A stretch of DNA of 44,151 bases from a virus: the IMG/VR virus record IMGVR_UViG_3300044832_000163, positions 1-44,151 of that record; one strand, given 5' to 3'. The notes beneath the pieces are model-generated. The model made no database searches. It had not been told where the DNA came from and worked only from the letters and a program-made list of their open reading frames with translations. Position 1 is the first letter of the stretch. Every line of letters begins with the position of its first letter. Shown one piece after another: positions 1 to 44,151 of the stretch. A program made the position numbers and the translations under genes.

Positions 1-127
1 CCCGCTGCCAGTCGTCGTACCTCACCCGGTAGTAGTCGACCTCACGGATCAGCAGCGGCAACACCCGGTCGCGTTCGGCCACGAAATCGGCGGCTAGGTC
101 GGCGGCCGCTTCCGGGCCGATCGTGCC
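1..127. repeat. 127-bp exact terminal direct repeat, left copy
   Basis: Bases 1-127 are identical to 44025-44151. The length equals a common maximum assembly k-mer, so this is most likely the overlap left when an assembler closes a circle, giving a 44,024-bp unit. The repeat lies inside a coding sequence that reads in frame across the join. A true terminal redundancy cannot be excluded from sequence alone. Confidence 0.95.
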
Positions 128-454
128 CTCGTTGTCGGCGAAGTTGATGAGCTCGTAGAACGGCTGGCCCGCGTACGAGTCGGGGTCGGCCCAAACCTGC
201 GACGGTTCGACACCACGCAACGCCGCCTTGCAGAGCGCCGACCGGAAGTGGCCGTACCCGCTGTACGACCCGGCGGCGAACGACCATGAGTCGCCGCTGA
301 CGGCGTAGCAGCGGCCTGCTTCCAAACCGCGGAGGGACCAGTCGAACCCGTCGAGCACGAACGCTTCGACGTGGCCGGCGTCGTAGCAGTCGTCGGTGTG
401 TTCGTGCGGGTCGGTGAGGACCGCCTTCTCCCACGCTTTGATATCGAGCCCCAT
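1..454 (-). CDS. Hypothetical protein, N-terminal part; gene continues across the contig join
   Basis: The ATG is at 454 and overlaps the TGA of the gene at 454-819 (ATGA). The frame runs to base 1 and continues from 44024 to a TGA at 43981-43983, giving 165 residues in the closed circle. The protein is mildly acidic and rich in aromatic residues, with a cluster of Trp, Tyr and Gly around residues 45-75. No domain is recognised. It sits in the early operon between the DnaJ-type zinc protein and the RusA gene, so a role in DNA metabolism or host takeover is possible but unproven. The reading frame across the join is itself evidence that the two ends are adjacent. Confidence 0.85.
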   Translation of the reverse strand, partial: MGLDIKAWEKAVLTDPHEHTDDCYDAGHVEAFVLDGFDWSLRGLEAGRCYAVSGDSWSFAAGSYSGYGHFRSALCKAALRGVEPSQVWADPDSYAGQPFYELINFADNEGTIGPEAAADLAADFVAERDRVLPLLIREVDYYRVRYDDWQR

Positions 455-819
455 CAGTGCTCTCCCCTCGTCGCTGCCTCGGGGTGGGCGAGTCCGCTGC
501 CGCCGCACGCCCCGCATGTGCCGACGAGGCCGTACTCGCCGTCGCCGTCGCACGCGCCGCACCGCTCGAACGGCACCAACCCCTCGCACCACTCAGCCGC
601 GTCCGTCAGGGCGTCTTCGACCGTCTCGCCGTAGAACAGCCAGTGGAACGTGACCCAATCGGCTTGGTGGTCGTTGCCGTACTCCTGCGTCCATTCGAGC
701 GTCAACACCCACTGCGGCGGGTCGCCCGCCTCGAAGTCGATGTGCCAGTCGCACCGTTCCGCGGACCACAGGTCGGCGAGACGGGCGCCGAGCGCCGCCG
801 AGTCTGTCGCCGCGGTCAT
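454..819 (-). CDS. Small protein with DnaJ-type CxxCxGxG zinc motifs
   Basis: A 121-residue protein. Its C-terminal part carries two CxxCxGxG motifs (Cys87-Cys90 and Cys102-Cys105) that match the repeat unit of the DnaJ cysteine-rich zinc domain, here as a single pair that could bind one zinc ion. The N-terminal 80 residues are acidic and Trp-rich and are not a J domain: there is no HPD motif. Such zinc knuckles are common in small phage early proteins and may bind nucleic acid or protein. The ATG at 819 overlaps the stop of the clamp-like gene, and its own stop overlaps the next start, so translation is probably coupled. Confidence 0.8.
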   Translation of the reverse strand: MTAATDSAALGARLADLWSAERCDWHIDFEAGDPPQWVLTLEWTQEYGNDHQADWVTFHWLFYGETVEDALTDAAEWCEGLVPFERCGACDGDGEYGLVGTCGACGGSGLAHPEAATRGEH

Positions 820-1493
820 GCGGCTTCTTCCTCGCGCAACTCGCGGGCCAACTGCGGCATGACCAAACCGCGGACCGTCGTATCCGCCAGCTCGACCTTC
901 GCCGGCTTGTCATGCCCGCTCCAATGCCAGATCAGCGACGAACCGCCCAACTTCCCGAGCTTCGACAGCCGCCCCAAAATTTCGGGGTTCAACGCGACAG
1001 CGGTCGTCCGCTTCTCGACGAACCCGTCGACCAGATGCCGCCAGTTCGGGTACTCGCCCTCGCAGCAGCGGAGCATCAGCTTCTCGTGGTCGGGATAGTC
1101 GAGCGTCACCCACGTCGCGGCCATTCCGGCGAACGCGCCGTCCTCGTCGTGGGCGGACACGTTCATGCGGACGCTGACCGTTTCGGCGTCCTCGCCGCTG
1201 GTCAACTTGTGGAGGTAGCCCATGAACTGCCGGGCCCGCCCGTCCGGGTCCATCGCGACGGCAGCGGAGACGGGCGCGTCGTCCAATGCTGGTTCGGTAG
1301 CGTACTCGTCGTCTTCGGTCGGCACCCACGCGGTGAGGAGCATGTAGGTGTCGGTCGCGGCGAGGCGGACGCCTTCGGGGAACGTTTCGACGAGGATGGT
1401 GCTGTGCAGGATGGGCCGGTTCTTGTCGGGCTGGCTGGCTTGCGCGACGGCGAGCCATGAGGTTGCGAGCGTCTTGGCGTCGTATGCGGTCAT
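816..1493 (-). CDS. DNA polymerase III beta-like sliding clamp (phage-encoded)
   Basis: A 225-residue protein with features of bacterial beta clamps: an RLAATDTYML segment at 43-52 resembling the LxATD motif, EGEYPNWRHLV at 145-155 resembling the EGxYPDYRxL motif, LNPEILGRLSKL at 168-179, and a C-terminal GLVMP at 209-213 resembling the VMPMR terminus. Cellular clamps have about 370 residues and three repeats of the fold, so this protein is shorter and may have only two. It would tether polymerase or recombination enzymes to DNA. The ATG at 1493 is preferred over an upstream in-frame start because it follows an AAGGGAG ribosome site and overlaps the upstream TGA. It lies next to Bet and exonuclease genes. 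Confidence 0.75.
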   Translation of the reverse strand: MTAYDAKTLATSWLAVAQASQPDKNRPILHSTILVETFPEGVRLAATDTYMLLTAWVPTEDDEYATEPALDDAPVSAAVAMDPDGRARQFMGYLHKLTSGEDAETVSVRMNVSAHDEDGAFAGMAATWVTLDYPDHEKLMLRCCEGEYPNWRHLVDGFVEKRTTAVALNPEILGRLSKLGKLGGSSLIWHWSGHDKPAKVELADTTVRGLVMPQLARELREEEAA

Positions 1494-1747
1494 CGGGAAC
1501 TCCCTTGTCGCTCTCGGTGTCGGGCAACCTCGCAGCCCTTCGCGGTCAACACCCATCGCGAAGGGCGACTATCGGCAACCGTCGCGACCCACGGGTCGGT
1601 TCGGTAGTCCTTCATGACAAGGAGGTTGTTGCGAACCGTCGAATCGGCGCGGCCCGTCGTCATCCTCAACTGAAAGACGGTCATGCCCTTGCTCTGGCCG
1701 TGCAGCAGCGAGACGAGAATGGCGTCCTGCGGATCAACCGCGGTCAT
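1490..1747 (-). CDS. Small winged-helix-like DNA-binding protein
   Basis: An 85-residue basic protein. Residues 5-60 look like a winged helix: a helix with ILVSLLHGQ, then [24 protein letters not shown] resembling a recognition helix pair, then a wing-like segment ending in [12 protein letters not shown], as seen at the end of MarR or ArsR-type wings. The ATG at 1747 overlaps the Bet stop, and its stop overlaps the clamp start. A regulatory or replication-accessory role is an inference. Confidence 0.65.
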
Positions 1748-2757
1748 CGGGTGGCCCCCTCGGTCTGCGAAACAGGATCGGCCGGCGGCGGATCGTTGTC
1801 CCCGCCCGGGTCGACGTCGCCGAACGTGGCATCGACCTCGGCGATCGCCTTGTCCAAGATCACGGCGTGGTCATAGGTGAACTCGGGGCCGAGCACGTTC
1901 GGCACCCGACCGCGGACCTTCTCCGTCACCGCCATCTGCATCTCCGGCGACAACGCCCCGACGCGGGCCTTCAACGCTTGTCGCTCCAACTGCGTCGGCC
2001 GGTCCTCGGGCGGCGGTGGCTGGAACTCGCGAGCCGTAGCCTCCGTCGCAGCGCCGCTCGGCGGTGGGCGCCGACGCGTCGACTTGACCTCGCCAGTCTC
2101 CGTGTCGACAGACGACGGGGCCGGCGCACGCCGCGGCGCTGGCGCTGGGTTCTCATTGTCGGCCTGGCCCATTTCGTCGGCCGTGTACAGCCCTGACAAC
2201 TCCTGCGGGAACGCCTTGCGGAGCGCCAACGCCTCGGCACACTTGGCGAGCTGGTTGTCCGGCATCTGCGCCCAAATCTTTCGGAAGCTGCCGTCCTTCT
2301 TCGTCTGCGCGTACGACGTCCAGCGGGCCACGCCGGTGAAGGTGGCGATCTCGCCGTTGGGAATGATCTTCTTCACCACGACCCGGGCGGCGGCGGGCGG
2401 CGCCTCCTCGAGCCACACGTCACGCCATTCGCCACCGGGCCCGCACCAGTAGGGGCCGTCCTGGCCGGCGTAGCGGTTCGACCGCTCAGCGATCAGGCGG
2501 AACCCGTCGATCGACGTTTGGATGCCCATGACCTCGCGTCGTTCGTCGGGATCCCACCGCTTGATGGCGTAGATCTGGCGGGCGAACGGGTCGAGGTTGG
2601 TCCGGTTGCACTGCTGCACGAACAGCGCCAGCTCGTCGTCAGTGGAGCCTTTGGCGATGGTCCGTTTGATGAGCGAAACCTGTTCGTCGGTCAACTGGTT
2701 GTGGCCGGCCAGCGCCACGCCGCCGTTGGACTGTTCGACCTTTTCGAGTGCGGTCAT
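1744..2757 (-). CDS. bet: Phage recombination protein Bet (single-strand annealing protein)
   Basis: A 337-residue protein of the Bet/RecT-like annealing family. Residues 25-200 carry the family pattern: [35 protein letters not shown], then [17 protein letters not shown] followed by YAGQDGPYW, and later [20 protein letters not shown]. These proteins anneal complementary single strands coated on DNA made by a partner 5'-3' exonuclease. From about residue 215 the chain becomes a Pro/Arg/Glu-rich linker and a short helical tail. The ATG at 2757 is chosen because it overlaps the stop of the exonuclease gene; the frame upstream is only the antisense-like shadow of that gene. Confidence 0.92.
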
Positions 2758-3548
2758 GACGCGATTGCCCCTTGTCGTTGTGGTGCGGCGAGCGGTGCGG
2801 GCGGCCAGCCGTTGTCCCCGGACCATTTCGACCAGACGGACCAGACGCGGCGGCAGGCGAGGAAGAAGTCCCACTCGGCGCGGCCCGCGGCGACTTCTAT
2901 GAGCGCATAGGTTCCGTCGTCGTGGAGGTGCAGCACGGCGGCACCGTCGACCTTCGGGGTCGGCTGCGAATCGACGAGTGCTCCGGACTCGTCGTAGACG
3001 CCCATCGTCGGCGCGTGCCGGTAGGCGGCGAGCTGCGCTTTGACTTCTGGCCACACTCGGTCGCCGGTCTTGTAGTCGATGAGCAGCGTTCTGCTGTCGG
3101 CGACGGTGGCGATCAGGTCGAAGCTGCCGCCGTACCCAAGATCGGGGTGGTCGTAGAACACGGAGCGTTCGGCTTCGACGATGACGGGCCGCCAGTCGAG
3201 ATAGAACCGTTCGAGGGCGTCCATGTACGGATCGCAGCGCGGCGGGCAGTCGACGGCGCGGCCTTGTGCCCAGCCGAGAGCGAGGTCGTGGACGAGCGTC
3301 CCGACGTTGGCCTTGTCGTTCCACACGCCTTTGTGGTGCTTGCGGAGCCGTTCGTATGCGTCGGGCGGGGCGAGGTCGAGCCATTCGTCTTGGTGGTGGA
3401 TGGCGAACAGCGCGGTTTCTTTGGCTGCGCCCCATGGGAGGCCGGGTTTGTCGAGCACGCCGAGCACTGCGGTCACGGACGGGGCGGTGTGTTTGCCGCC
3501 GAGCTTGGTGGCGTAGCGGCCGTTCTTGCGGCCAGCGGGCGCGGTCAT
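2754..3548 (-). CDS. PD-(D/E)XK (RecB/Cas4-like) exonuclease, partner of Bet
   Basis: A 264-residue nuclease. The motifs are in the expected order: GTLVH at 83-87, GGSFD at 140-144, IDYKTG at 157-162 with the catalytic D and K, and QLAAY at 172-176. This is the layout of PDDEXK_1/RecB-type phage exonucleases that resect double-stranded ends. It is translationally coupled to bet (ATGA overlap at 2754-2757), making a Red-like recombination pair used for replication, repair and genome exchange. The ATG at 3548 overlaps the stop of the upstream gene. Confidence 0.9.
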
Positions 3549-3781
3549 GTTCCCGCTCCTCGGTAGACGGGTCGGCCGCCTTCGATGGTGGCGACGGTGG
3601 CGCCGTCAATGTCGCCGACAGCCCACTCCACGAGCTGGACCACGGCGTCAACCAAACCGTCCGTCTGGTCGGGTAGCCGGCCGGTGCGGGCCAGGTGAGT
3701 TTGCTGGTAGTGGCGTTCGACGGCGCCGCTGTCGGTGATGTCGAGGTCGACGCCGACACACACACGAACCGGCGTCGTCAT
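3545..3781 (-). CDS. Hypothetical early protein
   Basis: 78 residues, acidic, with a [23 protein letters not shown] segment near the start. No family is recognised. The start and stop overlap the neighbouring genes by 4 nt, so it belongs to the same translationally coupled early operon as the recombination genes. Confidence 0.7.
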
Positions 3782-3990
3782 GCGACCGGCTCGGTGTCAA
3801 GGGCGGTGTTCAGTGCGGCGAGGATGAGGACCGCGTCGGGTCGGCATCCGATGACAGCGATACGCGTACCGTCGGCTTCGACGAGGTCGAACGCCTCCCG
3901 CATCCCAGGGAGCGAGCATGGTTCGATACGGAGCGGCCGGTCCCATCCAGCGGCATTGGTCGCGTTGACGAGCCGGGCGAAGTCGCTCAC
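3778..3990 (-). CDS. Hypothetical early protein
   Basis: 70 residues from a GTG at 3990 that overlaps the upstream stop (GTGA). A longer in-frame ATG version exists, but its extra N-terminus is Arg/Cys-rich and looks like non-coding sequence. The C-terminal half (RIAVIGCRPDAVLILAALN) resembles a small alpha/beta fold. Function unknown. Confidence 0.65.
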   Translation of the reverse strand: MSDFARLVNATNAAGWDRPLRIEPCSLPGMREAFDLVEADGTRIAVIGCRPDAVLILAALNTALDTEPVA

Positions 3991-4172
3991 GCGACACCGC
4001 CGAGTCTCGTGACGTAGCAGCCGCTGTGGACAGGGTCGCCCCACTCGTCGCGGATGATTTCCCCAGCCTGCGACTCGCCCTCATCGCCGCCACAATCCGT
4101 GCAGGCGGCGATGCGGGGAGCGGTCGCGGACGGGTCGTCCCAGCCGATCAACGTCAACCCGTCGACTATCAC
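3987..4172 (-). CDS. Hypothetical small protein with CxxC motif
   Basis: 61 residues from a GTG at 4172 placed by the GTGA overlap with the upstream gene. It contains CTDCGGDEGES and a later single Cys, which could form a partial zinc site. Function unknown. The start is uncertain because there is no clear ribosome site. Confidence 0.55.
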   Translation of the reverse strand: MIVDGLTLIGWDDPSATAPRIAACTDCGGDEGESQAGEIIRDEWGDPVHSGCYVTRLGGVA

Positions 4173-4630
4173 GAGACCGGCCACCAGCAGTCGGCGGCCG
4201 CGGTGCCCAGCTCGATCGCGTCGCGTTCCCATTGGCGGACGGTCGGGTCGGCACCGTCGAGCTGGTTGTACCGGCCCATCGGCTTGCCGTCCCACAAGTC
4301 GACGAAGCCGAGCATCTCGTACGTCCAGCGGGCGTAGGTGTAGTTGAACGTGGTCGCCTCGCCGGGGTGCGCCTCAGCGGCGTGAGCCTTAGCCCACCCC
4401 GTTCCTATGCCCTTCTCCCCGCACCACGGCGCCACGCCAGCGCGGCTCCGAGACGCCATCCATGTATTGCAGGTGAGCGCCTGTTGCCGTTCCCTGATCT
4501 CGCGGCGGTAGGCCGGGTCGCCCCACTTCTCCCACGCTTGGGCGACGGGCGTGTCCCAGCGGACGAGGTCGCATTCGGGCGGCCAGAACATCGTCCCGTT
4601 GTCGCTGGCGTACATCGCCGCGCCGGTCAC
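4169..4630 (-). CDS. Hypothetical early protein, Trp-rich
   Basis: 153 residues, GTG start at 4630 overlapping the preceding stop. The protein has many Trp residues and ends in DCWWPVS. It shows no recognisable motif, membrane segment or signal peptide. It is part of the coupled early operon. Confidence 0.7.
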   Translation of the reverse strand: MTGAAMYASDNGTMFWPPECDLVRWDTPVAQAWEKWGDPAYRREIRERQQALTCNTWMASRSRAGVAPWCGEKGIGTGWAKAHAAEAHPGEATTFNYTYARWTYEMLGFVDLWDGKPMGRYNQLDGADPTVRQWERDAIELGTAAADCWWPVS

Positions 4631-5010
4631 GTTGTTGTCCCGGTGGCGAGTGTTTGCATGGCGGCGTTGTCGTCACGCACCGGCCGGCCCGCGATCGCGG
4701 CGAGCAGACCGGGAGCGACGGTCGGCATGGCCGGTTCCGGTTTCACGATGACGCTCTCGGGGAGATGCATCGTCAACCTCACGGCGCCCGCGAACAGTCG
4801 GACGACGTCCACGCTGCCCGGGGTGTTGGTGGAGAGTTCGGCGGGCGCCAGTTCGGCGGCGACCGCGATGGTGGCCTCGGCGTCGAAGCCATGCGGCAAC
4901 CAGATACTGGTCGACGAGTACATAGGTGCCGGCAGGTTCGGGTGTTGCTCGATGAACGCGGCGAGTTGCCGCAGTCCTCGGATGACGTCGTTTCGTGCGG
5001 TGGCGGTCAT
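4627..5010 (-). CDS. Hypothetical early protein
   Basis: 127 residues. The N-terminal pattern (NDVIRGLRQLAAFIEQHPNLPAP) is of a kind often seen in small proteins of actinobacterial phages and their hosts, followed by a mixed alpha/beta stretch. No function is known to me. It begins 15 nt after the end of the frameshifted methyltransferase reading frame, behind AGGGGGGC acting as ribosome site. Confidence 0.7.
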   Translation of the reverse strand: MTATARNDVIRGLRQLAAFIEQHPNLPAPMYSSTSIWLPHGFDAEATIAVAAELAPAELSTNTPGSVDVVRLFAGAVRLTMHLPESVIVKPEPAMPTVAPGLLAAIAGRPVRDDNAAMQTLATGTTT

Positions 5011-5025
5011 GTGCCCCCCTAGTCG

Positions 5026-5316
5026 TTAGCGGTTGTTGGTGCCGGTGGGGCGGGGGGCGGCCACGGCCGCTGGTCCCCCACGCCCGCCGGGGTGTTGCTG
5101 TCGTGTCGGGTCCGTCTCGGGGTAGCGGCGGCCACCGTCGCGGCTGGTGGCGCCGGCCGCAGAATCAACCGTGGCTGCTGCGGGCATCCCTTCCGCACGC
5201 CGCCCTTCGACGACGGACCCTCTGTTGGGAATCTCAATGGCGGCCAGCAGGTGGCCGCCGATCCACTCGGTGAAAGCCGGCGGGATCGCCTGCGCTACTT
5301 CCTTCTGCGTCATCCC
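5026..5316 (-). pseudogene. Out-of-frame C-terminal part of the C5 methyltransferase
   Basis: In the frame shifted by one base, MTQKEVAQAIPPAFTEWIGGHLL follows directly on from DAMGCPW of the catalytic part. The QAIPPxxTExIG pattern is the conserved C-terminal element of C5 methyltransferases, so this is the missing end of the gene at 5234-5860. A Gly/Pro/Arg-rich tail follows. The cause may be a real frameshift, a read error in a G run, or ribosomal slippage. Confidence 0.8.
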
Positions 5317-5860
5317 ACGGGCAGCCCATGGCGTCGGGCATCCGCGTCGCCCGTTCCCACGTCGACACCCGACCTCGGTCGCCAATGTGACGACCCGGCG
5401 AGATGGTCTTGTCATGCCGCTGGTGCGGCGGCGCCATGATGAGAACCGACGACCCGAAACGACGGTGCCGGTACAACGGCAACCCAAACGTCTGTCCGCA
5501 CAACACCGTCGAGTACGGCATGGGCGCGTCCTCGACGTTCTCGATCACCCAAGGCACCCCGGCCGTTTCGAGGGCCGTCCGTACCGGCTCGATCAGCAGC
5601 GGATACGAGTTGCCTTTGAGCCACGGCAGGTGCCGCATCCGTGAATAGCCCTGGCAAGGTGGGCTGGCGTGGATGGCGTCGAAGCTCTGCACGAACCCCT
5701 CGTCGAGTAGCACGTCGAGCGCGTCGTCCTGGATAAAGCGGAACGGGTAGTGCGGCTGTGGCTTGATGTCGACGCCGATGACCTCGAACCCGGCGCGGTC
5801 ATAGCCCATCGCGGCTCCACCGGCGCCGCAGAACAGATCGAGCAGCCGAGGACGGGTCAT
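5234..5860 (-). CDS. C5 cytosine DNA methyltransferase, catalytic part (frameshifted near its C-terminus)
   Basis: 208 residues as read. It carries the C5 methyltransferase motifs: I (DLFCGAGG, 8-15), IV with the catalytic Cys69 (SPPCQ, 66-70), VI (ENV, 108-110) and VIII-like RHRRF (131-135). The enzyme would methylate cosine-ring carbon 5 of cytosine using S-adenosylmethionine, probably to protect phage DNA from host restriction; no restriction enzyme is nearby. After DAMGCPW (176-182) the frame leaves the expected sequence: the usual C-terminal motif IX/X appears in another frame from 5026 to about 5316. Removing one G of the GGG at 5314-5316 would restore a 277-residue protein. The ATG at 5860 overlaps the upstream stop. 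Confidence 0.88.
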   Translation of the reverse strand: MTRPRLLDLFCGAGGAAMGYDRAGFEVIGVDIKPQPHYPFRFIQDDALDVLLDEGFVQSFDAIHASPPCQGYSRMRHLPWLKGNSYPLLIEPVRTALETAGVPWVIENVEDAPMPYSTVLCGQTFGLPLYRHRRFGSSVLIMAPPHQRHDKTISPGRHIGDRGRVSTWERATRMPDAMGCPWDDAEGSSAGDPAGFHRVDRRPPAGRH

Positions 5861-6156
5861 GCCGCGTCGTCCGGTGTGGGTGGGGCGGCCGGCCGGTCGA
5901 GTGCGGCCTCGGACAGCCGGACGGCCCCGAAACCGGCCGAGCGTGCAGGGGAACGGGGGGCGGACCCATCCTGCACGTCGGCCGGCATCGCCGCCGTCAG
6001 ACAGTCGAAGAACGGGACACGCGCCCGGCACGAACACACGCACGGCCGGCCCGAACGGGTCGTGCCGAGACACCGCCAACCGTGTTGCATTAGCCAACAC
6101 GCCGAACACACGGCGTCGATGTCGTCGCGCACGTTCAAGCGGTCGGCGGCGCTCAT
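5857..6156 (-). CDS. Hypothetical Cys-rich protein
   Basis: 99 residues. The N-terminal half has Cys residues arranged as VCSACWLMQHGWRCLG and RPCVCSCRARVPFFDC, a probable zinc-binding knuckle. The C-terminal half is Ala/Pro-rich and probably disordered. It overlaps both neighbours by 4 nt. Function unknown. Confidence 0.7.
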   Translation of the reverse strand: MSAADRLNVRDDIDAVCSACWLMQHGWRCLGTTRSGRPCVCSCRARVPFFDCLTAAMPADVQDGSAPRSPARSAGFGAVRLSEAALDRPAAPPTPDDAA

Positions 6157-6389
6157 GAGGCGACCTCGGCGCGGGCCACACGCCGCAACGATCGGAAGCC
6201 AGCCGCGACCAGCAGGTCATCTTTGACCAGATGGTTCTGGCGGCACATGAACACCGCCCACTGGATCTGCCGCATGTTCAGCAACCGAGGCGCGTATGAA
6301 AGCCCACGTCGACGTTTGCCGGACAGAATGTGGCGGTTGGCCGCTTGGAGAATCTTGCGGCGCGCATCGGCCCTCGTGTCGCCGCTCAC
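6153..6389 (-). CDS. Hypothetical basic early protein
   Basis: 78 residues from GTG 6389 (GTGA overlap with the upstream gene). It is Arg-rich and mostly helical, with RADARRKILQAANRHIL and a C-terminal LRRVARAEVAS. Nucleic-acid binding is plausible. No family recognised. A longer ATG start exists, but its extension is Pro/Gly/Arg-rich and unconvincing. Confidence 0.6.
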   Translation of the reverse strand: MSGDTRADARRKILQAANRHILSGKRRRGLSYAPRLLNMRQIQWAVFMCRQNHLVKDDLLVAAGFRSLRRVARAEVAS

Positions 6390-6640
6390 GAGGCTGCCTC
6401 GGCCGGCAGGCGGAACAGGTTCGCGGCCGGGTCGATCACATCCGGCAGGTAGTGGCACAACTCGGCCCACTCGAGCCGCATCGGTTCCATGTGGATGTAA
6501 GGCCGATGGTCGGTCTGCGTGTACTCGGCCACGTGCTCGCTGTACGCGCGGACCGCCTCGACCTCATCGGCGACAACCGCGAACAGCAAGCACCCACCAC
6601 CGATCGTGCAGAACAGGGCGAACTGGCGGTCGCCGCTCAT
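6386..6640 (-). CDS. Hypothetical early protein
   Basis: 84 residues beginning MSGDRQFALFCTIGGG, with a small hydrophobic core (LLFAVVADEVEAVRAY). It looks like a small alpha/beta protein. Coupled by 4-nt overlaps on both sides. Function unknown. Confidence 0.7.
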   Translation of the reverse strand: MSGDRQFALFCTIGGGCLLFAVVADEVEAVRAYSEHVAEYTQTDHRPYIHMEPMRLEWAELCHYLPDVIDPAANLFRLPAEAAS

Positions 6641-6846
6641 CGTGCCCGCCGATAGCGACGACGGGCCGGCCGGTAACGGCGGGCCACGGCGACAACCTCG
6701 GCGCCGTGCTCGGCTTCGAGGCGGTAGTCGAGCCGATCCGAGTAGGCGGCAACGTCGCGGCAGTCACAGCCGCAACCGGCGTGGCCGGTGCAGTGCTTCC
6801 CGGCGCGGCAGTCGTGGCACGCGTGGGACGGGACGTAGCGGCTCAC
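6637..6846 (-). CDS. Small Cys-rich zinc-binding-like protein
   Basis: 69 residues, GTG start at 6846. The first 32 residues hold six Cys and two His (CHDC, KHCTGHAGCGCDC), a dense metal-binding arrangement, and the tail is very Arg-rich. DNA or RNA binding is possible. Function unknown. Confidence 0.65.
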   Translation of the reverse strand: MSRYVPSHACHDCRAGKHCTGHAGCGCDCRDVAAYSDRLDYRLEAEHGAEVVAVARRYRPARRRYRRAR

Positions 6847-7031
6847 GCGACGCTCGTCTCGTCATGCGCTCCGGTCGTCTCGTTGTGGTGGGCGAGCCAT
6901 GCCTGCCACCCTTCGCCGAACGTCGCCGTCAACCGGCCAGGCCAGCCGCACGAACACGCGACCCGGCAACGAGACCGGACACGGAACGCGTCGGGCGCGT
7001 GCTCGCGCTCAGCGATGCGGGCCGCGGTCAT
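6843..7031 (-). CDS. Small Cys-containing hypothetical protein
   Basis: 62 residues from ATG 7031, placed by the overlap with the upstream stop. It has a CRVACSCGWPG knuckle and a His-rich end (AWLAHHNETTGAHDE). It resembles the short zinc-finger-like proteins common in actinophage early operons. Function unknown. Confidence 0.65.
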   Translation of the reverse strand: MTAARIAEREHAPDAFRVRSRCRVACSCGWPGRLTATFGEGWQAWLAHHNETTGAHDETSVA

Positions 7032-7177
7032 CCGAGGACTCGGGCCGGGAGGATGCGGTCGCCCGCCCTCCAGTTCCAGTAGTGGATGCGCTCGGTCCGA
7101 CCGTTCGGGTGTTCGACGCTGATGAAGTCGGCGACGAGGGCAGCCCACATGCCGCTGCTGAAATGGCGGGCGGTCAC
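7028..7177 (-). CDS. Small hypothetical early protein
   Basis: 49 residues from GTG 7177 (GTGA overlap). It contains VADFISVEHPNGRTERIHYWNWR, which looks like a small beta sheet. Function unknown. Confidence 0.6.
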   Translation of the reverse strand: MTARHFSSGMWAALVADFISVEHPNGRTERIHYWNWRAGDRILPARVLG

Positions 7178-7410
7178 GACGTTCCGCCTTCGAGGAACCG
7201 TTCGAGCTGGCTGCGGGTGATCCGGGTGAGCCGCCCTTGCCGCCAGCAGGCGAGCCGGCCGCGGCGAATCCACGAGTAGACGGTTTTCCGGCTGACCCGC
7301 ATGACGGCGGCGACCTCGTCGACCGTCATCACGTCTGGCAGGTCAGCCAGCGACGGGGGCGCGGGAAGGGCCGGTGCGTTGGCCGCCAGGACAGTAGACA
7401 GACGCGGCAT
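7174..7410 (-). CDS. Excisionase-like / MerR-type helix-turn-helix protein
   Basis: 78 residues. The segment from residue 28 on (VMTVDEVAAVMRVSRKTVYSW, then RRGRLACWRQGRLTRITRSQLERFL) is the HTH_17/excisionase domain pattern: a two-helix turn, a short wing with positive residues, and a closing helix. Such proteins act as recombination directionality factors or as regulators. Its place just after the early-promoter regulator and within 2 kb of the integrase suits excisionase, but this is inferred. The ATG at 7410 shares one base with the stop of the XRE gene (TGATG). Confidence 0.8.
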   Translation of the reverse strand: MPRLSTVLAANAPALPAPPSLADLPDVMTVDEVAAVMRVSRKTVYSWIRRGRLACWRQGRLTRITRSQLERFLEGGTS

Positions 7411-7631
7411 CAGGACGCCTTGGCTGCCGCGGCGGGATCGCGGATGAGGGCGCCGACCGGGCACTTGAGGGCGGCGGCCATCCGCTTGATGACGTGGGCC
7501 GTGCCGGGCTTCTTGCCCTGCTCGATCTCGGTCAGGTAGCTGGGGGCGATCCCGACCATGCCCGCGAAGGTGGCCTTCGTGTAACCGGACCTTTCACGGA
7601 TTTCGGTCAGCGCCTCGGGGTTGATCTGCAC
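7410..7631 (-). CDS. XRE-family HTH regulator (Cro-like), leaderless
   Basis: 73 residues: INPEALTEIRERSGYTKATF is followed by AGMVGIAPSYLTEIEQGKKPG, the five-helix XRE/Cro fold with the recognition helix at about 26-36. I place the start at GTG 7631. A TAACGT -10 box ends exactly 7 nt before it and a TTGAAA -35 box lies 17 bp further upstream, so the transcript should begin at the start codon. The in-frame TTG at 7667 is therefore the -35 box rather than a start. As the first gene of the left-reading lytic operon it is probably a Cro-type regulator. Confidence 0.85.
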   Translation of the reverse strand: MQINPEALTEIRERSGYTKATFAGMVGIAPSYLTEIEQGKKPGTAHVIKRMAAALKCPVGALIRDPAAAAKAS

Positions 7632-7667
7632 GTTCTGAACGTTAGCGAACGAAGGCGAACGTTTCAA
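7631..7667 (-). promoter_or_regulatory. Early lytic promoter (PR-like), leaderless
   Basis: The -35 TTGAAA lies at 7667-7662, followed by a 17-bp spacer and the -10 TAACGT at 7644-7639; 7 nt later comes GTG at 7631. Two GCGAAC sites (7645-7650 and 7655-7660, + strand reading) fill the spacer, so a bound repressor would block RNA polymerase. It drives the long minus-strand operon. Confidence 0.75.
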
Positions 7668-7782
7668 GAACTATGGCGAACATTCCCGAAATTGGCCGTT
7701 GACCTGCGAAAACACAAGCGTGGTTCGCTAGGTTGATTCGCCGATCTTCGCTACGACCTCACTAGATTTCGCAAAGATTCGC
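7645..7782. promoter_or_regulatory. Helically phased GCGAA/TTCGC operator array
   Basis: Nine copies of a 5-bp element lie in the divergent region. GCGAA starts at 7645, 7655, 7676 and 7706; its complement TTCGC starts at 7724, 7737, 7747, 7768 and 7778. The spacings are 10, 21 and 30 bp in the left half and 13, 10, 21 and 10 bp in the right half, nearly all close to whole helical turns. All left-half sites face one way and all right-half sites the other. This is the expected look of a lysogeny operator region. Confidence 0.65.
7763..7768 (+). promoter_or_regulatory. Possible -10 box of the repressor promoter
   Basis: TAGATT fits the TANNNT actinobacterial -10 pattern and lies 43 bp before the repressor ATG. 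One TTCGC element starts on its last base, which would allow autoregulation. I see no good -35 box. Confidence 0.35.
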
Positions 7783-7811
7783 TGTCACGATGCCGACTGA
7801 TGGGAGCGCCG

Positions 7812-8186
7812 ATGACACAGAGCACCAATCCACTCGGCCAGTACCTTCTGGGCGAGATAACACGCCGCGGCGGCTACGCCCGCACTGCCCGTGAAGTCGG
7901 ACTGTCCGACACGCTGCTACGGCAGATCGTTGAGGGACGCTGGAACGGCCGCGACACCACGCTTGCCAAACTCGCAGAGGGGCTCGGGGTGCCGGCCGAC
8001 GAGCTGTTCAAAAAGGCCGGTCGCCTCATGCCCTACCACGACACGCGGGTACCGTCCGGCGACTTCGAGACAGTTATTACCCGTCGTCTTGAGGCTGTCG
8101 AAGAGGCAGTACGGGAGCTGACCGTTGAGGTTCGACAGTCTCTTCCTCGGCCAAAGCCGCGACGAGCTCAGAACGGAGGGCGCTGA
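7812..8186 (+). CDS. Putative immunity repressor (XRE-like HTH)
   Basis: 124 residues. Residues 10-65 form an XRE-type helix-turn-helix: YLLGEITRRGGYARTAREVG, then LSDTLLRQIVEGRWNGRDTT and LAKLAEGLGVPADELF. The C-terminal part has a short coiled coil (RRLEAVEEAVRELTVEV) that may mediate dimerisation. I chose ATG 7812 because GGGAG lies 5 nt upstream; an in-frame ATG at 7800 is the alternative. It is transcribed away from the Cro-like gene and toward the integrase, the usual place for the lysogeny repressor. There is no peptidase domain, so LexA-type self-cleavage is unlikely. Confidence 0.75.
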   Translation: MTQSTNPLGQYLLGEITRRGGYARTAREVGLSDTLLRQIVEGRWNGRDTTLAKLAEGLGVPADELFKKAGRLMPYHDTRVPSGDFETVITRRLEAVEEAVRELTVEVRQSLPRPKPRRAQNGGR

Positions 8187-8926
8187 TGGCTTCCTCTAGC
8201 CGTGCGAGCCGCACCAGGGCGTCGCGGGCGAACTGGTCGGAGCGCCGTCGCCCTGCCGCCCGCCGCTCCGACAACTGTTCCGCTCCCACTCTGCTGATCT
8301 TCCCTCGACATCGGACCGACCCGAACCGGACTTTACGTCCGTCGCTCGCCGACGGTCGACGGTACCGCCGGGACACCTCATGCTTACCCGCCGTTCACTA
8401 TTCCGCAATCCCTAAAGGTGTCCAAAGCCGGCTGCGCATCGCGGCCGTGGCCTGTCTGGCTGCGCTGGCGTTGGCGGCGTGCGGTGGCAAGTCGGCGACG
8501 ACCAGCACGGCGACCACGACCGCGGCCCCACCCACAACGACCATGCCAGCGACGACGAGCCCGCCGACCACGGCGATGACCGAAGCAGCGTGGCTACGCC
8601 AGTGGGGCAAAGTGCCGCTCGACCTGTCTGAACTGCTGAGCAGCTTGGCCAGCACCTTCAACCCGAACGTCGCCCCCTCCGAGATCGAGACATCGTGCAA
8701 CTTGCTCACCGGGCAATTCGAGATCGCGTTGAGAGTGCCCCATGCACCGTCGCAGCGCGTTGCGAGCGTCTATCAGGCTCTCCTCGGGTACAGCCTCCGG
8801 GCCTACTCGGCATGCAAAGCGAACCCGCGATCGATCGCCCCAGCGGTGCAATCGCAGGTCCAAGCGGACAGCTACACCATGAGCGCCCATCTAAGCGACT
8901 ACACCGCCGCCATCACTGCGCCCTAG
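8186..8926 (+). CDS. Lipoprotein-like membrane-anchored protein, possible superinfection-exclusion or conversion gene
   Basis: From the ATG at 8186 (GGAGG 6 nt upstream, TGATG overlap with the repressor) the protein has 246 residues. Residues 83-101 form a hydrophobic stretch ending in LAAC-GG, a lipobox, followed by a Thr/Pro-rich linker and a soluble helical domain with two Cys. A normal lipoprotein would start near residue 80, but the only in-frame candidate there is GTG 8447, which leaves too short an n-region. The first 80 residues are Arg/Ser-rich and unlike the rest, so the true start is unresolved. Expression with the repressor suggests a lysogenic conversion role, for example exclusion of other phages; this is inference. 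Confidence 0.6.
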   Translation: MASSSRASRTRASRANWSERRRPAARRSDNCSAPTLLIFPRHRTDPNRTLRPSLADGRRYRRDTSCLPAVHYSAIPKGVQSRLRIAAVACLAALALAACGGKSATTSTATTTAAPPTTTMPATTSPPTTAMTEAAWLRQWGKVPLDLSELLSSLASTFNPNVAPSEIETSCNLLTGQFEIALRVPHAPSQRVASVYQALLGYSLRAYSACKANPRSIAPAVQSQVQADSYTMSAHLSDYTAAITAP

Positions 8927-8958
8927 CCGCCGAGTTCGCAACTGGTATGTGTACGTTC

Positions 8959-9160
8959 ATCCCATCTTTTATCCCATCAATCGGGGTTCTACCGGTTCCC
9001 GGAGCGGGTCCGTCGTACACAGAGCCCCGGTAAACGGGCAGGTCAACGGCCTATTACGTCCTCCCCGGGCACGTCGGAAACAAACGTCAAAGTTCCACGG
9101 CAACAACGAGTCTGCCGCCTGACTAGCCTCAACAGCTATCATCCCACCAAATATCCCATC
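8959..9160. other. Candidate attP region with paired arm-type repeats
   Basis: ATCCCATC occurs at 8959-8966 and 8971-8978, and ATCCCACC/ATCCCATC at 9141-9148 and 9153-9160. Each pair has a 12-bp period. The pairs bracket about 160 bp of non-coding DNA directly upstream of the integrase, the layout of integrase arm sites flanking a core. The core itself cannot be identified without the host sequence. The whole gap 8927-9172 holds no gene I can support. Confidence 0.5.
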
Positions 9161-9172
9161 CCCAGGGGAGGA

Positions 9173-10294
9173 ATGATGGCGAAGGGCAGCAAGCGGCAGC
9201 GGCAGCCCGGCGTGTGGGAACTACGCGTCTACCTAGGCCGCGACCCGATGACCGGCCGGCCCCTGCAACGGTCCCGCACCTTCCGGGGGGGCAGCCGCGC
9301 CGCCAACGACGCCCTCGTCAAACTCCTCGACGATGCCCGTCGCGAACCGATCGCCAGCCACGGCACCGTCGCCACCCTCATCGACCGCTACCTCGCCTTC
9401 CTCGAGACTCGCGGCGCGTCGCCCAAGACGCTCGCCAGCTACCGCAGCAACGCCAGCGCCGTCGTCGAGCGGATCGGCAACGTGCCGCTGCACGAGGTCA
9501 CCGCGTCGACGATCGACGGGCTGTACGACTGGCTGCTCGGCGACCGCTCGCCGGGCACGGTCCGCCAGTTCCATATCCTGCTGTCCGGCGCCTTCAAGCA
9601 GGCCCTCAAGTGGGGACTCGTCGCGTTCAGCCCGGTGGCGCTGGCGACACCGCCCGCCTACCCGCGCCGAGAGCCGACCGCTCCGAGCGTGGAGCAGGTG
9701 CGCCGGCTGCTGGTGGAGGCGGAGCAGCGGAACCCGATGCTGGCCGCCCTGCTGTTCACGGCCGCGGTAACCGGCGCTCGCCGCGGCGAGTTGTGTGGGC
9801 TGCGGGCCAGCGACATCGACCTCGCTGCGGGCACGATCACGGTTCGGCGGGCGGTCGTGCGGGTGACGGGTCGGACGTTGGTGAAGTCGACGAAGACCGG
9901 CCACGTCCGTCGGCTGGCGCTCGGAGGGTTGACGGCGGCGGTGTTGGCCTCTCGGTTGGCGAAGATTGAGCAGGACACGGCTGGGGTCCGCTCTGCGGAT
10001 GATCCGTACGTGTTCTCGCATGACATTCGGGCTGAGCGGCCGATGAACCCGGACGTGGTGACAACCTTCTTCGGCCGTCTGCGGGACGACGTGGGTCTGC
10101 GGACGGTGACGTTGCATCATCTGCGGCGGTTCATGGTGACGCAGGGGTTGGCGGGCGGTTGGGATGTGCGGACGGTGGCGGGCCGGGCCGGTCACGATCC
10201 GACGATGGCGTTGCGCAGCTATGCGGCGGTGTTGGAGGTGAAGGACCGCGGGTTGGCTGAGGCGATCGGCGCTCTATTGGTCCCGTCTGGATAG
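9173..10294 (+). CDS. int: Tyrosine site-specific integrase
   Basis: 373 residues with full tyrosine recombinase architecture: an N-terminal arm-binding region (about 1-60), a SAM-like core-binding domain (about 62-160, VATLIDRYLAFLETRGASPK) and a C-terminal catalytic domain. The catalytic set is complete: Arg203 (GARRGEL), Lys241 (KSTKTGH), His315 and Arg318 (HHLRR), His341 (GRAGHD) and Tyr350 (LRSYAAV). It would integrate the phage at attB by strand exchange with attP, probably the repeat region just upstream. AGGGGAGGA precedes two adjacent ATG codons (9173 and 9176). It faces the tail fibre genes convergently across a hairpin terminator. Confidence 0.95.
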   Translation: MMAKGSKRQRQPGVWELRVYLGRDPMTGRPLQRSRTFRGGSRAANDALVKLLDDARREPIASHGTVATLIDRYLAFLETRGASPKTLASYRSNASAVVERIGNVPLHEVTASTIDGLYDWLLGDRSPGTVRQFHILLSGAFKQALKWGLVAFSPVALATPPAYPRREPTAPSVEQVRRLLVEAEQRNPMLAALLFTAAVTGARRGELCGLRASDIDLAAGTITVRRAVVRVTGRTLVKSTKTGHVRRLALGGLTAAVLASRLAKIEQDTAGVRSADDPYVFSHDIRAERPMNPDVVTTFFGRLRDDVGLRTVTLHHLRRFMVTQGLAGGWDVRTVAGRAGHDPTMALRSYAAVLEVKDRGLAEAIGALLVPSG

Positions 10295-10325
10295 GCGCCG
10301 CTCTAACCCCCGGGACGCGAAGGGT

Positions 10326-10347
10326 GCCCCCGGCCGAAGCCGGGGGC
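10326..10347. terminator. Hairpin between convergent integrase and tail fibre genes
   Basis: GCCCCCGGC-CGAA-GCCGGGGGC is a perfect 9-bp stem with a CGAA tetraloop, between the stop of the integrase and the stop of the last late gene. It has no T run, as is common for terminators in high-GC actinobacteria. The symmetry would let it act in both directions. Confidence 0.75.
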
Positions 10348-10376
10348 GAGACGCAGAAGGCCTGCGAGTCGGCGGG

Positions 10377-11267
10377 TTACCCGCCGGCCGACATGGCGTA
10401 CACGTCGAGCTTGGTCCCGGCCACGAAGTTGCCGGTGATGGAGAAGGCCAGCCGGTTGATGGCAGCGGCGTTGGCCCACTGGAAGCCGTAGAGCCTGATG
10501 TTCGAGCCGGCCGCGGTGCGGGCCGTCCAATAGTCCGACCGGGCCGAGGCGATCTTGAAGTTGGCCCCGGCGAAGTCGGCGACCTCTCCGGCGACAAAGC
10601 CGAAATGGTTGGTCGGGGCCGTGGCGCCAGGGACAGCGCCGATCGTCCGAGCGCCGACGCCAGCGGTGCCGGGAACTGCCGACGCCGAGACGGTGGCGTT
10701 GGAGATGTTCGCCCGCTGCTGGTCGTAGTTGGCGTCAGCCGTGTCGCCGTTAAACGACAACACCAGCGAGTCGGCCGTGGCCGCAGTATCCGAGCGGCCG
10801 AACAGGCGCCACATGAGCCGCACGTATGTGCCGGGCAGCGTCAGCACGCCGGTGTCGAGCGTGGCGAGCGTTCCGGCGCCGGTCTCAATGTGGGCGACGC
10901 GGAACAGTCCGCCGGGTGTCGTGCCCAGGTCCAGGCTGACGATGATCCACACGCCGACCGCGGCGAAGTACTGCAAGACGACCGCCTGGTTGACGAACGG
11001 CAGCGTGAAGGAGGTGACGCCGCCCGTCTTGTTGACGACGTCGGTGCCCGAGAGTGCGACGGTGACCTTGTGGTTGCCGCCTTGGATGGTGTGCTTGATG
11101 CCGTTCCTGGTGCCGTCCGGCGGGGCCGCCTGCAAGGTGACGGTGACGTCGTTGTTTGTCGTGTCGACGTTGGTGAAGTCGCCGGGCGCGGCTGTGCCGT
11201 CGGCGGTCAACGCGGTGGTCGGCGCCAAGGCCGGGGGCCACGGGCGAGTATCGCGAGTCCGTCTCAT
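10377..11267 (-). CDS. Putative tail fibre / receptor-binding protein (beta-sandwich type)
   Basis: 296 residues, rich in Gly, Ala, Thr and aromatic residues, with little helix. Residues 15-100 contain TLQAAPPDGTRNGIKHTIQ and an alternating beta pattern ending in VWIIVSLD, a fold common in phage fibre knobs. The C-terminus (SITGNFVAGTKLDVYAMS) resembles the closing strands of jelly-roll tip domains. It is the last gene of the late operon, a usual place for receptor-binding or spike proteins. The ATG at 11267 overlaps the stop of the deacetylase gene, so the two are probably translated together and may form one structure. Confidence 0.65.
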   Translation of the reverse strand: MRRTRDTRPWPPALAPTTALTADGTAAPGDFTNVDTTNNDVTVTLQAAPPDGTRNGIKHTIQGGNHKVTVALSGTDVVNKTGGVTSFTLPFVNQAVVLQYFAAVGVWIIVSLDLGTTPGGLFRVAHIETGAGTLATLDTGVLTLPGTYVRLMWRLFGRSDTAATADSLVLSFNGDTADANYDQQRANISNATVSASAVPGTAGVGARTIGAVPGATAPTNHFGFVAGEVADFAGANFKIASARSDYWTARTAAGSNIRLYGFQWANAAAINRLAFSITGNFVAGTKLDVYAMSAGG

Positions 11268-12799
11268 CCAAGTACTCCGTCCGCTGTCGGGCCCATATAG
11301 AAGTGGGTGAACCACGCTTCGCCGGTCATGTTCTTCATGGTGGCCCGGGGGAACATGACCGAGCCGGTGACGGGCGTGCGGGCCCGGGTGACTTGCGTCC
11401 AGGCGGCCGGTGTGGTCAACGCCGCCGGGTCGTTGAAGCTGACGTACTCGTCGTCGGCCTTGTACTCGTCCATCCTCAAACCGATCCCGCCCGTGCCGCC
11501 GGTCCGAATGCAGCGAGCCTGCGCCGACCCGGTGTAGGGCAAGTTTTGTTCGACGATCATCTTCTCGGGCCACGCGTAGTAGGTCTTGGTGGCGTCGGTC
11601 GACACCATGTGCAGCGACCTGGTGCCCGGGAACCCAGAGGGCGGCGCATCGACGACCACCTCGACAGTCAGGCCGGGATCGTTGGTCCATGCCCACCGGT
11701 ACAGCCCGTCGTCGAAGACCGGGTTCGGGATCGCCGTCTGCATCGGCGGGCACATCTCCGAGACGGTGACAAATTCCATGCCCAACGAACGGATCAGTTG
11801 CACCATCGACTCGAACTGAGCGCGGGTGACGCCGTTGGTGAAGTTGAGGTTGTCGAGATCGTGCGTGTACAAGAACAAGTCGAACCCGCCGAGAGCGGCC
11901 TGGGTGACAATCGCCCGTGTTGCCGGATCGTTCGCCGAGGTCCACCCCACCCGGTTGAGCTTGAAGGGTTTGGGCGCCAAGCGGTCGTACAGGTATTGGC
12001 CGCCGGACGCCGCGTTGAGGTCCGCTGTGGAGGTGAGCACGTGGTCGAACCGGCCCCACGCCAGCTGGTCGGTCAGGGGGTTGCTCGCCGAGACGGGGTA
12101 GACGTGGGTGGTGACCTTCCCTCTGCCGATGATGCCTTCGATGACGTCTTTGGCGGTGTACTCGGTCGCGATTTGCGCGGCCGTGAGTGTCGTCAAGTTG
12201 GGATGGGACAGCGTGTGGGCCGTGAACTCGACGATGCCCCGGGCGTCCATCTCTCGAATGTCGGCGCTGGTGAGATGCAACGCATCGCTGTCGATCGTGT
12301 TGGTCCACAGCGCAGAGGTGAAGCGGGCGCCGATGCGGGCCATGATCGACTCGACGACCTTCGTCGACCACAAGCCGTCGTCGGTGACGATCGCCACCCG
12401 GCCACGGACCGACCGGGCGTACGTGTTGTCGGGGTCGCCGCGGGCCACCATCTTCCACGTTTGGGCGGTGGTGTCGACGACAACCGGAGAGGCGCCCGCT
12501 AGCTGGTAGGCGTTCCCGGCGAGGGTGTCGCCGCCCTGCACCCATACGACGGCGCCTTGTGCGTCGGCGCCGGTGGCGAAGTCGGTCGGCCGGGTCCACA
12601 CGCCGGTGTGCACCACCCAGACGCCTCGGGTCGACGATGTCGACTGGCCCATGATGAGGATGCGGTCGCCGTCGACCGTCTGATACCCGTCGATGACCGC
12701 CAGGCCGGCCAGCGACGCCTGCGGGACAGTCGTGGCCGCTTTCACCGTGCGGGACGTGAGGCGCGGGTCGCCGGTGGTGACAACAGTCGTCTGGGTCAC
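11264..12799 (-). CDS. Tail protein with NodB-type polysaccharide deacetylase domain
   Basis: 511 residues in three parts. Residues 15-115 form a domain often found in phage tail proteins (AATTVPQASLAGL, DGDRILIMGQ, GVWVVHTGVWTR). Residues 130-345 are NodB-like: TDDG at 139-142 for the catalytic and metal Asp pair, HTLSH at 195-199 for the metal His pair, VYP at 233-235, and YTHD with His313. Residues 357-505 look like a carbohydrate-binding beta sandwich. NodB enzymes remove acetyl groups from polysaccharide or peptidoglycan, so this tail part probably trims the host surface during adsorption. The start is GTG 12799 behind AGGAG. Confidence 0.8.
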   Translation of the reverse strand: MTQTTVVTTGDPRLTSRTVKAATTVPQASLAGLAVIDGYQTVDGDRILIMGQSTSSTRGVWVVHTGVWTRPTDFATGADAQGAVVWVQGGDTLAGNAYQLAGASPVVVDTTAQTWKMVARGDPDNTYARSVRGRVAIVTDDGLWSTKVVESIMARIGARFTSALWTNTIDSDALHLTSADIREMDARGIVEFTAHTLSHPNLTTLTAAQIATEYTAKDVIEGIIGRGKVTTHVYPVSASNPLTDQLAWGRFDHVLTSTADLNAASGGQYLYDRLAPKPFKLNRVGWTSANDPATRAIVTQAALGGFDLFLYTHDLDNLNFTNGVTRAQFESMVQLIRSLGMEFVTVSEMCPPMQTAIPNPVFDDGLYRWAWTNDPGLTVEVVVDAPPSGFPGTRSLHMVSTDATKTYYAWPEKMIVEQNLPYTGSAQARCIRTGGTGGIGLRMDEYKADDEYVSFNDPAALTTPAAWTQVTRARTPVTGSVMFPRATMKNMTGEAWFTHFYMGPTADGVLG

Positions 12800-12865
12800 A
12801 GGTCAGTTCTCCTGGCAGGTCGGGGAAACAGCGGCGGCGGTCTGGCGCTCAGTGGACTGACGCAT

Positions 12866-14563
12866 CTACGCCGTCCTCTTCAGGGTCACCCACTGGATCT
12901 GGGCGAAGTAGTTGGTCGAGGACGCGTTCTTGGTCGCCATCAGAAGCCGCAACGTTCGCTTGACCGTCGTCCCGACCGCGATCCCGGCGAGCGTCGCCCG
13001 GCTGTTGTTCGTAAGGGTCGCAAGGTAGGTGTCGATGGTGCCGAGTGTCGTAAAGGAACCGGCCCCGTCGTCGAGTTGGGCGGTGATGATCCCGGTATTC
13101 GTCGATCCCCGATACATCACTTCAAGCGACCAAGTGCCGGCGGCGAGCATCGTGACAAGGTCGATGCTGTCGTTCTGCGCTCCGCTCGACTGGACATAGC
13201 CGCCGCCGAAACAGGAGATCGAGACATTGGTCCACGAGCCCACCGTCGCGAGGGGCGTCATCCACGGGGGAATGTCGAACCGCCACGGCAGCAGGTCTTT
13301 CGAGACTTTCGCGGCGAGGTCGGTCGCGAGGCTGGTGACGTCGGCTTCCGCATGCGTGTGCGTCGATGCCGCCTTGCCCGCTAGGTCGGACGTGAGGCCG
13401 GTGACGTCTGCCTCTGTGTGCGCATGCGACGCCGCTGCCTTGCCTGCGAGGTCTGTCGTGAGGTTGCTGACCGCCGATTCAGGAAGCGAGGCGGCGGGCA
13501 CCACGGGCGCCGATGAGAATGTCTTGATGCCGGCGACGGTCTCGTTGCCGGTGTTGTGCACGACGGCACTGTCGAGTGCCTTCGCAGCCAAGTCGGTCGC
13601 GAGGCTGGTCACGTCCGACTCGGTGTGACCGTGGGCCGTGGCCGCCTTCCCCGCCAGTCCCGGCACGGTCGGGTTCGGGTAGGTGCCGGCCAGGTCGCCG
13701 CCCGCAGGACCCGTGGACGGTCCCGGCGGCCCAGTCGCGCCGGCAGCGCCGGCAGCGCCGTCGGTGCCTTTCGCCGCCCACAACTGCCAATGGGTCCCGT
13801 CGCCAGCCGGCGCCGTCGTCCCGCTCGTAGCGAGAATGCACTCGAACGTCTGCCCGCCGCTCGTAACAACGTCGTACGCCACGTAGCTCGTGCCCGACAC
13901 CCACGCGCCGCGGTTCGTGAACCCCTGCCCAGCCGGCCCCGTGGGTCCGGCCGCGCTGCCCGAACCGTCGCCCACGCCCGGCAGGACAAGCTCAAGCGAC
14001 CCGTCGTCGGCGACAACCAGCACCCGCTCCTCGCCCGGAGCGGCACCGTCAGGATCCCAATAGGCGGACCCGTCGGCCCGGACACCCCACGGCGTTGTGA
14101 ACGAGAGGACGAGGTTGCTGTCGCCGTCGAGCGACGACACTCCGAGGGTGGTCCCGGTCGTCGCTTCGATTTCGGCGATCGCGGCGTTCAGGCCGTGCTG
14201 CGTGGCGAATGCCTGCACCGCGGCGGGGGGTGCTTGCGGGGCGGCGTTGCTGATGTCGAAGGTGCTGGCCGTGTGCGGCAGGTCGAAGTAGAGCTGGAGT
14301 GTTCGGATGCCGGGCCCGCGGAGGGTCATCACGTAGGCGACACCGTCGGGTTGCCGGTCGGGGTCGTCGGTGGCGAACAGGACCGTCCCGGCCGGGATGG
14401 TGCCGCTGTCGAGCTTGACAGTGATGGGCCGTTGCACGGCGACGACGCTGCCGGGGAGCGCCATCGCAGAGTTGAGTTCGAATGTGGCGCTCGCGTCGGC
14501 GGGCAGGGGGATGCCGGGGGCGACGACGGGCGTGCCGGTGACGGTTACCTGTGTGAGCGGCAT
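12866..14563 (-). CDS. Tail fibre with collagen-like segments and 19-residue His-Thr repeats
   Basis: 565 residues. The N-terminal 170 residues are a beta-rich attachment region. A Gly-rich segment follows (GPTGPAGQG), then a CBM5/12-like motif (GAWVSGTSYVAYDVV with later HWQLWA), a collagen-like stretch (GAAGATGPPGPSTGPAGG), and GDLAGTYPNPTVPGL, a signature common in tail fibres. Four or five copies of a unit like AHAHTEADVTGLTSDLAGK come next, typical of trimeric shafts. The end (from about residue 435) is a beta-sandwich domain, probably the receptor-binding tip. GAGG lies 5 nt before ATG 14563. Confidence 0.82.
   Translation of the reverse strand: MPLTQVTVTGTPVVAPGIPLPADASATFELNSAMALPGSVVAVQRPITVKLDSGTIPAGTVLFATDDPDRQPDGVAYVMTLRGPGIRTLQLYFDLPHTASTFDISNAAPQAPPAAVQAFATQHGLNAAIAEIEATTGTTLGVSSLDGDSNLVLSFTTPWGVRADGSAYWDPDGAAPGEERVLVVADDGSLELVLPGVGDGSGSAAGPTGPAGQGFTNRGAWVSGTSYVAYDVVTSGGQTFECILATSGTTAPAGDGTHWQLWAAKGTDGAAGAAGATGPPGPSTGPAGGDLAGTYPNPTVPGLAGKAATAHGHTESDVTSLATDLAAKALDSAVVHNTGNETVAGIKTFSSAPVVPAASLPESAVSNLTTDLAGKAAASHAHTEADVTGLTSDLAGKAASTHTHAEADVTSLATDLAAKVSKDLLPWRFDIPPWMTPLATVGSWTNVSISCFGGGYVQSSGAQNDSIDLVTMLAAGTWSLEVMYRGSTNTGIITAQLDDGAGSFTTLGTIDTYLATLTNNSRATLAGIAVGTTVKRTLRLLMATKNASSTNYFAQIQWVTLKRTA
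13290..13640 (-). repeat. Tandem coding repeats in the fibre shaft
   Basis: The DNA encoding the (H)xHTEADVT-LxxDLAxKA units repeats with a period of about 57 bases, best preserved around 13310-13460, with a more distant copy near 13580-13640. Such repeats recombine easily and let fibre length vary between relatives. Confidence 0.7.
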
Positions 14564-14591
14564 CGGCACCTCGCGGCGGAAGGAAGGGGCG

Positions 14592-14604
14592 TACGATTCG
14601 GGGC
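14592..14604 (+). promoter_or_regulatory. Leaderless promoter of the embedded plus-strand gene pair
   Basis: TACGAT (14592-14597) fits the TANNNT -10 pattern and is followed by exactly 7 nt and then GTG 14605, the spacing seen at two other starts in this genome. No convincing -35 box is seen, as is usual for this class. Confidence 0.5.
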
Positions 14605-14748
14605 GTGGACCATGAGGCTTACGGGAAGTTGCTGAAGGGGCTGCTGTCGCCGCCCGAACCGGCCGACGGGCCGCCGTGGACTCACACGCTCGTCCCGGAA
14701 TACGACGAGTACGACGAAGAGGACGAGGGTGACGACGCCCGGGGGTGA
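14605..14748 (+). CDS. Small acidic protein, plus-strand gene inside the late operon
   Basis: 47 residues: a helical start (EAYGKLLKGLLSPPEPADG), then a strongly acidic tail (EYDEYDEEDEGDD). The tail could mimic nucleic acid or bind a basic partner, but no family is recognised. The gene is on the strand opposite to all its neighbours and has its own probable promoter. It overlaps the next gene by 20 nt. Confidence 0.55.
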   Translation: MDHEAYGKLLKGLLSPPEPADGPPWTHTLVPEYDEYDEEDEGDDARG

Positions 14749-14899
14749 GAAACGAGCGTGGACAGGCCCACTACTGCGTCAGGCGTACCCGGGTATCTTC
14801 GAGATCGGCGACGGGTTCTTGATCGAGTGCGGGGTCCGTTACCGGATCACTGCCTACGACCGCGATCGCGACATCTGGTACGGCGTGCTCAACGTCTGA
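14729..14899 (+). CDS. Small hypothetical protein, second gene of the plus-strand pair
   Basis: 56 residues from GTG 14729 with AGAGG 6 nt upstream. It reads PLLRQAYPGIFEIGDGFLIE, then GVRYRITAYDRDRDIWYGVLN, an alternating pattern that suggests a small beta barrel. It ends 3 nt before the stop of the convergent minus-strand holin-like gene. Function unknown. Confidence 0.6.
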   Translation: MTTPGGEKRAWTGPLLRQAYPGIFEIGDGFLIECGVRYRITAYDRDRDIWYGVLNV

Positions 14900-14902
14900 T
14901 CG

Positions 14903-15181
14903 TCACCGTTTGGCGAGGCCGCGGCTGACGCTGTAGCCGGTGACGGCAGCGGTGATCGCGGCCAGGGCGATGTTGCCGTCGATCTTCCCGAAGCAGGCGA
15001 GCACGACCGCGGCGAGGGCGCCGACGACGGTCATGGCGAACTCGGTGGTCGTCTGACCCGGCGCGTACTTGGGGACGATCTTGCCGAGCGCCGACGTGAC
15101 TTCGCTCGTGTCGGCCGTGACCTTCACCTTCATCTCGGACGGGACGTCTTCGGTCGACAGCGGGGACTTCTTGGCGGGCAT
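14903..15181 (-). CDS. Holin-like small membrane protein
   Basis: 92 residues. A charged N-terminal 47 residues precede two predicted membrane segments (about 49-64 and 69-84: FAMTVVGALAAVVLACFG and IALAAITAAVTGYSV), ending in a positive RGLAKR tail. Small size, two membrane spans and the position downstream of the endolysin suit a holin, which would form the lysis pore. This rests on topology and context only. AAGGAA precedes the ATG at 15181. Confidence 0.6.
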   Translation of the reverse strand: MPAKKSPLSTEDVPSEMKVKVTADTSEVTSALGKIVPKYAPGQTTTEFAMTVVGALAAVVLACFGKIDGNIALAAITAAVTGYSVSRGLAKR

Positions 15182-15245
15182 GGTGGGGTTCCTTTCAAGG
15201 GCCGGGCAGGGTCACGCAGGTGCCGAGCACCCGGTGCAGCGGCTG

Positions 15246-15812
15246 TTACGGGAGCGGCAGGAGCGTGGTCGACGTGGTAGTGGTCGACGTGCTCGTCGTC
15301 GTGGTCGGTTCCGGACCTGGCGGGCCTTGCGGTCCCGGGGGGCCAGGAGGACCCGGAGATCCCGCCGGACCGGGCGTACCGTTCTGACCGGCCGGACCCT
15401 CCGCGCCCCGCTGCCCCAAATCGCCCTGCGTTCCCGGCTGCCCGTTGACGCCGTTCTGGCCGGCCAAGCCCGGAGCCCCGTTCGCCCCGTTCAAACCGGG
15501 CACGCCTGCCGGGCCGAGCTGACCGGCAGGACCCTGCGGGCCGACCGTCACCGTCGATTGCTGCCCGGACAGCTTGGCGAGCTGGTCGAGCAACTGCTGC
15601 TGGCGGGCCGGGTCCGGTGCCGCCTTTAGCTCGTCGAGTAGCTGCTGGCGCTGCGCGTCCAACTCCTTGATTCGGGTGAGCGCCACGCTCTTGGCGTGAT
15701 CGGACCTTCGGAGCTTCACGTTCTGCTGCTCGGCGACGAGTAGTAACAGCCCGGCCGCGAGGGCGAGCACCGCCACCAATCCGAGCAGGGCCCGGCCGGC
15801 ACCCCTGCTCAC
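15246..15812 (-). CDS. Membrane-anchored coiled-coil and collagen-like protein
   Basis: 188 residues: one N-terminal membrane segment (about 8-28, [19 protein letters not shown]), a coiled coil (about 35-80, [16 protein letters not shown]), about 70 residues of Gly-X-Y collagen-like repeats (such as [16 protein letters not shown]), then a Thr/Ser tail. It probably forms a trimeric rod projecting from the membrane or the virion. In a lysis cassette it might act at the cell envelope, like a spanin-type rod, but it could also be a virion protein. Start GTG 15812 overlaps the upstream stop. Confidence 0.7.
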
Positions 15813-16258
15813 GATGTCACCTTCTTCGCCCGCTGAGCCTTCTGCTGTCGCCGCATCCACACCGTGATCTCGTCCAACTGCTTCCCCATGGTCTCAAGAC
15901 GGGCACGGTCCTCCTCGGCCAACAGACGGGCCCCTGCTGCCAACTGGCGGGCCGTCTCGTCGTACTCCTTGTCGACCGCCGCGCCCGTCGCGAGACGCGC
16001 CGCTGATTCTTCGAGCCGGTTCACGGAGTCGCGCAGCGTCGAGCCCGAATCGGAACGGAACTGGGCGATGATCTCCTGCAAGATGGAGTACGGGTCCTTC
16101 ACGTCTTTGAACGCTTTGACCTCTTGCTCCAAAAGGGGGATCACGTCGGTGAGGAGGCCGCCGAGCTTCAGGAGCGGCCGCAGGAATTGCCGCCAGATGA
16201 CGCCGAGCGCGGCGACAACGGCCGCGGCGGCGATCAGCCATGTGACCCATCCGTGCAT
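15809..16258 (-). CDS. Single-span membrane protein with coiled coil, lysis cassette
   Basis: 149 residues. The N-terminal membrane helix (about 4-23, [19 protein letters not shown]) is followed by long amphipathic helices ([50 protein letters not shown]) and a Lys-rich end. This layout resembles DUF2746-type proteins found near actinophage lysins; that match is from memory of the pattern. The ATG at 16258 shares a base with the TGA of a 17-residue ORF upstream. Confidence 0.7.
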
Positions 16259-16311
16259 CAGCCGACCAGCGCGACGACGACCAGCAGGCAGAGGAACTCG
16301 ACGCGGCTCAC
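16258..16311 (-). CDS. 17-residue hydrophobic peptide in the lysis cassette
   Basis: The frame GTG 16311 to TGA 16258 encodes MSRVEFLCLLVVVALVG: a short positive start and one hydrophobic helix. The start overlaps the stop of the upstream gene (GTGA) and the stop overlaps the next start (TGATG), exactly like the real genes around it, which argues that it is translated. It may act as a membrane peptide of lysis or only as a coupling link that keeps ribosomes on the message. Confidence 0.5.
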   Translation of the reverse strand: MSRVEFLCLLVVVALVG

Positions 16312-16742
16312 GCCTTGACCTCACCTCGGAACGACGTGCGCCGCTGCAGGTCGGTGGCGTAATCATGCACCACGTACGGGTTGTCGCCCGGCGCGTGGGT
16401 GGCCGCATAGGGGTGTTCGCCGTCGACCTCGAAGCTCTCCATGGCCTCGTGGCGCCAGACGGCGGCGTAACGCTCGAACAGCCACCGCTGCCATGAGGCA
16501 CGGTTGTAGGTGGCGGCCGGCACGATGAAGATGTGATCGACGCTGTAGGTCTGGCCGCGCTCGGGGTGGTACGTGTTGTAGCCCAACGTGGTGATGACCA
16601 GCGTCAAGCCCCTCGCCTCGCCGCCGTGGGTGCTGGCCGGGTCCCGGACCCGATCACCGAGCCAGACCTCCCAGCCGGGCCATAGCTTCGCCTTGGAGAC
16701 AAGATCGGCCAACTCGGTCGGGTCGGGGGCAGCCTGGTACAT
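16308..16742 (-). CDS. Hypothetical late protein beside the lysin
   Basis: 144 residues from ATG 16742. The protein has a Trp-rich helical start (KAKLWPGWEVWLGDRVRDP) and a C-terminal half with AVWRHEAMESFEVDGEHPY and DNPYVVHDYA, a pattern I associate with late actinophage proteins of unknown function. No signal peptide, no membrane span. It may be a minor virion component. Confidence 0.65.
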   Translation of the reverse strand: MYQAAPDPTELADLVSKAKLWPGWEVWLGDRVRDPASTHGGEARGLTLVITTLGYNTYHPERGQTYSVDHIFIVPAATYNRASWQRWLFERYAAVWRHEAMESFEVDGEHPYAATHAPGDNPYVVHDYATDLQRRTSFRGEVKA

Positions 16743-16837
16743 CAGCCCTTGCTCCCGATCCGCAGGTACAGGCGGGCGCCCGCGTAGACGAGGCCAGCGG
16801 CGACCACGACGGCCACGGTGGCGACGACGTAGCCCAT
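16742..16837 (-). CDS. 31-residue single-span membrane peptide next to the lysin
   Basis: ATG 16837 overlaps the lysin TGA and its own TGA shares one base with the next ATG. The peptide is one long hydrophobic helix (residues 3-22, VVATVAVVVAAGLVYAGAR) with a short positive tail (LYLRIGSKG). Position right after the lysin and topology fit a small holin or antiholin. Function is inferred. Confidence 0.6.
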   Translation of the reverse strand: MGYVVATVAVVVAAGLVYAGARLYLRIGSKG

Positions 16838-17607
16838 CAGGCGAACACCTTCGCGTCGGCTCCGCTCCCACGGAATCGGTAGGTGTGGAACCCGTCCGCC
16901 GCCCGGCTCACCATCAGATACCCCTTCCGCCCGAACTTGTCCGGCTCCGGGTCATCCGGCCAATACGCAAACCCGACCACCGCACCCAACGGGCGCCCCG
17001 CCCCGACATTCCACTCCGGGTGCGAGTTCGCCCCGCCGTAGTAGCGGTTGTGCGGGTTGCCTTGACGGTCGAACGAGTCGACCGACCCGTTCGACGGGTC
17101 GCACAGCCAGAAGTCGCCGTTCGTCGGGTCGGTTGCCTGCAACGGCATGTCGTCCTCCACTACAGGTTGAGGGTCAGGGTTCGGATCGGGCGGCAACGGA
17201 CTCGCCAGATCAGCAAGAAACCGGGCGCGGGCCAACACATCCGGCCCGTAATCGCCATGCGCCGTCCGCTCGGTCAACGTCTGCCCGCTGTTGTACGCGT
17301 TCAACGCCTTCGTCCAATCGCCATACCGGGCATAGCCGCCGGCCAGATGATCGGCCGCGTCGTTCGCCTGGCGACGCACATCGTCCAGATAGCCGGGCGG
17401 GATCGTGTGCGACCGGTCGTCCAGTTGGAAGATGCCCCAACCGTGGCCGCCGTCGCCCCGCTCGTTCGTGAGATTCGTTTCCCGCGACCCGACCGCGTAC
17501 AGCAGACAGCGCGGCAAGCCGTGCGCCGCTTCGACGGCATCGAAGAACGGCCAGCTGCTCCGGGCCCGGTAGAACTGCAAGGCGAGGTCGTGCGGGGTGA
17601 TGTTCAC
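16837..17607 (-). CDS. Endolysin: lysozyme/lytic transglycosylase-like domain plus C-terminal domain
   Basis: 256 residues. Residues 5-140 match the SLT/goose-lysozyme type fold: catalytic Glu43 in VGSRETNLTN, GHGWGIFQLDD at 55-65, and a later ALNAYNSGQ. Such enzymes cut the glycan strands of peptidoglycan. A Pro/Asp hinge (PLPPDPNPDPQPVVEDD) leads to a C-terminal domain of about 100 residues rich in Gly, Trp and Tyr, perhaps for wall binding. The start is GTG 17607 behind a G-rich ribosome site. It heads the lysis cassette; it could also act as a virion-associated enzyme. Confidence 0.8.
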   Translation of the reverse strand: MNITPHDLALQFYRARSSWPFFDAVEAAHGLPRCLLYAVGSRETNLTNERGDGGHGWGIFQLDDRSHTIPPGYLDDVRRQANDAADHLAGGYARYGDWTKALNAYNSGQTLTERTAHGDYGPDVLARARFLADLASPLPPDPNPDPQPVVEDDMPLQATDPTNGDFWLCDPSNGSVDSFDRQGNPHNRYYGGANSHPEWNVGAGRPLGAVVGFAYWPDDPEPDKFGRKGYLMVSRAADGFHTYRFRGSGADAKVFA

Positions 17608-17615
17608 AGGCCCCC

Positions 17616-19568
17616 CTATGTGGGTGCGAGCTGCCACGTGGTGTGCCAGTCGCCGGTCTCGTGGCTGATGTCGTGTTCGACGTGCTGAATGCGGACATCG
17701 GCGACCATGCCGCCCGCGCCGTCGACGTTCCGGTCGCGCCGCACCGTTTTGCGGGCCATCAGTTCGCTGCCGAGCACCTGCGGATACAGGTTCGCCGGGT
17801 CGTCGAGCGGGTGGATCCGCAGTGCCGGCAGCCGCAGCGGCGACGGATTGTTCCCGCGGGCCAGCGCGTCGGCTGCGATCGTCGCGACGTCGGCGACGTG
17901 GGCGTTGACGAGGCCGCTGATCGTCTGGGTGCGGATGATCGACCCGCCCGGCAACGACGCTGCCGCGGTCTGGGTCGGCAGGTTCGACGCGTCGGCGACG
18001 ACCTCGTTCCAATAGTCGGTGTCGGTCCGGTGAGGTTCGATCGGGAACTCGTACGGAAAATAGCTCTCGCCATAGGTGCCCGACGGTGACGGCACCGCCC
18101 GGTTCCGGTCGTAGAAGACGACCTTGTTGTCGCCGTCGACGAACAGGATCGCCGGATACCCGTCCGACGCGGCGACCGCCTTGGCGTAGGCGAGGACCGT
18201 CTGCTTCCACAATGGCGACGGTGCTGGTTGGATGTCGAAGCCGCCTGTGTCGATGTTGCGGTCACCGGCAGGCCAGGCGACGGCGTCGAGGATGGCGTTG
18301 AGGCGGGCGCCGGTGCGGGCCGTCTTTCGGAACCCTCCCGCTGCCGCGTAGTGGGCGGCGGCTTCGGCCGCGGTGACATATCGGCGGTAGAAGGCGAGTT
18401 CGTCGAGCGCACCGTCGAGCGCTTTCGAGCCGCCCGTCGCGGTCATCGTCACGTCGGGCCGGAACCCGATATAGACCGGCTTGGCCGTCAGGTTGCAGTT
18501 CCCGGTGCCGTAGGTGGTTGCTGTAGTCGCGTCGCTCACGTCGACACCGTTGAGATAGATGTGCCAGCCGCCCAGCGGTCCGGTCGTGCCGCCTTTCACG
18601 GCGACGACATGGTTCCATTCGTACAAGTTCAGGGGGACGGTCGAGCCGAGGGTGCCGCCGTTGGGGCCGCCATCCCACGCTGTCAACGCGACCGTGAAAT
18701 CGTCGGCGATCAACAGTTGGACAGGGTCGGTCGAACCGCCGAAACCACCGCTGCCGGTGCCCTGATGGATGATCCGGTCGACCTGTTGGGGAAGGCCGCC
18801 GGCCGCGCTGCGAGGCATCACCCAACACTCGATAGCGAACTCGCCGGTCCCGGTGAACGACACCCACGACGGCAACACTGCCGACCCCTCATGCATCCCG
18901 AAATCGACCGCGGTATCAGTTTCGGCCGGCAGGGCGCCGGGGATGCCGACAGTGACGCTGCCGACCGGTGCGCCGCCCGGATTCCCGAAATAGGTGCCGT
19001 CGTTGGCGGGGCTGAACTCGTCGGTGACCGCCAGCGACCGGTCCTTCTGGCCCATCCGGTAGTACACGAACGGTGCCGCGGCGACGATGGCGTCGTGGTA
19101 GGCGGTCCCGACGATCCGTTTCAGGTTCAGCGACTTGAGCGCGTCGACGGCGACGATCTTGATATACGGCGACGTCTGCTCGGACCATTGCGGCGTGACG
19201 CTCTCAATGAACCCTGTGAACAGGCGGTAGGGGGTGTCGGCCCATGTCGCCGATACCCGAATCCGTTTGTCCAACGTGACGTTGCTGCCGTAGATGCCGC
19301 CGGTCCAGGTCGGGTCGAAGTTGCGGGCCGGGTCGAACAGGGTGAGCTCGCAGACGCCGGCTTCGACTTGGGAGAACTCGTCAGGGCGGCCCCGTTTGAT
19401 GTTGCAGTGCGTCACTAGGGCTGCGAGCGGCGTGTAGCTCGGCGTGGCGAGTCCGGCGGTCGTGGGCGACCATTCGTAGGTCATGGCCGGGATAGTGAGA
19501 ACAAGGCCGCCGTCGTATGCGATGGCCAGGCTGTCGTAGGTGGTGTTCGGGTCGTCGAAGATCGTCAC
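17616..19568 (-). CDS. Minor tail protein with inserted LamG/concanavalin-like domain
   Basis: 650 residues. The N-terminal 160 residues (RPDEFSQVEAGVCELTLFDPARNFDP, RLFTGFIESVTPQW) and the C-terminal 230 (LFVDGDNKVVFYDR, SELMARKTVRRDRN) belong to a tail-tip protein common in siphoviruses of Gram-positive hosts. Between them, about residues 165-400, lies a LamG-like beta sandwich: AAPFVYYRMG, GEFAIECWVMPRS, NHVVAVKGG, WHIYLNGVDVS and GALDELAFYRR. LamG domains bind glycans, so this insertion may add adsorption capacity. GTG 19568 is the start because it overlaps the upstream stop (GTGA). Confidence 0.82.
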   Translation of the reverse strand: MTIFDDPNTTYDSLAIAYDGGLVLTIPAMTYEWSPTTAGLATPSYTPLAALVTHCNIKRGRPDEFSQVEAGVCELTLFDPARNFDPTWTGGIYGSNVTLDKRIRVSATWADTPYRLFTGFIESVTPQWSEQTSPYIKIVAVDALKSLNLKRIVGTAYHDAIVAAAPFVYYRMGQKDRSLAVTDEFSPANDGTYFGNPGGAPVGSVTVGIPGALPAETDTAVDFGMHEGSAVLPSWVSFTGTGEFAIECWVMPRSAAGGLPQQVDRIIHQGTGSGGFGGSTDPVQLLIADDFTVALTAWDGGPNGGTLGSTVPLNLYEWNHVVAVKGGTTGPLGGWHIYLNGVDVSDATTATTYGTGNCNLTAKPVYIGFRPDVTMTATGGSKALDGALDELAFYRRYVTAAEAAAHYAAAGGFRKTARTGARLNAILDAVAWPAGDRNIDTGGFDIQPAPSPLWKQTVLAYAKAVAASDGYPAILFVDGDNKVVFYDRNRAVPSPSGTYGESYFPYEFPIEPHRTDTDYWNEVVADASNLPTQTAAASLPGGSIIRTQTISGLVNAHVADVATIAADALARGNNPSPLRLPALRIHPLDDPANLYPQVLGSELMARKTVRRDRNVDGAGGMVADVRIQHVEHDISHETGDWHTTWQLAPT

Positions 19569-21346
19569 CGTTGCGTCACCGTGTACGCCCACTTGAACGT
19601 CGTCGAAGCCCCCAATGCCGCCGCGGTCGACACGGCGAAGGTCGCCGCCGCCGCCGTCACATAGGGCGGCTGCTGCACGGCGTTACCGTTGGCCGCGGTG
19701 AGCACCACCGCGGGCACCGCAGCGTAGGGCACAGCGAACGTGACCGTCGCGTACGTGCCGCCGGCCGGCCCGGTCCCACTGTTCACCGTGATCGTCCCCG
19801 ACCGGTCATCTCCGACGATCGACACCGTTGCGCCCGTGCCTGCGTTGGCCCCGACCGCGATGCTCGGCGTGCCGCCGCCGTTCAACAGTCGGGCACCGGC
19901 ACCGTCGTGGAGTTCGTTGTCGCGCAGCACGCGGGGGGCGACCTCGGTGCCCATCTCCTTGAACACGACGGCGGCCAACGTCGCCGACGGCACGTACACC
20001 CGGTTGTTGCGGATGGTGGCGTCGGAGAAGTCGTAGCCGCCGGTCAACTCGATCATCTTCGTGATGACCGGCGTCCCCCGGTCGTCGATGATCGTGTTGT
20101 CGTGAATGTCGACCTTGATCGACGTTGCGTTCCCGAAAACGATCGCCGCCGGATAGGCAGCGTTGCACGAGTTGTAGAACAGGTTGTCGTGGATCTTGAT
20201 GTACTGCTGAGTGTCGTAGCCGACGGTGAGCCCTGCGCCGCAGTTCCGCACGATGTTGTCGGCGACCTCGACGAACCGCATTGAGTCGGGGTCCCAGAAG
20301 GCGTCGAAGCTGTCGACCGAGTTGCCGATCACCTTCACGTCGATCATCGGGTTCGCGGTGCGGCCGGGTGCGAAGAACGGGCCTTCGCATGTCGGCCCGC
20401 CGCCCGTCGCGATGTTGCCGCTGATCGTCGTGCGGGCGGCCTGGTACAGGTGGACGAACCCTTGCCGTTGGCTGCCGCGGGTGTTCGAGTAGTGGTTGTT
20501 GGCGATGATCGTGTCGCTGAGCACTCCCGGTGTGGAGAGGCCGCCGCCGACCGCGTTGGCGTATCCGCCCGACCCGACGGCATGGCCGACCAGGTCTTTG
20601 AACGTGTTGTTGGCGATGACGGTGCCCGACAGCGTGTCGGCCGCGTCGAGGAACACGGCGCCGATTCCGACTGACGCCGCGCAGCTTTGGCCGTTGAAGT
20701 CGTTGCGAACGATCCTGGTTCGGCTGACGGTCCGGCCCGACGCCGAGTAGAGGCGGACGCCGATGGTTCCGGTGTTGCCGAAGTCGTTGCCGTCGATGGC
20801 GACGTTCGACACGGACCCTGACCCGCCGACGCCGAGGCCGGGCGACACGGACACGGCGGCGTTCCCAGTCGACGCGCCAGCGAACCGGCAGCGCCGAATC
20901 GCGAAATTGCTACCCCCGTAGATTGATATGGCTTGGGCGAGGCCGGCGATCGAGAAGACCAGACTGACCACGCCGATGTTGCTCGCCGGGGTGGATATCC
21001 CGAGTTCGAGGATGCCGCGGTCGCCGTTCCAGACCGGTTCGGTTCCTGCTGCTTGGATGGTGCCATTGCCGGCGAAGACCGTGTTGCTGGTATTGACGGG
21101 GATGGGAGCGGTGACCTTGTAGGTGCCGGACGGAAAGTAGATTCGGCCGCCGCCGGCCGCCGCGAGAGCGGCGAGAGCTGCGTTGATGGCAGCGGTGTCG
21201 TCGGCCGTTCCGTTGCCGACCGCTCCGTACCCGTCCTTTACGTTGAAGGTCGGGCCGAAGATGTCGTGCAGGTGGAACAAGTGGAGCGCAGAGTGCGGGG
21301 GGACAGACGCGCCGAGGGGAAGGGTGGGTGCCGGGTTGGTAGTCAT
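19565..21346 (-). CDS. Tailspike-like right-handed beta-helix protein (pectate lyase superfamily)
   Basis: 593 residues. FNVKDGYGAVGNGTADDTAA near residue 35 is the typical start of the Pectate_lyase_3 fold, followed by RIYFPSGTYKV and many parallel-helix turns with N-ladders (NNTFKDL, NNHYSN, DNLFYNSC, DNTIIDD, NNRVYV). This fold occurs in phage tailspikes that bind or cut polysaccharide. The last 100 residues are a separate beta domain (GGTYATVTFAVPYAAVPAVV ... FKWAYTVTQ). No catalytic site can be assigned, so depolymerase activity is not certain. It sits between tape measure and minor tail protein, an unusual place for a spike. Confidence 0.8.
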   Translation of the reverse strand: MTTNPAPTLPLGASVPPHSALHLFHLHDIFGPTFNVKDGYGAVGNGTADDTAAINAALAALAAAGGGRIYFPSGTYKVTAPIPVNTSNTVFAGNGTIQAAGTEPVWNGDRGILELGISTPASNIGVVSLVFSIAGLAQAISIYGGSNFAIRRCRFAGASTGNAAVSVSPGLGVGGSGSVSNVAIDGNDFGNTGTIGVRLYSASGRTVSRTRIVRNDFNGQSCAASVGIGAVFLDAADTLSGTVIANNTFKDLVGHAVGSGGYANAVGGGLSTPGVLSDTIIANNHYSNTRGSQRQGFVHLYQAARTTISGNIATGGGPTCEGPFFAPGRTANPMIDVKVIGNSVDSFDAFWDPDSMRFVEVADNIVRNCGAGLTVGYDTQQYIKIHDNLFYNSCNAAYPAAIVFGNATSIKVDIHDNTIIDDRGTPVITKMIELTGGYDFSDATIRNNRVYVPSATLAAVVFKEMGTEVAPRVLRDNELHDGAGARLLNGGGTPSIAVGANAGTGATVSIVGDDRSGTITVNSGTGPAGGTYATVTFAVPYAAVPAVVLTAANGNAVQQPPYVTAAAATFAVSTAAALGASTTFKWAYTVTQR

Positions 21347-21350
21347 TCGT

Positions 21351-23639
21351 TCAAGACCGCGACCTTCGGAGCTGTTGCGCTGTGCTGATGTGCGGTTCGA
21401 GCGCCGCGGCGATCTGGGCCGGCGTGCCGCCAATCACCGACCCGGCCACGTTGACGTTGACGACCGTCGACCCGCCGGCTCCCATTCCGGTCGGCAAGGG
21501 CATCACCGCCTCGTCCCGGCCGGCCTCGGCAACGTTCACCATCGTCCCGCCCGGCCGCGCCTTCACGATCGCTCCGGCCGCCGCGCCCGGCGGCTTCCGC
21601 AGGTAGTACGGGACGCTGTCCCCTCCGACCGGCGCGTACGGCACCGGCACACTCGTCACGTTCGGCACCCGCCCGCCCGGCAACGTCGACTCGATCAATG
21701 CGATATAGGCCGCCGCCGCCGGATAGTCGCGGGCGATTTGATCCAGATGTTCCCGCAGGATCGCCGCCGCCGGTCCGGCCGTCTCCAACGCCTTCTTCTC
21801 GTTCTCGGCCGCGGTCGCCGACGCGAACCCAGCCTGAGCGACCGCGTCACGGGCAGCCGCCAACTTCGAGAAATAGTCAGGGTCGCCAGCCTGCGCCGCT
21901 TTCAGCTTGGCGTTCGAGTCCCGCTCGGCGTCGTTCGCCTGCTGCGTCCGATAGCCGGCGTCGGCGACCGCCTGACGGGCATCGGCCAGCCGACGGTCGA
22001 AATCGGGGTCGCCCGCCTTCGCCTTGCGGAGAGCGTCGGCCGCCGCCGCCTCGCTGTCCTCGGAGTCCTTCACCGCCTTGGTCGCCTGAGCGACCGCGTC
22101 CTGCGCCGCGACGGTGTCGGCCGCGCCGTCGGTGCCTTGGCGCATCACGTCGTTCAGGTCGGACTTCGACTTGGTCTGATCGAGCTGGGCCTGCTGGACC
22201 GCGTGGTGCGCCTGCTGTAGTTCCAAAGCGGTAGCGGTGCCCTTGTCCATCAGGTCGGTCATGTTCTGCTGCGCCGCCGCGACCGAGTCGGCCGACTCGG
22301 CGACCCGCAACTGTGCCTGCTGGCGGTCGGTCGGCGACGCGCCCTTCCGCACGTCCGTCAGCTTCTGCTCGGCGTCGGCCAGGGCCTTGCGGGCATCGGT
22401 GGCGCTGGTGGTCGCCCGCTCCAGGTCCTTCTCGGCGGTCGCCACCTGCTGCGCGTCGACCGCGCCCTTCGCCAGCAGGTCGTTCAGGGACCGTTGCGCC
22501 GTCTGCTCGCCCCGGACGGCGTCGCCGACACTGTGATGGGCCGACGCGACGTTCTTCTCGGCGTCGGCGACCGCCTTGGCGTCGACCGCGCCCTGCTGCT
22601 CCAAGGTCGACAGGGTTCGTCTCGACGAGGCGAGCGACGTTTGGGAAGACAGGACCGCCGTCAACGACGATTGCAGGTCGGACGTGGCCTTAGCGGCGGC
22701 CTGCTCCGCCGTCGCGGCCTCTTTCGCCTGTGCCTGCATCTCGCCGAGAGCGGCCGCCGCCTTGCCCGAGCTTCCGGACAGCCATCCGAAGATGGTGTTC
22801 AGGTTCGTGGCGGCGTTCGTCAGGTACGGCGTGAAGAACGCTCCCGCTTGGCGTTCCGCGTTCTTGAACTGTTGGCCGAGTTCGCCGACCTGGATCTGAT
22901 AGGCACGGGCACCGTCGATCTGGGCCTGGCTGAACCCCTGCTTGGCGGCGACGTCGGCAATCTCCTGCAAGACGTCGCGGTTCTGGGCCAGGATCGGCCG
23001 CAGGTCCTGATAGCCGCGGCCCAGCGTGGTGCGGATCATGTCGTTCTTCGCGGCCGCGTCGGTCGCGCCCTTGTAGGCGTCCCCCAGATTCAGGAGGGTG
23101 CCGACCAGATCGTTGCTGCCGTCCTTGTTCTTCGCGATCTGCACCCCGAACTCGGCGAACTTCTGGGGTTGCTCGACGATCACCTTCGACATGATCCCGA
23201 CGCTTTTCGCCAACGCGTCGGTGCTCACCCCGAGCACGTTCGAGATGCCGACCAACTGCTCCGCCTGGCGGACCTGCGCCCCCGTGGCGCCCTCGACGGT
23301 GCGGACCTGAGCGGCGTACTCGACGAACGCCCCGGTCGTGGACTTCACGATCAGAGCGGTGGCACCAAGCGCGGCCGCGGCGGCGCCGACGATTGGCAAC
23401 GCGACGCCCATCGTGGCGCCGAGATCGCCGCCCGTCTTGCTGAGCAGACTCATCCCCTGTCCCGCCACGCCCGATGATGCGCCCATCCGGCCGAACGCGT
23501 CCTGCGCGGCCGACCCCAGCAACGACAGACGCCCCTGGCCCTCCGTCGCGCCGCGGGACACCGCGTTCAACGACTGATTCCACTTCGCCATGAAATCGGC
23601 GTTCGACATGCGCAGCTCGGCTGTGATCGGAGCAACCAT
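21351..23639 (-). CDS. Tape measure protein
   Basis: 762 residues. A helical N-terminus with Phage-tape-measure-like features (NADFMAKWNQSLNAVSRG, hydrophobic stretch about 77-98) is followed by more than 300 residues of Ala/Gln/Asp-rich coiled coil with repeated units (SLNDLLAKGAVDAQQVATAE, LKAAQAGDPDYFSKLAAARD). The C-terminus is Gly-rich (GRDEAVMPLP, VVNVNVAGS). The protein sets tail length: at about 0.15 nm per residue the tail would be near 115 nm. Its place after the frameshifted chaperone genes supports the call. Confidence 0.93.
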   Translation of the reverse strand: MVAPITAELRMSNADFMAKWNQSLNAVSRGATEGQGRLSLLGSAAQDAFGRMGASSGVAGQGMSLLSKTGGDLGATMGVALPIVGAAAAALGATALIVKSTTGAFVEYAAQVRTVEGATGAQVRQAEQLVGISNVLGVSTDALAKSVGIMSKVIVEQPQKFAEFGVQIAKNKDGSNDLVGTLLNLGDAYKGATDAAAKNDMIRTTLGRGYQDLRPILAQNRDVLQEIADVAAKQGFSQAQIDGARAYQIQVGELGQQFKNAERQAGAFFTPYLTNAATNLNTIFGWLSGSSGKAAAALGEMQAQAKEAATAEQAAAKATSDLQSSLTAVLSSQTSLASSRRTLSTLEQQGAVDAKAVADAEKNVASAHHSVGDAVRGEQTAQRSLNDLLAKGAVDAQQVATAEKDLERATTSATDARKALADAEQKLTDVRKGASPTDRQQAQLRVAESADSVAAAQQNMTDLMDKGTATALELQQAHHAVQQAQLDQTKSKSDLNDVMRQGTDGAADTVAAQDAVAQATKAVKDSEDSEAAAADALRKAKAGDPDFDRRLADARQAVADAGYRTQQANDAERDSNAKLKAAQAGDPDYFSKLAAARDAVAQAGFASATAAENEKKALETAGPAAAILREHLDQIARDYPAAAAYIALIESTLPGGRVPNVTSVPVPYAPVGGDSVPYYLRKPPGAAAGAIVKARPGGTMVNVAEAGRDEAVMPLPTGMGAGGSTVVNVNVAGSVIGGTPAQIAAALEPHISTAQQLRRSRS

Positions 23640-24086
23640 CTACCGCCACACCCTCCCCAACGCCTCAACCATCGCCAACCCCAACCGGGCCTCGCCCGCC
23701 TCACGGCCCGCGTCCATGAAATGGTCCTCGGCGTCGATCTTCGCCGCGTACAGATGCGCCCTCGGACCCCGCGGCCCGACCCGCAGAATCAGTACCGGGC
23801 CGGCCCGAATGATCCGCCGGCTCGGCCGCACCGAATCCCGCAACAAGCCGGCCACCACCTCGCTCCGGGCGACCGTGCCGCCCGACTTCCACACCTTCCG
23901 GGCCGACGCCACCGACACCGCACCAGGACCCTTGTAGACCCGCACCTTCCGACGCGCGGCACGTTGAGTGGCCCGGCCCGCGTCCCGCAACGCCCACTGC
24001 GCGGCTCGGGCCACGCTGGCCGCCTTCGCCCGCAGCTCCCGCTCGAACGCGGCCGTCAGGAACGACGCCGAAAACCGGTCAGCCAC
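23640..24086 (-). CDS. Hypothetical tail protein (gp10-like?)
   Basis: 148 residues from GTG 24086, overlapping the end of the chaperone frame. It is strongly basic, with RATQRAARRKVRVYKG, SSR-type strands (PVLILRVGPRGPRAHLYAAKID) and AEDHFMDAGREAGE. The YAxxIDxxxxFM pattern resembles HK97 gp10-type proteins that join head and tail, but the gene lies between chaperone and tape measure, where these are not usual. Function tentative. Confidence 0.55.
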   Translation of the reverse strand: MADRFSASFLTAAFERELRAKAASVARAAQWALRDAGRATQRAARRKVRVYKGPGAVSVASARKVWKSGGTVARSEVVAGLLRDSVRPSRRIIRAGPVLILRVGPRGPRAHLYAAKIDAEDHFMDAGREAGEARLGLAMVEALGRVWR

Positions 24087-24611
24087 CAGACGATCCTCCG
24101 AACTCGGCGTCGAGCCGCAACAACCACTCCGTATCCACACGCGACATCCGGTCGATCTCCGACGGCGACAACCCCAACTTGACGAGCCGGTACAGCCGCC
24201 ACTTGTCCCACGGCACCGGCAAGTCCTCACGGACCGGCCGGCCGGCCAGAGCGTCTTTCAGGCGGTGGAGCTGCCGGTACCCGCTTTTGGGTCAGCCCGA
24301 CCGTCCGGGGAGAAATCGGGCTTCGACACGTCGTCGAGCCAACGCACCGCGCCGTACAGCCGGTTCGACTGATCCAACGACAACCGGTCCATCACCGACG
24401 GATCCTCGCCCGGCAACGGCAGGTCCAGCGACCACTTCTCCATCAGCACTTCGAGGTAGCCGTCGAACAGCGACATGTCGGCCGCCCACGCAGTCTCGCC
24501 GTCCCGCATCACCGCGTAGAACCGAGACAGCGCATGGCGCCGGTCGCCGTTCGTCACCTGCTCCGGGTCCTTCAAATCGGCCCAATCGTCGCCGCCCAAC
24601 TCGACGCGCAT
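24079..24611 (-). CDS. Tail assembly chaperone, -1 frameshift product (gpGT-like)
   Basis: A -1 slip on CCCAAAA (24291-24285) adds 68 residues in the frame that ends at TGA 24079, giving 177 residues. The extension reads naturally (LPVPWDKWRLYRLVKLGLSP, then EIDRMSRVDTEWLLRLDAEF), has no convincing start of its own and overlaps the next gene. SPxEIDxM is typical of the T part in actinophages. The T domain is thought to recruit the tape measure to tail tube subunits. Confidence 0.85.
24258..24611 (-). CDS. Tail assembly chaperone, short form (gpG-like)
   Basis: 117 residues, all-helical and acidic (NGDRRHALSRFYAVMRDGE, MSLFDGYLEVLMEKW). It lies just before the tape measure region and its message contains a slippery CCCAAAA at its end, as in the lambda G/GT arrangement. 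The short form is made without a frameshift and, with the long form, coats the tape measure during tail assembly. ATG 24611 shares one base with the stop of the tail tube gene. Confidence 0.82.
   Translation of the reverse strand: MRVELGGDDWADLKDPEQVTNGDRRHALSRFYAVMRDGETAWAADMSLFDGYLEVLMEKWSLDLPLPGEDPSVMDRLSLDQSNRLYGAVRWLDDVSKPDFSPDGRADPKAGTGSSTA
24285..24291 (-). other. Slippery heptamer CCCAAAA for programmed -1 frameshift
   Basis: Read on the minus strand as C CCA AAA in the zero frame, matching X XXY YYZ. The zero frame stops 8 codons later at 24258-24260, and the -1 frame is open to 24079. Confidence 0.85.
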
Positions 24612-25582
24612 CAGATGAACACGCCCGACGCGATGCTGTTTATCAACGTCACCTTCCCCGGCCCATACCCGCCCGACGCGCCCACATCGGTCGTGTTCAA
24701 ATCCGCCGAAAACGTGATCGGCAACTCCACCCAATCCTTTCCCAAAACCGGCTCAGCGGCCGAATACTGCGCCTTCGACATCGTCACCTGGGCCTTGTTA
24801 TTCGCATCCGGCTGCCACGACACGTCCACCGTTGTCGAAGCCGGCGTCACCAACCGCGCCAGTTCAGTGTCGGACTCCATCACCAAGGTCAACTTTCCAT
24901 CGATCGACAATCCGCCGCCCCACACTGCAGCCGGTGACCCCACCGAACTCGCCACGTGAATCCGGGTCGTCGTCCGCTTGATGCTCACCTCGCCGCCCAA
25001 CGTCCCCGCCGACGTCGTACCGCCGATCACGATCGTCGACTTCCACGCCGCGATCGGCTGCGCCGCCGAGAACGACGGCGTCGGCAACGTCGCCACTACC
25101 GACGGGAACCCGACGCCCTTCGTCGTGTACGTCACTAGGCCGTCCGACGACCACGACAAGTTCAGCTCCGAGAACTGCAAGCCGGGAACCTGCCGGTTCG
25201 CGACCGCGTAGTTGATGTCGGCCGTGTAGGCAGGAGGCTGCTGCTGCCCCGAGTTCAGCAACGAGAAGGCGTGCGTGTAAGGCGCGCTCGATCCGGTCAC
25301 AGCGACCTCGCCGAACAGGCCCGCCGCGATCCAGCCGATGGTGTCGGCGAACAGGTCGCCACCCCACGACGTCTCCGACCAGTTGACGCCGGCCACGTGG
25401 CCGTACACATCGCCCGGCGCGCCCCGCGCCCCTTTGTCCTCGAGGAGCACTTGGCCGGGCATGTATTTCAGCGTGTCGCGGTGCACCGCGATGTAAGCGG
25501 TTGAGGCGACCGGCGTACCCTTGGTGGTCTCTTTCGCGATTCCGAGGAACGCCTTGTGCGACGCGATGGGGGTGAGCGGCAT
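24611..25582 (-). CDS. Major tail tube protein
   Basis: 323 residues, beta-rich, with the pattern of siphoviral tail tube proteins: an AFLGIAKETTKGTPVAST start (shared by the Phage_tail_tube_2-like family), repeated WSxD/GWxxAGLFGE segments, and a C-terminal part with WVELPITFSADLN. It is placed between the terminator-like gene and the chaperones. The protein would form stacked hexamer rings of the tail tube. Confidence 0.85.
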   Translation of the reverse strand: MPLTPIASHKAFLGIAKETTKGTPVASTAYIAVHRDTLKYMPGQVLLEDKGARGAPGDVYGHVAGVNWSETSWGGDLFADTIGWIAAGLFGEVAVTGSSAPYTHAFSLLNSGQQQPPAYTADINYAVANRQVPGLQFSELNLSWSSDGLVTYTTKGVGFPSVVATLPTPSFSAAQPIAAWKSTIVIGGTTSAGTLGGEVSIKRTTTRIHVASSVGSPAAVWGGGLSIDGKLTLVMESDTELARLVTPASTTVDVSWQPDANNKAQVTMSKAQYSAAEPVLGKDWVELPITFSADLNTTDVGASGGYGPGKVTLINSIASGVFI

Positions 25583-25885
25583 CTACTGCTCCTTCGTCTC
25601 GTCGGCGACCGGTTCGGCACCGAACGGCTCCGCGGCGAGTTCCGGTGCTGCATCGATGGCGGGAGTGGCCTTCTTCGCACGCGGCTTCCGCGGCGCGCGC
25701 GGCTTCGCTGCCGGCCCGTCTAACCGAGTGAACTGCGGATACTCCTTGCCCAACTCCACCGACCCAGTCACAACCACATCACCCGGCGCGACCACCGGAT
25801 GAGCCACGCCATCCACGTCGACCAGATCGTGATACGGGAACTCGCGGGACTCATCCGAATCCCAACGCCACCTGTGCTCAGCCAC
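25583..25885 (-). CDS. Hypothetical virion protein before the tail tube
   Basis: 100 residues. The first 55 residues have small-domain character (FPYHDLVDVDGVAHPVVAPG), while the rest is an Ala/Pro/Lys tail (KPRAPRKPRAKKATPAID). It may be a head-tail connection accessory. It ends right before the ATG of the tail tube gene. Confidence 0.65.
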   Translation of the reverse strand: MAEHRWRWDSDESREFPYHDLVDVDGVAHPVVAPGDVVVTGSVELGKEYPQFTRLDGPAAKPRAPRKPRAKKATPAIDAAPELAAEPFGAEPVADETKEQ

Positions 25886-25901
25886 CGACTGTCTCCCTTT
25901 G

Positions 25902-26384
25902 TCAATTCAGCCACGTCGAGAACTGCGCCTCGCCCACGAACCGGAACGCCCACCCCTTACCGGCAAACTCCGGCTCAAGCGGCGACCACCCCAACAGCCG
26001 CGCCTCCAACAGCCCGGCCATTCCGCCCAACGTCTTGTCGTCGGCGAACACGCCGTCCACCTCCGCCAGAATCGCCAACGTCCGCAGCTCGACGACATCC
26101 GGCTCCGTCGCGCCGCCATCCGCGACCTGACAATTCACGCCCACCGAAAACACCTCGTGCCGCGGATGGCGAACCTCGCCTGTCGCCACCGGCGTGTCGC
26201 TCGCCATCAACGTCGGCAGGTTCTCGAGCCACACGTGCTCGCCCGGCGTGCTGTTGCCGTCCGCCGCCCGGCCCCGCATCCACGCATAGTCGACCCGCAC
26301 GCCCGCCAACCCCACCCGGGACCGCAACACCGCCACCAGTTGCCGCTTGACCGCGACATACAACGACGACGTCGGCATCGTCAC
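25902..26384 (-). CDS. Putative tail terminator protein
   Basis: 160 residues: helix YVAVKRQLVAVLRSR, then beta segments (VRHPRHEVFSVGVNCQVAD), with the size and layout of gpU-like tail terminators that cap the tail tube and join it to the head. The position between the head-tail adaptor and tail tube genes fits. The GTG start at 26384 overlaps the upstream stop; an ATG two codons later is possible. Confidence 0.6.
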   Translation of the reverse strand: MTMPTSSLYVAVKRQLVAVLRSRVGLAGVRVDYAWMRGRAADGNSTPGEHVWLENLPTLMASDTPVATGEVRHPRHEVFSVGVNCQVADGGATEPDVVELRTLAILAEVDGVFADDKTLGGMAGLLEARLLGWSPLEPEFAGKGWAFRFVGEAQFSTWLN

Positions 26385-26992
26385 GCGCTCGTCGGCGGTC
26401 GGCGCTGGTCGCCCAACGCCTCAACCGCCCGGCTCCACGCCCGCGGTGGCAGCGGAGGGAACCCCATGTCGCCGCCGAAGCTGCTGTTCTTCTCCCACCA
26501 TTGCGCCGACGCCTGCCACCAGTCGTGCAGCACCATCTCGGCGGCCGTCTTGAACTGCTCGTCGACGTCCATGGTCGTCGGGTACCGGCCCCACGTGCGG
26601 GTGACCAGCACGTTCGCCCGACCGGGGGCGAACATGTAGTCCATGCCCCCCGAACGGCGATAGAGGAACCCTTTGCGCTTGTCGAACACGTAGTTCGTGC
26701 TCGTCGGCGCCGTGATCGTCTCTACCGTCAGGTTGGCGAGAGTCGTGCCCGTGTACTCCTTCACCGAGGTGACCGCCGCGGTGGCCCACGGCAACTCAAT
26801 GGACCGGCGGCCGCCGTCGTATGGCTCGTCGGTGACGGTGCGCTGCACGACCGCGCCGCACAATTCGTCGATGCGGCGCGATACGGCGGTCACCATCCGT
26901 GTCAACTGCGAGTCGTGGCCGGCGCTGGTGTCGGACACGCCGACCGCTTCGTACGCCTCGGAGGGCGCAAGAATGTCCCAGTCGTCGGCCAC
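26381..26992 (-). CDS. Head-tail connector (gp6/adaptor-like)
   Basis: 203 residues, helical at both ends. The pattern LTRMVTAVSRRIDELCGAVV, then IELPWATAAVTSVKEY and VDEQFKTAAEMVLHDWW matches HK97 gp6-like DNA packaging adaptors that bind below the portal ring. Start is GTG 26992; an in-frame alternative is lacking. It lies downstream of the capsid genes as expected. Confidence 0.72.
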   Translation of the reverse strand: MADDWDILAPSEAYEAVGVSDTSAGHDSQLTRMVTAVSRRIDELCGAVVQRTVTDEPYDGGRRSIELPWATAAVTSVKEYTGTTLANLTVETITAPTSTNYVFDKRKGFLYRRSGGMDYMFAPGRANVLVTRTWGRYPTTMDVDEQFKTAAEMVLHDWWQASAQWWEKNSSFGGDMGFPPLPPRAWSRAVEALGDQRRPPTSA

Positions 26993-26998
26993 GCTCGG

Positions 26999-27253
26999 CT
27001 ACTTGTTGGTCCGGGCGGCCCGAGCCGACTTCTCGGCCGGTTCGCCGCCGGAAGCCGCTTCGGTCGTGACGGCCTCGGCGACCGGTGCCGGCGTGCCGAT
27101 CTCGACGTCCCGCCACCGTTGGATGTCGGCCTCCCGGTCGGCGGTCATCTCGTCGCCTGGGGCGACGATCTGGATGCCCTCCTCGGGCTTGGAGTCGACG
27201 ACCTTCTGGTTCTTGGTGTCGAAGAACACGCCGGATTCGCAGATGTCTGCCAT
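26999..27253 (-). CDS. Small virion or assembly protein
   Basis: 84 residues: MADICESGVFFDTKNQKVVD then a Glu-rich region and a basic Ala-rich end. The start (ATG 27253) follows AAAGGAACC. It may be a head-tail region accessory. Function unknown. Confidence 0.65.
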   Translation of the reverse strand: MADICESGVFFDTKNQKVVDSKPEEGIQIVAPGDEMTADREADIQRWRDVEIGTPAPVAEAVTTEAASGGEPAEKSARAARTNK

Positions 27254-27267
27254 GGTCAGGGTTCCTT

Positions 27268-27825
27268 TCAGGAGAGGACGGCGAACGGGATCGTGGCGAC
27301 GGTTGTCGGCGTCGCGATGGTCGCCGGGGCGGTCGTGGTGAGCGCCGAACCGGACGTTTGCGCGAGGACGGGACCGCCGAGGATGGCGCCGGCCCACGCA
27401 GCGCGGGCCAGGCTGCGCCCGCCGAGAGTCGGCACCGCCGTCGCCTTCACCATCACCGCCGCGTAGAGGCCGCCGGCCGCCGACGGACGTTGCGGGGTCA
27501 CCAGCGGCAACGTCTTGAGCGTGTCGGCCGCCCACGCCGCGGTCAGCTGATCGGCCGACTGCGCCAGCAGCGCGCCCGCTGCCGTGTAGAGAGCGAACCA
27601 CCAGTTCGTCGGCGTGCCGGCCGCCGTCGCGCCCGACATGAAACTGATGTTCGTGATCAGATCGCCGGTCTGCCACGGGCACCACACCGACGTCATCACC
27701 TGCGTCGTCAGCGCGGCCGTGTCGACCGCCAATTCCAGTTGGTCCAACGAGCGGGACTGGGGACCGGTCGGCGACCCGTACCGCAGCCACTGCTCGTCGG
27801 TGTTGTTGCCATAGCGAGACGTCAC
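27268..27825 (-). CDS. Putative capsid decoration or minor virion protein
   Basis: 185 residues, Ala/Thr-rich and beta-prone, with SVWCPWQTGDLITNISFMSG, PTNWWFALYTAAGALLAQS and a hydrophobic C-terminal strand series. Domains of this type occur in phage virion proteins exposed to solvent. The gene directly follows the capsid gene, where decoration proteins are often encoded. AAAGGAG lies 6 nt before GTG 27825. Confidence 0.55.
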   Translation of the reverse strand: MTSRYGNNTDEQWLRYGSPTGPQSRSLDQLELAVDTAALTTQVMTSVWCPWQTGDLITNISFMSGATAAGTPTNWWFALYTAAGALLAQSADQLTAAWAADTLKTLPLVTPQRPSAAGGLYAAVMVKATAVPTLGGRSLARAAWAGAILGGPVLAQTSGSALTTTAPATIATPTTVATIPFAVLS

Positions 27826-27859
27826 GTGCTGCTCCTTTGGGAGAGGTTCGCCTTGCGGC

Positions 27860-29137
27860 CTACGCGGTGCCGTTGAACGTGAGGGCCAGGACGCCATAGG
27901 GGGCGAACAGGCCGAGGCCGATCCGCAGCTCCAGCAGCAGCGTGAGGATGTTGCTGGTGAAGTTCGACGCGTGGCTGTCCGTCATGTAGGCGGTCACCTG
28001 CTGCCGGTCGAACAGGGCGACCTGCATCGGGTCGACCAGCAGTGCCGTGCCGGCCGCGATGGCGGTCGAGTGGACCTGCCGCAGCCCCCACGCCGTCCGC
28101 GACGGCGACCCGGCCAGAGCGGCGGCACCGCCCGGCGAGTCGTTGTCCATCACCGCGTGGAGGCCGGCGCTCGTCGAGTTCGTCAGGTCGAACAGCTCGG
28201 CGTCGGCCGGGTTCAGCACGATGATCTCGGGGACCGACTCGACGTCTTCCATGAGGCGGATCGCGTGGCGGATCGAGATGTACCGCGCCTCGGCCGAACC
28301 GGGCGCGTAGGTGAGGATCCCGGAGCGTTGCAGGAAGCCGCGCAGGTTCGGCGACGAGCCGTTGCCGTTGATGACCTGCTTGTCGGTGCGGCGCTTCAAC
28401 GCGTACCGCAGCCGCGTGTCGAGATAGCCCTGCACCTGCGGCACGTCCGCGGCGGTCTGGCGGGTGATGTTCGCCCACACCGGGATCGTCGGGGTCGGCT
28501 CGTCGACCACACCGAACGTCGGGCCGGCCTGCGGCTTCGCCGCGCCCTCCGCGGTTTCCGCCGGCTTGTCGGCAATGTCGGCGAGCGGCGTCTTGTCCTG
28601 CACGTACTCGACGACGCCCTGCCCGACTTGGATCGTGGGCAGCAGGTCGATGAGGAACGTGCGGCGGTCCAAGAAGTCCTGCCCGATGCGGCTGATCCGC
28701 TCCGGTCGGGTCAACGCCCCGCCTGACGTGGCGCCGAGGGTCACGTCGGTGACGGCCCGCCAGTCGAGGCCTGGCATGTCGACCGCGTAGGAGCCGTGCG
28801 CGCCGGCGGACGCCCACGACCGGTACTCGTCGCTGTCGGCGTACCGCTGCCCGATGGACCGCGTGTCGATCAGGTCGCTGTGCTCGCGGTCGGCGATGGC
28901 GCCGAGGAACCGGTCGAGCCCGTCGTCGATCTGCTGCGACCGGACCTCGATGTCGAGGTTCGCCTGGATCCGCTCGTCGATCGCTTCCAACGCCGAACGC
29001 TTCTCGGTGATGGTCGTCTTCTCGTCGTCGGTGTAGTCGCGGTTGTCGGTAGTGGCGGCCTCGTCGATGGAACGCAGCTCGCCCTGGATAGTGGCGCGAG
29101 CCTTGAAGTTCTCGCGCACGATGTCGATGACACTCAC
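27860..29137 (-). CDS. Major capsid protein, HK97 fold
   Basis: 425 residues. The first 105 residues are a helical, charged delta domain (ELRSIDEAATTDNRDYTDDE, RSALEAIDERIQANLD) that acts as an internal scaffold and is cut off by the protease. The rest has HK97 features: GGALTRPERISRIGQDFLDR, RYALKRRTDKQVINGNGSSP with an NLRGF loop, HAIRLMEDVESVPEIIVLNP, and ALFDRQQVTAYMTDSH. GTG 29137 follows a strong AAGGAGGG. Whether subunits crosslink cannot be read here. Confidence 0.95.
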   Translation of the reverse strand: MSVIDIVRENFKARATIQGELRSIDEAATTDNRDYTDDEKTTITEKRSALEAIDERIQANLDIEVRSQQIDDGLDRFLGAIADREHSDLIDTRSIGQRYADSDEYRSWASAGAHGSYAVDMPGLDWRAVTDVTLGATSGGALTRPERISRIGQDFLDRRTFLIDLLPTIQVGQGVVEYVQDKTPLADIADKPAETAEGAAKPQAGPTFGVVDEPTPTIPVWANITRQTAADVPQVQGYLDTRLRYALKRRTDKQVINGNGSSPNLRGFLQRSGILTYAPGSAEARYISIRHAIRLMEDVESVPEIIVLNPADAELFDLTNSTSAGLHAVMDNDSPGGAAALAGSPSRTAWGLRQVHSTAIAAGTALLVDPMQVALFDRQQVTAYMTDSHASNFTSNILTLLLELRIGLGLFAPYGVLALTFNGTA

Positions 29138-29160
29138 GTCGTTGCCCTCCTTGGGGCGCG

Positions 29161-29181
29161 CGGGCGCGGCGAACGCGCCCG
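29161..29181 (-). promoter_or_regulatory. Perfect hairpin between protease and capsid genes
   Basis: CGGGCGCG and CGCGCCCG form an 8-bp perfect stem around a GCGAA loop, 24 nt upstream of the capsid GTG. It may stabilise or process the capsid message or partly terminate upstream transcription. A flanking strand of G on both sides extends it weakly. Confidence 0.5.
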
Positions 29182-29230
29182 GGGGTCAGGGGATTTGTCT
29201 GTCAGCGGCCGGTGCGGGCGAGGCTGCCGG

Positions 29231-29908
29231 TCAGTACAAGAGCGACGCGATGCGGGGACGCACGACGGTGCTGTTGAGGCTGCCGTCGTGGTCGCTTCGC
29301 TGCTCCTCGTCGTCGTCCGTGGACGACTCGATCAGGGTGGGAAGCTCGCCCCGTTCGGCGGCTTCCAAAACGGAACGAAGTTCCATGTGCTTGTCGTCGG
29401 CCAACGACCGCAACGCCAACGCAGCGGTCGAATCGTCGTAGTACGGGGCGACCGTCAAATCGACCCGGAACAGCGCCGCCGACGTGACCGACCGCATGGC
29501 CATTCCGTCGGTGTCGACCGTCCACTTCACGTCCGCCGGTCGAGCTCGGAACCCGATGCTCGACCCGCGAATGTCCTCCCGTTCCAACAGTTGGGCGGCG
29601 TCACGGCCAGCGGTCGTGTCCGGCAGATCCAGCTCGTAGCCCAGCTCGCTGCGACTGTCGACCAGGCGGAGGGTGCCGTTCCCGGTGCGGGCCAGATACG
29701 GCCCCAAATGCTCGTTGTGGGACCGGACGTCGACCTTGTCGCCGATCGTCTTCGCGAACGCTCCCGGCTGGAACACCTCGCGGAACTTCCCGCCGATCGG
29801 CTTCGACCGCGCCCCGTACCGCATCGCGACACCAGCCGCGGTCAGTCGTGTGCCCTCCGAACGGAACTCGGGCGGCTCCAACAGGGATCGGAACTCGGTA
29901 TCACTCAA
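29231..29908 (-). CDS. Prohead maturation protease, HK97 family
   Basis: 225 residues. Family motifs: EVFQPGAFAKTI at about 45-56, SHNEHLGPYLART with the likely catalytic His (about 63-75), and LEREDIRGSSIGFR with the likely catalytic Ser (about 109-122). It cuts the delta domain of the capsid protein during head maturation. The start is TTG 29908, which overlaps the portal stop (TTGA) with GGAGC upstream. The end is acidic, followed by 93 bp with a hairpin before the capsid gene. Confidence 0.9.
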   Translation of the reverse strand: MSDTEFRSLLEPPEFRSEGTRLTAAGVAMRYGARSKPIGGKFREVFQPGAFAKTIGDKVDVRSHNEHLGPYLARTGNGTLRLVDSRSELGYELDLPDTTAGRDAAQLLEREDIRGSSIGFRARPADVKWTVDTDGMAMRSVTSAALFRVDLTVAPYYDDSTAALALRSLADDKHMELRSVLEAAERGELPTLIESSTDDDEEQRSDHDGSLNSTVVRPRIASLLY

Positions 29909-31248
29909 CGTCGTGCTCCATTCGCGACAGGCACCCGCCGAGGCGGAGCCGGCGGCAACACCTTCGGCTGCGGCGGCGTCGGGCCTGGCTCCACCGGTGC
30001 CGGCACGCCCGCCGCACCCGGAATCGGGCCCGTCTCGGTGATCCGCTCCACCACGTACGGCTCGTCACCCCAAGGCACCGGCGACTTGTCCTCCAACGCC
30101 CGGCACTCGTTGACCGTGTCGATGTGGCTCTCGACGCCGAGCTTGTACGCCTCGTAGCGGTCCTTCAACGATGCCCGCAGCAGCGCATCCAAGTTCAACT
30201 TCACGAACACCCGATCCAGGCCATGCGACGTCAACAGCCGACTGTGAGCGTCCTCGATACGTTCCAACCACGGCCGCAACGAAAACTGAGCGAACGCCAA
30301 GTTCTGCTCCGCGAGACCGCTGCCCCACGACGTCGAGTTCGACGCGTCGGCAATCAGGTGAGGCGGCACACCGAAGATGCGGGCCACGTCCGGCACCTGG
30401 AACTGGCGGGTCTCCAAGAACTGCGAATCGTTCGGGTTGACGCTGACCTTCGACAACTTCGCCCCGCCGGTCAACACGCCGATCCGATGGGCGTTCCCGA
30501 CGCCCTGATGGTCGCCGTTCCACGACTCGCGGAACCGTTCCGCGGCCGCCTTGCTCATCTCGTCGGCCTCGATCACCGCGCCCGGCAGGGCTCCGTTCTC
30601 GAAGAACGACGCCCCGAACCGCTGCGCCGCCAACCCGACGCCGATCGTCTCCCGCGCATACCCGATCGGCGACAAGCCCTTCACCTGACCAGGCAACGTC
30701 ATGCCCTTGATGTGCATGAGGTCCGTCGCCGGGTCCAACCGCAACGACCGGGCCGTGTACACCAACTTTCCCTGGATCCGCTGTACCTCGATCAGCGTCG
30801 GGTCCAACACCACCAGATCGACCGGGACACCCAACGCGTCGCGGGGCGTCAACACATAGGCGTTGCCGTCCGTCAGCAACGACAGGACGATCTGGCTCAG
30901 ATAGTCGATCCTCGACGCCTGCGGCGGCTGAAAACTCAGATAGTCGGGCCGCGGCCGATACGGCTTACGGGCCGCGCCGTTCCGCACGAACGTGTCCAAC
31001 GGCAACGTCGCGATCGCCTCCGACAACAACCGCAAGCAGGCGAACACCGCAGACAGGCGCATCGACTGAGCGATCGCCGTCTGCGACGCCATGCCCGGCC
31101 CGGCAGCCGGACCCTGCCACACCATCCCCTGACCCCAGCCGCCCTGCCAACCCCACGAATCCTGCCCATAGCCGTAGCCCGGGTCGGTCAAGTCGGCCGG
31201 AACGACAGAACGCTCCTCCAGCACCAGAGAGCCACCGCTTTGAATCAT
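29905..31248 (-). CDS. Portal protein, HK97 family
   Basis: 447 residues. Typical features are SAVFACLRLLSEAIATLPLD, the SLLTDGNAYVL segment, IKGMTLPGQVKGLSPI, the AAQRFGASFFENGALPG motif, RQFQVPDVARIFGVPPHLI and SLRPWLERIEDA. Twelve copies form the ring through which DNA enters. A Gly/Trp-rich stretch (residues 24-50) precedes the core, and a Pro-rich tail of about 45 residues follows. The coupled TTGA overlap links it to the protease. Confidence 0.95.
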   Translation of the reverse strand: MIQSGGSLVLEERSVVPADLTDPGYGYGQDSWGWQGGWGQGMVWQGPAAGPGMASQTAIAQSMRLSAVFACLRLLSEAIATLPLDTFVRNGAARKPYRPRPDYLSFQPPQASRIDYLSQIVLSLLTDGNAYVLTPRDALGVPVDLVVLDPTLIEVQRIQGKLVYTARSLRLDPATDLMHIKGMTLPGQVKGLSPIGYARETIGVGLAAQRFGASFFENGALPGAVIEADEMSKAAAERFRESWNGDHQGVGNAHRIGVLTGGAKLSKVSVNPNDSQFLETRQFQVPDVARIFGVPPHLIADASNSTSWGSGLAEQNLAFAQFSLRPWLERIEDAHSRLLTSHGLDRVFVKLNLDALLRASLKDRYEAYKLGVESHIDTVNECRALEDKSPVPWGDEPYVVERITETGPIPGAAGVPAPVEPGPTPPQPKVLPPAPPRRVPVANGARR

Positions 31249-31266
31249 GCGCTGGCCTCCCCGCCG

Positions 31267-31599
31267 CTACGGGCGCTGAATGAAATCGACGTCGCCCCGC
31301 AACACGACGATCTCGCCGTCCGCGGGCACCTTCGTGCCGTCCCTCTTGATGTGCTCGGCCTTCGCCAACACCACAGCCCCGGCGTCCTCCACGTACAGCA
31401 CGCCGCCGAACGTCGTCCCCGACTTCAACGTGACAACCACGTACTCCAACAGCCGCTCGTCGAGGACGCTCGCCACCCGTTCCGGCTCGTGGGCGACGAC
31501 CGGCTGAGGCCGCGGGCGGAGCAGCCACGCCAGTTCGATCGACGTCAAGCAGACCAGCAGCGCCGTCAACACAACAACCATCCAGCGCCCGCCTTTCAC
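31267..31599 (-). CDS. Membrane-anchored small protein with Sm-like pattern
   Basis: 110 residues: one N-terminal membrane span (about 6-27) and a C-terminal domain with LKSGTTFGGVLYVEDAGAVV and EIVVLRGDVDFIQRP, resembling an LSm-like beta barrel. Genes of this kind between terminase and portal are common in actinophages, function unknown. GTG 31599 overlaps the terminase stop. Confidence 0.7.
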   Translation of the reverse strand: MKGGRWMVVVLTALLVCLTSIELAWLLRPRPQPVVAHEPERVASVLDERLLEYVVVTLKSGTTFGGVLYVEDAGAVVLAKAEHIKRDGTKVPADGEIVVLRGDVDFIQRP

Positions 31600-33098
31600 A
31601 CCGTGAAGTAGTCGGCTTCCTTCTTCTCAGCCGGGCGCGCCGACACCCACCAGCGGGCCAACGTGCCCGCCACCAACGGCGAAATCACGCCCACCGAACC
31701 CTTCCGAGACCACAACCACGCATCACCCACCGGCCGCCGGTCGGCGTCACCCACCGCCATGTTCAACTCCGGCTGATCTAAATGGCGGAACCGGCCGTCC
31801 ACCACATCGTCAAACACCATCCCGCACGCCTGCGTCGCCTCGCCCGTACCCGCCAGATGAACGTCGACCTTCGCCGCGCCGACATCGGCCAACAGTCCGC
31901 CCGCCGGACCCTTCGGATCGCACACCACCAACGGCACCAACTTGCCGTCCGGACCCTTGCCCGGCGGACCCCAACGCTCGACCAGCTCGGCCAGCCGACC
32001 CGCGACCCAACCAGTCCCCTGCCGATGATCGACCACCTCGACATGCGGCAGGCCGTCAGCCCGGATCCCGGCCGAACAGATCGACGACCACGCCCGGTCG
32101 ATCGACACGTCGAACGCGAACACCACCGGCCCGACGATCTGCGAGCTCGGATCGGCGCACGCCCGCCACTGCTCGCCCGAGAACACAGCGTCGCCCGCCT
32201 GCGGCTCCGCATCCCACACGCACAAGCACTCCCGCGCATACAACTCGGCGCCCAACTCATCGAGCAGCGACAGCAGCGCCTCATCCGTGATCCGCCGGCC
32301 ATAAGCAGCGTTCGCTCTCGCCCACGCCTCCCGGTCGTGAACGTCCGGCCGCACCGACTTGACGCGGCCGCCCTCCAACGACACCCGCTCAGCAGTGTGC
32401 TCCACATAGGCGAACCGGCCACCCTCGCCCGCCAGCGCCCGCTTCCGCAACCGCCACGCGTTCGCCGACGACTCCAAACCACCAGACCCCATATACCACG
32501 ACTGGCTATTCGGGTTCGCCAACCGAGCAGGACCCGACGCCGCCACATGCTCCGCCTGCAAATGCTGAGCCTCGTCGTAGACCGTCAGATCGACCTCGGC
32601 GAACCCACGACCCGACCCGCCCGTCCGAGCCGCGAACTTCAACCTCTGCCCGCTCAACAATTCCACGCCCTGCTCGCCATTCGCATAGCGGATACGAGCC
32701 ACCTTGCGCCGCAGATCGTCCCAATTCTCGAAAACGGCCACCATCCGCAGAAACGACTCGTTTGCCGTCTTGAACTCATGGGCCGTATGAAGAATCAGCC
32801 GCTCCCCGAACAAGATCAGGCCCGCCAACTCCCGAGCAGCGCAAGTGTCGTTCTTGCCGTTCTGCCTCGGCTCGAAATCAGCGACCGTGGACGCCGCCCA
32901 CGACCCGTCCGCACGCTCCCCCAACCCCACCCGCAGCGTGAACCGCTGCGACTCGTCCAACGGAAACCCGCCAGCCACCCCATACGAATCAGCTAGCTCG
33001 ATTGCCTCCTCCGCCGCGGCGAGGCTGACCACGCCGGGCGGCCGATGAACGATCTGCGGCTCCAACACGCCGAGCCTCACGTCGAGCCGCGATCTCAT
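31596..33098 (-). CDS. terL: Terminase large subunit
   Basis: 500 residues. The ATPase half has a Walker A-like EPRQNGKN at about 76-83 and Walker B LTVYDEAQ at 171-178. The C-terminal nuclease half has acidic positions such as FAFDVSID (about 327-334) and a later VVDGRFRHLDQPEL. The enzyme powers DNA packaging and cuts the concatemer. ATG 33098 is chosen; TTG 33104 is also in frame. It overlaps the small subunit gene by about 110 bases. Confidence 0.93.
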   Translation of the reverse strand: MRSRLDVRLGVLEPQIVHRPPGVVSLAAAEEAIELADSYGVAGGFPLDESQRFTLRVGLGERADGSWAASTVADFEPRQNGKNDTCAARELAGLILFGERLILHTAHEFKTANESFLRMVAVFENWDDLRRKVARIRYANGEQGVELLSGQRLKFAARTGGSGRGFAEVDLTVYDEAQHLQAEHVAASGPARLANPNSQSWYMGSGGLESSANAWRLRKRALAGEGGRFAYVEHTAERVSLEGGRVKSVRPDVHDREAWARANAAYGRRITDEALLSLLDELGAELYARECLCVWDAEPQAGDAVFSGEQWRACADPSSQIVGPVVFAFDVSIDRAWSSICSAGIRADGLPHVEVVDHRQGTGWVAGRLAELVERWGPPGKGPDGKLVPLVVCDPKGPAGGLLADVGAAKVDVHLAGTGEATQACGMVFDDVVDGRFRHLDQPELNMAVGDADRRPVGDAWLWSRKGSVGVISPLVAGTLARWWVSARPAEKKEADYFTV

Positions 33099-33258
33099 CG
33101 GCAACAGACACCTCCACGCCGCCGCCGAGCGCCGCCAAATCCTTGATCACAGCCCGCAATTGGCCCGCAACCTGCGCCTTCACCGCCACATCCGCACAAT
33201 CGAACGCCGCCAACAGGCCCTCGCGAAGCCGCTCCAAATCGGCCCGCTGGTCACCCAT
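32989..33258 (-). CDS. Putative terminase small subunit
   Basis: 89 residues with helices DLERLREGLLAAFDCADVAV and AQVAGQLRAVIKDLAALGGG and a basic tail (RREARRVGAADRSSAARRGQ). It lies directly between an HNH gene and the large terminase, the usual TerS position, and has the small helical layout. The C-terminal third overlaps the large subunit gene in another frame. No classical HTH is obvious, so the call is from position and size. Confidence 0.65.
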   Translation of the reverse strand: MGDQRADLERLREGLLAAFDCADVAVKAQVAGQLRAVIKDLAALGGGVEVSVADEIAARREARRVGAADRSSAARRGQPRRGGGGNRAS

Positions 33259-33333
33259 GCCGAACCCCCCGACCCCTGTAGAGAGAAACCGGGCGACTGC
33301 TCAATGGGTCGCTCGGCAGCGTTTCTGAACTTT
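33259..33333. other. Short gap between HNH and TerS genes, candidate cos region
   Basis: 75 bp without a gene. HNH, TerS and TerL in a row are typical of cos-type HK97-like phages whose cos site lies close by. No cohesive-end sequence can be identified here. Confidence 0.25.
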
Positions 33334-33621
33334 TCACCATGCTCGTGATTGTTTTCGTGGTGGGGTGTGGCGTCGGCGTCGGGAGCCGTCGCCTGCTCGG
33401 AGGTTGCAGGTGCGATGGGCGAGTCGGGTGTTGTTGCGGTCGCGTGGTGCGCCGCCCATGTTGAGGCTGGTGACGTGTTGGATGGTCGGTCCCCATGGGT
33501 GGGTGCCGGGGAGGGTCTTGTCGACTTGGCCGCCGCATAGGCAGCAGGTGTGTTCTTCGGCGATGACTTGGGCGCGGAGTCTGAGCCAGGGTCGGCCGGT
33601 GCGTCCGGGGCTGCGCGGCAT
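33334..33621 (-). CDS. HNH endonuclease, packaging-associated
   Basis: 95 residues with a compact HNH domain: zinc Cys pair CCLCGG, then TIQHVTSLNMGG, DRNNTRLAHRTCN, the usual order of the HNH metal finger. Such proteins next to terminases in cos phages help cut at cos. The tail is Arg/His-rich. ATG 33621 shares a base with the stop of the upstream small gene; a longer in-frame start at 33660 would read over that gene. Confidence 0.85.
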   Translation of the reverse strand: MPRSPGRTGRPWLRLRAQVIAEEHTCCLCGGQVDKTLPGTHPWGPTIQHVTSLNMGGAPRDRNNTRLAHRTCNLRAGDGSRRRRHTPPRKQSRAW

Positions 33622-33755
33622 CAGCGCTTGGTGATGCGCCAGTACAGGCGACGCCACCATGGTGGGCGTGGTCCGTCGATTAGCCAGGGTGGAACGCCGA
33701 AGGCGTGGGCGACCTGCTCAATGGTGAGGCGACCGTTGTTGTTGTCGGCCATCAT
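33621..33755 (-). CDS. Small HTH-like protein, 44 residues
   Basis: The frame ATG 33755 to TGA 33621 is preceded by AGGGAGG 6 nt before the first ATG. The peptide contains LTIEQVAHAFGVPPWLIDG, which looks like a short helix-turn-helix, and ends in a basic WRRLYWRITKR. Coupled to the HNH gene by a TGATG overlap. Function unknown. Confidence 0.65.
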   Translation of the reverse strand: MMADNNNGRLTIEQVAHAFGVPPWLIDGPRPPWWRRLYWRITKR

Positions 33756-33759
33756 CTCG

Positions 33760-33778
33760 GGCCTCCCTATCAGCGGGG
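33760..33778 (-). repeat. Duplicated ribosome-site element, copy 1
   Basis: On the minus strand CCCCGCTG-AT-AGGGAGGCC precedes the 44-residue gene. The same block with a 4-nt middle occurs at 33968-33988. It holds the Shine-Dalgarno sequence, so a gene-start cassette may have been duplicated. Confidence 0.55.
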
Positions 33779-33788
33779 TGTGCCGCAG

Positions 33789-33962
33789 TCAGTGCACGTT
33801 CGGGTCAGCATCGGTCTGTGTGTCGATGGCGCGGATGGCGGTGTCGATGGTGACGATGGCGCGGATGGCTTGGTTGATCCACGTGTCGAGGACGTCGGGT
33901 GACCAACTGTTGTCGTCGCTGATGTCGATGCGGTGAGGGCCGGTGCGGATCCAGAGTTCCAC
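33789..33962 (-). CDS. Small hypothetical protein, 57 residues
   Basis: GTG 33962 follows GGGAGG with 6-nt spacing. The sequence VELWIRTGPHRIDISDDNSW then VLDTWINQAIRAIVTIDTAI suggests a beta pair and a helix. It is the first gene after the candidate late promoter. Function unknown. Confidence 0.65.
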   Translation of the reverse strand: MELWIRTGPHRIDISDDNSWSPDVLDTWINQAIRAIVTIDTAIRAIDTQTDADPNVH

Positions 33963-33967
33963 GTGTT

Positions 33968-33988
33968 GGCCTCCCTGGTTCAGCGGGG
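33968..33988 (-). repeat. Duplicated ribosome-site element, copy 2
   Basis: CCCCGCTG-AACC-AGGGAGGCC in front of the 57-residue gene, matching the copy at 33760-33778 except for the middle bases. Confidence 0.55.
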
Positions 33989-34034
33989 GGTTGGCAGGGG
34001 TGCGGAGACAACTCGACGCATGTTGCCATCTACC

Positions 34035-34040
34035 AAGATA
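34035..34040 (-). promoter_or_regulatory. Candidate late promoter -10 box
   Basis: TATCTT fits TANNNT and lies in the 110-bp gap before the first small gene of the packaging region. There is no good -35 box. The position suits the late promoter, but the evidence is weak. Confidence 0.3.
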
Positions 34041-34072
34041 GCGACTGTTGCACTTCGGTGTAACGATCCTGG

Positions 34073-34783
34073 TCAGCGGCGCTTTCCGGGCGACTGTTGC
34101 ACGGCGCGGCCCGTCACGGTCAAAATCTCATCAGCCCATGCCGTCAAGTCGGCTTGTACTGCCTTGCCGTCGACGAACTCAAGCATCTTCGGCGTGACCT
34201 TGCTTTCATCACCACTCTCTTCCCGCGCCCGGCGAAGGAGGTTGCCGATGATCGAATCGCACTCGCTGATGTACTTGGCGATGAACTGCAGCTTGTCCGC
34301 TGTCATTCCGTCGGGTAGGTCCATCATCGCTCCTTGCAGTTCGTACCGTCGCCACCGGTAGCGCCATATCTCAGCCCTTCGCCAGTTGCATGGCTGACAG
34401 GACGGGACGAGGTTCGACAAGTCGTTGTTGAGTCTGTCGCCGTCGAGGTGGTCGACAACAAGCAGATGCGGGCAACGAGACGACGGCTTTTCTTTGCTCC
34501 AGTTGATTGCAAGCCCGCACCAGTGGCATAGGTGTGGGCCATAGCCGATGGCGTCAAAGAGGACGACTCGGTGTTCCAGCACATCGCCCGACGATCCGCT
34601 GAGGATGTGGCCGGTGCGGCGGACTTGTCGGTAGCCGGTCTTGGTGATGCTGCCGTTGCCGGTGCGCGGTTGAAGCGGTTCGTCGGATCGGGTCGATCCG
34701 CTGAGGCGTTGCCGCTCGTAATGAGCCCCACAGAGGCCGCGCGTCTTGGCTGGCCGGTCGCATACCGACACTTCGCATACCAC
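34073..34783 (-). CDS. HNH homing-endonuclease-like protein
   Basis: 236 residues from GTG 34783, 2 nt after the upstream stop. The N-terminus has a zinc knuckle (CEVSVCDRPAKTRGLCGAHY), then an AP2-like or linker region (TKTGYRQVRRTGH, EHRVVLFDAIG), and an HNH core (CHWCGLAINW, VVDHLDGDRLNN, DLSNLVPSCQPCNW). The C-terminal 80 residues are helical. This combination is typical of free-standing phage homing endonucleases. Base composition looks clearly less GC-rich than the neighbours, suggesting recent transfer. Confidence 0.82.
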   Translation of the reverse strand: MVCEVSVCDRPAKTRGLCGAHYERQRLSGSTRSDEPLQPRTGNGSITKTGYRQVRRTGHILSGSSGDVLEHRVVLFDAIGYGPHLCHWCGLAINWSKEKPSSRCPHLLVVDHLDGDRLNNDLSNLVPSCQPCNWRRAEIWRYRWRRYELQGAMMDLPDGMTADKLQFIAKYISECDSIIGNLLRRAREESGDESKVTPKMLEFVDGKAVQADLTAWADEILTVTGRAVQQSPGKRR

Positions 34784-34785
34784 TT

Positions 34786-35265
34786 TTATCCAGCTTCGTC
34801 CTTTCTCATGGCTCGCCAGCGGCGGTAATAGCACGAGTCCGCGTGATAGGGCTTGCCGTTGATGCGCCTGACTTTGGGTGCCGGGTCGCCGCAGTCGGTG
34901 CAGACCTCGACAGTGTTCTCCCTTTGCTGGGCTTTGGCCTTTTCGTCGTCGGTCATGGGCAGGAGCCGCATGAGGTCGCTGTAGGTGTTGGTGAGGTGGG
35001 CGACGGTTTCGGACCAGTGGGCGAGCCAGTCGTTGGCTTGTTCGCCGGGTCCGATGGTGGCGAGGGCTTGGGCTTCGACGAGGGTGTTTTCGCCGTTGCC
35101 GCCGCCGCCGGTGGTCGTGGGTGGGTAGCCGGCGGCCATGTCGTCGGCTTGGCGGAGGATGGTGTCCCAGTGGTCGAGGCAGGTGTTGATGTAGCGGTGG
35201 AGGTCGTCGCGGAGTTTGCGGCGTTGGTCGACGGTGTCGGGCGGTTTCCGCATGGGGCGGGCCAT
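34786..35265 (-). CDS. Hypothetical protein with C-terminal zinc knuckle
   Basis: 159 residues: a helical N-terminus (VDQRRKLRDDLHRYINTCLD), a Gly-rich middle, another helix (NDWLAHWSETVAHLTNTYSD) and a C-terminal CTDCGDPAP ... HADSCYYRRWR that may bind zinc. ATG 35265 shares one base with the upstream stop. Function unknown; a regulator of late functions is possible by position. Confidence 0.7.
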   Translation of the reverse strand: MARPMRKPPDTVDQRRKLRDDLHRYINTCLDHWDTILRQADDMAAGYPPTTTGGGGNGENTLVEAQALATIGPGEQANDWLAHWSETVAHLTNTYSDLMRLLPMTDDEKAKAQQRENTVEVCTDCGDPAPKVRRINGKPYHADSCYYRRWRAMRKDEAG

Positions 35266-35765
35266 CAGCGGAGCTTGCGCCGATCTTCTTCGTTGACCTC
35301 CACCTTCCCGCCCTGCGTCCTCGCCCTGGCGATCGTCGATGACGCCACGACGTACGACGACTTGATGCCGTTCGCCGAATCCATGGTCGCGTAACTGGTC
35401 TGGGCCGCGAACCCAGCCGCTGCCGCTTGCAGCATCGCCTCCTGGCTGGTGCCCATGAACATGAACTCCCACCCGTACGTGCTCGTCTGCTCGTCGATCA
35501 CCGTCCGGAGGCCGCGAGTACACGGCGACATGTTGCAGTAGATGCGGGCGGGCCGCTCGTGGTCGTGGTTCGGATGGATTCGGCCGGGAGCGTCCGGTGG
35601 CCATGCCTCCCAGTCACCGACCACGTGCTTCTCGCTAATCGGGTGCTTGCTGGCGTGGATCGCCAACGGGCCGCGGTGCGACGTCGACCATGAGCGCGTC
35701 TCGATCGTCTTCACCCCGAGCGCCACCAACGACGCCCACGGCTGCCACAACGTCAAGGCTTTCAC
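35265..35765 (-). CDS. ASCH-domain N-terminus joined to a VWA-like C-terminus (possible fusion)
   Basis: 166 residues. Residues 1-45 (KALTLWQPWASLVALGVKTI, then ETRSWSTSHRGPLAIHASK) are a clear ASCH/PUA-like domain start, a fold linked to RNA or modified-base binding. The usual C-terminal strands are missing after about residue 60. Instead the chain reads YGWEFMFMGTSQEAMLQAAA and SSYVVASSTIARAR, which resembles the last part of phage-encoded VWA-type proteins. This may be a deletion fusion of two genes. The second match is from memory and is less certain. AAAGGAG precedes GTG 35765. Confidence 0.65.
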   Translation of the reverse strand: MKALTLWQPWASLVALGVKTIETRSWSTSHRGPLAIHASKHPISEKHVVGDWEAWPPDAPGRIHPNHDHERPARIYCNMSPCTRGLRTVIDEQTSTYGWEFMFMGTSQEAMLQAAAAGFAAQTSYATMDSANGIKSSYVVASSTIARARTQGGKVEVNEEDRRKLR

Positions 35766-35959
35766 GCTGCTCCTTTCGCTGGTCGGACGGCGCCGCGGGC
35801 TCGGACGAGCATCCATCCGCATCGTGGGCAGACGGCGCATTCGGTGCGGACCGTTTCGAGTGCCGGCTGGTCCCATTCGACGGTTGCGAGCGGGCCGGTG
35901 CAGTCGGGGCACACGCCGGCCGACAGACACGCCACCGTCACCGGGACCGCCAGGGTCAT
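35762..35959 (-). CDS. Small zinc-ribbon protein
   Basis: 65 residues with CPDC and CPRCGW about 28 residues apart, a typical zinc ribbon pattern, and a basic end. It overlaps both neighbours by 4 nt. Possibly nucleic-acid binding. Confidence 0.7.
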   Translation of the reverse strand: MTLAVPVTVACLSAGVCPDCTGPLATVEWDQPALETVRTECAVCPRCGWMLVRARGAVRPAKGAA

Positions 35960-36174
35960 GGTTCGCCTCGTGCGAGTTCGCCGCGTAGCAGGACACGGAC
36001 GTTGTTGGCGAGCGCACGATCAATGACAACGAGCGTCTCAGTGAGCCGCGAGACGACGGTGTGGCAGCCGATCGGACGCCGCGCCGTTTCGCGCAAGGCG
36101 TAGCCGAGCGCGTGTTCGAGCGAGCCGTACGTGCGGACGTGGTCTGATGCGACGTTCACCCGATACGGCCTCAC
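35956..36174 (-). CDS. Small hypothetical protein
   Basis: 72 residues from GTG 36174 (GTGA overlap). It contains YGSLEHALGYALRETARRP and a C-terminal helix (ETLVVIDRALANNVRVLLRG). It looks like a compact alpha/beta domain. Function unknown. Confidence 0.65.
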   Translation of the reverse strand: MRPYRVNVASDHVRTYGSLEHALGYALRETARRPIGCHTVVSRLTETLVVIDRALANNVRVLLRGELARGEP

Positions 36175-36944
36175 GCTGACACCGACAACGGGAACTCGCG
36201 GCGCCGCGCCCACTCGGGCCACGTCGACCAGTCGGCACCGTGGCCGTCCGGGCAGCCCCACTCGCGGCCGAGCACCTTCCCCGCCTGCTTCACGAACACC
36301 GCAACACCGGCCGTGTCGCAGCGTTCGACGATGTCCCGCGCCCACTCCGGGTCCATCGGCCGCGCCCCCGGACCCGACTCGCCGCCGATGATGCACCAGT
36401 CGATGCCGGTCAGATCAAGCGACGGGAGCGGCCCGATCAGCGGCTCGCAGCTGAGGAAGCGGACCGCGGCGGGCGTGGCCCGCAGATGGTCAGCGCGGAA
36501 CGTGTAGCGGTCGTTCTCGATCGACGTGCCCAACCAGACGTTGCGCTGGTATCCGGGCCATCCTTTCGCTTCGTCGACCACGAAGTTCGCCGGCATCCAT
36601 TGGGCCATTCGCTGCTGTCGTTTCGTGAGCACTTGGTAGGTGTGCCGTTGGGTGCTGCCCATCACCTGAAAGACGCGAGAGATGAACCGGTCGGGCACGT
36701 CGGGGTGGAACAGGTCGCTCAGCGAGTTGACGAACACTCGCCGCGGCTTCCGCCAATGCAGCGGCTTGTCCAGCCGGTCGGGGTGCAGCCGGACGCCCAT
36801 CTTGCCGTGCTCGTCGAACCGGCGGCCCTCGACGCGGAACGGGATCGTCCGTTCGATGTAGCAGTTGTCGCAGCCGGGCGACACGCGGTCGCAGCCGGTC
36901 GTTGGGTTCCACGTCTCGTCGGTCCAGCCGATTTCAGTGGGCAT
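36171..36944 (-). CDS. Phage Gp37/Gp68 family protein (DUF5131)
   Basis: 257 residues matching the family along its whole length: IGWTDETWNPTTGCDRVSPG with CDNCY, FVNSLSDLFHPDVPDRFI, YQVLTKRQQRMAQWM, NVWLGTSIEN, RFLSCEPLIGPL, and IIGGESGPGARPMDPEWARD. The family is widespread in phages; the Cys-rich start resembles a metal cluster or radical-SAM type site, but the reaction is not established. AAGGAG lies 7 nt before ATG 36944. Confidence 0.9.
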   Translation of the reverse strand: MPTEIGWTDETWNPTTGCDRVSPGCDNCYIERTIPFRVEGRRFDEHGKMGVRLHPDRLDKPLHWRKPRRVFVNSLSDLFHPDVPDRFISRVFQVMGSTQRHTYQVLTKRQQRMAQWMPANFVVDEAKGWPGYQRNVWLGTSIENDRYTFRADHLRATPAAVRFLSCEPLIGPLPSLDLTGIDWCIIGGESGPGARPMDPEWARDIVERCDTAGVAVFVKQAGKVLGREWGCPDGHGADWSTWPEWARRREFPLSVSA

Positions 36945-37137
36945 CAGGATCTCCTTCGCGCCTCTTGACCTTCGCCAACTTCGCCACGGCGTCGCGCACG
37001 ATCGGCACCATGTCGATCGGCTCCGCGTCGCCGACGTACGCGACCGGCTCCGCTTCGTGGCCAACGTGCGGGTGCAGGCCGCAGTCGCAACGGAGTGCCC
37101 ACACCAGCCCGTCCGGATCGGTGACCGTGCCGCTCAT
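36934..37137 (-). CDS. Small hypothetical protein with CDC motif
   Basis: 67 residues from ATG 37137 with LVWALRCDCGLHPHVGHEAE and a basic helical end (DAVAKLAKVKRRE). A longer form from ATG 37233 is in frame, but its extra 32 residues look non-coding. Overlaps the Gp37/Gp68-like start by 11 nt. Function unknown. Confidence 0.55.
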   Translation of the reverse strand: MSGTVTDPDGLVWALRCDCGLHPHVGHEAEPVAYVGDAEPIDMVPIVRDAVAKLAKVKRREGDPDAH

Positions 37138-37278
37138 CGCGCCCAACCGCCCGACGTTGACCGTCGCTCGCACTGACCGTCGAACACCGCCCACACGTCG
37201 GCTAGGTGTGCCATCTGGTGAGGTTGTTCCCATCAGTACTTGGAGAGGTTGTTCTCAGTAGGGGCATGGGCCTTCCTC

Positions 37279-37294
37279 TGGTAACTAGGTTCAC
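37279..37294 (+). repeat. Near repeat of the promoter/operator element
   Basis: TGGTAACTAGGTTCAC at 37279-37294 matches TGGTAACTTGGTTTAC at 37325-37340 with two mismatches. It may be an auxiliary operator. Confidence 0.6.
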
Positions 37295-37303
37295 GATTGG
37301 GTG

Positions 37304-37340
37304 TTGACTGAGTTACCGCACTGGTGGTAACTTGGTTTAC
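37304..37340 (+). promoter_or_regulatory. Strong leaderless promoter with palindromic operator
   Basis: The -35 TTGACT (37304-37309), an 18-bp spacer, and -10 TAACTT (37328-37333) are followed by 7 nt and then ATG 37341. A perfect inverted repeat AGTTACC-N8-GGTAACT (37311-37332) covers spacer and -10, so a dimeric repressor could block it. A further half-site copy lies at 37280-37286, within a 16-bp near repeat. Confidence 0.75.
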
Positions 37341-37562
37341 ATGACGACGACAGCAGTGGAGACCAGGACCAGCGTCAGCCTCACCGTTGAGCAGGCGAAC
37401 GCTGCGACCATTGCCATCGCCAAGGTCATCTGCGCCTCGGACATCGAGGACAGCGACACTTGGCATGGCGGCATCGGCACCGACCTCTGCGAGTTCTGCG
37501 AGGCGCTGGTCATCATGCGGGCGGCGGCGGGCCACTCGGCGAAGGACTGCCTCCGACCGTGA
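37341..37562 (+). CDS. First gene of the plus-strand moron: small hypothetical protein
   Basis: 73 residues. The Thr-rich start (TTTAVETRTSVSLTVEQANA) leads to a helix and a Cys pair (DLCEFCEAL). The ATG at 37341 sits 7 nt after a TAACTT -10 box, so the message is probably leaderless. The stop overlaps the next start (GTGA). Strong own promoter inside the oppositely oriented early region marks it as an independently expressed gene. Function unknown. Confidence 0.75.
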   Translation: MTTTAVETRTSVSLTVEQANAATIAIAKVICASDIEDSDTWHGGIGTDLCEFCEALVIMRAAAGHSAKDCLRP

Positions 37563-37744
37563 TTCGTCAGCGCACCACCCTCGAGCACTCCCGGTGCGAC
37601 TCGTGCACCGAGGACAACGAGACGACCATCGTGACGCTGGCGATCGGCTACAACCCGAACGCCGCTCAAATCCTCCGGCTGTGCCACCACTGCATCGAGA
37701 CGGAGCTGCTTCCGGCAGCAGCACCTTGGGCGTTGAAGTCATGA
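37559..37744 (+). CDS. Small zinc-binding-like protein of the plus-strand operon
   Basis: 61 residues from GTG 37559, overlapping the previous stop. It carries CDSC near residue 13 and CHHC near residue 44, a four-Cys zinc site around a short beta segment (TTIVTLAIGYNPNAAQILRL). Resembles proteins in actinophages and hosts of unknown role. Confidence 0.72.
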   Translation: MIRQRTTLEHSRCDSCTEDNETTIVTLAIGYNPNAAQILRLCHHCIETELLPAAAPWALKS

Positions 37745-37986
37745 GGGTCGCCGACCTCATGCCCGGCAACATCGTCAGCATCGAAGGCATCGGCAGCGCG
37801 ACCTTCGTCGCCCACACCGAGCACCCTCTCTGGCCGCACCTACGCCTCGTCATCTGGAAACTGGACGACGGCACTTGGAGCCACGACGCCCTCGACGCCC
37901 GCCAAGAGGTTGGGACAGTCAACCCGTGGGATGAACCCACCGAACGGATAGACAACTTGCGACGAGCCCTGCTGGGAAGGGCGTGA
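37741..37986 (+). CDS. Small beta-rich hypothetical protein of the plus-strand operon
   Basis: 81 residues beginning MRVADLMPGNIVSIEGIGSA, followed by EHPLWPHLRLVIWKLDDGTW and DALDARQEVGTV. The alternating pattern suggests a small barrel, with a helical end. ATG 37741 overlaps the previous stop. Function unknown. Confidence 0.75.
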   Translation: MRVADLMPGNIVSIEGIGSATFVAHTEHPLWPHLRLVIWKLDDGTWSHDALDARQEVGTVNPWDEPTERIDNLRRALLGRA

Positions 37987-38252
37987 CGACGATGGGCACC
38001 GCCACTGACCTGCCCATTAGCTTCGACCAGATGGACCCGGACATCGCACGGCGTCTTCGGGCCATCGACAAGCGCCTCAGCGAGCTTGACGCCGAGCGGG
38101 CCAACCTCATCCTCCAGGCCCGCCACGACGGAGCCTCCCTCCGGGAGATCGCCGAGGTCGCCGGCATGAGCCACGTCGGCATCAAGAAACTGATCGCTCG
38201 CCACCTGCACCCACGGGCATACGAGGAGATTGACCGGGACGAGATCGAGTAG
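37983..38252 (+). CDS. Small HTH protein with coiled coil, plus-strand operon
   Basis: 89 residues from GTG 37983 (ATG 37992 is possible). A helical hairpin (AIDKRLSELDAERANLILQA) precedes a helix-turn-helix-like segment (GASLREIAEVAGMSHVGIKK, residues 50-69). This layout fits a small DNA-binding regulator that could bind the palindrome at the operon promoter, an inference from position. Confidence 0.72.
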   Translation: MTTMGTATDLPISFDQMDPDIARRLRAIDKRLSELDAERANLILQARHDGASLREIAEVAGMSHVGIKKLIARHLHPRAYEEIDRDEIE

Positions 38253-38258
38253 GCGTGG

Positions 38259-38465
38259 GTGGGCCATGGCAACGCTCCACTCACACCGGAAGGGCGGCGG
38301 CGTCTCATCGACCGGATCGAAGAAGGACGGCCGATCAGCCACGTCGCCGACGAGGCTGGTGTGTCCCGCAAACGGCTGGGCATCTGGTATCGCCGCTGGC
38401 AGAAGGAAGGCGACGCCGGCCTTGAGGACCGCTCCAGCCGCCCTATCCGCAGCCCCAACCTGCTG
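38259..38465 (+). pseudogene. IS481-family transposase N-terminal fragment
   Basis: About 69 residues that match the N-terminal HTH domain of IS481-type transposases: NAPLTPEGRRRLIDRIEEGR, HVADEAGVSRKRLGIWYRRW, EGDAGLEDRSSRPIRSP. The catalytic DDE domain is absent and after about 38465 the frame no longer looks coding; it continues open as a shadow of the minus-strand gene. It may be a remnant of an insertion or a captured DNA-binding domain. Confidence 0.75.
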
Positions 38466-38567
38466 CCCGACCACATCGTTGCAGGCCGGGCAGAAGACGA
38501 CCGCGACCTTGTGAGCGATCCCGGTCAACGCCCGTTCGCCCGGCTGGCCGCAGAACGGGCACGTCAC
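38440..38567 (-). pseudogene. Truncated zinc-ribbon protein gene meeting the transposase fragment
   Basis: From GTG 38567 (GTGA overlap with the upstream gene) the frame reads TCPFCGQPGERALTGIAHKV, then FCPACNDVVGQ, a four-Cys zinc ribbon. After about 45 residues it runs into the antisense of the IS481 fragment, staying open as a shadow. The original 3' end was probably lost at the junction near 38440-38465. Confidence 0.55.
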
Positions 38568-39517
38568 GACGCCCGCTTGATGCTCGGCAACGGTGGGATC
38601 ACGATTCCGTCGCGGGCCGCCCATTGCTCCATCGTGCGCACCAGGAACCGCGGATTCCCGACCCGGGTCTTGAGGTTCTTCGCGCACCAGCCGAGACATT
38701 CCTCGATCCGTCGAGCGTCCAAATGCCGCCGCAGATGGGCCACGACGATGACGGCATCAGGTCGGATCCGATCGGGATGCGACGAGCAGATCGCCAGCAC
38801 CAGGTCGACGAGGTAGTCCGGGGTTTCGTCTTGTGGCGTAGCCACGTCCTCCGCTTCCACCGGGTCCGGCTCGGCCCCGTCCGTGCCGTCAGCGGCGCTC
38901 GCTGCGGTGGGGGTTACGAGTTCGGGTTCCAGTGGTGGTTCCGGTTGGGGAGAAGGTTCAGATTCAGGTTGAGGTTCAAAACCACTTACAACAGACTCTC
39001 TTGAACCATAACCCTGGGTCGGATCGACGCCTTTGCCGTTGGGATGCGGTACCCCTTCGGCCGACCCTTCCGGTAAGGGTTCGGCCTTCGGGGGTGGCTT
39101 GCCGAAGGGATCGCTCATCCCCGAACGGTGATCCTCGGGCACCGAGCGGTAGACGGCCTGCTTGATCCGCTGCGACCGGACCGTCTCGTAGCTCGCCTTC
39201 ATGGCCTTCTCGACGTTCGGTTGGGCGAGCACGTTGTTGTGCTTGATGAACGACTTGACCCACAGTTCCTCGGTGAGCGGGTCGAGGATGACGAACTTGT
39301 GCTTTTCGAGTTCCTTCACGTCGCGGCGGATCTTGGTGGCGGTGTTGTTGGTGGCGAGCGCCGACCAGCTCACCGGCATGAAGGGGACGACGCCGCAGTA
39401 GGTCATGTTCGGTTGGCTGTTGGCGACGAAGTAGAGGCGTTGGGCGCCTTCGGTGAGCGCCACGAATTGCGGGTCGTTCCAGATGGAGACGAGCAGGGGG
39501 GCGTAGGTGCGTGCCAT
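38564..39517 (-). CDS. Replication initiator-like protein
   Basis: 317 residues. The N-terminal 115 residues (RTYAPLLVSIWNDPQFVALT, EGAQRLYFVANSQPN, TKIRRDVKELEKHKFVILDP, LWVKSFIKHNNVLAQPN) match the winged-helix N-terminal domain seen in phage replication initiators of actinobacteria. A long acidic, Pro-rich linker follows (about 135-240), then a helical C-terminal domain (PDYLVDLVLAICSSH ... TMEQWAARDG), perhaps for helicase loading. The origin may lie in or near this gene. ATG 39517 shares a base with the upstream stop. Confidence 0.75.
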   Translation of the reverse strand: MARTYAPLLVSIWNDPQFVALTEGAQRLYFVANSQPNMTYCGVVPFMPVSWSALATNNTATKIRRDVKELEKHKFVILDPLTEELWVKSFIKHNNVLAQPNVEKAMKASYETVRSQRIKQAVYRSVPEDHRSGMSDPFGKPPPKAEPLPEGSAEGVPHPNGKGVDPTQGYGSRESVVSGFEPQPESEPSPQPEPPLEPELVTPTAASAADGTDGAEPDPVEAEDVATPQDETPDYLVDLVLAICSSHPDRIRPDAVIVVAHLRRHLDARRIEECLGWCAKNLKTRVGNPRFLVRTMEQWAARDGIVIPPLPSIKRAS

Positions 39518-39723
39518 CACCGACCCGCTTTGCGTCGGTCGCCGCCGGAGCGGGGCGGTGTGGGGTCCGGGCCGCGAACACCTTCTGCGATGTCGCGGAG
39601 GACGTTGATGACCAGTCCGATGTAGTCGCGTTCGCTGCCCGTTAACGAGTCGAACCACTGCTGGTAATGCTCGATGAGGCGGTCGGCCGTCACGTCAGCG
39701 GGGTGTCGTCGGTCGCGTGCCAT
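39517..39723 (-). CDS. Small helical hypothetical protein
   Basis: 68 residues from ATG 39723 (GTG 39726 also possible). One helical block (ADRLIEHYQQWFDSLTGSER, YIGLVINVLRDIAEG) and a basic Pro/Arg tail. It directly precedes the initiator-like gene. Function unknown. Confidence 0.65.
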   Translation of the reverse strand: MARDRRHPADVTADRLIEHYQQWFDSLTGSERDYIGLVINVLRDIAEGVRGPDPTPPRSGGDRRKAGR

Positions 39724-40142
39724 CACTGGCCCGTTTCGTTGGGAGACGACGGCGCAGCGGGGGCGGGGTCGCCGTACTTGTCCATCAGGTGGGCAAGTTG
39801 CTCGCGCTCCTCGTACTCCTGACGCTCGGCTCGCAACATGTCCTCGGTCTTGTCCTCCGGCGTCATCGGCCGGAGTCCGATCACGAAGACGCCGTAGTCG
39901 TCATCGCTGTCATGGGAACGGTCAGCGTCGTAATCGCACTCCGAGTAGTACGCCCGTTCGAGCCCTTCGGCCATGGCTTGCAGGTGCGGGATGAACCGCT
40001 CTAGTGCGGTGGTGTAGGAGCACATCTCGCGGACTGACCAACATTGGCCGGCGGGTGCCCGGTGGGTATGCCATCGACGTTCGGTCCACTGGTACTCGCG
40101 CTCGCCGCTTGACGCGGTCGGCGTGGTGGTGGGATCGTCCAC
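39723..40142 (-). CDS. Acidic hypothetical protein, first gene behind the TATAAT promoter
   Basis: 139 residues from GTG 40142 with AGGAGG 9 nt upstream. The middle is helical (TTALERFIPHLQAMAEGLER), then very acidic (DYDADRSHDSDDDYG), followed by a Glu/Arg-rich helix. No family recognised. Confidence 0.7.
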   Translation of the reverse strand: MDDPTTTPTASSGEREYQWTERRWHTHRAPAGQCWSVREMCSYTTALERFIPHLQAMAEGLERAYYSECDYDADRSHDSDDDYGVFVIGLRPMTPEDKTEDMLRAERQEYEEREQLAHLMDKYGDPAPAAPSSPNETGQ

Positions 40143-40173
40143 TCGTCATCGACCTCCTGTGGGTTGATGGCCA

Positions 40174-40205
40174 GACCCCCGGCCGTGGCAAGCGGCGCGG
40201 GGGTC
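40174..40205 (-). promoter_or_regulatory. Leader hairpin downstream of the TATAAT promoter
   Basis: GACCCCCG (40174-40181) pairs perfectly with CGGGGGTC (40198-40205), a stem of 8 bp with a 16-nt loop in the 5' leader of the message from 40225. It may act as an attenuator, a message stabiliser or a terminator of upstream transcription. Confidence 0.45.
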
Positions 40206-40224
40206 ACTCTTTTCGGTACCCCCG

Positions 40225-40230
40225 ATTATA
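40225..40230 (-). promoter_or_regulatory. Consensus TATAAT promoter for replication genes
   Basis: A perfect TATAAT read leftward lies 83 bp before GTG 40142. The -35 region is not conserved. It probably starts a second early transcript that covers the replication initiator-like gene and what follows. Confidence 0.65.
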
Positions 40231-40267
40231 GTCGCGCCAGCGTGGCCGATTTGGTGGTATGCGACGG

Positions 40268-40495
40268 TCACGTGATGCCGCCTTTTCGTTCTATGCGGCG
40301 TAGACAGTCGGGTCCGCACCAGCCGATCGGGAGCCGGCCGTCAGCGTCGCGGTTGGCGAGGCAGCACGGGTAGTCCTCTTTGGTGAGCCAGCGGGGCCCG
40401 TCGGGGAGGGGGACGTCGAGGAGGATGCCGGGGTGGGCGAGCGGTGACCGGCCGGCGAAGCGGGGCGGCGGTTGGTTGCGGCGCGGCCATCTCAC
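40268..40495 (-). CDS. Small Cys-containing hypothetical protein
   Basis: 75 residues from GTG 40495 (overlap with the upstream stop). It has CCLANRDADG and later GWCGPDCLRRIERKG, likely one zinc site, and a Pro-rich start. Function unknown. Confidence 0.65.
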   Translation of the reverse strand: MRWPRRNQPPPRFAGRSPLAHPGILLDVPLPDGPRWLTKEDYPCCLANRDADGRLPIGWCGPDCLRRIERKGGIT

Positions 40496-40770
40496 GTGTT
40501 GTCCTCCGGGTCTGCGTGCTGCCACCACAGTTCGCCCCATATTTCGCACGGGTGGCGGTCGATGGTGTATGCGTACCGGTCGGCCTGGTCGACGGTGAGC
40601 GCGCCGTACCGGTGGAGCCGCCAGTAGTAGCGGGGCGTGATGTTGAGCCTGGCGGCCCGTTCGAGCCCGGCGCCGGGGATAAGTGCGAGCAGGGGTGCGA
40701 GCGGGAACGGGCGCGGCCAAGGCGGGTGTCCGCCGTTGGGGTGGAGCTCGCGGTAGTGGGTGGCGGTCAT
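40492..40770 (-). CDS. Small HTH-like protein
   Basis: 92 residues from ATG 40770. The segment AARLNITPRYYWRLHRYGAL then TVDQADRYAYTIDRHPCEIW resembles the HTH of small proteins found in actinophages that read like sigma or WhiB-type DNA-binding helices. Function unknown, regulator likely. Confidence 0.65.
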   Translation of the reverse strand: MTATHYRELHPNGGHPPWPRPFPLAPLLALIPGAGLERAARLNITPRYYWRLHRYGALTVDQADRYAYTIDRHPCEIWGELWWQHADPEDNT

Positions 40771-41810
40771 GTCGGTGTCCGGTGGGCGGCGTCGACCGGC
40801 GCGGCGAAGTCGAGGACGTCGTCGACTTCGAGCCACATGCCGACTCGTTGGCGGGCGAGGTCTGCGTTTCGTGGGTCCAAATCAATCCCGATTGATGAGC
40901 GTCCGTTGCCGAACGCGACGGCGAGGGTGGTTCCTGATCCGGCGAAGGGGTCGAGGATGATGCCGTCGGGTGGGCAGGATGCGATGACGGGCCGGTGGAT
41001 GAGCGCTTCGGGGAAGGTGGCGAAGTGCGCTCCCGCGTACGGCTGCGTCGGGATCTCCCACCAGTCGAGCGGCGGCGTGCCTTTTGGATTGCACTTGTCC
41101 TGCACCGTGCGCTTTCGCTGACCGGGTGGCGTCTCCCGGACCACGCTGACTCGTTCGTAACCGCTCGGCACTTCGCGGATGGCGTCGAGGTCGAAGTAGT
41201 AGCCGCCCGGTTTGCTGGTCTTCGCTGCCCACACGATCAGCTCGGTGGCTTCGCGGAACTTGTCGATGATCTCGCCGACCGACGGGTTCGGTTTGCACCA
41301 GGTGACGGGCGGGCGGGTCACCCACTGCTGGCACGGTTCGCCGGTCAGCAGGTTGCGGCCGTAGGCGAGCGACGCGCCGAACAGTTGCGGTATCCAACAG
41401 ACCGACTTGGCCAGCGGCCAGCCGGACTTGGCTCGGTTCCATCGCCGTTCGTTCACGGCACGCCGTGCGCTGCCCTCGTAGCGGGCCTGACCCTCTCGTA
41501 GACCGCCGGGCAGGTAGTCGCCGCCACTGCCGCCAGAGAAGGCCGCCGTGTCGCCCAGGTTGATCCAGATGGTCCCGTCGTCGCGCAGCACCCGCCACAG
41601 GTCGTCGGTCAATGCCAGCAGCGCTGCGAGGAAGTCGGCGGGCGTGTCTTCTTGGCCGATCTCGAGCGCCTTGTTCGGGTCGTCTGGTGCGAGGTACGCC
41701 CGTTTGGCGAGGTAGGGCGGGCTGGTGATGACGGACTGGATGGACTGGTCGGGGAGCTCGGCGATCCGTTTGCGGGCGTCGCCGACGAGGAACCGTGCGA
41801 ACGCCGTCAT
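40767..41810 (-). CDS. DNA N4-cytosine/N6-adenine methyltransferase (beta class)
   Basis: 347 residues. Motif IV TSPPY (29-33) comes before motif I DPFAGSGTT (287-295), the order of beta-class amino-methyltransferases. TSPPYLAKR and a C-terminal GIDLDPRNADLARQR agree. It transfers methyl from S-adenosylmethionine to an exocyclic amino group. No cognate restriction enzyme is near, so it is an orphan, likely for anti-restriction or control of packaging. ATG 41810 overlaps the upstream stop. Confidence 0.9.
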   Translation of the reverse strand: MTAFARFLVGDARKRIAELPDQSIQSVITSPPYLAKRAYLAPDDPNKALEIGQEDTPADFLAALLALTDDLWRVLRDDGTIWINLGDTAAFSGGSGGDYLPGGLREGQARYEGSARRAVNERRWNRAKSGWPLAKSVCWIPQLFGASLAYGRNLLTGEPCQQWVTRPPVTWCKPNPSVGEIIDKFREATELIVWAAKTSKPGGYYFDLDAIREVPSGYERVSVVRETPPGQRKRTVQDKCNPKGTPPLDWWEIPTQPYAGAHFATFPEALIHRPVIASCPPDGIILDPFAGSGTTLAVAFGNGRSSIGIDLDPRNADLARQRVGMWLEVDDVLDFAAPVDAAHRTPT

Positions 41811-42010
41811 CGTGCGCCGCCTCGTGTGATGACGTGGACGTGTCGTGGCCAGCCGTCGGCCACCAGACGCCAGCAGTCGGTGAACGCGGCCGGCGTGTGG
41901 TGCCATGCCTGCCAGGCGACCGTGCCGACAGCGCAGAGGGCGATGATGGTGAGGGGGAGGACGGGGCCGGGGACGGCGGCCACATGCGCGGCGTAGACGG
42001 CGGGCGTCAT
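41807..42010 (-). CDS. Small single-span membrane protein
   Basis: 67 residues with one hydrophobic segment (about 12-32, PGPVLPLTIIALCAVGTVAW) and a basic cytoplasmic end. Position among early genes suggests an effect on the host membrane or exclusion. Function unknown. Confidence 0.7.
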   Translation of the reverse strand: MTPAVYAAHVAAVPGPVLPLTIIALCAVGTVAWQAWHHTPAAFTDCWRLVADGWPRHVHVITRGGAR

Positions 42011-42402
42011 GGGCGGACCTCGGCGTCGGTGTCCTCGCGGCGCCAGTAGTGCTGCCGGATGCCGTCGAACGCGACCTTCTCGACCTCGCCGCTTTTGGCG
42101 AGCCGGTTCAGCAGGCCGCGGATGTCTTGGCCGTCGTAGTCCCGCCAGACAGGTTGGCGATGCCGCGTCCCGCACCGATGGCACCAGGCGGAATCATGCA
42201 CGATGTCGCCATCGATGTCCGGCGGCCAGCATGCCGGTCGTGGCGGCACTGGCCGCTTGTCGGCCCATGAGAAGGTGACGAGGCGGTCGCCGAGTTTCGT
42301 TGCGATTTCGTGGGTGGAGAGCGGGAAGCCATCGGCGTCGCGGAGGATCGCGACGCATTGATCGGCGAGGGCTTGCCGGTGGGCGCTGATTGACCGGCTC
42401 AT
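42007..42402 (-). CDS. Winged-helix-like protein with inserted zinc knuckle
   Basis: 131 residues. Helix ALADQCVAILRDADGFPLST then HEIATKLGDRLVTFSW and a later IRGLLNRLAKSGEVEKVAFD with HYWRR form a winged-helix pattern. A CHRCGTRH knuckle lies between the parts. It probably binds DNA. ATG 42402 overlaps the upstream stop. Confidence 0.65.
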   Translation of the reverse strand: MSRSISAHRQALADQCVAILRDADGFPLSTHEIATKLGDRLVTFSWADKRPVPPRPACWPPDIDGDIVHDSAWCHRCGTRHRQPVWRDYDGQDIRGLLNRLAKSGEVEKVAFDGIRQHYWRREDTDAEVRP

Positions 42403-42668
42403 GTTGTTGGTGTCCGTGTGTCGGCCCGCCCGGACGCAACAGACGGCGCGGGGATCACCGCTTCGGCCCACCAGTAGCGGCACCGCTGGCAGTGGCGGTG
42501 CAGGTGCTCGGCTTTGCAGCAGGCCGGTTCGGAAAGGCCGTTCAGCACGCAGCGGTCCGGGTAGTGCGAGCAGTGGGCATCCTTCTGGTAGATGGTGCGC
42601 ACGTCCTCGCCGCCGCACTTCGGGCAACGGCCTTTCTCGTCGAACGGCGGCAGGTCCCTGACCCTCAT
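42399..42668 (-). CDS. Zinc-ribbon-like protein with multiple Cys/His
   Basis: 89 residues. It has CPKCGG near residue 15, then CSHYPDRC, CCKAEHLHRHCQRC, enough ligands for two zinc ions. The start MRVRDLPPFDEKGRCPKCG resembles small actinophage proteins of unknown function. Confidence 0.75.
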   Translation of the reverse strand: MRVRDLPPFDEKGRCPKCGGEDVRTIYQKDAHCSHYPDRCVLNGLSEPACCKAEHLHRHCQRCRYWWAEAVIPAPSVASGRADTRTPTT

Positions 42669-43186
42669 GGCGTGGTGTCGGTGTCGGCGGGCACCCCAAC
42701 CGGCGACGGCGCAGCGCGCAGGACAGGGACGACCAACGGCGCGGCCGAAAGCGAGAAGCCGACGATGCGGTCATCGGCGAGACGCGGGTTGCCGTGCGAT
42801 GGCCCGCCGCAGGTCGAGCACACGTCGCCTTCGTGGCGGCCGTGTTCACAGCGGTCGAGGTCGGACCACATGGCGCGGTACTTGCTCAGTTCTCGTCGTT
42901 CGTCCTCGGCACGTTCGTAGGCTTCGCGCCACGTCAGCCGGCGCATCTCGCGGGTGGTGTACTTGCCGTCTTCGTCGGTGTGCGTTACGAGCGGCCCGTC
43001 GTTGATGGACAGGTTTGAGAGCAGGAGATCCGTTGCGAGCACGGCGCTCGCGATCACGATGGCCTGGCCTTCGGGTTTGTAGACCGTGCTGATGTGTTCC
43101 AGTTCCCCGCCGTTTACCTCAACGAGCGGCGCCTTTTGGATGGCGCTGACGAGGTCGGCTTGGACGCCTTCGGCGTCTTGCGTCAT
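42665..43186 (-). CDS. Hypothetical protein with zinc motif
   Basis: 173 residues from ATG 43186 behind AAGGAG (7 nt). A helix (QADLVSAIQKAPLVEV), an acidic/basic middle (REMRRLTWREAYERAEDERR) and a CEHGRHEGDVCSTCGGPSHG zinc-like site near residue 115. Possibly a DNA-associated protein. The in-frame upstream start at 43219 lacks a ribosome site. Confidence 0.7.
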   Translation of the reverse strand: MTQDAEGVQADLVSAIQKAPLVEVNGGELEHISTVYKPEGQAIVIASAVLATDLLLSNLSINDGPLVTHTDEDGKYTTREMRRLTWREAYERAEDERRELSKYRAMWSDLDRCEHGRHEGDVCSTCGGPSHGNPRLADDRIVGFSLSAAPLVVPVLRAAPSPVGVPADTDTTP

Positions 43187-43235
43187 CGTGTGCTCCTTGC
43201 GGGTTGGGGCGGCCAGCACCGCCGAACAAGCACTA

Positions 43236-43454
43236 TCACGACCGTTCGTCTCGCTTGATGATGCGCAGCGCTTGGCGGTCGATCCACCGGCCGAACGGTC
43301 CCGGCACCAACGCCCAAAACAGATCGTCGGCGATGTCCACCGTCTCGTCAGGCCGGGCCGTCAGGTGACGCTGAACTACGACCGACACTCGCGACAAAAA
43401 CCAGCACCACGCGCCGACCAAGCCGACGAGGATTCCCGCGGCGAAGGCGATCAC
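43236..43454 (-). CDS. Small membrane protein
   Basis: 72 residues from GTG 43454 (GTGA overlap with RusA). One membrane span near the N-terminus (about 2-22, IAFAAGILVGLVGAWCWFL), then a soluble part ending in IDRQALRIIKRDE. Function unknown. Confidence 0.7.
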   Translation of the reverse strand: MIAFAAGILVGLVGAWCWFLSRVSVVVQRHLTARPDETVDIADDLFWALVPGPFGRWIDRQALRIIKRDERS

Positions 43455-43984
43455 GATGCGACGCTTTCGGTTGTGCCGCCATCCTCGGCCGGCAACACCG
43501 CGGGCCGGCGACGAGTTTCCTGCGCCGCCCGTTTCCGTTCCGCAGCGAAGTGCTGCTCCTGCAAACCGAGCGGGTGGACAACCACGTCGGCACCCGACGG
43601 CAGGCCGCCTAGGCGGCAATACCGTTTCGTGACGGCCAGGTCGCAGACCAGTGAGTCGTCTGCGATCAGACCGGCGAGCTTCAACGAATCGAGGGTGGCC
43701 CTCACCAGTTTGTCGACGTCGGGTTTCGACGCGTGATGGTGCCGGTACGGCTTCGATTTGGTGGCCGGGAACCGGAAGTCGATGGCGACCCGTAACGGTT
43801 CGTCTATCGGCCCGCTGGCGGGCGCGTGGGGGCGGGCGGCGGCGATGAGCGTGTCCCGCCATGACCGCAAGTTGTCGCGGCCCGTCTTCGACGCGGCTTC
43901 GACCATCGCCCCGTTCGGCATCCGGGTCTTGCTGCCCTGCGGAGCCGGCAGGCCGATCACAGAGAACGACACGGCCGGGGTCAT
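43451..43984 (-). CDS. rusA: RusA-like Holliday junction resolvase
   Basis: 177 residues. RusA features: PAPQGSKTRMPNG near the start, then KPDVDKL at 87-93, ATLDSLKLAGLIADDSLV with the Asp pair 109-110, and VTK with Lys120. RusA resolves Holliday junctions made in recombination or replication, a fitting partner to Bet and exonuclease further along the operon. The protein has an extra C-terminal 40 residues, Arg/Ala-rich. ATG 43984 overlaps the stop of the join-spanning gene. Confidence 0.9.
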   Translation of the reverse strand: MTPAVSFSVIGLPAPQGSKTRMPNGAMVEAASKTGRDNLRSWRDTLIAAARPHAPASGPIDEPLRVAIDFRFPATKSKPYRHHHASKPDVDKLVRATLDSLKLAGLIADDSLVCDLAVTKRYCRLGGLPSGADVVVHPLGLQEQHFAAERKRAAQETRRRPAVLPAEDGGTTESVAS

Positions 43985-44151
43985 CGGAACTCCACCAGTC
44001 CGCTGCCGGCGGCCAACGTGAACGCCCGCTGCCAGTCGTCGTACCTCACCCGGTAGTAGTCGACCTCACGGATCAGCAGCGGCAACACCCGGTCGCGTTC
44101 GGCCACGAAATCGGCGGCTAGGTCGGCGGCCGCTTCCGGGCCGATCGTGCC
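43981..44151 (-). CDS. C-terminal part of the join-spanning hypothetical protein
   Basis: Continuation of the gene at 1-454. Bases 44025-44151 repeat 1-127, so only 43981-44024 is new: it adds AFTLAAGSGLVEFR and the stop. The TGA overlaps the rusA ATG by the common ATGA arrangement. Confidence 0.85.
   Translation of the reverse strand, partial: GTIGPEAAADLAADFVAERDRVLPLLIREVDYYRVRYDDWQRAFTLAAGSGLVEFR
44025..44151. repeat. 127-bp exact terminal direct repeat, right copy
   Basis: Second copy of the repeat at 1-127. Joining 44024 to base 1 restores an uninterrupted reading frame for the gene that spans the contig end, which supports a circular or circularly permuted genome. Confidence 0.95.

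Follow-up and report, generated by a model that had tools for sequence, protein, structure and literature searches.

A four-gene cassette with a candidate leaderless promoter and three-site operator array, read against the early genes of a putative temperate actinophage

Which function is served by a short run of genes that reads against nearly everything around it, and which protein controls it, are the questions raised by four plus-strand ORFs at 37341–38252 of IMG/VR virus record IMGVR_UViG_3300044832_000163. The window analysed here is the whole record (44,151 bases, 67% GC). Nearly all genes outside the cassette are located on the minus strand, including those for the replication initiator, RecT, exonuclease and RusA. 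Phage DNA near-identical to the window was not found; its terminase shares at most about 38% identity with terminases of Arthrobacter, Rhodococcus and Mycobacterium phages. The presence of an integrase, two Cro/CI-type HTH genes and an excisionase-like gene suggests, as far as sequence can tell, that the virus is a temperate actinophage. The relevant features outside the cassette are:

7174–7329: short HTH gene, excisionase-like as judged by eye
7410–7631, minus strand: Cro/CI-type HTH gene, repressor-like
7812–8183, plus strand: Cro/CI-type HTH gene, repressor-like
9173–10294: tyrosine integrase
38564–39517, minus strand: replication initiator (phrog_3171, E 4.5e-34)

Between the divergent repressor-like genes (7637–7783) repeats of the GCGAACGTT type were detected, which likely mark the immunity operator region. 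A small predicted lipoprotein-like gene without PHROG match (8447–8926, plus strand) lies between the repressor-like genes and the integrase, a position where genes for lysogenic conversion or superinfection exclusion are usually found. Additionally, a DUF5131 gene (36171–36944, minus strand) matches the PADLOC candidate defence protein PDC-M41B (E 5e-83); its family is common in Gordonia and Mycobacterium phages.

The first-pass annotation had described four small overlapping genes opposed to the early operon, and all four ORFs are indeed present. The three gene junctions consist of 4-base start/stop overlaps of the NTGA type (GTGA, ATGA and GTGA, respectively), so that translational coupling could serve all four genes on one transcript. 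When codon usage was modelled with the cassette left out of the training, the plus strand was preferred over almost the whole of 37300–38400. A 488-aa ORF running across the cassette on the minus strand was rejected as coding, since both codon usage and homology speak for plus-strand genes. No foreign base composition of the cassette was evident. The four genes are:

37341–37562, plus strand: gene 1, 73 aa, C-x2-C-x13-H-x4-C, possible zinc knuckle
37559–37744, plus strand: gene 2, 61 aa, CxxC/CxxC, zinc-ribbon-like
37741–37986, plus strand: gene 3, 81 aa, predicted SH3-like barrel plus C-terminal helix
37983–38252, plus strand: gene 4, 89 aa, long N-terminal helix plus HTH, proposed autorepressor

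The zinc-like cysteine pairs previously noted in two of the products were recovered in protein 1 (CEFC...H-x4-C) and protein 2 (CDSC/CHHC), and both genes probably encode small zinc-binding accessory proteins. No relatives of genes 1, 2 and 4 were found in scans of viral contigs and by tblastn of phages, nor of gene 4 by tblastn of plasmids; this absence is weak evidence because the scans reach close relatives only. With relatives found for gene 3 only, gene order offers no comparison.

Upstream of gene 1, three copies of GGTAACT were aligned, each of which extends to the 15-mer GGTAACTNRGTYHAC, itself an imperfect palindrome. Promoter and candidate operator sites are arranged as follows:

37304–37333, plus strand: promoter TTGACT-18-TAACTT, -35 at 37304, -10 at 37328–37333, predicted leaderless start ATG at 37341
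37280–37294, plus strand: operator site A, GGTAACTAGGTTCAC, centre 37287, upstream of the promoter, no mismatches to GGTAACTNRGTYHAC
37303–37317, minus strand: operator site B, GGTAACTCAGTCAAC as read on the minus strand, centre 37310, over the -35 TTGACT
37326–37340, plus strand: operator site C, GGTAACTTGGTTTAC, centre 37333, over the -10 and up to the start codon

The promoter sequence proposed in the first-pass annotation is the sole match to TTGAC-N18-20-TANNNT in the window (both strands scanned; 0.39 expected), and 7 nt separate its -10 from the ATG. Leaderless sigma-A-like promoters have been predicted in actinophages such as Corndog (PMC4351075). The attribute "strong" is not borne out: the -10 TAACTT agrees with the E. 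coli consensus in just 3 of 6 positions, i.e. is weak by that consensus, and a stricter promoter scan of the window lists none at the cassette start. The palindrome AGTTACC-N8-GGTAACT is exact at 37311–37332 (0.31 matches expected even with 3 mismatches allowed), and the presumed half-site upstream of it proved to be a full third 15-mer site.

The candidate operator centres have a pitch of exactly 23 bp. The array is the best equally spaced 15-mer triplet in the window and was matched by none of 3000 local and 2 of 60 whole-window shuffles; judged by the whole-window test, the shuffle statistics alone are modest, and the case for an operator array is made by the coincidence of its sites with promoter elements (-35 and -10) and start codon. 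This same coincidence speaks against the three sites being replication-origin iterons bound by the neighbouring replication initiator. The regular pitch, a GC content that is locally lowest here (0.545) and the location of the initiator gene 1.2 kb away would fit such an origin; the middle copy is inverted, however, and there are just three copies, which renders iterons barely credible. The same intergenic region also harbours a second repeat pair, TGRGAACAACCTCWCCA on the minus strand (37216–37232 and 37241–37257), the copies of which are 25 bp apart and found nowhere else in the window; it may serve to control the minus-strand genes.

Given three evenly spaced 15-bp copies over its promoter, the operon is probably repressed by one of its own products, a DNA-binding protein. 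The HTH reported earlier for the product of 37983–38252 is supported by a profile match (phrog_686, E 4.5e-7), and further resembles sigma-70 region 4 (E 8e-4, below Pfam's cut-off). A single-sequence structural model of gene 4, indicative only (pLDDT 79), comprises helices at residues 19–48, 53–60 and 64–75; the first and longest would be of dimerisation type, indicative of a coiled-coil plus HTH protein. Geometry and uniqueness of the array, its placement on the -35 and -10, an HTH protein with a long helix within the operon and the tight coupling of the genes count for autoregulation. Against gene 4 as the repressor counts that its HTH is closest to sigma-70 region 4 and not to a known repressor.

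Other possible binders of the array are the two further phage HTH proteins (7410–7631 and 7812–8183) or a host regulator, which would make the cassette a remote part of the lysis-lysogeny circuit or a responder to host state. In lambda-type control regions a promoter is overlaid by three imperfect palindromes that resemble one another and lie some two helical turns apart, and the cassette is alike in having three palindromes of like sequence and spacing; it differs in that these overlay one promoter rather than a divergent CI/Cro pair. The lambda-like layout at 23-bp pitch and the two Cro/CI-type proteins are in favour of an unlinked regulator. The immunity region, however, contains repeats of a different type (GCGAACGTT), and no further match to GGTAACTNRGTYHAC with fewer than two mismatches was detected elsewhere in the window. 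With the sites confined to the cassette within the window and unlike the immunity repeats, a linked regulator is the simplest choice, and control by an unlinked one is considered unlikely.

Gene 3 is the sole cassette gene with findable relatives. Its model (pLDDT 89) displays an SH3-like barrel with a C-terminal helix, and is structurally closest to EF-P domain I and to UvrD Tudor domains (Z below 8); the likeness to EF-P domain I (Z up to 7.9) was taken as common SH3-like fold and not as function. The relatives, 46–57% identical, were found in loci of other phages: directly after a UDG-DNA polymerase A gene (L003), just before a DnaB-type primase-helicase gene (L012) and within a same-strand run of small genes (L004). 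All three share the reading direction of their neighbours, and this position in replication or early operons suggests an early or replication accessory role for gene 3. The cassette-type operator is absent from the loci of the relatives, and near them no phrog_686-type HTH was detected in G001 and G002 and one weak match in G003. By tblastn, no relatives of gene 3 were found in phages or plasmids; the sole match in genome contigs (L007), antisense within a long Pseudomonas ORF, was discarded as chance. As to the neighbouring genes themselves, a single ORF (L003, 1769–4180) encodes a fusion of a uracil-DNA glycosylase domain with a family A DNA polymerase, and the primase-helicase ORF (L012, 4264–7227) contains a LAGLIDADG domain, likely an intein.

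These relatives bear on the proposal of the first-pass annotation that the cassette is probably a prophage-expressed moron and a candidate for protecting the lysogen by exclusion, defence or toxin control, with its own promoter active while the rest of the phage is silent. The description as a self-contained cassette of opposite orientation with its own regulated-looking promoter holds, and a temperate phage with integrase and repressor-like genes would be a suitable carrier. Precedent exists in Sbash genes 30/31, which have their own promoter and are expressed in the lysogen (PMC6426596, PMC6426606). The prophage-expressed actinophage defence cassettes Sbash 30/31 and CarolAnn 43/44 resemble the present one in being dispensable for virion assembly and, in Sbash, in having their own promoter in a temperate actinophage. 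They differ in that both encode a DUF4747 RexA-like protein and Sbash, in addition, one that is RexB-like and membrane-bound, whereas the products here are four very small proteins, encoded next to the replication initiator gene. Homologs read together with the lytic operon, the observation that was to speak against a moron, are what L003, L004 and L012 reveal for gene 3. Moreover, a recognisable enzyme or membrane protein is lacking, and searches of PADLOC, Pfam and NCBIfam gave no match beyond noise for the three non-HTH proteins; as read from sequence, the protein content gives no hint of defence. Tight operators would hold the promoter low in a lysogen, and the array would allow repression as readily as expression in the prophage. 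A lysogen-protecting moron is therefore regarded as doubtful.

The term moron also implies insertion, for which a sign is seen at the right edge only; no close relative showing an empty site was found. The first-pass annotation had ended the cassette at 38465, thereby including part of a fifth ORF without naming it. Beyond gene 4 the following features were identified:

38259–38480, plus strand: start of the fifth ORF, IS481 transposase N-terminal HTH/leucine-zipper fragment (first 61–64 of 284 model positions)
38470–38480: junction of the plus-strand IS481 fragment and the minus-strand zinc-ribbon gene, each truncating the other
38475–38567, minus strand: truncated zinc-ribbon gene, weakly Lar-like (TIGR03655, E 5e-4, below cut-off)

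The frame of the fifth ORF runs on to 38816 through minus-strand genes, and a fifth intact gene was rejected on the grounds that this frame ends inside other genes. With just positions 1–64 of 284 present, the IS481 catalytic domain is missing; a full-length relative exists in another locus (L008), and the only other match of the IS481 model in the window is a weak HTH match at 7258–7329. A whole insertion-sequence end does not fit either, since the IS481-like ORF starts 6 bases after gene 4. The zinc-ribbon gene is GTGA-coupled to the replication initiator, and its second cysteine pair is just completed at the junction. Near the meeting point neither frame has a stop codon. Mutual truncation is a mark of an illegitimate junction; the right edge is therefore probably a recombination scar, by which the cassette or its right part was joined.

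The cassette is convergent with the replication initiator, and no terminator above chance was detected between them. Plus-strand RNA running into the initiator gene could accordingly lower early expression or copy number, the proteins being secondary. Four frames with phage codon usage, one of them conserved at the protein level, argue instead that the products are selected, and transcriptional interference as the main role appears highly improbable.

With middling confidence, we interpret the cassette as an accessory operon with its own leaderless promoter, autoregulated by gene 4 and placed by recombination. A sigma-A-type promoter would drive the leaderless transcript of this small operon. 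A dimeric repressor, most likely the product of the last intact gene (gene 4, 37983–38252), would bind the three imperfect palindromes of 15 bp, spaced 23 bp or about two helical turns apart, and block the -35 and -10. The three small proteins would be made in a burst as long as repression is absent, for instance when the DNA enters the cell, and expression would then limit itself to a low level. Judging by the place of its relatives, the gene 3 product probably acts with the early DNA-metabolism or expression machinery of the phage. Illegitimate recombination beside the replication initiator gene would have led to the present place and orientation of the cassette.

In its anatomy, the cassette resembles acr-aca and HTH-antitoxin operons. 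Aca proteins, encoded by a downstream HTH gene, repress their own promoter via inverted repeats in the core promoter (PMC9410906). The cassette likewise has small orphan genes ahead of a small HTH gene (gene 4) in one operon, its own promoter, and inverted repeats that lie within the core promoter, where sites B and C cover the -35 and -10; it differs in having three sites, not one or two, and in an actinophage carrier, and no sequence tie to known Aca or Acr proteins turned up. No Aca family was among the Pfam, NCBIfam and PHROGs matches of gene 4, and solved Aca chains did not match it by sequence, with Aca1 (7vjn) at noise level by fold. With type II toxin-antitoxin systems employing an autoregulating HTH antitoxin, the cassette shares the terminal HTH gene and a promoter with inverted repeats; unlike these, it is without a toxin-family match in four libraries, and a new toxin family is possible. 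The likeness stops short of membership in either group, as no Aca family, toxin or inhibitor could be recognised. By extension of this likeness, the cassette could be an actinophage counter-defence operon that follows acr-aca logic, in which an autorepressor of a new family (coiled-coil plus sigma-region-4-like HTH) acts cooperatively at three sites to shut off the genes of three small inhibitors; this reading is at present quite improbable.

If the products are routine replication accessories, the locus would be an ordinary case of actinophage mosaicism. In actinophages, genes for counter-defence are difficult to recognise from sequence; should gene 4 prove to be the autorepressor, the 15-bp site would serve as a key to similar operons in these phages. 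The locus also provides a leaderless promoter of compact size with a three-site operator, both readily testable.
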